47,803 nucleotides of DNA from Chloroflexota bacterium (GTDB lineage: Bacteria; Chloroflexota; Anaerolineae; J036; Brachytrichaceae): positions 1 to 47,803 of the forward strand of contig JANXLU010000014.1 in the NCBI GenBank assembly GCA_025354985.1, in the 5' to 3' direction. Numbering within the stretch: position 1 is the first letter of the stretch; every line of letters begins with the position of its first letter. The notes beneath the pieces are model-generated. The model worked only from the letters and a program-made list of their open reading frames with translations, did not search any database and was not told the DNA's origin. A program made the translations under genes and the position numbers. Positions 1 to 47,803 of this stretch are shown one piece after another.

Positions 1-250
1 GCCCTGTGAGGGTTTCGCACAGGTCTGTGGGGGTTTCGTACGCCCTCACACGCCGCCGCCAACCCTCACAGGGCTTCGAGCCCTGTGAGGGTTTCGTACA
101 GGTCTGTGGGGGTTTCGTACGCCCTCACACGTTCCTGCGAACCCTCACACTTGCTTTTAGCCCTCACACACCGCTGCTAACCCTCACAGGGCTTCGAGCC
201 CTGTGAGGGTTTCGCACAGGTCTGTGGGGGTTTCGCACAGGGCTGTGAAG
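1..250. repeat. Palindromic direct-repeat array
   Basis: Noncoding DNA built from a 38-bp unit beginning GCCCTGTGAGGGTTTCG, seen at 1-38, 80-117 and 198-235 and differing at one or two bases. Two units are preceded by the inverse of their first 14 bases (AACCCTCACAGGGC at 61-74 and 179-192), giving 14-bp perfect hairpins with a 5-nt TTCGA loop. Extra CCCTCACA(C) words fill the gaps. Spacing is irregular and there are no unique spacers, so it is not CRISPR. The array lies 3' of the csoR-copZ operon. Its function is unknown, and transcript-end hairpins or REP-like elements are possible. It may continue beyond the left edge. Confidence 0.8.
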
Positions 251-265
251 GTTTCGTACAGCCAC

Positions 266-487
266 CTACACCGGCATCAAAGGCTCTTCCGCCGCATAGT
301 CAATCTCGGCGAGCTTGGCGCTAATCGCGCCCCAGGTCGCCGGCACCTCGAAGTCTACGGTCACGACCTTGGTGGTGACATCGGCCGTAACGTGCTTTAC
401 CCCGGCGAGCTCACCCACTTCATTTTTGATGGTGCGGGTGCAGCCTTCACAACCGATGTTTGGAACGATCACTGTTTTGCTAGTCAT
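266..487 (-). CDS. copZ: Heavy-metal-associated (HMA) copper-chaperone-like protein
   Basis: A 73-residue HMA-domain protein of the CopZ/Atx1 type, expected to carry Cu(I) in the cytoplasm to an exporter or to the sensor. The metal site is G-C13-E-G-C16 near the N-terminus, the CxxC loop of the family; the usual preceding MxC Met is replaced by Ile-Gly. The rest fits the short beta-alpha-beta-beta-alpha-beta fold, at the normal length of about 70 residues. The start is the internal Met at 487 because AAGGAG lies 8 nt upstream; a longer frame from 505 would place that site inside the coding region. It follows csoR by 18 nt on the same strand, so co-transcription and metal induction are likely. 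No CopA ATPase is visible; it could lie left of the window. Confidence 0.85.
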   Translation of the reverse strand: MTSKTVIVPNIGCEGCTRTIKNEVGELAGVKHVTADVTTKVVTVDFEVPATWGAISAKLAEIDYAAEEPLMPV

Positions 488-505
488 ATTATTTTCTCCT
501 TGCAA

Positions 506-775
506 TTACTTATGCCGAAACACGTCTGCGATCTCGCGCAGCACGCGCTCGCGCTCATGTGAATCATCTCCGCGCACCGCGTTGGTCACGCAGGTTGCCA
601 GGTGCTCTTCAAGAATCTCCTGCGAGACCTTTGAAAGCGCAGCCTGCACGGCCGAAATCTGACGGATCACGTCGATGCAATACTGATCCTCTTCGACCAT
701 GCGCGCCACTCCACTCACATGTCCCTCGGCAATCTTGAGCCGGCGTATGACCTTTGTGCGCTGAGCTGATTCCAT
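506..775 (-). CDS. csoR: CsoR/DUF156-family metal-sensing repressor
   Basis: An all-helical DUF156 repressor of the CsoR/RcnR/FrmR superfamily. The Cu(I)-sensing Cys-His-Cys triad of CsoR is present: Cys in DQYC, then His and Cys in EEHLATC, spaced 25 and 4 residues apart as in characterised CsoR proteins. That favours copper over the nickel, formaldehyde or persulfide branches. I chose the ATG at 775 (89 aa). The upstream ATG at 784 overlaps a perfect -10 hexamer (TATAAT), and 775 lies 7 nt from it, predicting a leaderless mRNA. It heads the operon with the HMA protein. A G/C-tract palindrome directly upstream is the likely operator, so autoregulation is expected. Confidence 0.9.
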   Translation of the reverse strand: MESAQRTKVIRRLKIAEGHVSGVARMVEEDQYCIDVIRQISAVQAALSKVSQEILEEHLATCVTNAVRGDDSHERERVLREIADVFRHK

Positions 776-782
776 AAGCAGC

Positions 783-809
783 ATTATACCCTATCCCCCC
801 GGGGGGGAT
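783..809 (-). promoter_or_regulatory. csoR promoter -10 and G-tract operator
   Basis: On the minus strand a perfect TATAAT (788-783) sits 7 nt before the chosen csoR start. Immediately upstream is a palindrome, ATCCCCCC and GGGGGGAT around a central G (793-809). G/C tracts of this kind are typical binding sites of the DUF156/CsoR superfamily. The operator fills the place of the promoter spacer, and no good -35 box is visible, so repressor binding would directly occlude RNA polymerase. Confidence 0.65.
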
Positions 810-827
810 GCTTCCCTCGACATTCAA

Positions 828-878
828 TCAAATGGTTGACAAATGTGCCAAACGTGTTACACTATCAACCAGATGGTT
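828..878 (+). promoter_or_regulatory. arsR promoter with two operator-like palindromes
   Basis: A strong sigma-70-like promoter: TTGACA (836-841), a 16-nt spacer and TACACT (858-863). One dyad, TCAA-N4-TTGA (828-839), overlaps the -35 box. A second, AACCA-GA-TGGTT (867-878), overlaps the predicted transcription start and the ATG. Both contain ATGGTT(G/A)A, 41 bp apart, about four helical turns. This suggests autoregulation by the ArsR protein. The -10 lies 9 nt before the ATG at 873, leaving almost no leader. Confidence 0.65.
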
Positions 879-1226
879 AAACGTTCTGAAGCCGAACTAG
901 ATCTGATATTCCACGCGCTGGCGGATAGTACGCGCCGGGGAATTTTGCGCACGCTGGCCGATGGGAAACGCACGGTCGGCGAGCTGGCAAACCCGTATGA
1001 GATGTCGCTGGCTGCTGTGTCAAAGCACATCAAGGTGCTGCGGCATGCGGACCTTGTCAAACAGACCCGGGACGGCCGGCTGCAACAATGTGAATTTAAT
1101 CCGGCGCCAATCAAACAAGCGGCGGAGACGCTGGCACATCTTGCCTCATTCTGGGATGATCGCTTGAGCGAGTTGGCAGACTTTCTGACCACTTATACGC
1201 CGCCAACCGGACCCGACAAGGAATAA
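873..1226 (+). CDS. ArsR-family transcriptional regulator
   Basis: A 117-residue winged-helix protein of the ArsR family. The N-terminus has the diagnostic IFHALADSTRRGIL helix, then the HTH VGELANPYEMSLAAVSKHIKVLR with recognition helix around SLAAVSKH, then the beta-wing (TRDGRLQQCEFN). No Cys metal ligands are seen, so this is likely a non-metal member of the SdpR/SRPBCC-linked group that is commonly paired with AHSA1/SRPBCC proteins. I start it at 873, because the ORF opens at 843 inside the promoter spacer. Two SRPBCC genes follow on the same strand with gaps of 16 nt, making an apparent three-gene operon that the regulator probably controls. Confidence 0.9.
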   Translation: MVKRSEAELDLIFHALADSTRRGILRTLADGKRTVGELANPYEMSLAAVSKHIKVLRHADLVKQTRDGRLQQCEFNPAPIKQAAETLAHLASFWDDRLSELADFLTTYTPPTGPDKE

Positions 1227-1242
1227 CGGCACTCATCACAAA

Positions 1243-1695
1243 ATGCCAGCTACTGAAAACCCCCACCAACTTGTGCTCGTGCGCGTGCTGCCCGTGCCGC
1301 GGGCGCATGTCTTCCGGGCCTGGTCCGACCCTGCCATCATGGCGCGCTGGTTCTTTGCCCAAGTGGGTTGGCGAACGATTGTCACCGCAGATTTCCGCAT
1401 CGGTGGCGCCTATACGCTTGAGATGTTTGATGGTGACATGAGCATGATCAGCGTGCACGGGACGTATCAGGAGATTGCACCAGTGGACCGTCTGGCGTTT
1501 ACGTGGAATTCAGCGGCCGTGCAGGGAACGCTGGTCACCATCGCACTCCGCGAAGTCCCGGGCGCGACCGAGCTCACGCTTACCCATACCCTGTTTCCTT
1601 CCGAGGCGCAGGCGCAAAATCATTCGGGTGGCTGGGATGGCTGCCTGGATAGCCTGGCGCAATATTTATCAACAAATTCGACCAAACAACCGTAA
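1243..1695 (+). CDS. SRPBCC (AHSA1-type) domain protein
   Basis: A 150-residue START/Bet v1-like (SRPBCC) protein of the AHSA1 group. These form a deep hydrophobic cavity and bind lipids or other small hydrophobic ligands; the ligand here is unknown. Family landmarks are an early VFRAWSDPAIMARWF segment, the central acidic GGAYTLEMFDGD strand, the VDRLAFTW strand and the C-terminal helix GGWDGCLDSLAQYL. There is no signal peptide, so it is cytoplasmic. It lies 16 nt after the ArsR gene and 16 nt before a second SRPBCC gene, a context known for ArsR-regulated stress or detoxification operons. No convincing Shine-Dalgarno is seen; translational coupling is possible. Confidence 0.85.
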   Translation: MPATENPHQLVLVRVLPVPRAHVFRAWSDPAIMARWFFAQVGWRTIVTADFRIGGAYTLEMFDGDMSMISVHGTYQEIAPVDRLAFTWNSAAVQGTLVTIALREVPGATELTLTHTLFPSEAQAQNHSGGWDGCLDSLAQYLSTNSTKQP

Positions 1696-1711
1696 ATAAA
1701 GGAAAAAAGAC

Positions 1712-2101
1712 ATGTACAAATCACTTCGTTCGACGCATCACTTCGCGGCCGCACCGTCGGTCATCTACAACATGCTGGCCACGGCGGAGGGTCACACGGC
1801 TATGACCGGCGCGCCCACCGAGATGGACGCCACCGTGGGTGGCGCTTTCTCCGGCTTTGGCGGCATGCTTTCCGCGGTCAATTTGGAGCTTGTCCCAAAT
1901 AAGCGGATCGTGCAGATGTGGCGCGCGGGTGACTGGCCCGCCGGTCACCATTCCACCGTTACCTATGAGTTGTCGCCGAGTGCCGACGGCACCACAATGG
2001 CCTTTACGCAGACAGGCATACCCGACGCACAGTTCCACGACATCAGCCATGGGTGGCAGGAACACTATTGGGACAAGATGACCGCGGCGACCGCGAAGTA
2101 G
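1712..2101 (+). CDS. SRPBCC domain protein (second copy)
   Basis: A 129-residue SRPBCC/Bet v1-fold protein, diverged from its neighbour. It shows FAAAPSVIYNMLATAEGHTAMTGAPTE at the N-terminus, a glycine-rich GGAFSGFGGML strand, the family-typical KRIVQMWR strand and a C-terminal GWQEHYWDKM helix. The start at 1712 has an AAAGGAAAAA ribosome site 8-10 nt upstream. It closes the ArsR-SRPBCC-SRPBCC operon. The ligand is unknown. It may form heterodimers or handle a related ligand, but nothing in the sequence decides this. Confidence 0.85.
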   Translation: MYKSLRSTHHFAAAPSVIYNMLATAEGHTAMTGAPTEMDATVGGAFSGFGGMLSAVNLELVPNKRIVQMWRAGDWPAGHHSTVTYELSPSADGTTMAFTQTGIPDAQFHDISHGWQEHYWDKMTAATAK

Positions 2102-2104
2102 AAA

Positions 2105-2137
2105 CGCAAAATTTTGCGCAGACTGGCCGATGGCCAG
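2105..2137. terminator. Bidirectional terminator-like structure with an arsR-derived scrap
   Basis: Between convergent genes lie a perfect palindrome CGCAAAATTTTGCG (2105-2118) and a hairpin CTGGCC-GAT-GGCCAG (2123-2137). On the minus strand the hairpin is followed within 8 nt by AAAATTTT. The DNA at 2110-2133 also matches 22 of 24 bases of the arsR coding region at 941-964, and reads ILRRLADGQG then stop, so it is probably a remnant of a second arsR copy. Confidence 0.5.
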
Positions 2138-2139
2138 GG

Positions 2140-3192
2140 CTAGGCAATCACCGTGACCCGCGTGCCCGCGATCTTGCTGGATGACGCCAGCCCACTGGCG
2201 GTGGTCCAGCGATAGATCCACTGCGCGTGCGCGGGTTGCAGATTGCAACAGCCATGGCTACGCGGGAGGCCATAGTCATTGTGCCAATAGGTGCCGTGAA
2301 ATGAAATTCCGCCGCGCGTGAAATAGGTCGTCCACGAGACACCGGGCAAATCAAAGTGATTGACATCGCCCGCGGCGCCTCCGATCATGTGTTGGCCGGC
2401 CAGCTTGAAGAGCACCGCGTGCTCGCCCGGATCGGTGGTCAAGTCAAGCACCGATCCATCCGCGCGCTTCATCTTGATGCCGGTGGCGGTGCGCACGCGC
2501 AGCACCCGGGTGTTGTTTTCAAACGCGGTCACCGTTTGGTCGGGGATGCTGACCTCAATCCGCTTATCAACCACTTTTGGCGAAATGGGCGCGGTGTCTT
2601 CCGGTCGGAGCAGGCGCAGTTGCTGTGCCCAAACATACACGGGCTCCCTGCGCTTGTCATCCGCTATGCGATACCAGGGCCAGCCCGCCGGGCTGTTTAC
2701 CCGCTCCAGCGCACGCACCATGCAACCGGAATAGAGCGAATAGGCCGCCGGCGCATCATCGGCCGGGTTGTCGCGCGCGATCAACCTGGGCACCGTGACC
2801 TCGGCCCACTGCCCGCCGGGTGTGATGCGGGTGGCCGGGAGGTTCCAATGATTTTCGCACGGCTGGACGGCGGATGAATGCGCATAGCCGTCGTGGGTCC
2901 GATACCAGATCGGGTTGTGTGAATCGATCATCGCGCCATCGAGTTCGGCGCGGATGGTAATTAGCTCGCCCGCGTCCACAAACCTGACGCCTTTCGTTGA
3001 CGGGTCGGGCTTGGTGTGGATCCAAAAGGGATAGTAGGCCCGCCCCACGGTGTATCGCACCGAGCGCTCACCGGGTGCAGTGGCGTCGTCATACCAGTGA
3101 TCACCACCAGCCGCGGCGGTCCCAATTTGGATTGCGCTCCACGCGACCGTGGCGGCGGCCACAGTGAAGAGTTGTCTGCGTTTGAGGGTCAT
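2140..3192 (-). CDS. Exported L,D-transpeptidase (YkuD domain)
   Basis: A 350-residue exported enzyme expected to cross-link peptidoglycan through 3-3 bonds or to attach proteins to it. An N-terminal signal (residues 1-28, KRRQLF then a hydrophobic stretch to GTAAAG) looks Tat-like. Residues about 40-200 form an uncharacterised N-terminal region with SH3-like features. The YkuD domain occupies about 208-350, with catalytic motif HG at 299-300 and S-H-G-C-C-N at 312-317; Cys315 is the probable nucleophile. The usual GC(I/V)R(M/L) is GCCNL here, an unusual Cys/Asn pair. It appears monocistronic, convergent to the SRPBCC operon, and separate from the transporter genes upstream. Confidence 0.9.
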   Translation of the reverse strand: MTLKRRQLFTVAAATVAWSAIQIGTAAAGGDHWYDDATAPGERSVRYTVGRAYYPFWIHTKPDPSTKGVRFVDAGELITIRAELDGAMIDSHNPIWYRTHDGYAHSSAVQPCENHWNLPATRITPGGQWAEVTVPRLIARDNPADDAPAAYSLYSGCMVRALERVNSPAGWPWYRIADDKRREPVYVWAQQLRLLRPEDTAPISPKVVDKRIEVSIPDQTVTAFENNTRVLRVRTATGIKMKRADGSVLDLTTDPGEHAVLFKLAGQHMIGGAAGDVNHFDLPGVSWTTYFTRGGISFHGTYWHNDYGLPRSHGCCNLQPAHAQWIYRWTTASGLASSSKIAGTRVTVIA

Positions 3193-3248
3193 GCAGACGG
3201 AATCCTAACATAAAACTATTAGAAATCTTTGTGAAATCTAAAACATCA

Positions 3249-4277
3249 TTACGCACTTGCAAATGACTCCGCCATTTCTCCGCCGCTGACCGTCGGGTGG
3301 TCCTTATATAGGTAGCACGCAACCGCCCGATCATCCTCGGTGCGATACAGTGGAGGCGGCGCATGCCGACACTCCGCCATGGCGAAGGGGCAGCGGCTCA
3401 CAAACTTGCATCCTTTTGCGTCGTCTACATGCGCGGTTCCCGTGGCGGATTTGGTATCCATCTCGCTGCCCCCGCCCCATCGAATATCCGGGTCCGGCAG
3501 CGGAATCGAGCTGACAAGCAGGCGCGTATACGGGTGCCTGGGGTGCTTGATAACTTCTTCCACGCTGCCCAGCTCCGCCACAGATCCGCGATAAAGAATA
3601 TAGATATTTTGGCTGACTTGATAGGCGGTGGTCAGATCATGCGTGATATAGACAAGCGAAATACCGAGGTCGCGCTTTAATTTGACCAGGCTCTCGAGAA
3701 TGGTTGCCCGCAGCGACGCGTCAACCATCGAAACCGGCTCGTCGGCCAGGATAATGCGCGGGTTGAGCAGGAGCGCGCGTGCCACCATGATGCGCTGACG
3801 CTGGCCGCCACTCAGCTGATGCGGATAGCGTCCCAGTGTCTCTTCCGGGCGCAAACCAGCCATGCGCAGGCTCTCCTCCATCCGCTGGTGCGTCTGTTCT
3901 TTGGAATGGGTCAGCCGGAACTTGCGCAATGGCAATGTCAGCACCTGGTCAACCTTGTAGACCGGGTTATAGGATTCGTAGGGGTCTTGGAAAATGGCCT
4001 GCACCTGACGCCGAAATTCTTCACGCCCCTGGCGATCCATGCTGGTTAAGCTGCGGCCCTTATATAGAATCTCGCCTTTGGTGGGCTGGATCATGCCCAG
4101 CAGCAGACGCGCCAGCGTGGTCTTGCCACTGCCGCTTTCACCCGCAATGGCCGTGATGGAGGGCCGGTCCTCTTTGATGACCAACGAAACACCATCCACG
4201 GCAAGTGTGCCGGTCTTGTTCAGCAATCCGGTACCAAAGACCCGGGATACCTGTCGCGCCTCCAGTAACGATGTCAT
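3249..4277 (-). CDS. Oligopeptide/dipeptide ABC transporter ATP-binding protein (OppF/DppF type)
   Basis: A 342-residue ATPase that powers the permease pair upstream. Walker A GESGSGKT is at 46-53, the Q-loop is at FQDPYESYNP, the signature LSGGQRQR at 155-162, Walker B IILADE at 175-180 and the switch His in ITHD. The C-terminus carries the oligo_HPY extension with the CKFVSRCPFAMAEC cysteine cluster, which may bind a metal cluster as seen in some peptide importers. It overlaps the preceding ATPase gene by ATGA (4 nt), implying translational coupling. It is the last gene of the minus-strand cluster from 9263. Confidence 0.93.
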   Translation of the reverse strand: MTSLLEARQVSRVFGTGLLNKTGTLAVDGVSLVIKEDRPSITAIAGESGSGKTTLARLLLGMIQPTKGEILYKGRSLTSMDRQGREEFRRQVQAIFQDPYESYNPVYKVDQVLTLPLRKFRLTHSKEQTHQRMEESLRMAGLRPEETLGRYPHQLSGGQRQRIMVARALLLNPRIILADEPVSMVDASLRATILESLVKLKRDLGISLVYITHDLTTAYQVSQNIYILYRGSVAELGSVEEVIKHPRHPYTRLLVSSIPLPDPDIRWGGGSEMDTKSATGTAHVDDAKGCKFVSRCPFAMAECRHAPPPLYRTEDDRAVACYLYKDHPTVSGGEMAESFASA

Positions 4278-5278
4278 GATGGACTCCCTTCATACAGCAG
4301 GCACGATACCCACCGGTCTGTCTTTATTTCAACGAGCGCCGGGACGTCGGTTGCACAACGCGGCATGGCTTGTGGACAACGCGGATGAAACATGCATCCG
4401 GACGGCGGATTCAGCAACGATGGCGTCAGCCCGGGAATGCCGCGAAAGTTCTCTTTGGTCTCCAAATTCGGCAGGCTCTTGATCAGCAACTGCGCATACG
4501 GGTGCAGCGGGTCTTTGATAATGCCGCGCACCGGTCCAACCTCGGCCAGTTTGCCGCCATACATAACGCCAATTCGGTCGACAAATTGGGCCATCAGACC
4601 CATGTCATGCCCGACCAGGATCACTGCCGCGCCCAGCGCCTCCTGCACCTTGCGCAACGTTTCCATCACCTGCCGCTGCACCACCACATCCAGGGCACTC
4701 GTAGGCTCGTCTGCGATGATGACTTTGGGATTGAGCAGGATGCCCATGGCGATGCACACGCGCTGCTTCATCCCGCCACTCAGTTCGTGCGGATAACTGT
4801 TTACCACGGTGGCGCGCAGCTCAACCGACTCCAACGCCCTTTGAATCCGTGCATCAGTGTCAGCCGTTGCCTTGGCGTTGCTTCCAGCGCGGTGGGCGCG
4901 GATCGTGTCGCGCAGTTGCTCGCCGACCTTCATCATCGGGTTCAGCGAGTTCATCGCACCTTGGGGGATCAGTGCGATCTCCGCAAAGCGGGCCTCGCGC
5001 ATGTCCTCTTCCGAAAGCTGCAGCAGGTCGACGCCGCCCAACAGGACCTGACCGCCCTCTATCACCGCCGAGGTCTGCAGCAACCGCATCAGGCTGAGCG
5101 CGGTTGTGGTTTTCCCCGAACCAGATTCACCTACCAGCCCGAGTCGCTCGCCCGGTCGCAGTGAAAAACTGACCCCATTTACTGCGCGCACCGGACCGGC
5201 CGGCGTGCGATAGGTTACGCTGAGGTCGCGCACCACCAACACGGGTTCGGTGGAGTTCGGTGCGGGATTACTCGCCAT
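4274..5278 (-). CDS. Oligopeptide/dipeptide ABC transporter ATP-binding protein (OppD/DppD type)
   Basis: A 334-residue ATPase, the partner of the OppF-type subunit. Walker A GESGSGKT is at 50-57, the signature LSGGMKQR at 166-173 and Walker B VIIADEPT at 186-193, with VGHDMG for the H-loop. It ends in an oligo_HPY extension with CMFHPRCPQAMPRC cysteines. It lies 55 nt downstream of the DppC-type permease and overlaps the next ATPase by 4 nt. Peptide-type importers generally use two such non-identical ATPases, as here. Class members import peptides, opines, nickel chelates or oligosaccharides, and the sequence does not decide which. Confidence 0.93.
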   Translation of the reverse strand: MASNPAPNSTEPVLVVRDLSVTYRTPAGPVRAVNGVSFSLRPGERLGLVGESGSGKTTTALSLMRLLQTSAVIEGGQVLLGGVDLLQLSEEDMREARFAEIALIPQGAMNSLNPMMKVGEQLRDTIRAHRAGSNAKATADTDARIQRALESVELRATVVNSYPHELSGGMKQRVCIAMGILLNPKVIIADEPTSALDVVVQRQVMETLRKVQEALGAAVILVGHDMGLMAQFVDRIGVMYGGKLAEVGPVRGIIKDPLHPYAQLLIKSLPNLETKENFRGIPGLTPSLLNPPSGCMFHPRCPQAMPRCATDVPALVEIKTDRWVSCLLYEGSPS

Positions 5279-5333
5279 GCGATCGCCCCAAGCCCGTGGC
5301 CAACTGTTTTGTCATATTTAATTTTTCCGCCAT

Positions 5334-6248
5334 TTAGCCACCCGAACCGCTTTTGGTGCGGGGATTTGCGTATTTGTCCAACGAAATGCTCATTTGAAAG
5401 AGCCCTGAAAAAATGATGGCCAGGGTTACGACGGGTGGACCCCACCACCAGTACATGCCACGGAACAGCGCCGATCGTTGAAAGGCGTAATACAGTGTGC
5501 GGCCTATGGTGGGGATCGTCTGCGGGCCCAGCCCGAGCACCTCCACACCGACCGAGGCCAGAATGCCGCCGCTCACCGCGCCCACAAAAGTGGCCGCCAG
5601 ATACGCGGTCAGGTTGGGCAGGATCTGGGTGATGATGATGTCGAAATCGCTCGCACCCGAGAGCTTGGCGACATCCACAAACAAGCGCTCGCGCAGGCTG
5701 AGCGTCTGCGCTCGGATTACCCGCGCCGGCAGTGGCCAGGCCAGCAGACCGACGATCAGTGCCATGGTTTCCACGGTCACCACCCGCACATAGGCCGAAA
5801 CGGTGATCAGAATGGCCAACGTGGGGATGACCAGCATCACATCAGCGAAGGTGCTGAAGAACGTATCCAACGGACCCTTGAAATAGCCCGCAAACAGACC
5901 GATCAGCGTGCCAATCACGACGCCGACAACGCCGGCCAAAAAGCCGATCTTGAACGTGTTGGGGATGGCATATACCATCACGGCCAGCATGTTGCGACCA
6001 AATCCGTCAGTGCCCAACGGATATTGCCACGTTGGAGCGAGGTTCAACGGGTTGGTACCCATGTCCGCCGCTTTCAGGTCCATCAGGGCCGACCCAACGA
6101 CGCCAAATAGGAGCAGCGCCACCAGCAACAGTGCCCCGGTGGTAAACATGCGGTTTTCTTTGAGAAATGCCCACGTATTGCGCAACGCCCGGGCAATGGT
6201 GCTACCGGCGTTATCCGGTTTTACAAGGGGCAATGTAGTTGTATTCAT
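5334..6248 (-). CDS. Peptide-type ABC transporter permease (OppC/DppC)
   Basis: A 304-residue inner-membrane permease with six predicted helices. An N-terminal cytosolic tail and first helix (about 38-58) are followed by the typical extracytoplasmic segment containing PLGTDGFGRNMLA. The core has the EAA-like coupling loop FVDVAKLSGASDFDIIITQILPN, which contacts the ATPases. It overlaps the DppB gene by one base and precedes the OppD gene, the standard order for a peptide importer. With DppB it forms the translocation channel for the substrate delivered by the lipoprotein encoded at 7344-9263. Confidence 0.93.
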   Translation of the reverse strand: MNTTTLPLVKPDNAGSTIARALRNTWAFLKENRMFTTGALLLVALLLFGVVGSALMDLKAADMGTNPLNLAPTWQYPLGTDGFGRNMLAVMVYAIPNTFKIGFLAGVVGVVIGTLIGLFAGYFKGPLDTFFSTFADVMLVIPTLAILITVSAYVRVVTVETMALIVGLLAWPLPARVIRAQTLSLRERLFVDVAKLSGASDFDIIITQILPNLTAYLAATFVGAVSGGILASVGVEVLGLGPQTIPTIGRTLYYAFQRSALFRGMYWWWGPPVVTLAIIFSGLFQMSISLDKYANPRTKSGSGG

Positions 6249-7267
6249 CAGCCGGAACTCTCCGCAACATAGGTCACCCGCGGATCAAGCCGCGGATAGA
6301 TCAAGTCAATAATCAAAACAGAAAAGCCAACCGACAACGTAAGCACGAGCGTGATACCCTGAATGACGGTGTAGTCGCTGTTGACGATCGCCTGGTAGAG
6401 CTGGTATCCAAGCCCCGGATAGGAGAAGACAATCTCCACCAATATTGCACCGGAGACCACGTAGCCCAACGCAATGGCCAGATGGGTCACCTGCGGAGGG
6501 ATGGCATTTCGCACGGAATACCACCACAGGATGCGCATCTTCTTCAGCCCTTTGGCGTCGGCCAGAAGCATATAGTCCTCGCCAACGGTATTGACGATCA
6601 GCCCGCGCATGGTCAATGCCCAGGTGCCAAGGCTCGTGAGAATGATCGACAGCGCCGGCAACACGGCATGGCTGGCGATGGTCTGCACATACGGCCAGTC
6701 AAACTCCACCGGGATGGAGCTGTCTGCAGCGCCACTCATCGGCAACAGCCTCGCGGTGAACGCAAAAACATACAGCAGCAGAATGCCCATCAAGTAGTAG
6801 GGCAGCACGCCACCGATCATGGTCAGCGGCAGGAGCGATCTAACGATGCGGGGCGTGCCCTTCCAAGCCAGCGCTGCGCCGATCGTGATACCGAGCGCGA
6901 AGGTAAGCATGACGCTGACACCGATCAGGCCAACCGACCAACCGACGGCCGGCTTGATAATGTCCCACACATCCGCAGGATAGGCGGACAGAGATTGACC
7001 AAAGTCAAGGTGAATGACATTCCACATGTACTTGCCATACTGGACGTACATCGGTTCATCCAACCCAAACCGTTTGCGGTAGGCCTCGAACATGGCCTGA
7101 CCGTTCTCGATACCCGCGCTAGCGTTCGCCATGCGTGACGTGATTGCACCGATGGGGTTCCCTGGCGCAAGACGCGGGATCAAAAAATTAAATGACGCAG
7201 CGATAAAGATGACCAGAAAGAACATCCAGATACGCCGCACGAAATAACGAATATCCAACCCACGCAT
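6248..7267 (-). CDS. Peptide-type ABC transporter permease (OppB/DppB)
   Basis: A 339-residue permease. The first membrane helix follows the basic start YFVRRIWMFFLVIF, then comes a long periplasmic loop with FGLDEPMYVQYGKYMWNVIHLDFGQSL, the standard DppB signature region. Further helices and the coupling loop MLLADAKGLKKMRILWWYSVRNAI follow. It is separated from the upstream binding-protein gene by 76 nt that hold a terminator-like hairpin, which would reduce permease relative to binding protein. It shares one base with the DppC gene. Confidence 0.93.
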   Translation of the reverse strand: MRGLDIRYFVRRIWMFFLVIFIAASFNFLIPRLAPGNPIGAITSRMANASAGIENGQAMFEAYRKRFGLDEPMYVQYGKYMWNVIHLDFGQSLSAYPADVWDIIKPAVGWSVGLIGVSVMLTFALGITIGAALAWKGTPRIVRSLLPLTMIGGVLPYYLMGILLLYVFAFTARLLPMSGAADSSIPVEFDWPYVQTIASHAVLPALSIILTSLGTWALTMRGLIVNTVGEDYMLLADAKGLKKMRILWWYSVRNAIPPQVTHLAIALGYVVSGAILVEIVFSYPGLGYQLYQAIVNSDYTVIQGITLVLTLSVGFSVLIIDLIYPRLDPRVTYVAESSG

Positions 7268-7295
7268 GTGAGTTCACCTGCCTTAAACAAACACA

Positions 7296-7323
7296 CCCGC
7301 CACCCGGGTAATCGGGTGGCGGG
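7296..7323 (-). terminator. Intra-operon attenuating hairpin
   Basis: A perfect 11-bp stem: CCCGCCACCCG (7296-7306), loop GGTAAT, CGGGTGGCGGG (7313-7323). On the minus strand it is followed by the T-rich TGTGTTTGTTTA. It sits between the binding-protein stop and the DppB start, so partial termination or 3'-end protection would give an excess of binding-protein mRNA. Confidence 0.75.
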
Positions 7324-7343
7324 AAGACCTAACAGGAAAGTTA

Positions 7344-9263
7344 TCAGGCCGGCTTAAGTTCAACCAGCTGGCGCAGGAAGTGCTCCCAGTGCAAGGGGGG
7401 CTGGACGTAATTATTGTCCTTTGTTGGCCAGTTGGTCCAGTACTTGGTGTTAAACAAGTAGAACGCTGGCGTCTGCACCAAGGGGATGTCTGGCAGCTCG
7501 TCTGTGTAGATCGTGACCGCCTGCTTCATCAGGTCTGTGACTTTGGGGTCACCCAGCGGCAGGCTGCCCATCTGGTCGATCAGCGCCGAATACTTGTCGT
7601 TCGACCAGCGCGCGGCGTTGTTGGTGTTGTCCACATACTCGGTGCCCGCGGTGCCGACCGGGTTCACCCACTTCTTGTGAAAACGCTGCATGCCGAACCA
7701 GGGTTCGATCACGCTGCCGCATCCGTCCCAATCCGTGGCGGCTTCAAACTGGCCGCGCCCAGTCTGGTCGCGGAAGATGCCCCACTCGATAATTTTCTCT
7801 ACCGCATCGATGCCGGCGGCATTCAGTTGCTGCACGACCATCTTCGCCCATGGATCCATAAAAGGCGGTGCAACGATGTTCAGGGTGAGGGGCTTGCCAT
7901 CCGCGCCGATATATTTGCCGTCCTTCAGCTTGTAACCTTGGCCTTCGAGCAATTTGTGCGACTTGTCCAGGTTAAACTCGCCAATCGGAGCGGTGATATC
8001 TTTGATCGCATCCTTATAAGGCTGCATCGCGGCATAGTCCGGGAATATGAACGAGGATGTGGCGCCGGCGCCTTCGTTCACCACGTCCACGATCTGCTGC
8101 CGGTTGATGGCATAGGACAACGCCCAGCGCATTTCCTTCTTATCCCACGGCTTGACCGTGTTGTTCACGGTAAGCATGCGCGGGCATGGATCAATCCAGC
8201 CGATCGGCGGCTTGTCGGTATATGACACCAACTTTGCGTTCTGCGCCTGCAGCGCCTTCAGCTCGCTTGGCGTCCCTGGTCCGGCAACATCCGCGTCGTT
8301 GGTCACGCCCATCTGGTTGGCGGTTGCGGAATCTCCGATCCAGGGCCGGCGAATCTCCAGGGGTGCCGGCAACTTGAAGGCGCCCGTCTTGGCGCCCCAC
8401 CATTTGTCATTTCGCTTGTAATCAAACTCGGTCGACGAGAAACTCTTGACGGTGTAGGGTCCGCTAAAAATGGGTCCACCGGCCTTCAGGTCGGCCGGGT
8501 TCTTAAACGTCACCGGATCCTTGCCCTGCCACACGTGCTTGGGCACCGGAACTATGGCCTGCGACGTGGTGCCGGCCAGGTTTTCCATCACGAAGCGCGG
8601 GTTGGACCCGGTCAACGTGAACTTGATGGTCTGCGGGTCAACGGCCTCAACCGTCTTGACCCACTGCTTGACCGCGCCGGACCAGTTGAGCTGGGGTGCA
8701 TTGTCCTTCAGCATATTGATGGTGAAGACCACGTCATCCGAGGTCAGTGGCACGCCATCGCTCCACTCGGTGCCCTTGCGCAACTTGACGGTCCACTCAT
8801 CCTGCGTGGCGTTCGCGGTGTAACTCTCCGCCAGCCATCCGTCGATTTTGCCCGTTTCATAGTTGAGCATGAATAGGGGCTCCATCATGTTCTGGTTCAT
8901 GCCCTGCAGAATGAATACGCCGGGAATATATGGGTTCCAAACATCCGGGGCGGGGATATTCACGTTGCCAGGAATAACAAGGATATCCTTGCGCTCCACC
9001 TTGGCGACCGGTGCCGGAGCAGCGGTTGGCGCTGGCGCGGTGGTTGGGGCCGGGGCAGCTGTGGCCGCTGGCGCAGCGGTTGGCGCAGGGGCGGCCGGAG
9101 CGGACGTTGCGGCGGGCGCCGGTGCGTTTGTTGGCGCTGCCGTCGTGGGGGGCGCCGCACATCCGATCAACACAGTCGTAAAGACCGCGGCCGTGACTGC
9201 CGTGGTCAACACATTTCGTTTGCTCAACGGGACGAGAAACCTTTTGGACCTCCAGACGTTCAT
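7344..9263 (-). CDS. Solute-binding lipoprotein of peptide-type ABC importer (SBP family 5)
   Basis: A 639-residue extracellular solute-binding protein. A basic N-terminus and hydrophobic stretch end in lipobox LIGC with Cys35 as the lipidation site. Residues 36-88 are an Ala/Pro/Thr-rich linker typical of Chloroflexota surface lipoproteins. The SBP_bac_5 domain follows (about 95-639), with WLAESYT, WTVKLRKGTEWSDGVPLTSDDV and the later RWALSYAINRQQIVDVV landmark. Ribosome site TAGGAGG lies 7 nt before the ATG. It is the first gene of the importer operon. The ligand is unknown, but the divergent oxidative genes suggest its substrate is the molecule they process. Confidence 0.93.
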   Translation of the reverse strand: MNVWRSKRFLVPLSKRNVLTTAVTAAVFTTVLIGCAAPPTTAAPTNAPAPAATSAPAAPAPTAAPAATAAPAPTTAPAPTAAPAPVAKVERKDILVIPGNVNIPAPDVWNPYIPGVFILQGMNQNMMEPLFMLNYETGKIDGWLAESYTANATQDEWTVKLRKGTEWSDGVPLTSDDVVFTINMLKDNAPQLNWSGAVKQWVKTVEAVDPQTIKFTLTGSNPRFVMENLAGTTSQAIVPVPKHVWQGKDPVTFKNPADLKAGGPIFSGPYTVKSFSSTEFDYKRNDKWWGAKTGAFKLPAPLEIRRPWIGDSATANQMGVTNDADVAGPGTPSELKALQAQNAKLVSYTDKPPIGWIDPCPRMLTVNNTVKPWDKKEMRWALSYAINRQQIVDVVNEGAGATSSFIFPDYAAMQPYKDAIKDITAPIGEFNLDKSHKLLEGQGYKLKDGKYIGADGKPLTLNIVAPPFMDPWAKMVVQQLNAAGIDAVEKIIEWGIFRDQTGRGQFEAATDWDGCGSVIEPWFGMQRFHKKWVNPVGTAGTEYVDNTNNAARWSNDKYSALIDQMGSLPLGDPKVTDLMKQAVTIYTDELPDIPLVQTPAFYLFNTKYWTNWPTKDNNYVQPPLHWEHFLRQLVELKPA

Positions 9264-9343
9264 GTATTTTCCTCCTAAATCTATAAAATCTTGTAAGTGT
9301 TACGTTGTTCTAACGCAGCGGCCAACGCGGACGCCTATGCACT

Positions 9344-9372
9344 AGTGTAGTGTTTGAACGTCGAAATGTCAA
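9344..9372 (-). promoter_or_regulatory. Promoter of the peptide-type importer operon
   Basis: On the minus strand: TTGACA (9372-9367), a 17-nt spacer, TACACT (9349-9344). The predicted start near 9337 gives a leader of about 74 nt before the binding-protein gene, which also has a strong Shine-Dalgarno. This is the best canonical promoter on that strand in the intergenic region. Confidence 0.75.
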
Positions 9373-9445
9373 ACGAACTATGCAAACAGAATGAACAATT
9401 GCGGACAAAGTCATACACTAAATGAGGGATTTCTTGTTAGAATTT

Positions 9446-9460
9446 ACGAACCAAGTTCGT
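9446..9460. promoter_or_regulatory. Candidate operator in the divergent importer/dioxygenase region
   Basis: A perfect inverted repeat ACGAAC-CAA-GTTCGT. A further half-site ACGAAC is present at 9373-9378, directly beside the importer promoter's -35 box. Placement between the importer operon and the dioxygenase gene would allow one regulator to control both. No regulator gene for it was identified in this cluster. The rest of 9264-9545 holds the importer promoter and the dioxygenase ribosome site and no gene. Confidence 0.35.
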
Positions 9461-9545
9461 TTAACCATAACGTGAAGGTTGCGCCCATGACTGCTGCAAC
9501 ACAGTGGCCACGGAAACGCACTTCACAAATGAAGGGGGACCATAT

Positions 9546-10439
9546 ATGAGCAAGTACAAGGTATTAACCGACGCACACATCCAAAGTTTTCTCGACAACG
9601 GATATCTCATCATTAAGGATGCCATCAACCTTTCGATCTCAAACCCGTGGATCGATCAGGCATATACCCGACTGGGCTATGACCCAAAGAACCCATCGAC
9701 CTGGGCGCGCGGGCTGGTGCACATGGACCACCTGAACCAAGTTCCGGTCAAAACCGTGGCACCCAAGGCGTGGGATGCGCTGATGGACGTGATCGGTGGC
9801 GAAGACCGCTTGGAGACCGAGGTCATGCACATCAAGAGCAAGCACTTCACGAGCATCAACTCGTGGACGTGGTCAGACGCGTTCATCGTCAACTTTAATC
9901 GCGGCGCGGGTGAGCCCTGGCAGCCGCCATCGGCCAATGTCACGGGCTGGCACAAGGATGGCAGCTTTTTTCGCCACTTTTTGGACAGCCGCGAACAGGC
10001 GATTCTACCGATCGTGATGTGGTCCGATATGCGGCATCAGGGTGGTGCAACGTTTATCGCACCGGATTCGGTGCGCCTGATCGCGCGCTTCCTGGCCGAC
10101 CATCCCGAGGGCGTGCCTCCAAGCGACTTTAAGTTTCAGGAGATGATCGCGAAATGCACGCGCTTTGAGGAGGTGACCGGCAAGGCGGGTGACGTGGCGA
10201 TCATTCACCCGTTCATGTTGCACGCCTCATCGAACAACGTCACCGGCAACCCGCGCTTTATGAGCAACCCGCCCGTGGTGCTAAAGGAGCCGATGAAATT
10301 TGACCGCGCAAACCCGGATGACTTCTCGCTGCTTGAACGCGCCACGCTGCACTATCTGGGGGTCGACCGACTTGATTTCAAGGCCACCGCGCCACACGAA
10401 GCATACTGGTGGCGTGACGGCGAACCCGCGCGCGCATGA
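9546..10439 (+). CDS. Phytanoyl-CoA dioxygenase (PhyH)-like Fe(II)/2-oxoglutarate oxygenase
   Basis: A 297-residue non-haem iron oxygenase of the PhyH superfamily, expected to hydroxylate a small organic substrate using O2 and 2-oxoglutarate. The iron facial triad is readable: H136-K-D138 in GWHKDGSF and H226 in HPFMLHASSNN, with R237 (NPRFMS) as the probable 2-oxoglutarate anchor. The start at 9546 is preceded by AAGGGGGA; an upstream in-frame ATG at 9504 would include that site. It is divergent from the peptide-type importer. Substrates in this family range from ectoine and phosphonates to natural-product intermediates, and none can be assigned from sequence. Confidence 0.88.
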   Translation: MSKYKVLTDAHIQSFLDNGYLIIKDAINLSISNPWIDQAYTRLGYDPKNPSTWARGLVHMDHLNQVPVKTVAPKAWDALMDVIGGEDRLETEVMHIKSKHFTSINSWTWSDAFIVNFNRGAGEPWQPPSANVTGWHKDGSFFRHFLDSREQAILPIVMWSDMRHQGGATFIAPDSVRLIARFLADHPEGVPPSDFKFQEMIAKCTRFEEVTGKAGDVAIIHPFMLHASSNNVTGNPRFMSNPPVVLKEPMKFDRANPDDFSLLERATLHYLGVDRLDFKATAPHEAYWWRDGEPARA

Positions 10440-10463
10440 TCGCGACCGAGTGAAACAACAACA

Positions 10464-10511
10464 CCCGACCACGCCTTCAAGCAAGCAACCATCCTTGAAT
10501 GCGCGGTCGGG
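10464..10511. terminator. Convergent-gene hairpin
   Basis: CCCGACC-A-CGC (from 10464) pairs with GCG-C-GGTCGGG (to 10511), with an inner TTCAA/TTGAA stem and a 14-nt loop. It lies between the convergent dioxygenase and FAD oxidoreductase genes, as expected for a shared transcript end. There is no strong T-tract. Confidence 0.45.
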
Positions 10512-10575
10512 CGAGTGTCATATTCCGCCCGGCGCCATCAACCGTTGAGCGCTGGGGCAGGCGCGTTCTCACCTA

Positions 10576-11727
10576 TTACGCCGGCAGGCGGAACGCCTCG
10601 CACGCGTCGCGCCCCAACACAAGCTGGGACGCAAGCCGGCCAATCTCATCCGATGACTTTGCCGCCGCGCCGCAGCCGCCCGCAGCCACATACAGTCGAC
10701 CCGGGGTGACCGCGCTGATATAGGGCAGACCGGTCGCAGTATTGGCAAGGATGCATGGCTTGATCTTGAAACCCTCCAGTTGCATAGCGGGCACCGCGAG
10801 GCGCGCACCTTGGGCGAGCTCCAGCGCAAGCACGCGGTTGCCACCCGAGCGAAAGTAGTCGACCGCCTGCGTCAGCGAATGCACCTCAACGCCATCATTG
10901 AGCGCTCCGGCTTTCATGTAGCACCGGCCATCTTCGTAGCGCATGGGCGGTGTGGCGTACAGATAGGAAGCAGTGGCATTCAGCCAGCGGTAATACAGCA
11001 GTGCAGGCACGTTCTGCGCAAACAGCGACTCGGGCACCGGCATCAAGACCACCGTCTCCGGCATCGCCTTCATGGGTAGCTTGACCGGCAGCAGGTCATG
11101 AAAGTTTGTGAACGCGCCCGCTGCTACCAACACCGCGCCGGCGTTGAGCTGCCCGCCAGATTTCAGGTGCAACGTGCAGCCGGAGGCCGTGGTAGCTATG
11201 CGGATGACCACGTCCTCATATACGTGGGCGCCGTGCGCACGCGCCAGGGTCAGTTGAGACCGCACCAGCGCGCGCGGCGCGAGTGTTCCGGCGCGGCCGC
11301 GTTCCAATACGCCAACCATGTCATGGCTGTCAACAAAGCCAAACCGGTCTTTCAGCGCAGTGTTATCAAGAAGCTCGAACGTTGCACCAAACGCGGTTCC
11401 AACCTCGGCCAGCCTGGCGATCGTATCCGGCTCGCCGACGCGCAGGCACCCCATCGTGTCGTAGAACGGGAGCCCGCTGCCCGCCCGGATTTCCGGGAAG
11501 CGTTGGAGGCTTGCATGAGCCAACCCGGCCCAAATTGGACTGGCGTCCAACACGCGCGTGACGCGTGCCTCGTCATAGTGGCTGGCAAACACATCATCGT
11601 GGCGGCTGAAGTCCCGTGGCTCGGGCGAGCCGACGCCGACCACCGCATGTTTTTCAGTAGAGAGATATTTCAACGCGGCTGAGCCAATCAAGCCACCACA
11701 CCCGACCACCGCAAAGTCGTATTGCAT
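10576..11727 (-). CDS. FAD-dependent oxidoreductase (DAO family)
   Basis: A 383-residue flavoprotein of the D-amino-acid-oxidase/glycine-oxidase superfamily, expected to oxidise an amine, amino acid or hydroxy-acid. The N-terminal Rossmann motif is VVGCGGLIGSAAL (residues 7-19). The C-terminal FAD/substrate segment includes LPYISAVTPGRLYVAAGGCGAAAKSSDEIG. The start at 11727 puts the FAD strand at the normal distance from the N-terminus; upstream in-frame Mets (11739, 11769) overlap a CATAAT -10-like box at 11743-11738. It is flanked by two PhyH-type dioxygenase genes, convergent with one and divergent from the other. That supports a shared oxidative pathway, possibly for an N-containing compound. 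Confidence 0.87.
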   Translation of the reverse strand: MQYDFAVVGCGGLIGSAALKYLSTEKHAVVGVGSPEPRDFSRHDDVFASHYDEARVTRVLDASPIWAGLAHASLQRFPEIRAGSGLPFYDTMGCLRVGEPDTIARLAEVGTAFGATFELLDNTALKDRFGFVDSHDMVGVLERGRAGTLAPRALVRSQLTLARAHGAHVYEDVVIRIATTASGCTLHLKSGGQLNAGAVLVAAGAFTNFHDLLPVKLPMKAMPETVVLMPVPESLFAQNVPALLYYRWLNATASYLYATPPMRYEDGRCYMKAGALNDGVEVHSLTQAVDYFRSGGNRVLALELAQGARLAVPAMQLEGFKIKPCILANTATGLPYISAVTPGRLYVAAGGCGAAAKSSDEIGRLASQLVLGRDACEAFRLPA

Positions 11728-11854
11728 ATCGCGGTGCATTATGCGCGCAAACGCAGTCCAAGGCTTCACGGGTACACGGTGCTACGATAGGCAGGCGACA
11801 ACAGCCGGAGCAGAACCAAACTGCACGGGCCAAACGCTCACCTGGAATCTGGAT

Positions 11855-12700
11855 ATGGCACTAAACACTGAAAGTATTGCGGAATACCATGAACGCGGCT
11901 GGCTGCTTGCGCGCAACGCTGTCCCGGCGGACGCGCTGGAACTGGCGCGCGTTGCCTTGCAACGCTGGACCGATCAAACGATCGCGAAGTGGGTCGGTCA
12001 GGGTCTGCTCCCGGATGCGCTTGTGGCGGAATCGTTTGAGCGGCGCCTCGTAGTGGCGTGGAACCGTGCCGGCAAACCGCGCTATGTTCGAAGCCCGCGC
12101 CGCGACATTGTGTGCCGAGAGATATTTGAGTTTTTGGCGCATCCGGTTTTGGTCGATATTGCCCAGGACCTTTTGGGCACACCCGAGGTGTCGGTTAACG
12201 GCATCTTTAATGCCCGGCCAAAGCTACCCGATCAGCTGTGGACGAACACGCCGTGGCATCAGGATGCGCAGTATTACCGGGATGCGGCCAATATTCACAT
12301 CCTCAGTATGTGGATGCCGCTTGTGCGGGTTACCGAGCACAACAGCTGTTTGCAGGTGGCCGAACGGATGCAAAACGGAATGCTTTTCGACAATTTCGAG
12401 GATGAAACCGGCTTTATCGGCCTGACGAGGGAAGACCGTGCCACGTTGCGTGGAATCTCGGTCGAAATGGATCCGGGCGACGTTTTGTGCTTTCCGCAGA
12501 AGACGCCACATCGGGCGCTGCCAAACATGAGCGATGCCGTCCGTTGGTCCGTCGACATTCGCTTTGAAGCGACCGAGGGCGCTTCGGACATTGGCAAACG
12601 ACAGGGGTTTGTGGCGCGCAGCCCGGCCCATCCATCCAGCGTGCCGAGTTACGAACAGTGGATCACGCAGTGGGAGCACATACCACCCGGAACATATTAG
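11855..12700 (+). CDS. PhyH-like Fe(II)/2-oxoglutarate dioxygenase (second)
   Basis: A 281-residue PhyH-superfamily oxygenase, clearly different from the one at 9546. The metal triad is H135-Q-D137 in PWHQDAQYY and H219 in PQKTPHRALPN, with R230 as the probable 2-oxoglutarate-binding Arg. The start at 11855 follows the family's usual N-terminus (MALNTESIAEYHERGWLL); the ORF opens upstream at 11741 but would overlap the divergent FAD enzyme and its promoter. No strong Shine-Dalgarno is present. Two distinct PhyH enzymes around one flavoenzyme suggest successive hydroxylations, or alternative substrates, in one pathway. Confidence 0.87.
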   Translation: MALNTESIAEYHERGWLLARNAVPADALELARVALQRWTDQTIAKWVGQGLLPDALVAESFERRLVVAWNRAGKPRYVRSPRRDIVCREIFEFLAHPVLVDIAQDLLGTPEVSVNGIFNARPKLPDQLWTNTPWHQDAQYYRDAANIHILSMWMPLVRVTEHNSCLQVAERMQNGMLFDNFEDETGFIGLTREDRATLRGISVEMDPGDVLCFPQKTPHRALPNMSDAVRWSVDIRFEATEGASDIGKRQGFVARSPAHPSSVPSYEQWITQWEHIPPGTY

Positions 12701-12800
12701 GTTGGTCAACGGCTTCGCCGTTCCAAAATCCGCCGGCACTGGTCAGGTGACCCAGCCAACCGGAGCCACTCGGGTCTACCGCCGGGCAAGGCACTGTCGA

Positions 12801-12806
12801 TACTTT
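12801..12806 (+). promoter_or_regulatory. -10 box of the stress-protein gene (leaderless start)
   Basis: TACTTT ends 6 nt before the ATG at 12813 and no Shine-Dalgarno is present, so transcription would begin at the start codon. No good -35 is visible. Confidence 0.4.
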
Positions 12807-12812
12807 TGCCAT

Positions 12813-13277
12813 ATGACCAAATTCAAAACCATTCTCATCCCGCTGGACGGTTCAAAACTTGCCGAAGCCGCGCTGCCCGCTGCAACTTCGATCGCAAAAC
12901 ATGCCGATCCAGTCGGTGAGTTGGTGTTGCTGCGCATCGTGCCAGACATATGGATAGACGACGTGATGTTGCCCGAGCAACTGGAAGAATTTCAGACGCG
13001 GGTCACGCATTCGTGCCAGGAGTATTTGGACACGATTGCCGAGCGCCTGCGCCACGAGGGCCTCACTGTAACCGCGTTGGTCGCCAGCGGCGAGCCAGCC
13101 AAACAAATTCTCGACGGTGCAGCGCGTTCGGGAGCCAACGTGATTGCCATGGCGACCCACGGTCGCAGCGGCTGGGAGCGGGCCACGATGGGCAGCGTGG
13201 CCGACAAGGTGCTCCAGCACGCCAGCATACCGGTGTTGCTCGTGCGCCCGCCCGAGACAGTGACCGGACGCTACTGA
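12813..13277 (+). CDS. Universal stress protein (UspA family)
   Basis: A 154-residue single-domain Usp. The N-terminal strand FKTILIPLDGSKLAEAAL and the C-terminal nucleotide-binding signature MATHGRSGWERATMGSVADKV, followed by IPVLLVRPP, are family-diagnostic and indicate the ATP-binding subclass. I use the ATG at 12813; the frame is open upstream to 12534, but that stretch has no Usp similarity and overlaps the dioxygenase gene. It stands alone between the second dioxygenase and the cupin-dehydrogenase fusion. Confidence 0.92.
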   Translation: MTKFKTILIPLDGSKLAEAALPAATSIAKHADPVGELVLLRIVPDIWIDDVMLPEQLEEFQTRVTHSCQEYLDTIAERLRHEGLTVTALVASGEPAKQILDGAARSGANVIAMATHGRSGWERATMGSVADKVLQHASIPVLLVRPPETVTGRY

Positions 13278-13500
13278 ACCGGCTCAAGGCCGTGATCGGG
13301 CCGCGCCCAGCAGGAGAGTGACCGCACCGGCCACACACCTGTCACCTCCCATGAACCGAACGGAGTCAGGCGACGAAAGTTTTTAGTCGACATCACGTGC
13401 TGACGCGGGCGCAGCATCACCATTTATCATCCAAACCGGCCAGGCTATTACGAACGGTAGTCGCAAGGCGTGATAATCGGCCCTCAACAAGGAGACCCAT

Positions 13501-14829
13501 ATGGCACACCATCCCGGACTACTTAAGCGCGGATTCAAAGTTGTCACCACCGAGAAGCACTTTCACGACCATGACGAGACCTGGCTGATCCTGTCCGGGA
13601 ACGGCACGTCCTACTGGATCGACCATGCCGGTGTACGCACCGATTTTGAGCTCGCCGCGGGCGACGTGTGGATGGTCCCGGCCGGCTATGAGCATGGCTC
13701 GGACGGCCTGCCCGGCACCGGGCGAAACAGCGAGGACTTTACGATTCAGGTGTGCTACGGCACGGTGCCATCCGGTTCGCACGTGCCCGGCCACTACTAC
13801 GTCGAGAGAGAGGGTTACGTTCCCTCGTTGCAACTGGTCCGCACCCCCACCGATCGTTACGCACCGGCCGGCCTGCCCGCGACCATGAAGGGCATCATGT
13901 TTGTGGAGCGCGGTCGCGCCGCGCTGATTGACGAGGCCACGCCGCGCAACGAGCCGGGCCGACTGCTATGCCAGACCCTGTACACCGGCCTGACCAACGG
14001 CACCGAGCGCAATACGCTCATGGGTGGCAACTACAGCCGCGGCTGGCCGGGTCGCGCGGGCTACCAAAACGTCGGTCGCGTGCTCGCGGTGGGTGCCGGT
14101 GTGACCGGCTTTGCTGCGGGCGATGTAATCTTTCACGGCGACTTCCAGCAACACCGCCAGTTTTTCTGCGGCACGGCCGGGCCGGACGACCTGGTGATCA
14201 AGCTGCCGGCCCGGGTCGAACCATCCGAGGCCGCGCTCTATGGGGTGGCCAGCGTGGCGGTGCACGATGTGCGACGCGCGCGCGTAGCGCTGGGTGAGCG
14301 CGTGCTGGTGGTGGGGGCCGGGCTTATCGGCCAGTTCACGGCACAGGTCGCGCGCGCGTGCGGCGCCGTGGTCACCGTGTGCGATCTGAACCAGGCCCGA
14401 CTGGATGTGGCCGCCGGTCTTGGAGCACACAACGTGGCTGTGCCAGATGCCAACTGGGACAACCTCAAGGCGCTCGGGCCGTTTGACTGCATCTTTGAAG
14501 ATTCGGGAGCGCCGGTTCTGGAGCGCATCGTGGGCCCCACTTGGAATCAGGGAATTCTGCGACCACAGGGCCGGTTGGTGATGATCGCGGGACGCACCGC
14601 GGTGAGCTACAACTTCAACGCCGCGCAGGGACATGAGATCGAAGTGCTCCACGCCAGCCACTTCACGCTGGCAGACTTGCGCGAGACCTGCCGGCTGCAT
14701 GGCGAAGGCATCCTGCAAATCGCACCGCTGCTCCGCGACCGGGTGCCCTACACCGCGATGCCGGCGCTTTATGAGCGGCTGCGGGATACTCCGGATGATC
14801 TACTTGGCGTGGTGTTTGACTGGAGTTAA
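13501..14829 (+). CDS. Cupin-MDR dehydrogenase fusion
   Basis: A 442-residue fusion of two domains usually encoded separately. Residues about 10-110 are a cupin with metal-type motif 1 (H20-F-H-D-H24-D-E26) and motif 2 (GDVWMVPAGYEH, ending H65). Residues about 128-442 are a medium-chain dehydrogenase/reductase with Rossmann motif VVGAGLIGQ near 270 and the N-terminal GTERN segment of the BchC-like branch. The classical zinc GHE motif is replaced by AGYQ, so the canonical catalytic zinc site is probably absent. Ribosome site AAGGAG precedes the ATG. It lies downstream of the dioxygenase/flavoenzyme genes and may oxidise their product; the cupin could bind substrate or act catalytically. Confidence 0.85.
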   Translation: MAHHPGLLKRGFKVVTTEKHFHDHDETWLILSGNGTSYWIDHAGVRTDFELAAGDVWMVPAGYEHGSDGLPGTGRNSEDFTIQVCYGTVPSGSHVPGHYYVEREGYVPSLQLVRTPTDRYAPAGLPATMKGIMFVERGRAALIDEATPRNEPGRLLCQTLYTGLTNGTERNTLMGGNYSRGWPGRAGYQNVGRVLAVGAGVTGFAAGDVIFHGDFQQHRQFFCGTAGPDDLVIKLPARVEPSEAALYGVASVAVHDVRRARVALGERVLVVGAGLIGQFTAQVARACGAVVTVCDLNQARLDVAAGLGAHNVAVPDANWDNLKALGPFDCIFEDSGAPVLERIVGPTWNQGILRPQGRLVMIAGRTAVSYNFNAAQGHEIEVLHASHFTLADLRETCRLHGEGILQIAPLLRDRVPYTAMPALYERLRDTPDDLLGVVFDWS

Positions 14830-14863
14830 GCAGGCATTACCAAACAACCATGATCCAACGGCC

Positions 14864-14890
14864 GGGTGCGGGAGGAGGTCACCCGCACCC
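14864..14890. terminator. Convergent-gene hairpin
   Basis: A perfect 9-bp stem, GGGTGCGGG (14864-14872) with CCCGCACCC (14882-14890) and a 9-nt loop, lies between two convergent genes. No T-tract follows, so it may rely on Rho or only protect 3' ends. Confidence 0.5.
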
Positions 14891-14963
14891 GGGCACGTGC
14901 GCGAAAGCACAACCAAACCGTGCGGCGTTTCGCCACTGTCAACCCTTGGTTGTGGCTGCCGGA

Positions 14964-15671
14964 TCACGCACGATCGACGCTGGACCCGCTCACCCCGACA
15001 ACAAGCAGGTATCCAACCATCCAAAGCTCGGCGATTGTGGGCGGGATGTTCAAGAATGTCTTAATGCTGGCAGCGAAACCCGGGGCCAGAAAGGTGGCGA
15101 TGACTTCAGCCAAATAACAGAGGCACCCGACGATCAATGCCAAACCCAGCGCCTTTGGGAACATTCCGGATTTATAGGCAAGAACGCCCATCGGGAACAG
15201 CCACAGACCAAAAAAGACCTGGGCAATCAGAAAACCATGGTGGTGCAATTCGAGCATCAACAGAATGAGCGATTGCGAACCTGCGGCACCAAAAGCGCTT
15301 GCGTAGGACGGGTCAGTCGCCACTAACACGGCGGCAAATTGAAAAACATCATTCAAACACATAATGGCCGAGGCTATCGAAATGAGGATAACCATGGCGC
15401 CGGCCAGATTCCTTCCGACGTGTTTGAGCAATTCGAACAGCATCATCCCCACGATGACAATGATGGCCGCCTGTGCAAGGTCGGCCACCAGGCCGATACG
15501 AACAAGACCAACGTTTGCCGCCACATTTGCGGCGGAGGCGGATGGATCACCGGGGATGTATACCTTTCCGAGAACATAGCCAAATGCAAAACCTGCGAGG
15601 ATGGCATTCAAAAGATAAAGAACCCCCGCAACACGTGCGAGGGATTTCGGAGAATTTACAAGGTTGTTCAT
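14964..15671 (-). CDS. DUF4386 family membrane protein
   Basis: A 235-residue integral membrane protein with six hydrophobic helices. It matches the DUF4386 pattern: a basic N-terminus ahead of ARVAGVLYLLNAILAGFAFG, a periplasmic DPSASAANVAAN segment, then ADLAQAAIIVIVGMMLFELLK and the LHHHGFLIAQVFFGLWLFPMG helix. The function of the family is unknown. It lies 45 nt downstream of another DUF4386 gene on the same strand, so the two are probably co-expressed. Confidence 0.8.
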   Translation of the reverse strand: MNNLVNSPKSLARVAGVLYLLNAILAGFAFGYVLGKVYIPGDPSASAANVAANVGLVRIGLVADLAQAAIIVIVGMMLFELLKHVGRNLAGAMVILISIASAIMCLNDVFQFAAVLVATDPSYASAFGAAGSQSLILLMLELHHHGFLIAQVFFGLWLFPMGVLAYKSGMFPKALGLALIVGCLCYLAEVIATFLAPGFAASIKTFLNIPPTIAELWMVGYLLVVGVSGSSVDRA

Positions 15672-15716
15672 AATGATGGTTACAGGGTGTTGGAAGGACT
15701 AAAGTCGATCGTTCGA

Positions 15717-16469
15717 TCATGCGGCGGCAGACGCTGCCAGGACGCCGGGACCGGCGGTCGATGGAGTGACCGCGGCACTGCTGAACCCTTTGACGATCAG
15801 CCAAACACCCATGAACACTTCCCATAACCCACCGGGAATTGACGAAACATCCCCCAGGCCAGACCCGAGGATTTCAGACAACATGCCAAGCAAAATAATG
15901 GCATAGCCAAACAGACCCCAGACTGCCAGCCAGCTCGGAACCAGCCTTGCCCGCAGCAACACGGCGCACAACAGCAGACCGGACACGCCAAGCGCGCACA
16001 TGCCAATGACATACGCGACGTGTTGGGCCGCACTGAGCAATGAACCCAGCATTTGAAGACTCTGCACGCTTTGGGCGTCCGCTTTCAAGAAGGCGCCCCC
16101 GAGTGGCACTTGCAACAGGATGAAGATAACCATGATGGCGATAAAAATGGCGTCCAATATTCTTGCGGCGAGGTAGCCCAGGGCGAGGCGCTCACTGGTC
16201 CGTTTCAAAATTGGGAACATCACCACGCCATGGGCGGCATCACCGGCAACTGCCAGCAACCAGAGCACGGCGCCAATTGCCACCGGAATGCTTTTGGCGG
16301 AAATTTTTGCCAGGTAATCCGGGGCGCCAACCGCGGACAGAACGAGAACGTTGCCGCCAATGCCCACCACGAAGCCGGCGAGATACAAAAGCCCAACCAC
16401 CAGTGCGATCATTTTGTAGTGACTTGTTTTTGCGATATTCATTGATGTATTTTCGTCAATTGATTCCAT
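15717..16469 (-). CDS. DUF4386 family membrane protein (paralogue)
   Basis: A 250-residue six-helix membrane protein of the same family as the downstream gene but diverged. It has an N-terminal HYKMIALVVGLLYLAGFVVGIGGNV helix, PDYLAKISAKSI, a central YLAARILDAIFIAIMVIFILL helix and a C-terminal GGLWEVFMGVWLIVKGF helix. An Ala/Ser/Thr tail ends the protein. The start could be 16469 or the Met at 16442; neither has a Shine-Dalgarno. An inverted repeat at 16539-16556 lies upstream, between it and the large LAL regulator gene on the same strand, so it may be a target of that regulator. Confidence 0.78.
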   Translation of the reverse strand: MESIDENTSMNIAKTSHYKMIALVVGLLYLAGFVVGIGGNVLVLSAVGAPDYLAKISAKSIPVAIGAVLWLLAVAGDAAHGVVMFPILKRTSERLALGYLAARILDAIFIAIMVIFILLQVPLGGAFLKADAQSVQSLQMLGSLLSAAQHVAYVIGMCALGVSGLLLCAVLLRARLVPSWLAVWGLFGYAIILLGMLSEILGSGLGDVSSIPGGLWEVFMGVWLIVKGFSSAAVTPSTAGPGVLAASAAA

Positions 16470-16538
16470 TCAGGGTTTGACCGTATATCGGTATCGCGGT
16501 CGTTGGAGATACCCTACCAATGAACGTGGTGAGCTGTC

Positions 16539-16556
16539 ATCACCAAATGTGGTGAT
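16539..16556. promoter_or_regulatory. Candidate LuxR/LAL operator
   Basis: A perfect dyad ATCACCA-AATG-TGGTGAT. A further GGTGA half-site just to its left (16528-16532) makes three related half-sites in about 30 bp. It lies 3' of the LAL regulator stop and 5' of the DUF4386 genes. No T-tract follows on either strand, so it is a better operator than terminator. Confidence 0.4.
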
Positions 16557-16602
16557 TTGTGTGATTAGCGGTAAAGCGCGTGGCTTTTGCCCCGTGGGAC
16601 TG

Positions 16603-19365
16603 CTATAGCAGACCGCGGTCCGCCGCACACTGGCTGGCTGCGCGCCGGTTATTTACGCCGAGTTTGCTGTAGATATTTTTGGTGTGGGTTCGAAACGTGT
16701 TTAGTGACACATGCAGTTCACGGGCAATATCCGGGCCATTGAGCGCGGTGGCCAACAGCCGCAGCACTTCGCGCTCACGGTCACTGAGCGGCTCGTTGGA
16801 AACGTCAAGATTGGCGATCGGGGTCGTGGAAGGCGGGGTGTCCCCGCCTGCGCCAAACGCGTTCAAAATCCGACTGATGTAACCCGGGGCAATACCAATC
16901 TTTGCGGCCTCTTGCAGAAGCGCTGCCATGGCCGGGCCTTCATCCACGAAGAACCGCATGTATCCCTCGGGTTCGGCCAACACAAGTGCGCGGCGAAGCG
17001 AGGCAAGTGCCAACCGAGGTTCCGCGATCGCCATGAAGGCCAGGGCCTGCAACAAGAGGATCTCAATGACCGAACCCATGCGTCCGCCCTCTTCCGCCGC
17101 CCGGAGGAGTCGCTGCAGCAGTCCGACAGCCGCCTGGCGTGATTCTTCCAACCACATGCCAGGCTGGCCGGCCAACAGCAGCCGCGCCAACGTGACGTGC
17201 TCAAATTCGGTGGCATAGCTGAGCGAATCATCAACCGACAACCCACGCTCACGGACCCATTCCAGAACAGGATTCAAGCGACCCTGAACAATCCATGCCC
17301 GGGCTTTCAGGGCTGCAATGGGACGCACATCTGGAACCGGACCCCGAACAACCACACGTTCGGCCTGGTCCAGCAGCGCCAGTGTTCCAGCCATGTCACC
17401 GGTGGATCGCTTGATGCGCGCTTGCACCACGCACCAACGACCCGGCCAATTTGGCAAAGCGGCCTGAGCACCCAGCGTCTCGCTGGCGAGCAGGTGCATG
17501 GCGGCGGATTGCAGATCACCCTGCTCATGAAACAGTTCACCCAACCCCATGTGCAGGTCCGCCGTTCCCTGCAACGGAGGCTCCCCCTGAGCCCGCGCGA
17601 GCGCGAGCACCTGCTGGTAAATGGCAATGGCATCGTTTAAGCGCCCCTGCGTAATCCGGATATCCGCCAGCCCATAGGTGCCACTGATCGCAAACAGGAT
17701 ATTGCCGGCACGCCGAAAACTGTCCATGGCGTGTGCCAGCGTCCGATATGCATCGGACAGTTCACCGCCGGCCCAGTAAGCCAGACCCAGTAGGGCCGCT
17801 GCCGGTCCACGCCCCACATAATCGTCGTTTGGGTAAAGGTCCAGAGCCCGCTTGGCGTAGGTGATTGTGCGCGGCACATTGCCAAGCGCAAGTGCATGAA
17901 ATGCGCGGGCAGTAGCCACAGACGCAGGTAGCGCGCTAAATTCCGACATATCGGCGACGACCATATGCACCAATTCGTTTGCCGGAGTCTCCTGCGCATC
18001 GGTAACGGGGTATATCCATTTTTCCGCATCGCGCAGGCGGGCGTCCGCCTCCTCCATTTCGCCGGAGTTCAGCAATTCCCAGGCGTAGCCAACGCTTAGC
18101 ACGGGCCGGGACCGGACAATGACATCGGGCAGCGCCCTCATCCAACCCAGCGTCAGTGCCGACCGAAACTGACTGCGATGCATGGCCGGCCACTCCCGTT
18201 CGACCAGGTTGGCCATGCGCTCAAAATCACCGGCTGCCAACGCGTGTCGGATGGCTTCGGCAGGCGAATCGTGTTCCTCGAACCAAATGCTGGCCCGGAC
18301 ATGACATTCGGCCACGCTCAATCCGTCATCAGCGATGGTCCCCGCGGCGCCCTGTTGCAATTGCTGTCGCAACAGCTCGGCGAACAAATGATGATAGCGA
18401 TACCACTTCCGCTCGTCATCCAAGGGGACGATGAACAGATTGGCTCGTTCGATTTGAGTAAGCGTCTCCTGTCCGCCACCCTCCGGGATGCGCATAACGG
18501 CTTCGCATAACGGACCGCACAGCCGATCTAATATCGATGTGCGCAGCAGGAACCGCTGCATGTGTGCAGGCTGTCGGTGCAAAACTTCCTCAACCAGATA
18601 GTCCAACACAAAGAGATGCGTGCCGGTGAAGAACTTGATAAAAGAGTCGGCATTCGTGCGTCCCTGGATTGACAGCCCGGCCAACTGTAAACCTGCAATC
18701 CAGCCTTCCGTGCGGGTTTCAAGCGCGGTGACTTGGGCGGCGGAGAGTTTTAGACCCATCACCCGATTGAGAAAATCGGTGGTTTCGTCGGGTGTAAAGC
18801 GCAGATCGACGCCACTCAGTTTGGTAAGTTGGTCGCGCACACGAAGTCGGGCCAATGGAAACTGCGGGTCCCGCCGGCTCGCCATCACAAGGTGCACCCG
18901 CGATGGAAGGTGCTCGATCATGAAGGCCATGACCTCTTCGACCGGTTTGGAGTCAATCACATGGTAATCGTCCAAAACCAGGGTGACGTCGTGCTCCAGC
19001 ATGGCAAGGTCGTTGAGAAGCGCCGTCATGAGCGGCTCCAGTTGGGGTGGCTGGGGAGATTGAAGCGCAAGCACCGTCCGTTCGCCCACGGTTGCCGATA
19101 CGGTCTGAAACGCCGCAATCACATAGCTGAGAAAACGGGTGAGGTCGTTATCCGCTTCTTCCAGCGACAACCACGCCGTCTGACGCCCGCCAAGAGCGAT
19201 CCACTCGCTAATCAGGCTCGTTTTGCCGCACCCGGCGGCGGCCGATACAAGCGTCAGCTTGCGGTGTGCACCGTCGTTCAGCCGCGCAATCAGACGCTCA
19301 CGGGGCACCCTGTTTGCCCGCACGGGCGGGGCATACAGCTTGGTGGCCAGGATCGGCAGTGACAT
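16603..19365 (-). CDS. MalT-type LAL transcriptional regulator (LuxR family)
   Basis: A 920-residue ATP-dependent LuxR regulator. The N-terminus LATKLYAPPVRANRVPRERL leads into a STAND NTPase with Walker A AAAGCGKTSL (about 44-53) and Walker B DVTLVLDDYH. The centre is a helical, TPR-like effector-binding region. The C-terminus is a LuxR HTH (LSDREREVLRLLATALNGPDIARELHVSLNTFRTHTKNIYSKLGVNNR). Such proteins bind ATP and an inducer, then activate transcription as oligomers. The start at 19365 is chosen because a perfect TATAAT ends 6 nt upstream; the frame is open to 19509, but there it overlaps the MDR gene. Confidence 0.92.
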   Translation of the reverse strand: MSLPILATKLYAPPVRANRVPRERLIARLNDGAHRKLTLVSAAAGCGKTSLISEWIALGGRQTAWLSLEEADNDLTRFLSYVIAAFQTVSATVGERTVLALQSPQPPQLEPLMTALLNDLAMLEHDVTLVLDDYHVIDSKPVEEVMAFMIEHLPSRVHLVMASRRDPQFPLARLRVRDQLTKLSGVDLRFTPDETTDFLNRVMGLKLSAAQVTALETRTEGWIAGLQLAGLSIQGRTNADSFIKFFTGTHLFVLDYLVEEVLHRQPAHMQRFLLRTSILDRLCGPLCEAVMRIPEGGGQETLTQIERANLFIVPLDDERKWYRYHHLFAELLRQQLQQGAAGTIADDGLSVAECHVRASIWFEEHDSPAEAIRHALAAGDFERMANLVEREWPAMHRSQFRSALTLGWMRALPDVIVRSRPVLSVGYAWELLNSGEMEEADARLRDAEKWIYPVTDAQETPANELVHMVVADMSEFSALPASVATARAFHALALGNVPRTITYAKRALDLYPNDDYVGRGPAAALLGLAYWAGGELSDAYRTLAHAMDSFRRAGNILFAISGTYGLADIRITQGRLNDAIAIYQQVLALARAQGEPPLQGTADLHMGLGELFHEQGDLQSAAMHLLASETLGAQAALPNWPGRWCVVQARIKRSTGDMAGTLALLDQAERVVVRGPVPDVRPIAALKARAWIVQGRLNPVLEWVRERGLSVDDSLSYATEFEHVTLARLLLAGQPGMWLEESRQAAVGLLQRLLRAAEEGGRMGSVIEILLLQALAFMAIAEPRLALASLRRALVLAEPEGYMRFFVDEGPAMAALLQEAAKIGIAPGYISRILNAFGAGGDTPPSTTPIANLDVSNEPLSDREREVLRLLATALNGPDIARELHVSLNTFRTHTKNIYSKLGVNNRRAASQCAADRGLL

Positions 19366-19371
19366 TGACGC

Positions 19372-19399
19372 ATTATAGATTTCGCTGGTGGAACGACAA
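19372..19399 (-). promoter_or_regulatory. LAL regulator promoter (leaderless)
   Basis: On the minus strand: TTGTCG (19399-19394), a 16-nt spacer, TATAAT (19377-19372), then 6 nt and the ATG at 19365. The predicted transcript begins at the start codon. It lies in the tail of the upstream MDR gene, so the regulator has its own promoter even if there is read-through. Confidence 0.65.
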
Positions 19400-19405
19400 C
19401 CGACC

Positions 19406-20371
19406 TCACCCCACCCGTAGTGCAAGTTTCCCGAGAAAGTGTGTGGACAATGCACGGTGCGCATCGGCAGCCCGCGCCAGCGGATACGAACCTGCAACGT
19501 GGACCTCAAACGGGCCGGCGTCTATCAGTTGGTGTAGCTTGGCGGTGGCAGCCGGGTCGCGCCGGGCGTCGTAGTTCACCAGGTGCAAACCAGACCGGGC
19601 AACGGGCTTGGGCGTTACACCGTTGGGATATGCAACCCGACCTCCATCTCTCACTGCGTCCAATGCCCGGTTTGCCACATCGCCGCCGGCGGTGAGGAGG
19701 GCGGCATCCAGACCATCAGGCGCAAACGCGCGCGCCGCGGCGAAAACGTCATTGGTGCGGCCATTGATCGCGGCGTCCGCGCCCAGGCGTTGCACCAGCG
19801 CCACGCCATCCACACCCGAGGCCACCGCCAACACACGCGCACCCATGCGCTTGGCAAGGATCACGGCCAGGTGGCCGATCCCTCCGCTTGCGCCAAAGAT
19901 CATGACTGTCTCGCCGGCCATTAGGCCAAGCGTGTCATCCAGCCCTGCGAGGGCGGTCAATGCGTCCCATGGCATCACGCTGGCCTGTTCCATGCTTAAC
20001 CCGGCAGGGATAGACCCAACGTGATCGGCATGCACCACGGCAAGCTCGGCATAAAACCCGCCGCGGAGCTTGGGGATGGACGCGGCATAGACGCGATCAC
20101 CCAACTTGAAGCGGCTGACCTGTGTGCCGACCGCGGCGACGGTGCCCGCGCCATCCCAACCAAGCACATATGGGAACACCGGCTCGGTGCCAAACATCCA
20201 GGCGTATTTTCCTTCCCGCTCCTCGGCGTCCCACACGCCAACACCCGCGGATTCGACCCTGATCAGCACATCCTCCGGTCCAACCTTCGGCACGGGCACG
20301 GTGTGCAGCGCGATGGCCTCGACGCCGCCGAACCGGTCAAGGGCAGCGGCCTGCATCGTAGTTTGAATCAT
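19406..20371 (-). CDS. Quinone-oxidoreductase-like MDR protein
   Basis: A 321-residue NADPH-dependent medium-chain reductase of the zinc-free quinone oxidoreductase (QOR) type. The GroES-like half has FGGVEAIAL and the LGWDGAGTVAAVGTQVSRFKLGDRVYA signature. The cofactor domain has MIFGASGGIGHLAVILAK. The C-terminus FLGKLALRV is typical. No zinc-ligand set is seen. Of three possible starts (20389, 20371, 20356) I prefer 20371: GATAAT ends 7 nt upstream (20384-20379), fitting the leaderless pattern of this window. Substrates of such enzymes are quinones, enones or aldehydes; none is specified here. Confidence 0.87.
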   Translation of the reverse strand: MIQTTMQAAALDRFGGVEAIALHTVPVPKVGPEDVLIRVESAGVGVWDAEEREGKYAWMFGTEPVFPYVLGWDGAGTVAAVGTQVSRFKLGDRVYAASIPKLRGGFYAELAVVHADHVGSIPAGLSMEQASVMPWDALTALAGLDDTLGLMAGETVMIFGASGGIGHLAVILAKRMGARVLAVASGVDGVALVQRLGADAAINGRTNDVFAAARAFAPDGLDAALLTAGGDVANRALDAVRDGGRVAYPNGVTPKPVARSGLHLVNYDARRDPAATAKLHQLIDAGPFEVHVAGSYPLARAADAHRALSTHFLGKLALRVG

Positions 20372-20492
20372 GCCTTCGATTATCGACATGTTTTGCGCAA
20401 CCGTTAGTCATCCTTGGTTTCACAGAAGAGCGTTCGCAGAACGCAACAACAGTGCGTGGCAGAAAAAGGCGTCCATCAACCGCCCCACCCGC

Positions 20493-21293
20493 TCAGTTGC
20501 CGGTGCTTTGATACCGGGCCAGACCAGCATTCCAAATCCGGCTCATCAAAAACGCAAACAAGACGCCAACCAGCGGTGACAGCAGCGCAAGCGTGACCGA
20601 GCCATCAGGTTTACCCAGCAGCATGGCCAGCGGATAAAAGCTGACAAAAGCAAAAGGGAGGGCAGTGCTGAGCGCAACTTGTATTGTCCGGTGATAGAGC
20701 CCCAACGGATATTGGGCAAACTCGGCCGTCTGTTCGACAAACCATTGCAACTGCCCGGCGTCCCGGCTCCAAAACACCAATGCATGCATGCCCACATCTA
20801 GCGAGACTGCAAGCAGCGTGCCACCCGCAATGGCCACCAACAAATACAGCCATTGTGCCGGACCCCAGCCAAGGCCCTGTTCGGCATAGCCCGAGCCAAA
20901 CGCGAGCAAAGCCACCACCAGGGTGCCCAGCCCCTCAATGCTCATGGTTAGCGTCAGCGTTTGGAACACCGGTGAAAGCGGTCGCGTGAGGAACTGATCC
21001 AACTGTCCGCGCCGAATATAGTTGCGCAGCTGCCAGGCGCCGTTGCAGAACAATTGCAACACGCCACGCGGTGCAATGGCAAGGGCATACAGCATCATCA
21101 CCTCCGGGCGGGTCCACCCGGCGAGCACGGTCACGCGCGAGAACAGCGCAAATACGATCACAATGCCCACGACATTTCGCAGCGCCAGGCCCAGAATCTT
21201 GAGCCAGAAGTCGCCGCGGTAGGTCACATTGGCGCGGTTGTGCATATACAGCATCCGCCGAAACAATCGAAGGTGAAACAACAACCGCGTCAT
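20493..21293 (-). CDS. ABC-2 type transporter permease
   Basis: A 266-residue membrane protein with six helices, of the ABC-2 exporter family (COG3694-like). After the amphipathic RLLFHLRLFRRMLYMHNRANVTYRGDFW segment come the helices; the loop NGAWQLRNYIRRGQLDQFLTRPLSPVFQ carries the conserved basic, ATPase-facing motif of this family. It is third in a tight operon, with a 3-nt gap from the partner permease. The exported substrate is unknown; relatives are annotated as multidrug or viologen exporters. Confidence 0.85.
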   Translation of the reverse strand: MTRLLFHLRLFRRMLYMHNRANVTYRGDFWLKILGLALRNVVGIVIVFALFSRVTVLAGWTRPEVMMLYALAIAPRGVLQLFCNGAWQLRNYIRRGQLDQFLTRPLSPVFQTLTLTMSIEGLGTLVVALLAFGSGYAEQGLGWGPAQWLYLLVAIAGGTLLAVSLDVGMHALVFWSRDAGQLQWFVEQTAEFAQYPLGLYHRTIQVALSTALPFAFVSFYPLAMLLGKPDGSVTLALLSPLVGVLFAFLMSRIWNAGLARYQSTGN

Positions 21294-21296
21294 GGT

Positions 21297-22115
21297 TTAG
21301 CCACCTTGTATTTCCAACCTTCGCATGGCTCGGGCGTAAAGCCAGCGAGAAAAAGCGCCCAAACCGATGATCCAGGCCACCTGCACGCCAATCAAACCCA
21401 GTGCACCACCTTGTTGGTCGTGACCCAGATAAATCAGCAACGGCGTGGAAACCGTGGCCTGAAATGGCGACGCCCAGGCCACGGTTTGCAGCCAACCGGG
21501 GAACAAGCTGATTGGAATGACTGTGCCAGCCAGGATGCGCCCGGCATACCAAAGCACCCAGGACAGCCCCTGATTGTTCGTGAGCCAGCACGTGGACAGC
21601 CCCATCAGATAGCTGATGAGGAAATTCACCCCGTAGCCAAGCACGCACGCCAAAATAAACAGACCGGCCGCCGCCGGCGACGCCGGCGCCTGCAGGTGCA
21701 AAAATATGATGCTGGAGCCAAACAGGATCACGGTTCCGATCGTGCCATTGACAAGTGAGCCGCCAATCGCCTGGGAAAACTTTGAAAGCATGTAGTCCGC
21801 CGGGCGGGTGAGGTCGGTGACGATGTTGCCATTTTGAACCGCGTCAGCGACGATCCAGGAAACATCCGACTGCATAAACCAGTTGACGGCGTGTGCCAGG
21901 ATCAAATAGGTTTTCATGGCCTGCCAGTCAAACTGCGCCACAGGCGCCCCATCCTGTGCAAACAGGCTATACCAAACATACACAACGATCAGTACTGACC
22001 ATCCGTTAATCACCCAACTTATCGCGGCCGAGGTTCGATAAGCGAGCGCGTCGCTCAAGCCCATGCTGAACAGCGCGACATATTTCGGTCGGCGCGCAAT
22101 GCCGGCGGTTGTCAT
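21297..22115 (-). CDS. ABC-2 type transporter permease
   Basis: A 272-residue six-helix permease of the COG4587-like ABC-2 family, partner of the downstream permease. The region VADAVQNGNIVTDLTRPADYMLSKF corresponds to the same ATPase-facing motif (LTRP). It overlaps the ATPase gene by 4 nt (ATGA), so the two subunits are translationally coupled. Two non-identical permeases plus one ATPase is the standard architecture of this exporter subfamily. Confidence 0.87.
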   Translation of the reverse strand: MTTAGIARRPKYVALFSMGLSDALAYRTSAAISWVINGWSVLIVVYVWYSLFAQDGAPVAQFDWQAMKTYLILAHAVNWFMQSDVSWIVADAVQNGNIVTDLTRPADYMLSKFSQAIGGSLVNGTIGTVILFGSSIIFLHLQAPASPAAAGLFILACVLGYGVNFLISYLMGLSTCWLTNNQGLSWVLWYAGRILAGTVIPISLFPGWLQTVAWASPFQATVSTPLLIYLGHDQQGGALGLIGVQVAWIIGLGAFSRWLYARAMRRLEIQGG

Positions 22116-23164
22116 GTGACGGGCTCCGCCACGCCGAGCTTGAGCGTGCCATCATATAGTTGGCGGATGATGCTTTCGATGCCGGGCTCCTCGATTTTCA
22201 AGTCTTCAACCGGCAGCTCGGCCATCACCTTTGCGACAACCGCTGCGGATGAACTATGCGACGGGTCAAATGTCACCACGGTGTCGTAACCGGTGACGGT
22301 GATCACGGGTGGCGGTGCGACTTCAGACAGTGCAATTTGCACGCGCGCCGCGGCATCCGGAACCATTTCCCGCAGCCGAAACGTCACCACCCGACTGCGA
22401 TCAAACTGGCGCTTGACCGCCAGCAGTGAACCATCAAACACGATGGCGCCCTTATCCATCAGGATGATGCGCTGGCAAATCGTTTCGATGTCCTGCAAAT
22501 CATGTGAGGTCAACACCACGGTTACGCCGCGCTCCCGATTCATGGCCGAAATAAACTGGCGAATTCTGGCTTTTACCGCCACATCAAGCCCGATGGTCGG
22601 CTCGTCCAGAAACAGGATGCGCGGAGAATGTAGCAGCGAGGCGGCAATGTCACAGCGCATACGCTGGCCGAGCGACAGCGATCGTGAGGCCTGCCCCAGC
22701 AGCGGACCCAATTCAAGCAGTTCAGTGCACGTCTTCAGAGTCTGGTCGTATCGGTCGGGCGGAATTTCATATATATCGCCCAGCAGCCTTAGTGACTCGG
22801 CTACGGGCAGGTCCCACCACAGTTGTGACCGTTGACCAAACACTACGCCGATCTTACGGGAATTGGTTATGCGCTCTTTGTGCGGGTCCAGTCCCTCGAT
22901 GCGCACGCTTCCGCTCGTAGGCATGGTGATCCCGACCATCAACTTTACGGTCGTGCTCTTGCCCGCGCCATTTGGGCCGACGCACGCCACGGCCTCGCCG
23001 CTAGCAATGTCAAACGTCACCTGGTCAAGCGCGCGTTTGTCCTCATAAACCGGCGCAAACAAGTGCTGTATGGCACCCGTGACTCCGGAACCCCGTTTGG
23101 GCACCCGAAAGGTTTTGGTTAGTGCGCGCGCTTCGATCTGGGCCTGGGAAATACAACACCTCAC
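22112..23164 (-). CDS. ABC-2 exporter ATP-binding protein
   Basis: A 350-residue ATPase of the COG4586 type. Walker A is GPNGAGKSTT (about 68-77), followed by the QRSQLWWDLPVAESL region that marks this subfamily, signature LSLGQRMR in place of LSGGQ, Walker B ILFLDEPTIGLD and H-loop LTSHD. A C-terminal domain follows. It starts with GTG at 23164; a TATAAT at 23195-23190 would give a leader of about 19 nt. It heads a three-gene exporter operon. Confidence 0.9.
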   Translation of the reverse strand: MRCCISQAQIEARALTKTFRVPKRGSGVTGAIQHLFAPVYEDKRALDQVTFDIASGEAVACVGPNGAGKSTTVKLMVGITMPTSGSVRIEGLDPHKERITNSRKIGVVFGQRSQLWWDLPVAESLRLLGDIYEIPPDRYDQTLKTCTELLELGPLLGQASRSLSLGQRMRCDIAASLLHSPRILFLDEPTIGLDVAVKARIRQFISAMNRERGVTVVLTSHDLQDIETICQRIILMDKGAIVFDGSLLAVKRQFDRSRVVTFRLREMVPDAAARVQIALSEVAPPPVITVTGYDTVVTFDPSHSSSAAVVAKVMAELPVEDLKIEEPGIESIIRQLYDGTLKLGVAEPVT

Positions 23165-23189
23165 TAGACAGCACAGCTGGTAGTGAAAA

Positions 23190-23195
23190 ATTATA
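23190..23195 (-). promoter_or_regulatory. -10 box of the ABC-2 exporter operon
   Basis: A perfect TATAAT on the minus strand, about 25 nt before the GTG start of the ATPase gene. No clear -35 is seen. Confidence 0.45.
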
Positions 23196-23310
23196 GTGCA
23201 ACGATCGCGCGAAAAGGAGGCATGGTCCGAATCGGAAAAATCCCGAGACTAACCCATGCCAACGACAGGCTGACACCAGCCCGGCCCCGCAATGGCGGAA
23301 AAACTCAAAC

Positions 23311-23337
23311 GGCCGGCGGCACGTTGTGCCGCCAGCC
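23311..23337 (-). terminator. Rho-independent terminator of the His-rich gene
   Basis: GGCGGCAC (23315-23322), loop GTT, GTGCCGCC (23326-23333), extended by GGC/GCC outside one mismatch. On the minus strand it is followed by a T-rich GTTTGAGTTTTT. It begins 26 nt after the His-rich stop codon. Confidence 0.8.
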
Positions 23338-23362
23338 GCCGAGCCCGGGTTCGTGATCCGTA

Positions 23363-23644
23363 TTACGCTGCGTGGCGATGGTGCGCCAGGTGATGGTGCG
23401 CATCGTGATTGGCATTCGCTCCATGAATGCCGTCTGTTGCGTCGTGCGTGTGGTCCGCCTCGCCACCGGCGTGATGATGCCGATGATGATGGTGGCCATG
23501 CGTGCCATGCTCATGCTTGTGGCTGTGATGCCCCTCGCCATGATGGACATAGGCCGGTGCGGCTGCGTCGGCCGGCACGGGCGGGTGCGTTGCAGGTGCG
23601 GGTGTCGCGGGTACTGGGGGAGTTGCGGGTGTTGGGTCTGCCAT
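23363..23644 (-). CDS. Small histidine-rich, probably metal-binding protein
   Basis: A 93-residue protein with 26 His (28%). Residues 1-30 are Pro/Ala/Thr-rich; from about 34 on it is a run of HH, HHHH and HHH clusters with Gly, Asp and Glu. It has no signal peptide, no Cys and no recognised fold. Composition recalls Ni/Zn-storing His-rich proteins, but homology is not claimed. The gene has a full transcription unit of its own: a near-consensus promoter exactly 6 nt before the ATG and a strong terminator 26 nt after the stop. That argues it is real despite its low complexity. It lies downstream of an importer lacking ATPases. Metal binding is inferred from composition only. Confidence 0.7.
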   Translation of the reverse strand: MADPTPATPPVPATPAPATHPPVPADAAAPAYVHHGEGHHSHKHEHGTHGHHHHRHHHAGGEADHTHDATDGIHGANANHDAHHHLAHHRHAA

Positions 23645-23650
23645 GCGACC

Positions 23651-23679
23651 AGTATAAGGCCGGTATGCGCCCCTGTCAT
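23651..23679 (-). promoter_or_regulatory. His-rich gene promoter (leaderless)
   Basis: On the minus strand: ATGACA (23679-23674), a 17-nt spacer, TATACT (23656-23651), then 6 nt and ATG at 23644. Five of six bases match at each hexamer, with ideal spacing. The transcript should begin at the ATG. Confidence 0.75.
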
Positions 23680-23805
23680 GTTACTTGAATCACAGCGGCA
23701 CCGTTACTTCAGGCACAGAAGGCGCACGCCACTTCTGTCAATCTTTTTTGCGGCCGCGATTCTGCCTGCTGTCGCAACGGCAGGTTGTGGGCATGGCGTG
23801 GCCGG

Positions 23806-24651
23806 TCACCGCCGACCACGGAGCTGCGGGTCAAGCGTGTCGCGCAGGCCATCACCAATGAGGTTGAATGCCGCGACCACCAGCAGGATGGCGATGCCCG
23901 GGTAGAGCGGAAGCCACAGATGGGTGACCAAAAACTGGCGCCCTTCACTCACCATGACGCCCCACTCGGGCGTCGGGGGCGCCGCGCCAAAACCGATAAA
24001 GCTCAGGCCGGCGGCGGCGAGGATGGCACCACCCATGTCCAGGCTGGCGTTTACAAGAATCGGCCCAAGCGAATTTGGCAGCAGGTGCTTGAAGATAATT
24101 CGTCCGGTGGGCGCGCCCAGGCTGCGCGCCGCAGTCACGTATTCGCGCTCGCGCAGGGAGAGCACCTGCCCGCGCACCAGCCGGGCATATACCGGCCATG
24201 TAACCACCGCAATCGCGATCATGGTGTTTAGCAGGCTGCGCCCAAGCGCGGCGGCAATCGCCATTGCAAGGATCAGGGATGGAAAGGCGAAGAACACATC
24301 GGTGACGCGCATCAGTGCTTCCTCAACCAGCCCGCCGGCATAACCCGCCAGCACGCCGATGAGCGAGCCGAACACACCCGCTGTGACCACCACAAACACC
24401 CCCACAAACAGCGAGATACGCGCGCCGAACACCAACCGGCTAAACAAATCGCGACCAAGCGAATCGCTGCCGAGCCAAAACTCGGGCGAGGGCGGCCGCA
24501 GGCGCTTGCTCAGCTCGTCGGCCAGAGGATCGTAGGGCGCGATCACCGGCGCAAGCAATGCGCACAAGGCAAACGCACCCAGCACGGCAAGCCCGATCAC
24601 TGTGAGTGGGTTGCGTAAAAAATAGGGAGTGCTGTTGCGCCTTGAAACCAT
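23806..24651 (-). CDS. Peptide-type ABC transporter permease (DppC)
   Basis: A 281-residue permease with the DppC layout: an N-terminal helix (FLRNPLTVIGLAVLGAF), the WLGSDSLGRDLFSRLVFGARISL signature, and the coupling loop YVTAARSLGAPTGRIIFKHLLPN. It lies 3 nt after the DppB gene and ends the binding-protein/DppB/DppC transcription unit. No ATPase genes follow. The complex must borrow ATPases, perhaps those encoded at 3249-5278 or others outside the window. Confidence 0.93.
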   Translation of the reverse strand: MVSRRNSTPYFLRNPLTVIGLAVLGAFALCALLAPVIAPYDPLADELSKRLRPPSPEFWLGSDSLGRDLFSRLVFGARISLFVGVFVVVTAGVFGSLIGVLAGYAGGLVEEALMRVTDVFFAFPSLILAMAIAAALGRSLLNTMIAIAVVTWPVYARLVRGQVLSLREREYVTAARSLGAPTGRIIFKHLLPNSLGPILVNASLDMGGAILAAAGLSFIGFGAAPPTPEWGVMVSEGRQFLVTHLWLPLYPGIAILLVVAAFNLIGDGLRDTLDPQLRGRR

Positions 24652-24654
24652 GGC

Positions 24655-25668
24655 TTAACTGGTGGTGATCCGCGGATCAAGCCGGGTATACAGCAGATCC
24701 ACCAGCATGCTGAGCACCGGGAAGAGCATGGCGGCGATTACGGTCACACCCATCACGGCCGGGAAATCCACCCCGGTGGCCGAGGTGGTGGCATAGCCGC
24801 CCAAACCGGGCCAGGAGAACACGGTCTCGGTGAGCACCGCGCCCGAGAGCAGGCTGCCAAACAAGATGCCGACCACGGTGATGATCGGCACTAGTGCGTT
24901 GCGCAGGGCGTGCCGCGCGACCACAATCCGCTGAGGCAGGCCCTTGGCCCGGGCGGTGCGCACATAGTCCTGCCCCAGCACTTCCAACATGGATGAGCGG
25001 GTCATGCGCGCAGTGACCGCGGTGGAATAGTAGCCAAGCGTAAATGAGGGCAGAATCAGGTGATGCAGACTGCTCTTAAGCGCGTCCATGTCGCCGGCCA
25101 GGATGCTGTCCAACACAAACAGGCCGGTCACATGGGGCGGTGGCGTCACAAACGTGTCAATCCGACCGCCGGCCGGGAACCAACCCAACTGGTTGTAAAA
25201 CACGCTGATCAGCAACAGTCCCAGGAAGAAAATTGGGACGGAACCACCCAAAAGTGAGAATAACCGCACAAAGTGATCGGGCAGGCGGTTACGCGACAGG
25301 GATGAGAGCACACCAAGCGGTATGCCAAGAAACACAGCCACCAGCAATGCACCCAAAGAAAGCTCGACCGTGGCTGGCAAAAACGCGCGCAGGTCATCGA
25401 TCACCGGGCGCTGGGTGCGGATGCTGCGGCCAAAATCGCCGCGCAGCAGCCCGCCAAGATAGGTGACGTATTGCTCGACCACCGGGCGGTCCAACCCAAG
25501 GTCCCGGCGATATTGCGCCACCTGTTCATTGCTGGCGTGGCTGCTTAGCGCGGCCGCTGCCGGATCGGCCGGCAGCGCGTGCGAGATAAAAAACGTGATC
25601 AGCGACACGCCCAACAGCACGCCAAAGATGCCGATGATTCTGCGGGCGATGTAGCTGACAAACCGCAT
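24655..25668 (-). CDS. Peptide-type ABC transporter permease (DppB)
   Basis: A 337-residue DppB-type permease. The start MRFVSYIARRIIGIFGVLLGVSLITFF, the loop LGLDRPVVEQYVTYLGGLLRGDFGRSI and the coupling loop YVRTARAKGLPQRIVVARHALRNAL are all diagnostic. I use the ATG at 25668, which lies 2 nt after the binding-protein stop; the frame is open further upstream but overlaps that gene out of frame. It forms a channel with the DppC protein of the next gene. Confidence 0.93.
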   Translation of the reverse strand: MRFVSYIARRIIGIFGVLLGVSLITFFISHALPADPAAAALSSHASNEQVAQYRRDLGLDRPVVEQYVTYLGGLLRGDFGRSIRTQRPVIDDLRAFLPATVELSLGALLVAVFLGIPLGVLSSLSRNRLPDHFVRLFSLLGGSVPIFFLGLLLISVFYNQLGWFPAGGRIDTFVTPPPHVTGLFVLDSILAGDMDALKSSLHHLILPSFTLGYYSTAVTARMTRSSMLEVLGQDYVRTARAKGLPQRIVVARHALRNALVPIITVVGILFGSLLSGAVLTETVFSWPGLGGYATTSATGVDFPAVMGVTVIAAMLFPVLSMLVDLLYTRLDPRITTS

Positions 25669-25670
25669 GT

Positions 25671-27317
25671 CTACTTGCTCATAACCGAGAAATCGATCAC
25701 GCGCAATGGGTTGAACGCAAACCCCTTGAGGTTGTCGCGCAAGCCAAACCCTTCGGTGGGCTGATACAGGATGATGAACGGACCGTTGTTCATCACGTAT
25801 TCGGTGAGCACCTTGTATTTGGCCACGCGCTTGGCCGGGTCGGTTTCGAGCGCGGCATCCTTGGACAGCTTCTCGGATTCTTTGTCGTCCCAACCATTGC
25901 GCCAGGCCAGCGACTTGGCACTGTAATTGCCAAACGGGGTGCCATTGGCATCGGGATCGGCAAAGTCCGGTCCCCAATCCTCACCCATCATCTGCAACTT
26001 CTGCGCGCGGTATGCGGTCAGCAGTTCGGCCTCGAGCGTGGGCTTGAGGTTGATCGTTACGCCGATCTTCTTAAAGTCGGACTGCAATTTAGCGCCGATG
26101 TCACTCCATTGGGCGCCACCCGGCGCGGCGGATGATGGCAGGGACATGTCCATGCTAAAGCCATTTTCAACGCCGGCTTCCTTCAACAAGCCCTTGGCCT
26201 TTTCGATGTCCTGCTTAAATGGCGCGTTGTCGTTATAACCGGCCAGACCCTTGGGGATAATCCCCTGCACCTTGCTGACCTTGCCATTGAGCAGGTTGTT
26301 CACAATGCCATCGTAATCAACCGCGTATCGCAGCGCCTGGCGCACCTTCACATTGTCCAGCGGCTTGACGGTGGCGTTCATGCCGATGTAGGCAAGTGTC
26401 CAGGAATCGGCGCGCAACTGCGTGGTGCCGGGCTTGCCCTTGAGCGAATCGAGTTGCTCGGAGCTCAGGTTGCCGGCGATGTCGGCCTCGCCTTTCTCGA
26501 GCATGAACAATTGATTCGTGTTCTCGGGCACATGCTTGATGATGATGCTGTTCAGCGATGGCTTCTTGTTGCCGGTATAAGCGGCATTGGCCTTGAGCCG
26601 AATGTCAACATTCTTGGTCCAGCTCTCGATCACATAGGGCCCGGAACCGGCGGACTTGTCCTGCAAATAGGCAGTGCCACTGTCACCGTCTTTTTCATTG
26701 GCCTTGACCAGCTTTGAATCGACGACGCTGCCGGTGGCAAATGTGAGCACGGCCAAAAAGGCCTGGGCGCTGGCGGTCTTTGGCATGGTGATGCCAAACG
26801 TCTTTTCATTAACCGCGGAAAAGCTCTCAACCTTGAGGCCACCAATGTCTGTGAACAAGAACGCGGGCGACTTTTTGAGTTTGATCACGCGTTGAAACGA
26901 ATACACAACGTCATCCGCTGTCACCGGGTTGCCGCTGGCGAATTTTGCGCCATCACGCAGCGTAAAGGTCAGACCCCAGGTGTCACCGTTGTCCTTGATC
27001 TCCCACTTGGTGGCCAGGCTTGGCTTTACGTTGGCATAGTCGGTGCCTTCGTAGCGGACGAGGGTTTCGTAAGCGTTACTGACCGGAACCACGCCACTGA
27101 ACTCATAGGCCACGGCGGGGTCCATGGTCACGGCGTCGTCGATCGCGCGCGCATACACGAGGGTGTTTGCGGCGGTATTTGGCACGGCGGTTGGCTTGGC
27201 GGGCGCCACGGCGGTGGGTGGCACTGCGGGCACGGCGGTCGGGGCTGCTGCAGGCGCGCATGCGCCAAGCAGAAACGCCATCACGACGGATGGCAACACG
27301 AATGTATTTGGTTTCAC
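25671..27317 (-). CDS. Solute-binding lipoprotein of second peptide-type importer (SBP family 5)
   Basis: A 548-residue SBP_bac_5 lipoprotein. The GTG at 27317 is the start, with AAGGAGAG about 5 nt upstream. The signal peptide ends in lipobox FLLGAC near residue 20, followed by an Ala/Pro/Thr linker. The binding domain shows WEIKDNGDTWGLTFTLRDGAKFASGNPVTADDVVYSFQR and the RQALRYAVDYDGIV landmark. The ligand is unknown. It heads an operon with DppB and DppC but no ATPases. Confidence 0.93.
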   Translation of the reverse strand: MKPNTFVLPSVVMAFLLGACAPAAAPTAVPAVPPTAVAPAKPTAVPNTAANTLVYARAIDDAVTMDPAVAYEFSGVVPVSNAYETLVRYEGTDYANVKPSLATKWEIKDNGDTWGLTFTLRDGAKFASGNPVTADDVVYSFQRVIKLKKSPAFLFTDIGGLKVESFSAVNEKTFGITMPKTASAQAFLAVLTFATGSVVDSKLVKANEKDGDSGTAYLQDKSAGSGPYVIESWTKNVDIRLKANAAYTGNKKPSLNSIIIKHVPENTNQLFMLEKGEADIAGNLSSEQLDSLKGKPGTTQLRADSWTLAYIGMNATVKPLDNVKVRQALRYAVDYDGIVNNLLNGKVSKVQGIIPKGLAGYNDNAPFKQDIEKAKGLLKEAGVENGFSMDMSLPSSAAPGGAQWSDIGAKLQSDFKKIGVTINLKPTLEAELLTAYRAQKLQMMGEDWGPDFADPDANGTPFGNYSAKSLAWRNGWDDKESEKLSKDAALETDPAKRVAKYKVLTEYVMNNGPFIILYQPTEGFGLRDNLKGFAFNPLRVIDFSVMSK

Positions 27318-27530
27318 GATTCTCTCCTTCGACTCTCTACGGTTTGGTTGATTGGGGGGCACACAGCTACAAGCTGGTTAGAGATCATCCAAAAGCGTGT
27401 CGAGCAGAGGGTTGTTCCTGCCACAGGCGGTTATTGGGACGCCGGTTTTTTAGCGAGGGTTAAGGGATGTCGAGTAGCTCGAGGTCATTATAGTGCAGTA
27501 ACAATCACCAACAGTTGTAAGCTTACGAGC

Positions 27531-28148
27531 ATGGCGCGCGTGACGGCACGGGTCGATGGTAGTACGTTGGTGATTGCAGCAAACGACACCACCCCGATCA
27601 CGGTGGGCACCGATGCTTGGTTTACCTGGCTGGAGACCGCATCAGCTTTCGTGTTTACAAGCCCGTCCGGACATTTCACCGCGCGCAAGGAACGGCGGAC
27701 CCGGTGTACTTGGTATTGGAAAGCATATCGCAACGAGCACGGCGTTCTGCACCGGGCCTATCTCGGTAAAAAGCACGATATCACGCTCGATCAACTCACC
27801 CGTGCGGCGGCGACGCTGACGAATGCTTCGACACCCGTATCGGCCCCACTGCCTGCGCAGGCGACCGTCACTGTCCGCCCAGCCGAGCTTCCGCTCGCCA
27901 ATCTGCTCGCCACCAAATTGTTTGTCCCGCCTGCGCGCGCCAATCTGGTGGCCCGGCCACGCCTGTTCGAGCGCCTACAGGCTGGCCTGCTCGACAAATT
28001 GACCCTGATTGCCGCGCCGGCTGGTTTCGGCAAGACAACGTTGCTGAGTGCGTGGCGCGCTTCGATGTCGGGCACAGCCTGGCCGAGTTCAAGGAGCTTG
28101 CCCGGAAATCAGGATTGCAAAAACACGGCGAGCTGCGCTCCATGTTAA
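27531..28148 (+). pseudogene. Truncated LAL (MalT/LuxR-type) regulator
   Basis: Only the first 180 or so residues of a LAL regulator remain. Present are an N-terminal basic module (ARKERRTRCTWYWKAYRNEHGVLHRAYLGKKHDITLDQL), then LATKLFVPPARANLVARPRLFERL and Walker A APAGFGKTTLLSAWRAS. The similarity stops shortly after Walker A, around 28084. The frame then runs through a DUF4287 gene out of frame until 28148. No NTPase core, TPR region or LuxR HTH is present. This looks like a deletion joining two genes. A short NTP-binding stub might still be translated, but it would not function as a regulator. Confidence 0.8.
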
Positions 28149-28588
28149 TGGAGAAGTTTGATCTTGGCCATGGCGATGCCAATGCACTGGTGCATGCCGT
28201 CAATGACTCGGATGGCATGCGCAAGGCTATTGCCACCGGCGCCAGCACCGACAGTGTGTTGGATGGCATCTACACCGGCACAAAGAGCGCATTGCGCCCC
28301 ATTCATGAGCTGCTGATCCAGCATATCGACGGGTTTGGCCCATTTGAGGTCGTGCCAAAGAAGGGCTACGTCAGCCTGCGCCGCGCAAGGCAATTTGCCA
28401 TGATCGGCCCGGGCACGCGCATGCGGCTCGAACTGGGGCTGAACAACCGCGCGCTGCGCGGAGATGCGCGGCTTGAGGAGCAACCGGCCGGAGGCATGTG
28501 TCACTTCAAGGTGTTTCTAACTTCCGCCGATGAGATCGATGACACAATCCTCGCCTGGGTGCGCCAGGCCTATGACGCGGCCGGGTAA
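28052..28588 (+). CDS. DUF4287/DUF5655 domain protein with remodelled 5' end
   Basis: Two small domains of unknown function. DUF4287 is at about 8-60 (SLAEFKELARKSGLQKHGELRSMLMEKFDLGHGDANALVH) and DUF5655 at about 70-178 (IYTGTKSALRPIHELLIQHIDGFGPFEVVPKKGYVSLRR). The domains are intact, but the first residues (from GTG 28052) come from the LAL fragment read in another frame. The native start codon and promoter were therefore probably lost at the junction near 28075-28085. No Shine-Dalgarno is present. Expression would depend on transcription through the LAL stub. A decayed second copy lies at 31356-31459. Confidence 0.65.
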   Translation: MARFDVGHSLAEFKELARKSGLQKHGELRSMLMEKFDLGHGDANALVHAVNDSDGMRKAIATGASTDSVLDGIYTGTKSALRPIHELLIQHIDGFGPFEVVPKKGYVSLRRARQFAMIGPGTRMRLELGLNNRALRGDARLEEQPAGGMCHFKVFLTSADEIDDTILAWVRQAYDAAG

Positions 28589-28590
28589 GA

Positions 28591-29664
28591 CTACGTTTGG
28601 CTGAAAGTCACCGGCAACCCGACGAATCGACCAAATCGCTCCAGCTCCTCGGCAAACAGGCGACGTTCGCGCACGCCCAGCGCCATGAATGGACTGCAGG
28701 CAATTTCAACGGTCCTGGCTTTGATCGTGCGACGCCAAGTTCCAACCACGCGGCCATTTAAGACGATCGATGGGGTAAACACACCGTTCCCGCCCGGGCA
28801 AATCGCATCGGCGAACTCGGCGTCCAACACCGCGCTGCGATCCCTATATCCGAGGATAAATTCGTCAAAGCCTGGCAGCAGGTAGAGCGCCCGATCGGGT
28901 GGAGCCGCCGCATGCGCCGATGAAAAGAATCTCTGTCCGTCCATTTGCTCGGTCTGCAACGTCGCTTTGCACCCATCGAGCCCGGCGCGGGCCTCGACCA
29001 CGGTCAACCCGGACCAATGGGTGAAATCTTCAAGCGTCGCCGGTCCGTGGCTGACGAAGTAGCGCGAAGCCAGCTGCGCCAGCGCAACTTCTTTTTCCAG
29101 CATGCCGCCCGATGGCAGCGCCCGAAACGTGGTTTCATTACGCAGCATTGGGCCCTGGTAGACCAGCCGTTCAAGACCCGCGCGCTGGAGCATATGGAAA
29201 CCGCGTTGGCCGGCGGTGGAAATGTTACTGGCTTCCAAAAGTGCAAACAGCTCGGCGCGCGAGAGCTGGCCGCGGTCGGTCACCGCCCGGGCAATAAGGT
29301 GTGTGCTGCGCTGAAGCGTCGGCGCGTCCAGCTCAAGCTGCTTGTAGCGGGAGGCGTTTCCGGCGATCAGGCGCGGCGCAAGGAGCGCAAGCATCCAGTG
29401 AATATCCGCCGGAGCCACATAGTGCAAGGTGCCGCGCACCGCCCACGTGCGCATGATTGTGGCGTCGACGATCGCCTTCTCGATATCAGCGGCGGTGGTG
29501 CCGGGCACGCGCAGGGCAAGTGCCCACAGGCTGCCGGAGTAATCCTGCCCTTGCATCGCGCCAAGCCATGCCACTGCGTCGGCGGCGTCCTTGAAGGTGG
29601 ATCCTGACACACCGAGATGATGCAACCGCCGCTGACCGATGGTCAGCTTTTTGCTCAATGGCAT
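28591..29664 (-). CDS. Winged-helix HTH_42 / AlkZ-like protein
   Basis: A 357-residue protein of the winged-helix AlkZ-like (HTH_42, COG3214) family, which includes bacterial DNA glycosylases that unhook bulky alkylation damage or interstrand crosslinks. The catalytic-position motif reads Q38-G-Q40 in AMQGQDY, resembling the Q-x-Q of AlkZ rather than the Q-x-D of YcaQ. Other landmarks are MRTWAVRGTLHYVAPADIHWMLAL, RAELFALLE (winged helix) and YLLPGFDEFILGYRDR. A TAAAAT box ends 6 nt before the ATG (29676-29671), inside the end of the oxidase gene, so it may be transcribed separately as a leaderless mRNA. Many family members remain uncharacterised. Confidence 0.83.
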   Translation of the reverse strand: MPLSKKLTIGQRRLHHLGVSGSTFKDAADAVAWLGAMQGQDYSGSLWALALRVPGTTAADIEKAIVDATIMRTWAVRGTLHYVAPADIHWMLALLAPRLIAGNASRYKQLELDAPTLQRSTHLIARAVTDRGQLSRAELFALLEASNISTAGQRGFHMLQRAGLERLVYQGPMLRNETTFRALPSGGMLEKEVALAQLASRYFVSHGPATLEDFTHWSGLTVVEARAGLDGCKATLQTEQMDGQRFFSSAHAAAPPDRALYLLPGFDEFILGYRDRSAVLDAEFADAICPGGNGVFTPSIVLNGRVVGTWRRTIKARTVEIACSPFMALGVRERRLFAEELERFGRFVGLPVTFSQT

Positions 29665-29670
29665 GAGGAT

Positions 29671-29676
29671 ATTTTA
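29671..29676 (-). promoter_or_regulatory. -10 box of the AlkZ-like gene (leaderless)
   Basis: TAAAAT on the minus strand with exactly 6 nt to the ATG at 29664 and no Shine-Dalgarno. It overlaps the last codons of the multicopper oxidase gene. No clear -35 is seen. Confidence 0.45.
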
Positions 29677-31257
29677 TGTGGCGGCGACAACCACAAACTG
29701 CCCCATCATGCCCTCGTCTTCGTGATCCAGCATATGACAGTGAAACATATATGGCGTCGTGGGATCCGCGAAATCGTCGAAGCGCATGATGATTCGCGCT
29801 TTTTCACCGGGTGCAACCACAACGGTGTCCTTGTTGCCCATCTCGCCCGGCGTCAATGACCGCGCACTGCGATCCAAAATTTGAAATTGAACGTCATGCA
29901 CGTGAAATGCGTGGAATTCTCGCGTGGGGTTGGTGATGTTCCATAGCTCAGTATCACCCAAGCGTACGCGAAACGTATTATTTGCGTCGGCCATACCTGG
30001 CATATCCGGCATGCTCAAGGCGGACATCATGTGCCCGTTGATGGTATACGCGCCGTTATCACCGCCCAACACCAATTCGCGCGTCGTGCCGGCGGCGGAC
30101 ACAGCCAACCGCTCGATGCCTGCGAGTTTGCCCGGCAGCGCCTGGGCGGCGCCGGAGCGCGTGGGTGTGATGGCCAGCAATGCTACGCTGGCGCGTCCAT
30201 TGCCATTGTTATCGTTGTTACTCCGGCGACTGCCAAAACTCTGGAGCGTGAAGCCGCGGGTTTGCGTGACATCGACCACGATTTCGACGCGCTCCCCCGG
30301 GCCGATGTCCAGCCGGGTCATTGGCACGGCCGCAGGCAGCAGCCCACCATCCGTGGCCACCTGATGAAACGTGCGGCTGTCGTCAAAGCCGAGCGCGTAG
30401 AAAGACTGGCTTGAACCATTAAGAATCCGAAAGCGCAACCGGGTCTGGTCGGTGACAAGGGTCGGTGCGACGGTGCCGTTGACCAAGGTCTGTGTGGTTC
30501 CACCGCGGGCACCACCCCCTCGACCACTGCCGCCACCCGTGTTAATTTGTCCGCTTTGCGACAATGATAGATCCTGGAGGATCAGCGGAAAGTCATCCAC
30601 GCCATAGGTGTTGGGAAACGACGCCGCGACCGGATTGTTGTCGTCGATGATAAACATTCCGGCCAGCCCGCGCAGCACTTGCTCCCGGGTTCTGCCCATC
30701 GTGTGCGGGTGATACCACAGCGTGGCGGCCGGCTGCATGATGGTGAACCGGGGTGTCCACCGGGCATTGTTGGCGATCAACTGATAAGGTCCACCATCCA
30801 TTGCAGCGGGCACGTGCAATCCATGCCAGTGCAACGTGGTGGACTCGCCGATGTGATTTGTGATGTTCATCATCACCGCATCCCCTCGGTTGACGCGCAC
30901 TGTGGGGCCAAGGTAACCGCCATTGATACCGAGGGTGGCGGTGGTGAGGTCCGGCAAAAAGTGCGACTGACCCTGCTGCAGGCTAAGATCAAACACCTTG
31001 ATGCCGTCTTGATCCCTCGACGCCAGCACCGGAGGGATTGGCAGGGTTGTGCCCGATCCCGTGTTGGTGCTTATAGCTGCACCATTCCTCGCACCAGTAG
31101 GCGGCGTGCTGGTTGGGTTTGAGCCAACAGGCAAACTAGCCGGTGAACCGCGGCGATCGCCACACCCAGCCAAAAAAATCGCGCCGGTGCCTCCAAAGAC
31201 AGCCAGCACGCGGCGACGGGTCATCGTTTGGTTTTTATCCGAAAGATAGGTTTTCAT
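29674..31257 (-). CDS. Exported multicopper oxidase
   Basis: A 527-residue, three-cupredoxin multicopper oxidase of the laccase/CueO/bilirubin-oxidase type, which couples one-electron substrate oxidations to reduction of O2 to water. All four copper motifs are present: HWHG (143-146), WYHPHT (182-186), FHAFHVHDVQF, and HCHMLDHEDEGMM with the trinuclear-centre and type-1 ligands. The N-terminus TMTRRRVLAVFGG is Tat-like and ends in a lipobox, FLAGC (Cys32), so it is probably a folded-exported lipoprotein. A Gly-rich insertion (GGGSGRGGGARGG) interrupts domain 2. The start at 31257 has AGGAC 8 nt upstream. Likely roles are copper/iron detoxification or phenolic oxidation. Confidence 0.92.
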   Translation of the reverse strand: MKTYLSDKNQTMTRRRVLAVFGGTGAIFLAGCGDRRGSPASLPVGSNPTSTPPTGARNGAAISTNTGSGTTLPIPPVLASRDQDGIKVFDLSLQQGQSHFLPDLTTATLGINGGYLGPTVRVNRGDAVMMNITNHIGESTTLHWHGLHVPAAMDGGPYQLIANNARWTPRFTIMQPAATLWYHPHTMGRTREQVLRGLAGMFIIDDNNPVAASFPNTYGVDDFPLILQDLSLSQSGQINTGGGSGRGGGARGGTTQTLVNGTVAPTLVTDQTRLRFRILNGSSQSFYALGFDDSRTFHQVATDGGLLPAAVPMTRLDIGPGERVEIVVDVTQTRGFTLQSFGSRRSNNDNNGNGRASVALLAITPTRSGAAQALPGKLAGIERLAVSAAGTTRELVLGGDNGAYTINGHMMSALSMPDMPGMADANNTFRVRLGDTELWNITNPTREFHAFHVHDVQFQILDRSARSLTPGEMGNKDTVVVAPGEKARIIMRFDDFADPTTPYMFHCHMLDHEDEGMMGQFVVVAAT

Positions 31258-31265
31258 AAGGTTCT

Positions 31266-31279
31266 GTCCTGTCAAGGAC
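31266..31279 (-). promoter_or_regulatory. Hairpin sequestering the oxidase ribosome site
   Basis: On the minus strand GTCCT-TGAC-AGGAC forms a 5-bp stem whose 3' arm is the AGGAC ribosome site of the multicopper oxidase, 8 nt before its ATG. Pairing would hide the site, which suggests modest translational control. The stem is short. Confidence 0.35.
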
Positions 31280-31355
31280 GCCGATACGGTAACCAAGCGG
31301 TGTTTGGAAATTATGTGCAAACTGATTACAGATGTATACCGAGCAGGTCGAGGCC

Positions 31356-31459
31356 ACCTTTCATGAACTGTCGCTCCAGCATATCAACGGGTTTGGCCCA
31401 TGAGAGCTCGTGCCATAGAAAGGCTACTGTGCCAGTCATATGACGCGGCCGGTTAATAG
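31356..31459 (+). pseudogene. Decayed DUF5655 gene fragment
   Basis: The DNA at 31361-31427 follows 28304-28370 of the DUF4287/DUF5655 gene, including a nearly exact run around CATATC(A/G)ACGGGTTTGG. It has frame-breaking indels. It then jumps to the gene's last codons: TATGACGCGGCCGG at 31439-31452 equals 28571-28584. About 200 bp between are missing. It has no open frame and is a dead paralogue. The rest of 31321-31521 holds only the antitoxin promoter. Confidence 0.75.
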
Positions 31460-31486
31460 ACTGCTCCCCAAAAAGTTGATTATGTT

Positions 31487-31515
31487 TTCTTTGCAATGAT
31501 TGAATTGCATACAAT
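31487..31515 (+). promoter_or_regulatory. RHH antitoxin promoter (leaderless)
   Basis: TTCTTT, a 17-nt spacer and TACAAT (31510-31515), then 6 nt to the GTG start at 31522. The region has dyad-like TTGCA/TGCAA words that could be an antitoxin autoregulatory site. Confidence 0.55.
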
Positions 31516-31521
31516 TGCGTC

Positions 31522-31782
31522 GTGAGTACATCCTTGACCATACGGAATCTTGCGGCACCGGTTAAGCAGAAAATTCACATGCGCGCTGCCAGCCATGAAA
31601 TATCCATGGAGGCAGAGGCCCGTAACATTCTTACCCTGGCCGTTGCCGAGACACAGCCACAGGAGGACACGGCATCTTCCGCACAAGAGCGGATGAAAAC
31701 TCAGATTAGCCTTCTGCGCGGTCTATGGAGAGGCCGCGGCACAGTTACTGAAATGATGTACGAGCTGCGCGGTGATGACTAA
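31522..31782 (+). CDS. Ribbon-helix-helix antitoxin (FitA/VapB-like)
   Basis: An 86-residue Arc/MetJ-type ribbon-helix-helix protein. The N-terminal strand and helices read TSLTIRNLAAPVKQKIHMRAASHEISMEAEARNIL, matching FitA-like antitoxins that bind operator DNA as dimers and neutralise a PIN RNase through their C-terminus. The start is GTG at 31522, 6 nt after a TACAAT box. The toxin gene should follow with overlap, and an ATG at 31775 indeed overlaps the end of this gene by 8 nt. That toxin frame is ruined, leaving an orphan antitoxin. Confidence 0.82.
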   Translation: MSTSLTIRNLAAPVKQKIHMRAASHEISMEAEARNILTLAVAETQPQEDTASSAQERMKTQISLLRGLWRGRGTVTEMMYELRGDD

Positions 31783-31962
31783 TAAGACAACCGTTCCAAC
31801 AATGCTCGTTTATACGAATGTGCTGGCAGACGTACTCTTTGCGGACCTGGTCTTTCTATTCTGACTCGTGAGCGCGGCAGATACCCGATTTACTTCCCGC
31901 AGGTGTCGCTCATTAGCCCATCACAGTTTGAGAACAGCGTGTCGCAGGATCGGATCGATTAG
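31775..31962 (+). pseudogene. Collapsed PIN-domain (VapC/FitB) toxin gene
   Basis: The first frame gives 29 residues (MTNKTTVPTMLVYTNVLADVL...) and stops at 31864. It resembles the PIN N-terminus (L-x-DTNVL), but the first catalytic Asp is Tyr. In a second frame, beginning around 31858, comes a typical PIN C-terminus (ILTRERGRYPIYFPQVSLISP) ending at 31962. The roughly 90 central residues with the remaining acidic ligands are deleted. It lies directly downstream of, and overlaps, the RHH antitoxin. DNA from 31963 to 32014 shows nothing further. Confidence 0.72.
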
Positions 31963-32014
31963 CCCATCATAGATCAACCTGTCGGCTAAGCGTGACGGAC
32001 CACAGGCTGCCCCA

Positions 32015-32494
32015 TCACACTCTCAAGGTATCCCACCGATGCGCGGCGACCATGCGTGCGAGGTGGCCGACGTTTTCGGTGGCGATTACGGGATTGCAGG
32101 CCATGGCGCGCGCCGCGACAAGTGTTTGCGCAGCCAGAATCACGTCAGCATCCAGTGCGGTGTCGGGCGCGGTGGGCCGGCCCTGTTTGCGCATCTGGGC
32201 CCAAAGTTCTGCGGCCATGCGCATCATGGCAGTGTTGATCGGAACAAAGATTAGCTGCGCCTTCAGTGCATCAAGGGCTGCCAAGCCCGCGAGCTTGTCG
32301 GCCCGCAGCAATTCGCGACGCAATTCGTAATCTGCCATCTCTGGCAGCACGACACGAATCCCCGAATCCAGCACAGTGCGTAACCAGGCCTTGCAAGCCG
32401 CGGCGGCGTCACCACCTCTTGGGTTGGTTATGAACCCGAGAACGCTTGTATCCAACACCAATAGGTCATTCCCGCCCAGAAGTGGCGCGCTCAC
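32015..32494 (-). CDS. PIN-domain toxin (VapC-like RNase)
   Basis: A 159-residue PIN-domain protein, expected to be a Mg-dependent RNase toxin. Acidic active-site residues are in place: D15 in LVLDTSVLG, E57 in MADYELRRE, D115/D117 in ALDADVILAAQ, plus the C-terminal IATENVGHL (usually a TxN/D motif). It starts with GTG at 32494, overlapping the antitoxin stop by 4 nt, so it is co-translated with it. It belongs to the type II toxin-antitoxin module with the upstream HTH gene. It is unrelated in sequence to the decayed PIN gene next door beyond the fold. Confidence 0.85.
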   Translation of the reverse strand: MSAPLLGGNDLLVLDTSVLGFITNPRGGDAAAACKAWLRTVLDSGIRVVLPEMADYELRRELLRADKLAGLAALDALKAQLIFVPINTAMMRMAAELWAQMRKQGRPTAPDTALDADVILAAQTLVAARAMACNPVIATENVGHLARMVAAHRWDTLRV

Positions 32495-32943
32495 GTTGGG
32501 GAAGCCGGATAAGGCTCGCGAAACGAGGATCGGTCCGCGTTTAACGCGTGTTGCAACAACGCAAGCGTCTCGCGTTGCTCGCGCGTTTCATCGGCGGTAC
32601 CGTTTGCAAGCGCATCCAACTGATCAATAACGATCCTGTGGCGACGCATACGCTCGTCGGAATCAGTCAAGTAGTGTTGCGCGCGCAACGCAGCTTCGGC
32701 ATCGCCGGAAAACAATTCCAACAATTCCGGTTTCGGAGATTCAACCGTGGCGGACCAACTCAGCGAACCGTTTTTTGTGCGGAGCGCAAGAATCTCATCC
32801 TTGTTGACAAGAATTTTGCGCTCCGCATGGCGTGCGGAGATCGTGCCCGAACGGGCCAATTGCCGCACGTATTCCACGTTGTAACCCGTGGTTTGCGCCG
32901 CATCCTTCACGGTGACCCAGTTTTGCGCTTGTGTGGTTGTCAT
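32491..32943 (-). CDS. HTH (excisionase-like) antitoxin
   Basis: A 150-residue protein with an N-terminal helix-turn-helix/excisionase-like domain (WVTVKDAAQTTGYNVEYVRQLARSGTISARHAERKILVNKDEILAL). A helical C-terminal region, rich in Glu and Arg (about 85-140), probably wraps the toxin. The start at 32943 has a GGGGG ribosome site 8 nt upstream; a longer frame from 32976 is possible. It overlaps the PIN gene by 4 nt. The upstream region carries repeated TAGCAC words that may be its operator. Confidence 0.78.
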   Translation of the reverse strand: MTTTQAQNWVTVKDAAQTTGYNVEYVRQLARSGTISARHAERKILVNKDEILALRTKNGSLSWSATVESPKPELLELFSGDAEAALRAQHYLTDSDERMRRHRIVIDQLDALANGTADETREQRETLALLQHALNADRSSFREPYPASPT

Positions 32944-32964
32944 GGTGGAACCCCCGGAACCGAC

Positions 32965-32988
32965 ACTATAGCACAATCTAGCACTATA
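32965..32988 (-). promoter_or_regulatory. TA-module operator candidate
   Basis: Two TAGCAC repeats start at 32969 and 32979, exactly 10 bp apart (one helical turn), bracketed by CTATA-type flanks that also contain TATAGT -10-like sequence on the minus strand. It lies 22 nt upstream of the HTH antitoxin start, consistent with autoregulation. Confidence 0.45.
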
Positions 32989-33000
32989 TTGCGCAGTTTA

Positions 33001-33047
33001 TGGAGCGCGGGCAAGATGCCCGATGTAATCACCGGCACCGCGCTCCA
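33001..33047 (-). terminator. Hairpin 3' of the GH16 gene
   Basis: TGGAGCGCGG (33001-33010) pairs with CCGCGCTCCA (33038-33047), and an alternative inner hairpin CGGGC-AAGAT-GCCCG (33008-33022) also exists. It directly follows the GH16 stop and may be its transcript end or an interspersed GC hairpin repeat. Confidence 0.5.
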
Positions 33048-33052
33048 TTCCT

Positions 33053-36000
33053 TTACGGCGCCTCCACGGAGCCGACGTCACAATGCGGGCCTTGCGGGCG
33101 GGTCACCCCGCGTTGATCGGTAGCCGGGCAGATGGCATCGTCAGCGGCGTCGCGGGCCGGGCTGCCAGTCAGAAGAGCATGGGTGAGGGTGGGCCCGCCG
33201 TTGTTGGCAAGCGGCCCGACCATGGCATCACCCACGATTTGGTCACTGGCCACCGGGTTGCAACTGGCATCCTGCACCACGTTATGCCCACCCGAAGTCA
33301 TGATCACGCTGCCCGCAGTATGCCACTCACAGGCATACCAATGATTGCCGGTGACGATTGAATTGGTCAGTTTCAGACTTGGAACAAAGGCGCTGAACGA
33401 ACCCACAAAGATCGCGGATGGCGCCCAGTCCGGGCCGATGTTATTGGCAATGGTCGAGTTCGAAATGTCCACGCTGCCATCGGTGCCAAACAGAGCACCA
33501 CCGTGCCAGCCCGTGGACTGGTTGCCGCTGACCGTGCTGTTGTCGATCTTCACAATGCCCAGGGTGCGCAAGCCGCCGCCCACATCGTTGGAAACGTTGC
33601 CGCTGACGGTGCTGCGGATGATCGTGGTCGTGGTGTTGAAGAAGGAGTAAATGCCCCCACCCGACCAGCGCGCCTGGTTGCCCGCCACGGTGCTGTCGAC
33701 CAACATCAAGCTCGACCCGCCACCGTTATAGATGCCACCGCCACCCTGCCAAAAGTCCCCGGCGTTGGTCGCCATGGTGTTGCTGAGCACGGCCACATGA
33801 TCCAGCGTGAGCGCGCCATTGTTCAGCACCCCGCCGGCGAGCTGATAGCCGTAGCCTTTGGCCAGCGTGAGGTTGCGCACGGTCGCGCTGATCCCGGCAT
33901 TTACTTCGAGCACGCGCACCGCGCCTCCACCGCTAACAGTCAGCCCGGGCGCGCCCGCGCCATCCACAGTCACGTTCTTGGCGAGGTTCAGCGCGCTCAC
34001 GTTGGTGATCGTGCCGCCCGCCAGCGCCGGTGCAAAATGCACGGTGCCTCCCACGCACACGCTCGCCAGCTTGGCACGCAACGAGCCCGGACCGCTGTCG
34101 GCAGTGTTGGTCACAGTGGTGTCCATCGGGCAGGTCAATCGGATTTGATCCAGCATCACCGGGGTAGTGCGCGGTCCGCGTACGGTCACATTTAGCGCCG
34201 TCACGCCAGCCAGGTCGAGGGTGTGCCCGTCCTCGCCCGTGAAGGAACCAAATGGCAGGGTGATCTTGCGCCAGCCGGCAAAGTCATCCTTGAAGCTGGC
34301 CTGGAACGTGTCGGACTTCTGGCGCGCCTGAAACACGCGCACATAGTCAAACGAGGTGGTCTGCGGGAAGGTGACATCGGCGCCAACCGGGCCGCCAAAG
34401 TTGCCGCCCACCGCCACGTTCATCAGGATGAAGAATGGCTTGTTAAACACCCAGCGCTTGCCGGCCAGGAATGCATCGGCGGGCGTGGCGGTGAAATAGG
34501 GCGCGCCGTCCACCAGCCAGGTGATCTTGTTTGGCTGCCACTCAACCGCGAACACGTGATAGTCATCCGCCAGTGGCTTCGCCAGGTCGATCGTGCCACC
34601 ATAGCTGGCCCCGCCGGAATAGCCCGGGCCATGGATGGTGCCAAACAGCTTGTTGGGCAGGCGTCCCACGTTTTCCATGATGTCGATCTCGCCCGACAAC
34701 GGCCAGGGCGCCTGATCGATGTCGGTCCCAAGCATCCAGAACGCCGGCCACAAACCGGCGCCGCGCGCAATCTTGATGCGCGCCTCCACCCGACCATACG
34801 CCACTTCAAAGCGCTTCTGGGTGAGCAGCCGCGCGGAGGTGTATTGGCACGGACCATAATAACAATTCAAGCTGCCGTCAGCCTGCTTGGTGGTGATATT
34901 CAGGTGACCCCGGCCATCGGTGGCCGCGTTTGCCGCGCCGTCGGTATAGGTCTCCAGCTCACTGTTGCCCCAGCCCGGGTTACCAATGCCGGTGCCATCA
35001 CCAAGGTCGCGCCCCCAAACCTGTTGATCCGGCGCAGTGCCGGCTTTGCCGTCAAATTCGTCGCTCCAGACCAGCTTCCACTTGGAAGAGTCGGTGATCA
35101 CGCCGCGTGCATTGGTCAGGCTGACATCGACGCCGCGGTTTGTGCGCGCGCCGTAATACCAGAAGCTGAGCCCGGAAGCGTCGCTCCAATCCTGGGCGAT
35201 GGGGAACGTCCGGCCAAATTGCAGGCCATCGCCCCGCTCTTTGCCGATGGCTTGCAACACGTGCTCATAGGCGCCCTGCCCCGGAAGCGCCAGCGGCGCT
35301 CCCGCGGCGATCTCTGGGTTGCTCAGCGTCACGCTGTCATCCGCGTGCCACAGATACGGCGGGGTCTCAAAGTCATCCAGCAGCGCCGCATCGTATGGCT
35401 CGTTGTCCAGAATATCGACCCTGGCAGACGGCGGGGTGCCCAGCGACGCGCCACCTGTCGGGTTGGACAGCTCCACCACAACACCGCGCTCGCCCTGATA
35501 CTTTTGGTCGTCGATTGTCTGCACATTAAAGGATTGCTGGGTCACGCCGGGCGCAAACGTCAGCATGCCCGAGACCGGGGTGTAATCCCGATTGGGGATG
35601 GCCGGGCCGGAGGTGGTGGCAAAGTTAACCGTGACCGTGGTGGTCACCGGTTTGCTCAGCTTGGCCGTAACCACGGCCGCTGCGCCCTCCACCACCTTGT
35701 ATTCATTGGTCGAGAGACCAACCTTGAGCGGGCGCACTGGCGCCACGCCATAGACCGAGACATCGTCCACGAAATAGGTCTGTGGGCTGGCGGTAGTCAC
35801 CGTGCCAAGCGCCCATCCATGCACTTCGGTGAGGCCAAAGCCATCGTTGGGCGCGCCATTGCCGATCTCCTTGCGAACCAAATTGGCGAACGGAATCTTT
35901 AGCAACTGCCAGCCGCTAAAGTTGTCTGGAATAGTGATCGACCAGCGCTCGGCGTCATCCTTGGTGCTGCCGGGGTTGCGGTTGTCCAACACGTCCAGAA

Positions 36001-36424
36001 ACAGTGAGGTGCCGCTGTTGTTGCCATACAGCCAGAACGAAATACCCTCATACGCGCTCCAGTCCTGGGTCACCCAGGTGTTGACCGCACCGTTCTCAAA
36101 GCCGTGGGTAAAGCCCGCATAAGACACCACGTTTACAGTCATCTGCAGCACGTGGTTGCCCGCCGCCGAGCCCGGCACCGGCGCCGGGGGCGCGGTTACC
36201 GTGCTGATCGCCCCGGTGGTGGCGGCGTTGGAATCCTGAAACGTATTGAACCCGATGGCGATGGCGTTGCCATCCACGCCGGCGGGCAGACCGGTCTCGA
36301 AGTCATCGACCAGCGGCAGCGCGGCGGCGAGAGCCGGGCGGATCAGTCCGGCAGGGACGATCATTAGGTTGGCCATCAGGCTGATCGCCAGTGGCAGGGC
36401 ACGCAGTAGATTGGGTTTCTTCAT
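33053..36424 (-). CDS. Secreted multidomain GH16 glycosidase
   Basis: A 1123-residue secreted enzyme. The signal peptide is at 1-34 (cleavage near ALAAA). Residues 36-226 form a CIA30/CBM11-like beta-sandwich. Residues 232-342 are a Calx-beta domain (PNRDYTPVSGMLTFAPG, VDILDNE). Residues about 347-440 begin a second CBM-like domain. A GH16 module (about 445-699) has the retaining catalytic signature E579-I-D581-I-M-E584, so it should cleave beta-1,3/1,4-glucans, agar, carrageenan or similar. After it, 703-764 completes the second CBM fold. Residues 765-1123 are a right-handed beta-helix rich in NST/G turns. GGAAA precedes the ATG. It is probably cell-surface or extracellular, for polysaccharide breakdown. 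Confidence 0.92.
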   Translation of the reverse strand: MKKPNLLRALPLAISLMANLMIVPAGLIRPALAAALPLVDDFETGLPAGVDGNAIAIGFNTFQDSNAATTGAISTVTAPPAPVPGSAAGNHVLQMTVNVVSYAGFTHGFENGAVNTWVTQDWSAYEGISFWLYGNNSGTSLFLDVLDNRNPGSTKDDAERWSITIPDNFSGWQLLKIPFANLVRKEIGNGAPNDGFGLTEVHGWALGTVTTASPQTYFVDDVSVYGVAPVRPLKVGLSTNEYKVVEGAAAVVTAKLSKPVTTTVTVNFATTSGPAIPNRDYTPVSGMLTFAPGVTQQSFNVQTIDDQKYQGERGVVVELSNPTGGASLGTPPSARVDILDNEPYDAALLDDFETPPYLWHADDSVTLSNPEIAAGAPLALPGQGAYEHVLQAIGKERGDGLQFGRTFPIAQDWSDASGLSFWYYGARTNRGVDVSLTNARGVITDSSKWKLVWSDEFDGKAGTAPDQQVWGRDLGDGTGIGNPGWGNSELETYTDGAANAATDGRGHLNITTKQADGSLNCYYGPCQYTSARLLTQKRFEVAYGRVEARIKIARGAGLWPAFWMLGTDIDQAPWPLSGEIDIMENVGRLPNKLFGTIHGPGYSGGASYGGTIDLAKPLADDYHVFAVEWQPNKITWLVDGAPYFTATPADAFLAGKRWVFNKPFFILMNVAVGGNFGGPVGADVTFPQTTSFDYVRVFQARQKSDTFQASFKDDFAGWRKITLPFGSFTGEDGHTLDLAGVTALNVTVRGPRTTPVMLDQIRLTCPMDTTVTNTADSGPGSLRAKLASVCVGGTVHFAPALAGGTITNVSALNLAKNVTVDGAGAPGLTVSGGGAVRVLEVNAGISATVRNLTLAKGYGYQLAGGVLNNGALTLDHVAVLSNTMATNAGDFWQGGGGIYNGGGSSLMLVDSTVAGNQARWSGGGIYSFFNTTTTIIRSTVSGNVSNDVGGGLRTLGIVKIDNSTVSGNQSTGWHGGALFGTDGSVDISNSTIANNIGPDWAPSAIFVGSFSAFVPSLKLTNSIVTGNHWYACEWHTAGSVIMTSGGHNVVQDASCNPVASDQIVGDAMVGPLANNGGPTLTHALLTGSPARDAADDAICPATDQRGVTRPQGPHCDVGSVEAP

Positions 36425-36494
36425 GGATTTCCTTTTATACGTCCGAGGTTCTGACCGGATTGTGCGGCTGTTTGTATATTAGCATTGCGGTAGC

Positions 36495-36637
36495 GGTAGG
36501 GGCTAAGCATTCGCTGCACTACCTTTGGACGCACAACGTATCGGCGAATGCTTCGCCCTTTGCAACGCGCGCGGGCGAAGCATTGGCAATTTCGCACGGG
36601 CGATCATGAGTACGGTGGCCAATGCTTAGCCCCTACC
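36495..36637. repeat. MITE-like element with 17-bp terminal inverted repeats
   Basis: GGTAGGGGCTAAGCATT at 36495-36511 is the perfect reverse complement of 36621-36637, bounding 143 bp of noncoding DNA. Inside are palindromic words GGCGAA-TGC-TTCGCC and GGGCGAAGCATTGGC, so the whole element can fold into a nested hairpin. The right half recurs at 44425-44497 with one mismatch. It has no coding capacity. A non-autonomous mobile element is the likeliest reading, and a transcribed structured repeat is an alternative. Confidence 0.75.
36520..36558. repeat. 39-bp direct repeat, copy 1 (inside MITE-like element)
   Basis: A 39-bp word starting TACCTTTGGACGCACAACG and ending GCTTCGCCC, repeated exactly at 36643-36681. 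Confidence 0.9.
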
Positions 36638-36642
36638 AGCAT

Positions 36643-36712
36643 TACCTTTGGACGCACAACGTATCGGCGAATGCTTCGCCCGGATCGCCAATGCGCGCGG
36701 GCGAAGCTTTCA
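36643..36712. repeat. Partial second copy of the MITE-like element
   Basis: The exact 39-bp repeat (36643-36681) is followed by GCGCGCGGGCGAAGC-like sequence of the element's middle, but the right terminal repeat is missing. It abuts the phosphoesterase gene. The rest of 36425-36760 is the GH16 promoter region and plain spacer with no gene. Confidence 0.75.
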
Positions 36713-36760
36713 TAGATCACAGTCAGGGTAGGTTGAGTTGATTGGTTCATGAATTAGCGG

Positions 36761-39700
36761 ATGGTAATCGGCCGGGGGCCGCAATACAATAACAGCAGAC
36801 CTAGTCTGGAGGACCCAAACATCGCAAACCTAAAGAACATTCACATCGCGTTCCATACCTATGATGATGATCTAAACGACGACACCACCCTCCACATCTT
36901 CATAAAAAACCGCCGGGCGGCAAAGCTGCGTGGCGATTCCGCGTTCACCTCGGTGGGTGCCAGCAGCTACATCGCAAACAAGCTCGCGTTCGAGGAACAC
37001 AAACTGGACGATCTCAAGGGCCCATCAGAGTTCAACCCGTATCTCGCGTTCTTAGAAAACGCCACCGGCGGCAACGGCTTTGGAAACGACTCGGACCACG
37101 AATTCGACATACCGCTGCGGGGACACGTGATTCCGCTTGAGGAAGTGGTTCTGCCCGTGGTGAACATCCATATCCTGCCCGAGGGCAAGGACCGCTGGAT
37201 TTTCGATTACACCATCACGTTCACCTTTGACAATGGCCTGGCGTTCTCAGCACGCTCGAACGTCAACGGCGTGAGCGGCATCATCCTGGATCAGGACAAC
37301 CACGATTACGCCGGCATCTGCATCGAGAACCCGCACGTGCCATTGCCGGCCGCCCCAAAGCCAGACACCGCCGCCGTGCTCACCAACGCCGTAATCGAGT
37401 TTTACACGCACAACGATAACAAAAACGACAACACCCATGTGAATATCCATGTGGTCAATCGCCTGAACACCAATGCGAGCACGGACATCGCCATCGCGCT
37501 TGACGTGCTGCCCGGCCAGGAGTTCGCCGACCCATCGTTCCACTCCGTCGAGCTAACACTGTCCTCCAAAAACATCCGCCTGCAAGACATGGTGCTCCCG
37601 GTGGTGAACATCAACATCGTGCAAAATGACGATGACCGGTGGATATTCGATTACCGGATCACCTTCTTCTTTAAAGACCTCACTGTTTCGCCGGCGATTG
37701 TTTACGAGCCCTTCTCCTCCACCACATCCGGTGTGATCCTCGATCAGACGCATCACAAACACACCGGCGCGTATTCCGGCCGAGCGTTCCCCACCTTTGC
37801 CGCGCCGCCCGCGCGCATGACGCCGCTGGCCATCGATCATGTGTTCAATCCCAAGTTCGTTCCGCTCGGCTACATCGCACAGAAACTCGATGACTTCATC
37901 AACCTCAGACAAAACGCGCCCTTAAAAAGGATTCGCCTGCACAACACCGGGCGCTTTGGCGATCCACTCCCCGAGACCTATGTAGATGTGCAATCGATCG
38001 ATGCCAATCCGCCCGCGCCGCGCACGGCCACCCCGAATCTTTTTCACATGGACACCAAATACAACAGCGCGCCCGCTTCGCTTGGCCAGCTGTTTGCCTT
38101 TGCCGGATTGGGTGACTCGTATTTCAACGACGTCAACAGCCAGACCATCAAGGCCACGGTGAATGCCGGCAGCGCCACGCCATTTCAGATCGTGGTGGAA
38201 TTCGAAACCGATGGCCCCGAAGAAGTGATCGGCGGCGGCACGCTCAGCGTCAGCGGCGCGGATATTACGAGTTTCAGCATCACCGTGCTGCTCACCCTGG
38301 ACTTCGACGAGGGCAACAACCGGGTGGACCTGATGTCGTGGGTGGATGAAATCAACAAGATCGACGACGATGATGACAAGTCCAACCGCATCGGCGATTT
38401 CATCCAGGTGCGCGTGCAGGCCGGCGCCAGCGACTTTGGCGGCACCATCCAAAAGACCATGCGCGAGAAAATCTTCAACCGGCTGTCCACACCGGATAAC
38501 ATCACCATGGTCTCTCCGCGGGATGGGCTAAACGCCACCGCCAATTCCTGGTTTATGGGCGGGATCATCCAAAGCGGCAACCCCGTGGCGGCCATCACGC
38601 TGAATGACAAAACACACCCCGGCCTCTATCCAAACACCTGCCGGCTGATCGCCGCCCGGGTGGAAGGCGACAACCTGAAGCTCAACTACATCGGCCCGCC
38701 AAGCAGTTTTGTCTTTCAGCAGCCCGCGGATTGGCCAACCGCGAACAAGCCAAACCCCAAGTTCGATTTCTCCCCCGGCACGTTGGCGAACATTGACCAC
38801 ATCGTGGTGCTGACGATGGAGAACCGCAGTTTCGATCACATGCTCGGCTACCTGAGCCTGCCCGAGAGCATGGGCGGGTTGCACCGCAGCGATGTGGACG
38901 GGCTCAAGGGTAACGAGTTCAACCTGTTAAACGGCCTGAAGTGCCCGATCTTCCGCTTTAAGCCGGGCGAGACAATTTTCTCGCCGGATCCACCGCACGA
39001 CACCGAGCCGGTGTCGCTTGCCATCAACGGTGGCAGGATGGATGGCTTCGCACAAAGCTACGCCGGGCTGCGCGGCAACGCCATGGGCCCAAACATCATG
39101 GGCTATCACACCGCAGACACCATACCGGTCTATGACGCGCTAGCCCGTGATTTTGCCATCGGCCAGCGCTGGTTCGCGGCGCATCCCGGACCCACGTTTT
39201 GCAATCGTTTCTACGAGCTCACCGGCCGCCTAAACATCGACCCCTGGGGTTTCTGGGAATACAGCAACTCCAGCCCACTGGTGCCCGTGTTCACCGACAC
39301 CATCTTCGATCACCTGACGAAGGCCGGGGTGTCATGGAAATATTTCGAGAGCTTCTACTGCTTCCTGCGTTTCTTTGACCGCCACACCTACGACAGCACA
39401 AATATCGCCACCTTTGGCGATCCCGTAGCCGGCTTCGAGGCGCTGGCGCGATCGGGCAACCTGCCCTCCGTTTCGTATATTGATCCGCACTTTATCGAGC
39501 TTCCGCCCGATGGCAATTGTGACGGCCCGCCGGCAGACGTCAAGGAAGGCCAAAAGTTGGTGCGCCGCATCGTTGAGGCGGTGGTCGCCAGCCCGAAGTG
39601 GGACAAGACACTCCTTATCATCACCTATGACGAGCATGGTGGGTTCTTTGACCACGTGCCGCCGTCAACAGCCACGAAGGTCGCACCAGAGCTCCTGCCC

Positions 39701-40573
39701 ACGCATGGCGTGCGCGTCCCCACCTTCGTCATCTCGCCCTGGGTGCCTTCTGGCTCTGTCTTTGGCCGCGATGGTCAGGGTGTGGTCGGGCATGGGGGCG
39801 CTGGCGGGCCTGGCGTCGGAACGTCGCACGCTGCCAGCGCCACGCCCGAGGCTGCCGAATCCGGCTCCCCGGACGAGGCAGCCGCTGACGCCCGCCTTAT
39901 CCCGCTCTTCGCCCCGGTGCACTACGACCACACCTCCATCCTCAAAACCATCGCCCGCCGCTTTATGAGCGCGAACCCGCCCTACATGGGCGCGCGCTAT
40001 GCCGCCGCCCGGGACCTCTCCGGCGTCGTCACCAACACCGCGCGGCCCGCCCAGTTCCGCCCCTTTATCGCTTACACCCTCGCGTATGGCGCGCTGAACC
40101 TTACCGTGCCGGGCACGGTCGCGCGCCCGAACATCAGCACGCTCGACAAAACCCCGGATCAGGAATTCCGCTTTGAAGACGCCGGTGGAGGCTTCTTCTT
40201 CCTGCGCACCGAGCATGGTCTATATCTCACCGTGGACGTTCCACTACTTGCCAACACCGGCCCGGGCGCCACTCTCGCCATCAAGCAAGACGTCAAATAC
40301 CCCGCCGGCGGCGCCACCCCGCGCAGCCGGGACTTCCAGCGTTGGAAGCTCGTTACGGGCGGCATATCAATCTTCAATCGAGACTTGTTCACCATCTCCA
40401 GCGCCGCCTTCCCGGGCAAAACGCTTCAGCCCTCCGGCAATGTCATTGCCGCCGGCACGCCAATCGTAATCGCCGATCCCACCCCAGTTCATGTCATCAA
40501 CCAGCTCCACAACCCCTGGCATGTCACGTCGCCGCTGCTGGGAGGCGGCGGCATCGTCGTGGGGCACCCGTAA
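36761..40573 (+). CDS. Large phosphoesterase (phospholipase C / AcpA-like) with novel N-terminal repeats
   Basis: A 1270-residue protein. Two related beta-rich repeats occupy about 24-187 and 206-337; both contain LPVVNI(H/N)I followed by DRWIFDY-x-ITF and G(I/V)ILDQ. A linker (350-670) follows. The catalytic PF04185 domain (about 676-1075) has MENRSFDHMLG (686-696), PHDTEP (745-750), the YDEHGGFFDHV motif (956-966) and YDHTSILKTI. Residues about 1004-1045 are a Gly/Ala/Pro/Ser-rich insertion. The last 130 residues look like a beta-trefoil/RICIN-type module (FFLRTEHGLYLTVDV, RDFQRWKL). Family members are metal-dependent phospholipases C or acid phosphatases. A stop lies just upstream, and no signal peptide or Shine-Dalgarno is visible. 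Confidence 0.85.
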   Translation: MVIGRGPQYNNSRPSLEDPNIANLKNIHIAFHTYDDDLNDDTTLHIFIKNRRAAKLRGDSAFTSVGASSYIANKLAFEEHKLDDLKGPSEFNPYLAFLENATGGNGFGNDSDHEFDIPLRGHVIPLEEVVLPVVNIHILPEGKDRWIFDYTITFTFDNGLAFSARSNVNGVSGIILDQDNHDYAGICIENPHVPLPAAPKPDTAAVLTNAVIEFYTHNDNKNDNTHVNIHVVNRLNTNASTDIAIALDVLPGQEFADPSFHSVELTLSSKNIRLQDMVLPVVNINIVQNDDDRWIFDYRITFFFKDLTVSPAIVYEPFSSTTSGVILDQTHHKHTGAYSGRAFPTFAAPPARMTPLAIDHVFNPKFVPLGYIAQKLDDFINLRQNAPLKRIRLHNTGRFGDPLPETYVDVQSIDANPPAPRTATPNLFHMDTKYNSAPASLGQLFAFAGLGDSYFNDVNSQTIKATVNAGSATPFQIVVEFETDGPEEVIGGGTLSVSGADITSFSITVLLTLDFDEGNNRVDLMSWVDEINKIDDDDDKSNRIGDFIQVRVQAGASDFGGTIQKTMREKIFNRLSTPDNITMVSPRDGLNATANSWFMGGIIQSGNPVAAITLNDKTHPGLYPNTCRLIAARVEGDNLKLNYIGPPSSFVFQQPADWPTANKPNPKFDFSPGTLANIDHIVVLTMENRSFDHMLGYLSLPESMGGLHRSDVDGLKGNEFNLLNGLKCPIFRFKPGETIFSPDPPHDTEPVSLAINGGRMDGFAQSYAGLRGNAMGPNIMGYHTADTIPVYDALARDFAIGQRWFAAHPGPTFCNRFYELTGRLNIDPWGFWEYSNSSPLVPVFTDTIFDHLTKAGVSWKYFESFYCFLRFFDRHTYDSTNIATFGDPVAGFEALARSGNLPSVSYIDPHFIELPPDGNCDGPPADVKEGQKLVRRIVEAVVASPKWDKTLLIITYDEHGGFFDHVPPSTATKVAPELLPTHGVRVPTFVISPWVPSGSVFGRDGQGVVGHGGAGGPGVGTSHAASATPEAAESGSPDEAAADARLIPLFAPVHYDHTSILKTIARRFMSANPPYMGARYAAARDLSGVVTNTARPAQFRPFIAYTLAYGALNLTVPGTVARPNISTLDKTPDQEFRFEDAGGGFFFLRTEHGLYLTVDVPLLANTGPGATLAIKQDVKYPAGGATPRSRDFQRWKLVTGGISIFNRDLFTISSAAFPGKTLQPSGNVIAAGTPIVIADPTPVHVINQLHNPWHVTSPLLGGGGIVVGHP

Positions 40574-40582
40574 GGCACGGGT
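40566..40582 (+). terminator. Weak hairpin at the phosphoesterase stop
   Basis: ACCCGT-AAGGC-ACGGGT followed by TT, overlapping the stop codon. A 6-bp stem only. Confidence 0.35.
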
Positions 40583-40938
40583 TTGACCGCAACATTGCCG
40601 AGGCGCGCGCGGTGCTGCTGGGTCCGGCCTGGGAGGGGGGCAGGCATTGGTCGCTGGATGAGGCGGGGGCAGTTTGTTTGCGGCAATGAACCACTGGCGG
40701 GCCGGGTCTTGCAGCGAGATGGATGCGGAATAGAGGGTGCCAGATTCGACCAATCTAGTCGTTCCAAGGGTAAAAGTGTGTCCGCAGACATGCGCTTAGT
40801 TGCCGGGGCGGAGATTCGCATCCAGCATTGAGCGTCGCCATCTGCGCGATGCCCGCCGCATCTTTGCAACGATTATCAGATTGGCGGGTGACTTTGACCT
40901 GGCCGGCATAAAACAATACGCGGGCGTACGCCTGCAAA
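40574..40938. other. Gene-free spacer between convergent genes
   Basis: About 365 bp between the phosphoesterase and the AI-2E transporter gene. Short open frames exist on both strands, but none has a recognisable domain, start signal or plausible composition. Apart from the small hairpin at its left edge I see no repeat, promoter or RNA gene. Confidence 0.6.
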
Positions 40939-42153
40939 TTACGCGCGCTCATCAATCGATCTGATCTCATCGTTCGACCGGGCGATCAAATCAGTCAACC
41001 GGCTAAACAAATTTAGCATGCGTGGCGATGGTTGGTCAACGTGCTGCAACAGACTGCGCGCAATCATCAACCGGTCGTTCAACTCACCGAGCGACGACTG
41101 TAGCGACTGGGACCCGGTTGCGGGCGCCCCCACGGGTGCGGGTCGCATCCATTCATTCAACGCAATCTGGATGGCGGTGGCAATCGGGGGCGCAATGAGC
41201 AGGCCGACGACTCCAAACGCCTCGACCATGATGATGCTAATCATCAACATCAATACTGAGCCCAGCCGTTCACGAGGGTAGAGTCTTTTCTCGACCACGA
41301 ATTCCAGGAACACAAAGACAGCGCATGCAATCAGGGTGCTTATGACGGCCAGCAGCGGGTTAAACAGCAATCCGATCACCAATATTGGAATGATGGCAAT
41401 GGCGCCACCCATCAACGGCAACAACCAGGCAACCGCGGCAAACAGCGCCAGCGTAAATGGATACCGCACGTCCAGCACCCAAAATGCGGCCGAAAGCATC
41501 ATCCATGCCAAAAGAGACTGCACCGCCTCGCTGCGCATATACGCGCCCACGCCGCGCTCGATTTTGTGCCATGTGTCGCGTGTGCGGCTGCGCTGCTCGG
41601 GTGCAATGAATCCAAAAGCGATCCGTTCAAAGCGACCTTGATCGGCGGATAAATACAGGGTGATGAAAATAGCCAGCACCCCCTGCATAATCACGTCAAA
41701 TGCAGTAACCGTGGTTCCAAGCGCGAGCTGTGCGATTCCCGTCGCGCTGCCAGCCAAGGCATCGTCCAACTGGCTGCTGCTGGGAAGATTACGCGCCAAT
41801 GCCTGCGCGATGTTGCCGCCGTCCAGCAAACGGGATTGCAGACCCGCATACGCCTTGCCGAGATCACCCGCAAATGTGCTCAGTTCATTTGCAACCCTGG
41901 GCAGCACGAACCATGCGATCCAAACCACTGCCACAAGACCCATGACATACGTCAAAACCAGTGCGATGCCTCGTGGAATGCGATGACCAACCAGCCAGTC
42001 CACAGGTGCGCGAGCCATGGCCGCAAGTGCCAGCGAAAAGACCAGAATGGCCACGATGCTGCTCAATTGCCAGATCAACATCAGACCAAACACCGTGGCT
42101 ATGACAATGCTGGCGGCCAAGGCGACCTGCTTAACGTTAAAATCGCTTTTCAT
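40939..42153 (-). CDS. AI-2E family transporter
   Basis: A 404-residue polytopic membrane protein of the AI-2E/PerM family (eight predicted helices). The paired N-terminal helices (VALAASIVIATVFGLMLIWQLSSIVAILVFSLALAAM), the long amphipathic central region, and the C-terminal MGGAIAIIPILVIGLLFNPLLAVIS / PRERLGSVLMLMISIIMVEAFGVVGLLIAPPIATAIQI helices are characteristic. Members export autoinducer-2 or exchange ions; the substrate here is unknown. A charged C-terminal tail may form a coiled coil. It follows a paralogue by 26 nt, in an operon. Confidence 0.9.
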   Translation of the reverse strand: MKSDFNVKQVALAASIVIATVFGLMLIWQLSSIVAILVFSLALAAMARAPVDWLVGHRIPRGIALVLTYVMGLVAVVWIAWFVLPRVANELSTFAGDLGKAYAGLQSRLLDGGNIAQALARNLPSSSQLDDALAGSATGIAQLALGTTVTAFDVIMQGVLAIFITLYLSADQGRFERIAFGFIAPEQRSRTRDTWHKIERGVGAYMRSEAVQSLLAWMMLSAAFWVLDVRYPFTLALFAAVAWLLPLMGGAIAIIPILVIGLLFNPLLAVISTLIACAVFVFLEFVVEKRLYPRERLGSVLMLMISIIMVEAFGVVGLLIAPPIATAIQIALNEWMRPAPVGAPATGSQSLQSSLGELNDRLMIARSLLQHVDQPSPRMLNLFSRLTDLIARSNDEIRSIDERA

Positions 42154-42179
42154 ATCACCATGACCATGTGAGGTTGTAG

Positions 42180-43562
42180 TTACCTGCCATTGGCATAATC
42201 AGCCCCGGTTTCGGGCGAATTTCCGGCCAGGAGCTGGTCCAGATCGCGCGCCATCGCTTCAAGTTGATCCTCAATGGTCTGGATCGAGCCGTCGGCGTCG
42301 GTGCCCGTGACCAGTGGTTCATCCGTCAAACTTCCGTTTTTGGTTGCATCGCCCGGCAGTTTGCGCACGTCTTCAACTAATTCGCGCGCTTGCAGACGCA
42401 CCAGGCTCAGCGCGCCGCGCGTCGGAGTGAGTGCGCCGTTCTCAAGTGCGCGCTCTTCCCTGCGATTGGAGGCGTTCACCATCACATGACCCAGCAAAAT
42501 TTGCAGAACCGCGGCAACCGGAATCGCCAGCATTGCACCGACCAACCCAAACGATGCACTAAAAATGGCGATGGCCAGCGTCGAAATTATGGGGCTGACG
42601 CCGACAGATTTGTCCATGACGCGGGGCACCAGCAAATTGCTCTCGAGTTGCTGAATCACAACGCCCGATATCACCACCCAGATTGCCAGCCCGGGCGAGG
42701 TGGCAAGCGCGATAAAAAGTGGCAGCACCATGCCAAACACCGGTCCGATCATGGGCAACACTTCAAAAATGCCGGCAATGAGACCAAGCACCAACGCGTA
42801 AGGCAAGCCCATTAGCAAATATGCCCCGGAGGACAGCACGGCGATAAACCCGCACAAAATCAGTTGCCCGCGAAAGTAGCCGCCGATTTTGCCCTCAACC
42901 TCGGCGACCAATGCACGCCATCCATCCCGCTTGTCATGGTGGGCACGCATTAACATCGCACCAGTCACTCTATCGCCGTCCATGGTCCAGTACACCGTCA
43001 TCATGAAGGTGGCAACAATCAGGAACAAACTGTGTCCAATGCCATTGACGATGCCTGCGGCGGGCGCGACGGCATCCAGCGCCGCGCCTTCGCGCACGGA
43101 ACTGAGATTCCATTTGGGAAGCAATGCCGCCCAGTCATTGGGCATCAGTGAACCCAACCCTGACAACCCGGCGGCCGCGGGTCCATTCAACGTAGATCGC
43201 AAATCCTTGTAATACTCGGGCAATTTGATTACCATGCCCTGAAATTGTTCCGAGACAATCGGAGCAATCAAGGCACCGACACCGACAATCAACAGGCACA
43301 AGCCGCCAAACAAAATCAGCGCGCTTGGGCTGGCGGCCAATCCGCGGGCGCGCAACCAATCATAGATTGGCTTGACAGCCACACGAAACATCATGGCGGT
43401 TACCAGGGTGAGGAGTGCAACCTGAAAATGAACCGCAAGATAGAACGCCAGCGCAACGAGTGCAACAGTTAACGTGGTTGCCACGATGCGTCGTGCGGGC
43501 CAGCCGGGTGCGAAGCGCGGCACGACGGGACTCTCAGTACTGCGTTCCGACGCGGCATTCAT
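42180..43562 (-). CDS. AI-2E family transporter (paralogue)
   Basis: A 460-residue AI-2E/PerM-type membrane protein. It has N-terminal helices VALVALAFYLAVHFQVALLTLVTAMMF, the SEQFQGMVIKLPEYYKDLRSTL extramembrane helix, and the C-terminal LPMIGPVFGMVLPLFIAL and VSPIISTLAIAIFSASFGLVGAMLAIPVAAVLQI segments. A cytosolic Glu/Asp-rich C-terminal tail of about 100 residues is longer than usual. I use the ATG at 43562; the frame is open to 43676 but lacks membrane-protein character there. A TAAACT box lies 8 nt upstream. It heads a two-gene operon. Confidence 0.88.
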   Translation of the reverse strand: MNAASERSTESPVVPRFAPGWPARRIVATTLTVALVALAFYLAVHFQVALLTLVTAMMFRVAVKPIYDWLRARGLAASPSALILFGGLCLLIVGVGALIAPIVSEQFQGMVIKLPEYYKDLRSTLNGPAAAGLSGLGSLMPNDWAALLPKWNLSSVREGAALDAVAPAAGIVNGIGHSLFLIVATFMMTVYWTMDGDRVTGAMLMRAHHDKRDGWRALVAEVEGKIGGYFRGQLILCGFIAVLSSGAYLLMGLPYALVLGLIAGIFEVLPMIGPVFGMVLPLFIALATSPGLAIWVVISGVVIQQLESNLLVPRVMDKSVGVSPIISTLAIAIFSASFGLVGAMLAIPVAAVLQILLGHVMVNASNRREERALENGALTPTRGALSLVRLQARELVEDVRKLPGDATKNGSLTDEPLVTGTDADGSIQTIEDQLEAMARDLDQLLAGNSPETGADYANGR

Positions 43563-43676
43563 TGCACGCAAGTTTAGACAAATGCAATCCGGCGGGTCAT
43601 CGGTGGGTCCCGCGGCGTGTGTAGGACGAAGCGTACATTGGACATAGCTGTATACCCCGACTTCGGGTACTGGCAA

Positions 43677-43979
43677 CGGGACTTTTGCGCCTGGCTATTG
43701 GTCCATTTTTTTGGCGACGCGGCGTTTGCAGGCGGTAGGCGTCCCGGCACCTATTAACTCGCCGCAGCATTTGGCGGTCATCATCTGGGTCATTCGCGAA
43801 CTGATGACGGTGTTAACGACGCGTCGGCGTCGGCCTGCAAAACAGAATGCCCGCGATGCTGCTGGCTGGACCGCTGGGCTGGACTTTGCAAAAGGCGCCG
43901 TTTAGACGCGGCACCGTGCCTCGGCAGATTGTGGCGCTCACGGCCACCAGCCCGACTAACAAGCACGAGTTCATGCTCT
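43677..43979. other. Gene-free region upstream of a Fic remnant
   Basis: About 300 bp upstream of the AI-2E operon and of the Fic fragment. A Fic gene should have its N-terminal half and HPFxDGNGR motif here, but no frame shows it. Short frames have no recognisable domain. I see no repeat or RNA gene. Confidence 0.5.
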
Positions 43980-44424
43980 AAACTCGCCACTTTTTTGCTA
44001 TATCGCGGTGGCTACGGGCTGAATGGATTTATCTCGGTTGAGGAGCAGCATGCCAACGACCTGCCCGGATATTACTCGGCACTAAGGACTCATCCGCACC
44101 ACAACTACCACGAGGGGCGGGCTGCGGCGGACCTGACGGGTTGGTTGTCCTATTTTCTGCGCACGCTGGCGGCTGATTTTCAGATGGTCTCGGCGGCAGT
44201 GTCCGCGGCGGCGGACGAAACCGCACAGCGACGGTCAACCGCCAACCATCCGTCCATTCCAGACGCCCGATTTCGGATCGTGCCGGGTCTTTTCAACCGT
44301 CAGCACATGATCAGCAGTGCGCATGTGGCCGCCGCGCTCGGCCTTTCCAGGCGGCTGGCATGTGTGTTGCTGGCGCACTGGGTGGCGGACGGCATGTTGG
44401 TTCCGCTGGAACTCTCACGCAAGG
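43980..44424 (+). pseudogene. Fic-family gene remnant (C-terminal part)
   Basis: The frame reads LATFLLYRGGYGLNGFISVEEQHANDLPGYYSAL, then LTGWLSYFLRTLAADF and a winged-helix tail (ISSAHVAAALGLSRRLACVLLAHWVADGMLVPLELSRKG). This is the part of a Fic protein that normally follows HPFxDGNGR, through to its C-terminal HTH. The catalytic half is missing, so it cannot be an AMP-transferase. The end is cut by the repeat at 44425, which replaces the last residues with 27 unrelated ones (stop at 44507). No start signal is seen. Confidence 0.75.
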
Positions 44425-44497
44425 GCGCGCGGGCGAAGCATTGGCAATGTCGCACGGGCGATCATGAGTACGGTGGCCAATGCTTAGCCCCTACCAG
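44425..44497. repeat. Half copy of the MITE-like element
   Basis: These 73 bp match 36567-36639 (right half plus terminal inverted repeat and two flanking bases) with a single mismatch. A further 16-bp match, TTCGCCCGGATCGCCA at 44541-44556, equals 36675-36690. The copy is fused to the 3' end of the Fic remnant. Confidence 0.85.
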
Positions 44498-44583
44498 TAC
44501 GCAATAGGACCCGCACATTACTGCGCGGGCCACCGTGCATTTCGCCCGGATCGCCATACCGACCGACACCTTCCATACAACCC

Positions 44584-44895
44584 TCAATCTCCGCGCATAG
44601 CCAACCCGCGCTCGGCCAGCGCCGCCCGCAACAGAGCCATTGCCTTGTCACCAATCCCATGCAACCGCACAATGTCCTTCTCCGGCACGCCGTGCAAATG
44701 CTCCACATGCGAATACCCGGCCGACCTCAACGCCCGCAGCGCACCCCGCATCAGCCCCTTGGGGAAATTTGGCGCCACCGTGGCGGCCAGCATCCCCCCA
44801 AGCGAGCGCTCGATCGCCGTCGGATGATGTTTAGCGGACGGCTTTGCACCTGCTGCGGTGTCATGCGCGCCGACGGTGGGAATGTGGCCTTCCAT
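44584..44895 (-). CDS. Helix-hairpin-helix protein
   Basis: A 103-residue protein. The C-terminal 60 residues (ALRSAGYSHVEHLHGVPEKDIVRLHGIGDKAMALLRAALAERGL) form a helix-hairpin-helix fold like the RNA polymerase alpha C-terminal domain or DNA-repair HhH modules; the hairpin is LHGIGDKA. The N-terminal 35 residues are variable. It probably binds DNA or a protein partner; the exact role is unknown. A TATACT box ends exactly 6 nt before the ATG, so the mRNA is probably leaderless. It is divergent from the DUF385 gene. Confidence 0.72.
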   Translation of the reverse strand: MEGHIPTVGAHDTAAGAKPSAKHHPTAIERSLGGMLAATVAPNFPKGLMRGALRALRSAGYSHVEHLHGVPEKDIVRLHGIGDKAMALLRAALAERGLAMRGD

Positions 44896-44901
44896 TTATG
44901 A

Positions 44902-44966
44902 AGTATAAGGCTCCGATTCGTTGTTCCCCCTTCGAGTCCGCCTCTCCAAGCACACTGAAGTAGACT
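44902..44966. promoter_or_regulatory. Divergent -10 boxes for the HhH and DUF385 genes
   Basis: On the minus strand TATACT (44907-44902) lies 6 nt before the HhH start. On the plus strand TAGACT (44961-44966) lies 9 nt before the DUF385 ATG. Neither gene has a Shine-Dalgarno, and -35 boxes are weak. Confidence 0.55.
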
Positions 44967-44975
44967 GACAACATC

Positions 44976-45392
44976 ATGAGTGAACCAATTGACTTCAACA
45001 CACAGGTAATAAATGAATTTCGCGCCAATGCCGGCGTCGTCGGCGGGCACTTCGTGCACATGCCCCTGATCCTGCTGCACACCACGGGCGCAAAGTCACA
45101 TAAGCCGCGCATCAATCCGCTGGCCTACACCAAAGATGGCGACAACATCGTGATCATCGCCTCAAAGGGCGGCGCGCCCACCAATCCGGATTGGTTTCAC
45201 AATATCGTGGCCAACCCAGTGGTCGAAGTGGAGATTGGCGCCGAGCGCTTCCAAGCGTGTGCGAACATCCCCGCCGAGCCCGAACGCACCCGCCTGTATG
45301 ACCAGATGGCCGCCGCGCGCCCGGCCTTCGGCGAATACCGCGAGAAGACCACGCGCGCCATCCCGGTGGTCACCCTCACCCGGGTGAAGTAA
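44976..45392 (+). CDS. Deazaflavin (F420)-dependent nitroreductase family protein (DUF385)
   Basis: A 138-residue split-beta-barrel protein of the DUF385/Ddn family, which uses F420H2 (or related deazaflavin) to reduce quinones and nitro compounds. Landmarks are LILLHTTGAKSHKPRINPLAY, VIIASKGGAPTNPDWFHNIVANP and the C-terminal REKTTRAIPVVTLTRV. The length is normal. It suggests the organism makes F420, though no biosynthesis gene is visible here. It is single, divergent from the HhH gene and convergent with the S33 peptidase, whose 3' end overlaps it by 17 nt. Confidence 0.9.
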   Translation: MSEPIDFNTQVINEFRANAGVVGGHFVHMPLILLHTTGAKSHKPRINPLAYTKDGDNIVIIASKGGAPTNPDWFHNIVANPVVEVEIGAERFQACANIPAEPERTRLYDQMAAARPAFGEYREKTTRAIPVVTLTRVK

Positions 45393-46686
45393 CCGCGCCT
45401 GCCGGATGGACGGCGGTATGTGCGCCCCGCATCAGATCGATCAGGGTGCCAAGCACATGCGCGCCATCCATCCGCAACCCGTCGTGTTCGTGCGCGCTGG
45501 ATTCCCACACCTTCAGGCTCCCGATGCCCGCCGCCCGCTGCAGCGACAGCCCGCGATCCACATACATGTCATGACCATAAACAGCCGCAACCACCGGCAC
45601 CGTGTTGTCGCGCAGCGCGCGCGCGTCATACAGCGCCGGCCAGTCCTCGGTTTCGGCCAATATCTGCGCGGCCCCGCGCAGCGGCCGCAGCTGCGGATAG
45701 TCCTCAAACATCCACGGATAGATCATCTCGCCGGTAAACAAGACCGGCGCGGGTGCGGGTGCGTCAAATTCCGCGAACCCGGCACGCAGCCGCTCCGCCG
45801 ACCATCGCGAGGCCCGGCCCTGCGTATAGCACGCCTCGTGTAAGATGGCAAAGATCGGGCTGGTCTCCACGGTCAGAGCACCCATCATGGTCAGGCCAAA
45901 CTCATGGCTGGGCGCGCCATCCACCATCGCGCGCTCCAATATATAGTGCACCTCCTCAAGCCCGTCGCGCGTGCCAAATTTGAAGCCGAGCTGTTGAAAC
46001 CGCCGCACCGTCAACGGCGCGCCATCCGGCAACCGCACGTCGTGCTGCGCAAGGTACTCCGCGAGGTCGCGCGCCCGGGCTGCGTCTTCCGGGTAGCGCG
46101 CATAAAAGCGGGCGTTCTTCTCCCGCACGGTTTGGTAAGTGGCCTTATACACCGCGTCCGGATCGCTGCAGTCGGGTGGCATCCCGCCGGTCATATAGAC
46201 CTCGGCCAGACCCTGGTTTGCAAATGAAAGATACGTGCCCGCGCAAAACCCGCCGTAGCTCTGACCCAGGATGCTCCACCGCGCGCCACCCGTCAGGACC
46301 ATGCGGATCGCCTCGGCATCCCGCACAATATTGTCCGCGCGAAAGTGTTTGAGATATGCGGCGATGGCCGGCGCGTCACCCCGGCGCAGCAGCGTGCGCG
46401 TGGTCACCGGCGTGCTCAGCCCGGTCCCGCGTTGATCCATCAACAGCACGCGATACTCCCGCAGCGCGCGCGTCATCCAGTCTTCGTGCCCGGTTGGTCG
46501 AGTGGTCAACCCGCCCGGGCCACCCTGCAGAAATAGCAGCCACGGCAGGTCATCTCCTGCGCGGTCGGGCGTAACCAACTCGCGCGCAAACAGGCTGATC
46601 TGTTCACCACCCGGCTGCGCATAGTCCAGGGGAACGCGAAAGGTGTGCGGGGTGAGCAACAGGTCGGGCAGCGTGGTGGTTGGCAT
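45376..46686 (-). CDS. S33-family alpha/beta-hydrolase (proline iminopeptidase-like)
   Basis: A 436-residue cytoplasmic alpha/beta-hydrolase related to proline iminopeptidase and tripeptidyl aminopeptidases. The oxyanion motif is LLFLQGGPGG, followed by LMDQRGTG. The nucleophile elbow is GQSYGG. The catalytic His is probably in SSAHEHDGLRMDG, and the Asp is in the VYGHDMYVD segment. It removes N-terminal residues, typically proline, from peptides. I use the ATG at 46686: a TAGACT box (46698-46693) ends 6 nt upstream. The ORF also opens at a GTG at 46692, which would touch that box. Confidence 0.9.
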   Translation of the reverse strand: MPTTTLPDLLLTPHTFRVPLDYAQPGGEQISLFARELVTPDRAGDDLPWLLFLQGGPGGLTTRPTGHEDWMTRALREYRVLLMDQRGTGLSTPVTTRTLLRRGDAPAIAAYLKHFRADNIVRDAEAIRMVLTGGARWSILGQSYGGFCAGTYLSFANQGLAEVYMTGGMPPDCSDPDAVYKATYQTVREKNARFYARYPEDAARARDLAEYLAQHDVRLPDGAPLTVRRFQQLGFKFGTRDGLEEVHYILERAMVDGAPSHEFGLTMMGALTVETSPIFAILHEACYTQGRASRWSAERLRAGFAEFDAPAPAPVLFTGEMIYPWMFEDYPQLRPLRGAAQILAETEDWPALYDARALRDNTVPVVAAVYGHDMYVDRGLSLQRAAGIGSLKVWESSAHEHDGLRMDGAHVLGTLIDLMRGAHTAVHPAGAVTSPG

Positions 46687-46692
46687 CCCCAC

Positions 46693-46698
46693 AGTCTA
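46693..46698 (-). promoter_or_regulatory. -10 box of the S33 peptidase gene (leaderless)
   Basis: TAGACT on the minus strand, exactly 6 nt before the ATG at 46686, with no Shine-Dalgarno. Confidence 0.5.
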
Positions 46699-46719
46699 CG
46701 ACGGTTTCGGCCGGTCGGG

Positions 46720-47316
46720 CTATGGCTTGCGCAGCATCTTCACCACCTGCCAACCCAGCAGACAGGTGGCCACCGCACCCAAAATAACCCAGGTGAACTC
46801 GCCCAGCAGGTCGGTGAACTCGGACACGCGGTCCGCAAACAGCCGGCCCAGCTCAACATAGACCAGCACCCAAATGGCCTCACCCAGCACCACCCACAAC
46901 GAAAATCGGCGCAGGTGATAGCGCGTGATCCCGCTGGTGATGTTGATATACGGCCCCAGTGCGGTCAGCAGCCACCGGCTAAAGAACACGCTCACCGAGC
47001 CCCACTTCAAGAGGGTGCTCTCCGCGCGCGGCAGAAGCACGGTGGCGCCCAGCCGTGTGGCGATCCGCTGCGCCAGCACGCGCCCGCCAAACCACCCCAC
47101 CCCGTATCCAAAGTGATCACCCAGCACCGCGGCCACCGTGCCCACCGCCACGACCGGGATGAGTTGCAGATCGCCCTGCTCGATAAACGATCCGGCCAGG
47201 ATCAGCAGAAAACTCGTGGGCAGGGGCACACCAAACGACGCCACCAGCACTGCGCCAAAGATGGCCAGCTCGCCATAATTTGTGAGCGCGGTCAGCAGAA
47301 ACTGTTGCAGGCTCAT
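46720..47316 (-). CDS. DedA family (VTT-domain) membrane protein
   Basis: A 198-residue DedA/SNARE-associated membrane protein, a group implicated in lipid flipping and envelope homeostasis. Typical motifs are the re-entrant FGVPLPTSFLLILAGSF helix and the conserved FFSRWLLTALGPYINITSGITRYHLRRF region (F-x-R-x(3-4)-GP, then G-x3-M/Y-x-FxxF-like). There are four to five hydrophobic helices. It overlaps the upstream gene by 4 nt (ATGA) and forms an operon with it. Confidence 0.9.
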   Translation of the reverse strand: MSLQQFLLTALTNYGELAIFGAVLVASFGVPLPTSFLLILAGSFIEQGDLQLIPVVAVGTVAAVLGDHFGYGVGWFGGRVLAQRIATRLGATVLLPRAESTLLKWGSVSVFFSRWLLTALGPYINITSGITRYHLRRFSLWVVLGEAIWVLVYVELGRLFADRVSEFTDLLGEFTWVILGAVATCLLGWQVVKMLRKP

Positions 47317-47687
47317 GGCGTCGCGGTGGGCTGCCGCTGTGCGCCGGGCGAGCGCGGTTGTGGGGGTGGTGGCGGCCGCTCGCGCGCAACCGTCGTCTCA
47401 AGCACTTGAATCACCTCATCCGACGTCTTCCCCTGCGCCGTGGCGATCTCGTTTATCGGGCGGCGATCCGGTGGCGGCCCCTTGGGCAGGCCCAGGGCCT
47501 GCTCCAGCACCTGCGGCGGCACCCCCTGCGCGCGTGCCACGTAAATGATGTTCTGCCACGCCCGAATTGGGTCATGGCTTGGCCGGTTGCGCAACCGACC
47601 GATAAACCGCAGCCCAAAGAACAGCGTGACCGCCAGCGCGACCACAAACAGACCTATCACTAATATCCGTGTCCGGCGCGTCGTCAC
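47313..47687 (-). CDS. Small membrane-anchored protein of unknown function
   Basis: A 124-residue protein with one N-terminal helix (RILVIGLFVVALAVTLFFGLRFI, about 7-29). A soluble part follows, with YVARAQGVPPQVLEQALGLP and INEIATAQGKTSDEVIQVLE, two short helix-turn-like segments that often mark a cytosolic or periplasmic helical domain. It ends in a Pro/Arg-rich tail (from about 103). It starts with GTG at 47687, 7 nt after TATCAT (47700-47695). It is translationally coupled to the DedA gene, so a role alongside it is likely. I do not recognise the family. Confidence 0.75.
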   Translation of the reverse strand: MTTRRTRILVIGLFVVALAVTLFFGLRFIGRLRNRPSHDPIRAWQNIIYVARAQGVPPQVLEQALGLPKGPPPDRRPINEIATAQGKTSDEVIQVLETTVARERPPPPPQPRSPGAQRQPTATP

Positions 47688-47694
47688 GGCGGCA

Positions 47695-47700
47695 ATGATA
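47695..47700 (-). promoter_or_regulatory. -10 box of the DedA operon (leaderless)
   Basis: TATCAT on the minus strand, 7 nt before the GTG start at 47687, with no Shine-Dalgarno. Confidence 0.45.
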
Positions 47701-47717
47701 CCAAAGGAGGGGAGAAG

Positions 47718-47803
47718 TGGCCCTCACCCCAACCCTCTCCCAGGGGGAGAGGGAGCCGACCCCCTCTCCCTCTGGGAGAGGGTTGGGGGTGAGGGAGCTG
47801 GCC
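47718..47803. repeat. Nested inverted repeat
   Basis: A large near-perfect inverted repeat (arms about 47719-47753 and 47762-47803) made of CCCTCACCCC, ACCCTCTCCC and GGGAGAGGG words. Each arm is also self-complementary, giving a cruciform-like structure. This CCCTCACCCC/CCCTCTCCC type is a common interspersed hairpin in GC-rich bacterial genomes. It may extend past the window's end. Confidence 0.85.

Follow-up and report, generated by a model that had tools for sequence, protein, structure and literature searches.

Is an open reading frame in which more than a quarter of the codons specify histidine a gene or low-complexity noise, and what might its product do? This question is raised by a stretch of 47,803 nucleotides from a Chloroflexota bacterium (JANXLU010000014.1, positions 1 to 47,803), hereafter called the window. 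On its minus strand, the ORF at 23363..23644, called as such and backed by homologues, encodes a protein of 93 residues (P0001) that starts with ATG. As the initial annotation had it, 26 of these residues are histidines (28%); 19 are alanines and 11 are prolines, and glutamine is absent. No ATG, GTG, TTG, or CTG is present in the 12 codons that separate the start from the preceding in-frame stop.

The histidine-rich frame is under purifying selection

Histidine contents of this order are rare in the genome. In a 448-kb sample, at least 15% histidine was found in 4 of 2328 ORFs of at least 60 residues, and only P0001 and its paralogue (see below) exceeded 16%. Aligned with a homologue from Ktedonobacterales, the frame showed 16, 14, and 30 differences at the first, second, and third codon positions, respectively, in 68 codons (dN 0.24, dS 1.36). 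Aligned with module 2 of the paralogue, it showed 17, 17, and 45 differences in 72 codons, or 19, 19, and 50 in 78 codons with other gap costs. Besides the first pair, dS was computable in one of the five remaining module pairs and failed in four. Three overlapping long ORFs (P0002, P0003, and P0004) occupy three other frames. Since they would put the variable base at codon positions 2, 2, and 1, respectively, they are not the selected frames and represent shadows of the histidine frame.

A spurious low-complexity ORF would fit with the lack of a match to P0001 in Pfam, NCBIfam, or PHROG, with the failure to find an orthologue in three congeners, and with the long ORFs in the other frames. It would fit neither with the excess of differences at third codon positions nor with homologues at two places, one of them in another class, and we consider this reading, which the codon-position data already refute, as practically untenable. 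The 93-residue ORF is a real protein gene under purifying selection and is set apart from low-complexity noise, as had been proposed.

P0001 belongs to a new family of histidine-rich modules

Elsewhere in the genome, another locus (C85, L031:1189-1752) encodes a paralogue of 187 residues that harbors two copies of the module. In a protein search with P0001, one copy showed 56% identity over 77 query residues (E 8.1e-16) and the other 46% over 76 (E 1.3e-7). A third gene (E 2e-19) is located on JANWHL010000242.1, which belongs to a metagenome-assembled genome (MAG) of Ktedonobacterales, that is, of another Chloroflexota class; a piece of 1000 bases matched this contig without a difference. Its product has 76 residues, of which 24 are histidines, and 45 of 68 aligned residues are identical to P0001. 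In the core reaching from APAYVHHGEGHHSHKH to HHHAGGE, identity rises to 32 of 34 residues, as counted manually on the alignment. None of the three proteins contains cysteine, tryptophan, or phenylalanine. The module starts with a Pro/Ala-rich N terminus and continues with the motif P-x-YVHxG(D/E)GHHxHKHxHG, a histidine block, and a final HTH...H; in the first of the two paralogue modules, the motif has diverged.

Because histidine-rich sequences align by composition, a shuffle control was run. In each of the six module pairs, the observed similarity was reached by 0 of 1000 composition shuffles and, likewise, by 0 of 1000 shuffles in which the histidine positions were kept fixed. The YVHxG(D/E)GHHxHKH proteins are a homologous family beyond composition, comprising four modules in three genes. 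P0001 had no match in Pfam, NCBIfam, PHROG, or the solved structures of the PDB (up to E 1). Judged by these empty family libraries, the P0001 family is a new sequence family, and it appears to be undescribed, the literature search having returned no match either.

Two proteins from Cyclobacteriaceae (L111 and L112; 149 and 181 residues from stop to stop) start like lipoproteins and end in YGxGEGHHxHKH. This short histidine tail is presumably alike by chance or convergence.

The family is very rare and was probably transferred between classes

We searched for further members at several taxonomic levels, in genome sets that overlap. Members were detected in none of the 27 other genomes of the order, which corresponds to one family (E 1e-4), in none of 395 other sampled genomes of the class (E 0.001), and in none of 46 other genomes of the class of the Ktedonobacterales homologue. 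In the phylum, 1 of 399 other sampled genomes had one, namely, the Ktedonobacterales MAG. In the class and phylum searches, scoring was limited to 12 candidates per genome, so that weak members could be missed. A homologue of P0001 was not found in three congeners (78 to 94% complete), and for the genes flanking P0001 the best congener matches were only 39 to 50% identical. The frame, for which the initial annotation had named frameshifts in close relatives as a refuting observation, is conserved in the paralogue and in the homologue from the other class.

Several weaker candidates were discarded. A DNA search of 59 relatives gave two short matches, of 62 and 35 query bases (G010 and G022), which were not taken as homologues. 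In a protein search of 39 relatives (E up to 1), the matches listed besides the paralogue had E values of 0.00498 or worse and identities of 25 to 55%; several contained internal stops, and they were ascribed to composition, mostly without individual check. Another match (L097, E 0.0014) runs antisense to genes that, from their translations, resemble cas1/cas2, and with a second alignment no match there fell below 1e-4.

Wider scans gave a similar picture. A DNA-pattern scan of a collection in which 84,980 species are represented by one genome each retrieved 12 stretches, of which only the Ktedonobacterales contig was real, the remaining 11 being other frames or unrelated proteins as read from their ORFs. 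Another scan of the same collection returned 586 stretches, none confirmed by tblastn, which may mask histidine-rich sequence. Viral contigs gave no pattern match and 600 stretches in the other scan, of which none was confirmed, and tblastn found no match in plasmids and phages. The family is very rare and was found here in two distantly related Chloroflexota genomes.

The contig of the homologue looks Ktedonobacterial rather than misbinned, judging by the one gene tested, a GlmS-like gene beside the homologue. Among the 178 matching genomes (201 searched), the 19 with the best scores all belonged to the class of Ktedonobacterales, with identities of 58 to 73%, compared to 48% for the genome of the window. 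P0001 is nearer to the Ktedonobacterales protein (dN 0.24) than to the two modules of its own paralogue (dN 0.31 and 0.47). This order of similarity, together with the patchy distribution, favors a duplication followed by horizontal transfer, and from these three genes the family has probably moved between Chloroflexota classes.

The gene has its own promoter-like site and terminator and is probably leaderless

A near-consensus promoter had been claimed 6 nt before the ATG, and our scan recovered it. The -35-like hexamer ATGACA (23674..23679, minus strand) and the -10-like hexamer TATACT (23651..23656, minus strand) are separated by 17 nt, match the consensus at 10 of 12 positions over 23679..23651(-), and end 6 nt before the P0001 start codon. 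The bases around the start read ACT GGT CGC ATG, and a Shine-Dalgarno sequence is absent. As TATACT begins exactly 12 nt before the ATG, transcription is expected to start at, or within 1 to 2 bases of, the A of the ATG. With the -10 box so near to the start codon, the P0001 mRNA is probably leaderless, as far as the spacing indicates.

An equally good site with its -10 box ending 4 to 10 nt upstream preceded 4 of 6000 random plus-strand ATGs in the 448-kb sample and 2 of the first ATGs of 271 gene-like ORFs. These ORFs came from a crude calling that kept long frames with excess G+C at third codon positions and took the first ATG as the start. Promoters matching at 9 of 12 positions preceded 5 of the 271 first ATGs at the same distances of 4 to 10 nt, none of them at exactly 6 nt. 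The -35 element is therefore not general, and it is the -10 box that carries the case for a leaderless mRNA. Of the 271 ORFs, 15 had a TANNNT motif ending 6 nt ahead of the first ATG, 12 had one at 8 nt, and 15 had one at 9 nt. The background at 20 to 39 nt averaged 2.75 ORFs per position, and the rate at 6 nt before internal ATGs was 0.3%. The count at 7 nt (5 of 271) falls outside this enrichment, and that at 14 nt (9 of 271) is raised too. The enrichment of TANNNT at 6, 8, and 9 nt makes it very likely that leaderless genes form a real class in this genome, and the -10 box of P0001 stands at one of the enriched spacings.

According to the outline of a survey of bacterial leaderless genes (PMC3160421), their TANNNT signals sit about 12 bp upstream of the starts, and in Chloroflexi such genes were recorded in 4 of 12 genomes, with an average of 4.7%. 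P0001 resembles the genes outlined there in the position of its TATACT, 12 nt upstream, and in lacking a Shine-Dalgarno sequence; its own 5' end is a prediction from sequence.

Downstream of the gene, a terminator scan and folding identified an intrinsic terminator (23298..23340, minus strand) made of a 15-bp G+C-rich stem (23340..23308) followed by TGAGTTTTTC. A folding energy of -33.7 kcal/mol (z -6.3) was computed for 23345..23300, and none of 200 shuffles folded as well. The strong hairpin and T-run announced by the initial annotation are thus present, but by the scan boundaries the stem starts 22 nt past the stop codon and not 26 nt.

The locus had also been called a self-contained transcription unit. 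Its own promoter-like site and terminator agree with this; the expected separation from the upstream oppC gene does not, as the scan detected no minus-strand terminator-like site between the two genes. Since oppC ends only 161 nt upstream on the same strand, P0001 could instead be the distal cistron of an operon with the substrate-binding protein (SBP) and the permeases, reached by read-through. We judge this quite unlikely: the gene has its own promoter-like site, with 10 of 12 matches at leaderless spacing, and importer genes were not found before the genes at the two other family loci. P0001 is probably monocistronic.

This arrangement of promoter, terminator, and leaderless start is not common to the family and was found only at the P0001 locus of the three. 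Shine-Dalgarno-like sequences precede the ATG of the paralogue (AAAGGA) and of the Ktedonobacterales gene (AAGGAG), and the scan found no promoter-like site upstream of either. No terminator was detected after the Ktedonobacterales gene, and downstream of the paralogue there is a hairpin of 14 pairs whose T-tail is weak. No upstream 11-mer, with up to one mismatch, was common to the three genes, and thus no common regulator is seen.

Two plus-strand features were noted around the gene: a promoter-like site with 9 of 12 matches (23165-23194) and a hairpin (23715-23749; ACAGAAGGCG..CTTCTGT, then CAATCTTTTTT) that points against the His gene and folds at -9.1 kcal/mol. Together, they could delimit an antisense transcript that spans the gene. 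An Rfam scan of the window gave no match.

The neighborhoods of the three genes point to no metal

The metal-related genes invoked in the initial annotation exist: an SBP/permease importer upstream of P0001, a CsoR/CopZ pair, and a multicopper oxidase are all present in the window. Their bearing on a metal role found no support. The multicopper oxidase (29674-31320) is located about 6 kb from the His gene, and CsoR (506-784, minus strand) and the CopZ-like HMA protein (266-505, minus strand) about 22.6 kb from it; at distances of 6 to 23 kb, these copper genes lend no support. The importer consists of an SBP_bac_5 binding protein and two permeases. The binding protein matches 13 NCBIfam models but reaches the cut-off of none, and it stays far below those of NikA (145 of 393 bits and 128 of 600 bits). 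The C permease, with 311 bits, exceeds the 300-bit cut-off of the NCBIfam model "Opp2C nickel transporter permease," and the permeases do not reach the NikB and NikC equivalog cut-offs.

The paralogue lies between a sensor kinase/NarL-type response regulator pair and an aldo/keto reductase. The response regulator is 163 nt upstream, and the paralogue could be cotranscribed with the pair. The Ktedonobacterales homologue adjoins the GlmS-like gene. No metal-related gene linked to the family was seen at any of the three loci, and no partner gene was conserved among them.

Further features of the window were noted. The CsoR-family repressor and the CopZ-like gene that follows it (266-784, minus strand) lie near the window end, beyond which a copper ATPase could be located. 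The window also harbors a FitA-like ribbon-helix-helix antitoxin with no identified partner (31522-31782, plus strand), a PIN-domain/HTH_17 pair (32015-32976, minus strand), and a protein of 1123 residues with CBM_11, Calx-beta, and GH16 domains (33053-36424, minus strand).

P0001 may act as a buffer of divalent metals

With gravy values of -1.1 to -1.5, P0001, its paralogue, and the homologue are all hydrophilic. The sequence of P0001 shows no hydrophobic stretch that resembles a signal, and the protein is predicted to be cytosolic. In a single-sequence AlphaFold model, the protein had no fold (mean pLDDT 65.9, pTM 0.19) and a single, C-terminal helix, and its computed charge rises from -4.2 at pH 7 to +14 at pH 5.5. 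Histidine clusters this dense generally bind divalent metals in vitro, and dense histidine without cysteine points to borderline divalent metals. Metal binding and buffering, predicted from composition, is the most plausible role for a protein with 28% histidine; this part of the metal storage proposal is supported, and the part drawn from the neighborhood is not.

Overall, we lean, with somewhat more confidence than doubt, toward a genuine and probably monocistronic leaderless gene whose product is a cytosolic, disordered buffer of divalent metals, in a small, duplicated, and probably horizontally transferred family. This small, largely disordered protein would chelate divalent metal ions via its closely spaced histidines and so buffer or store them, with Zn, Ni, Co, and Cu(II) as candidates. 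The module would have been duplicated in tandem at the second locus of the genome, and horizontal transfer would probably account for its presence in a Ktedonobacterales lineage. We chose a generic buffer over a specific nickel store because the neighborhoods point to no metal.

The more specific proposal is that P0001 stores nickel for nickel enzymes, as Hpn does for urease, and is coupled to the neighboring nickel-type importer. Its histidine content and the score of the C permease are what one would expect, and Hpn and Hpn-2 are likewise described as two paralogous His-rich proteins (PMC4671568). The importer itself argues otherwise, given the low score of its binding protein against NikA, the missed NikB and NikC cut-offs, and the failure to find importer genes beside the other two family members. 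Furthermore, the [NiFe]-hydrogenase large subunit (PF00374) had no match in the genome of the window (95.8% complete) or in the Ktedonobacterales MAG (58% complete), while it matched in all three congeners, where no His gene was found. This pattern weakens a hydrogenase-linked nickel store, and we regard a nickel store as unlikely. A role without metal would cast P0001 as a disordered, pH-responsive polyhistidine protein that binds a partner, a nucleic acid, or an envelope polymer or that forms condensates. The disorder of the model, the large charge swing between pH 7 and pH 5.5, and the three neighborhoods, in which no metal genes were seen, are compatible with this, as is the tight conservation of the non-histidine core residues, beyond all His-fixed shuffles. 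The lack of a conserved partner gene at the three loci and the general tendency of dense histidine clusters to bind divalent metals in vitro speak against it, and we consider such a role rather improbable.

Clustered histidines for divalent metals are familiar from the His-rich tails or loops of SlyD, HypB, UreE, CDF, and ZnuA. In P0001, by comparison, the His-rich segment makes up most of the protein, and no Pfam domain was found in it. As outlined in PMC4671568, Hpn and Hpn-2 of gastric Helicobacter are small, intracellular, His-rich, and paralogous proteins of restricted distribution; Hpn has 28 histidines in 60 residues and two cysteine pairs, and Hpn-2 has a glutamine-rich tail. Compared by this description, and not by sequence, P0001 is similar in being small and probably intracellular, in occurring as two paralogues per genome, and in its restricted distribution. 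Its histidine content (26 in 93 residues) is high but clearly lower than that of Hpn. It differs in having no cysteine for the Hpn pairs and no glutamine for the Hpn-2 C terminus, in its Pro/Ala-rich start and YVHxG(D/E)GHHxHKH core, and in its origin from the phylum Chloroflexota. Since P0001 lacks the cysteine pairs, the glutamine tail, and the taxon, we did not file it as Hpn; by analogy, it may work most like Hpn and Hpn-2, and we claim no kinship.

One observation counts against a plain buffer: with 32 of 34 residues identical, the core is more strictly conserved than simple soaking up of metal would require. A bolder and rather doubtful extension would be a horizontally moving polyhistidine family that grows by duplication of a module of about 90 residues, whose near-invariant core forms a specific multi-metal site or drives a metal-dependent assembly, making it an independent counterpart of Hpn.

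Taken together, P0001 is encoded by a conserved gene that would be lost to low-complexity filters, and its recognizable core marks a new family of small proteins. If the predicted metal binding is true, a Hpn-like buffer would exist far from Helicobacter and would have spread between Chloroflexota classes, and in the genome of the window it would be expressed from a probably leaderless mRNA. The P0001 gene is also a concrete example with which leaderless expression of small proteins in Chloroflexota can be tested.
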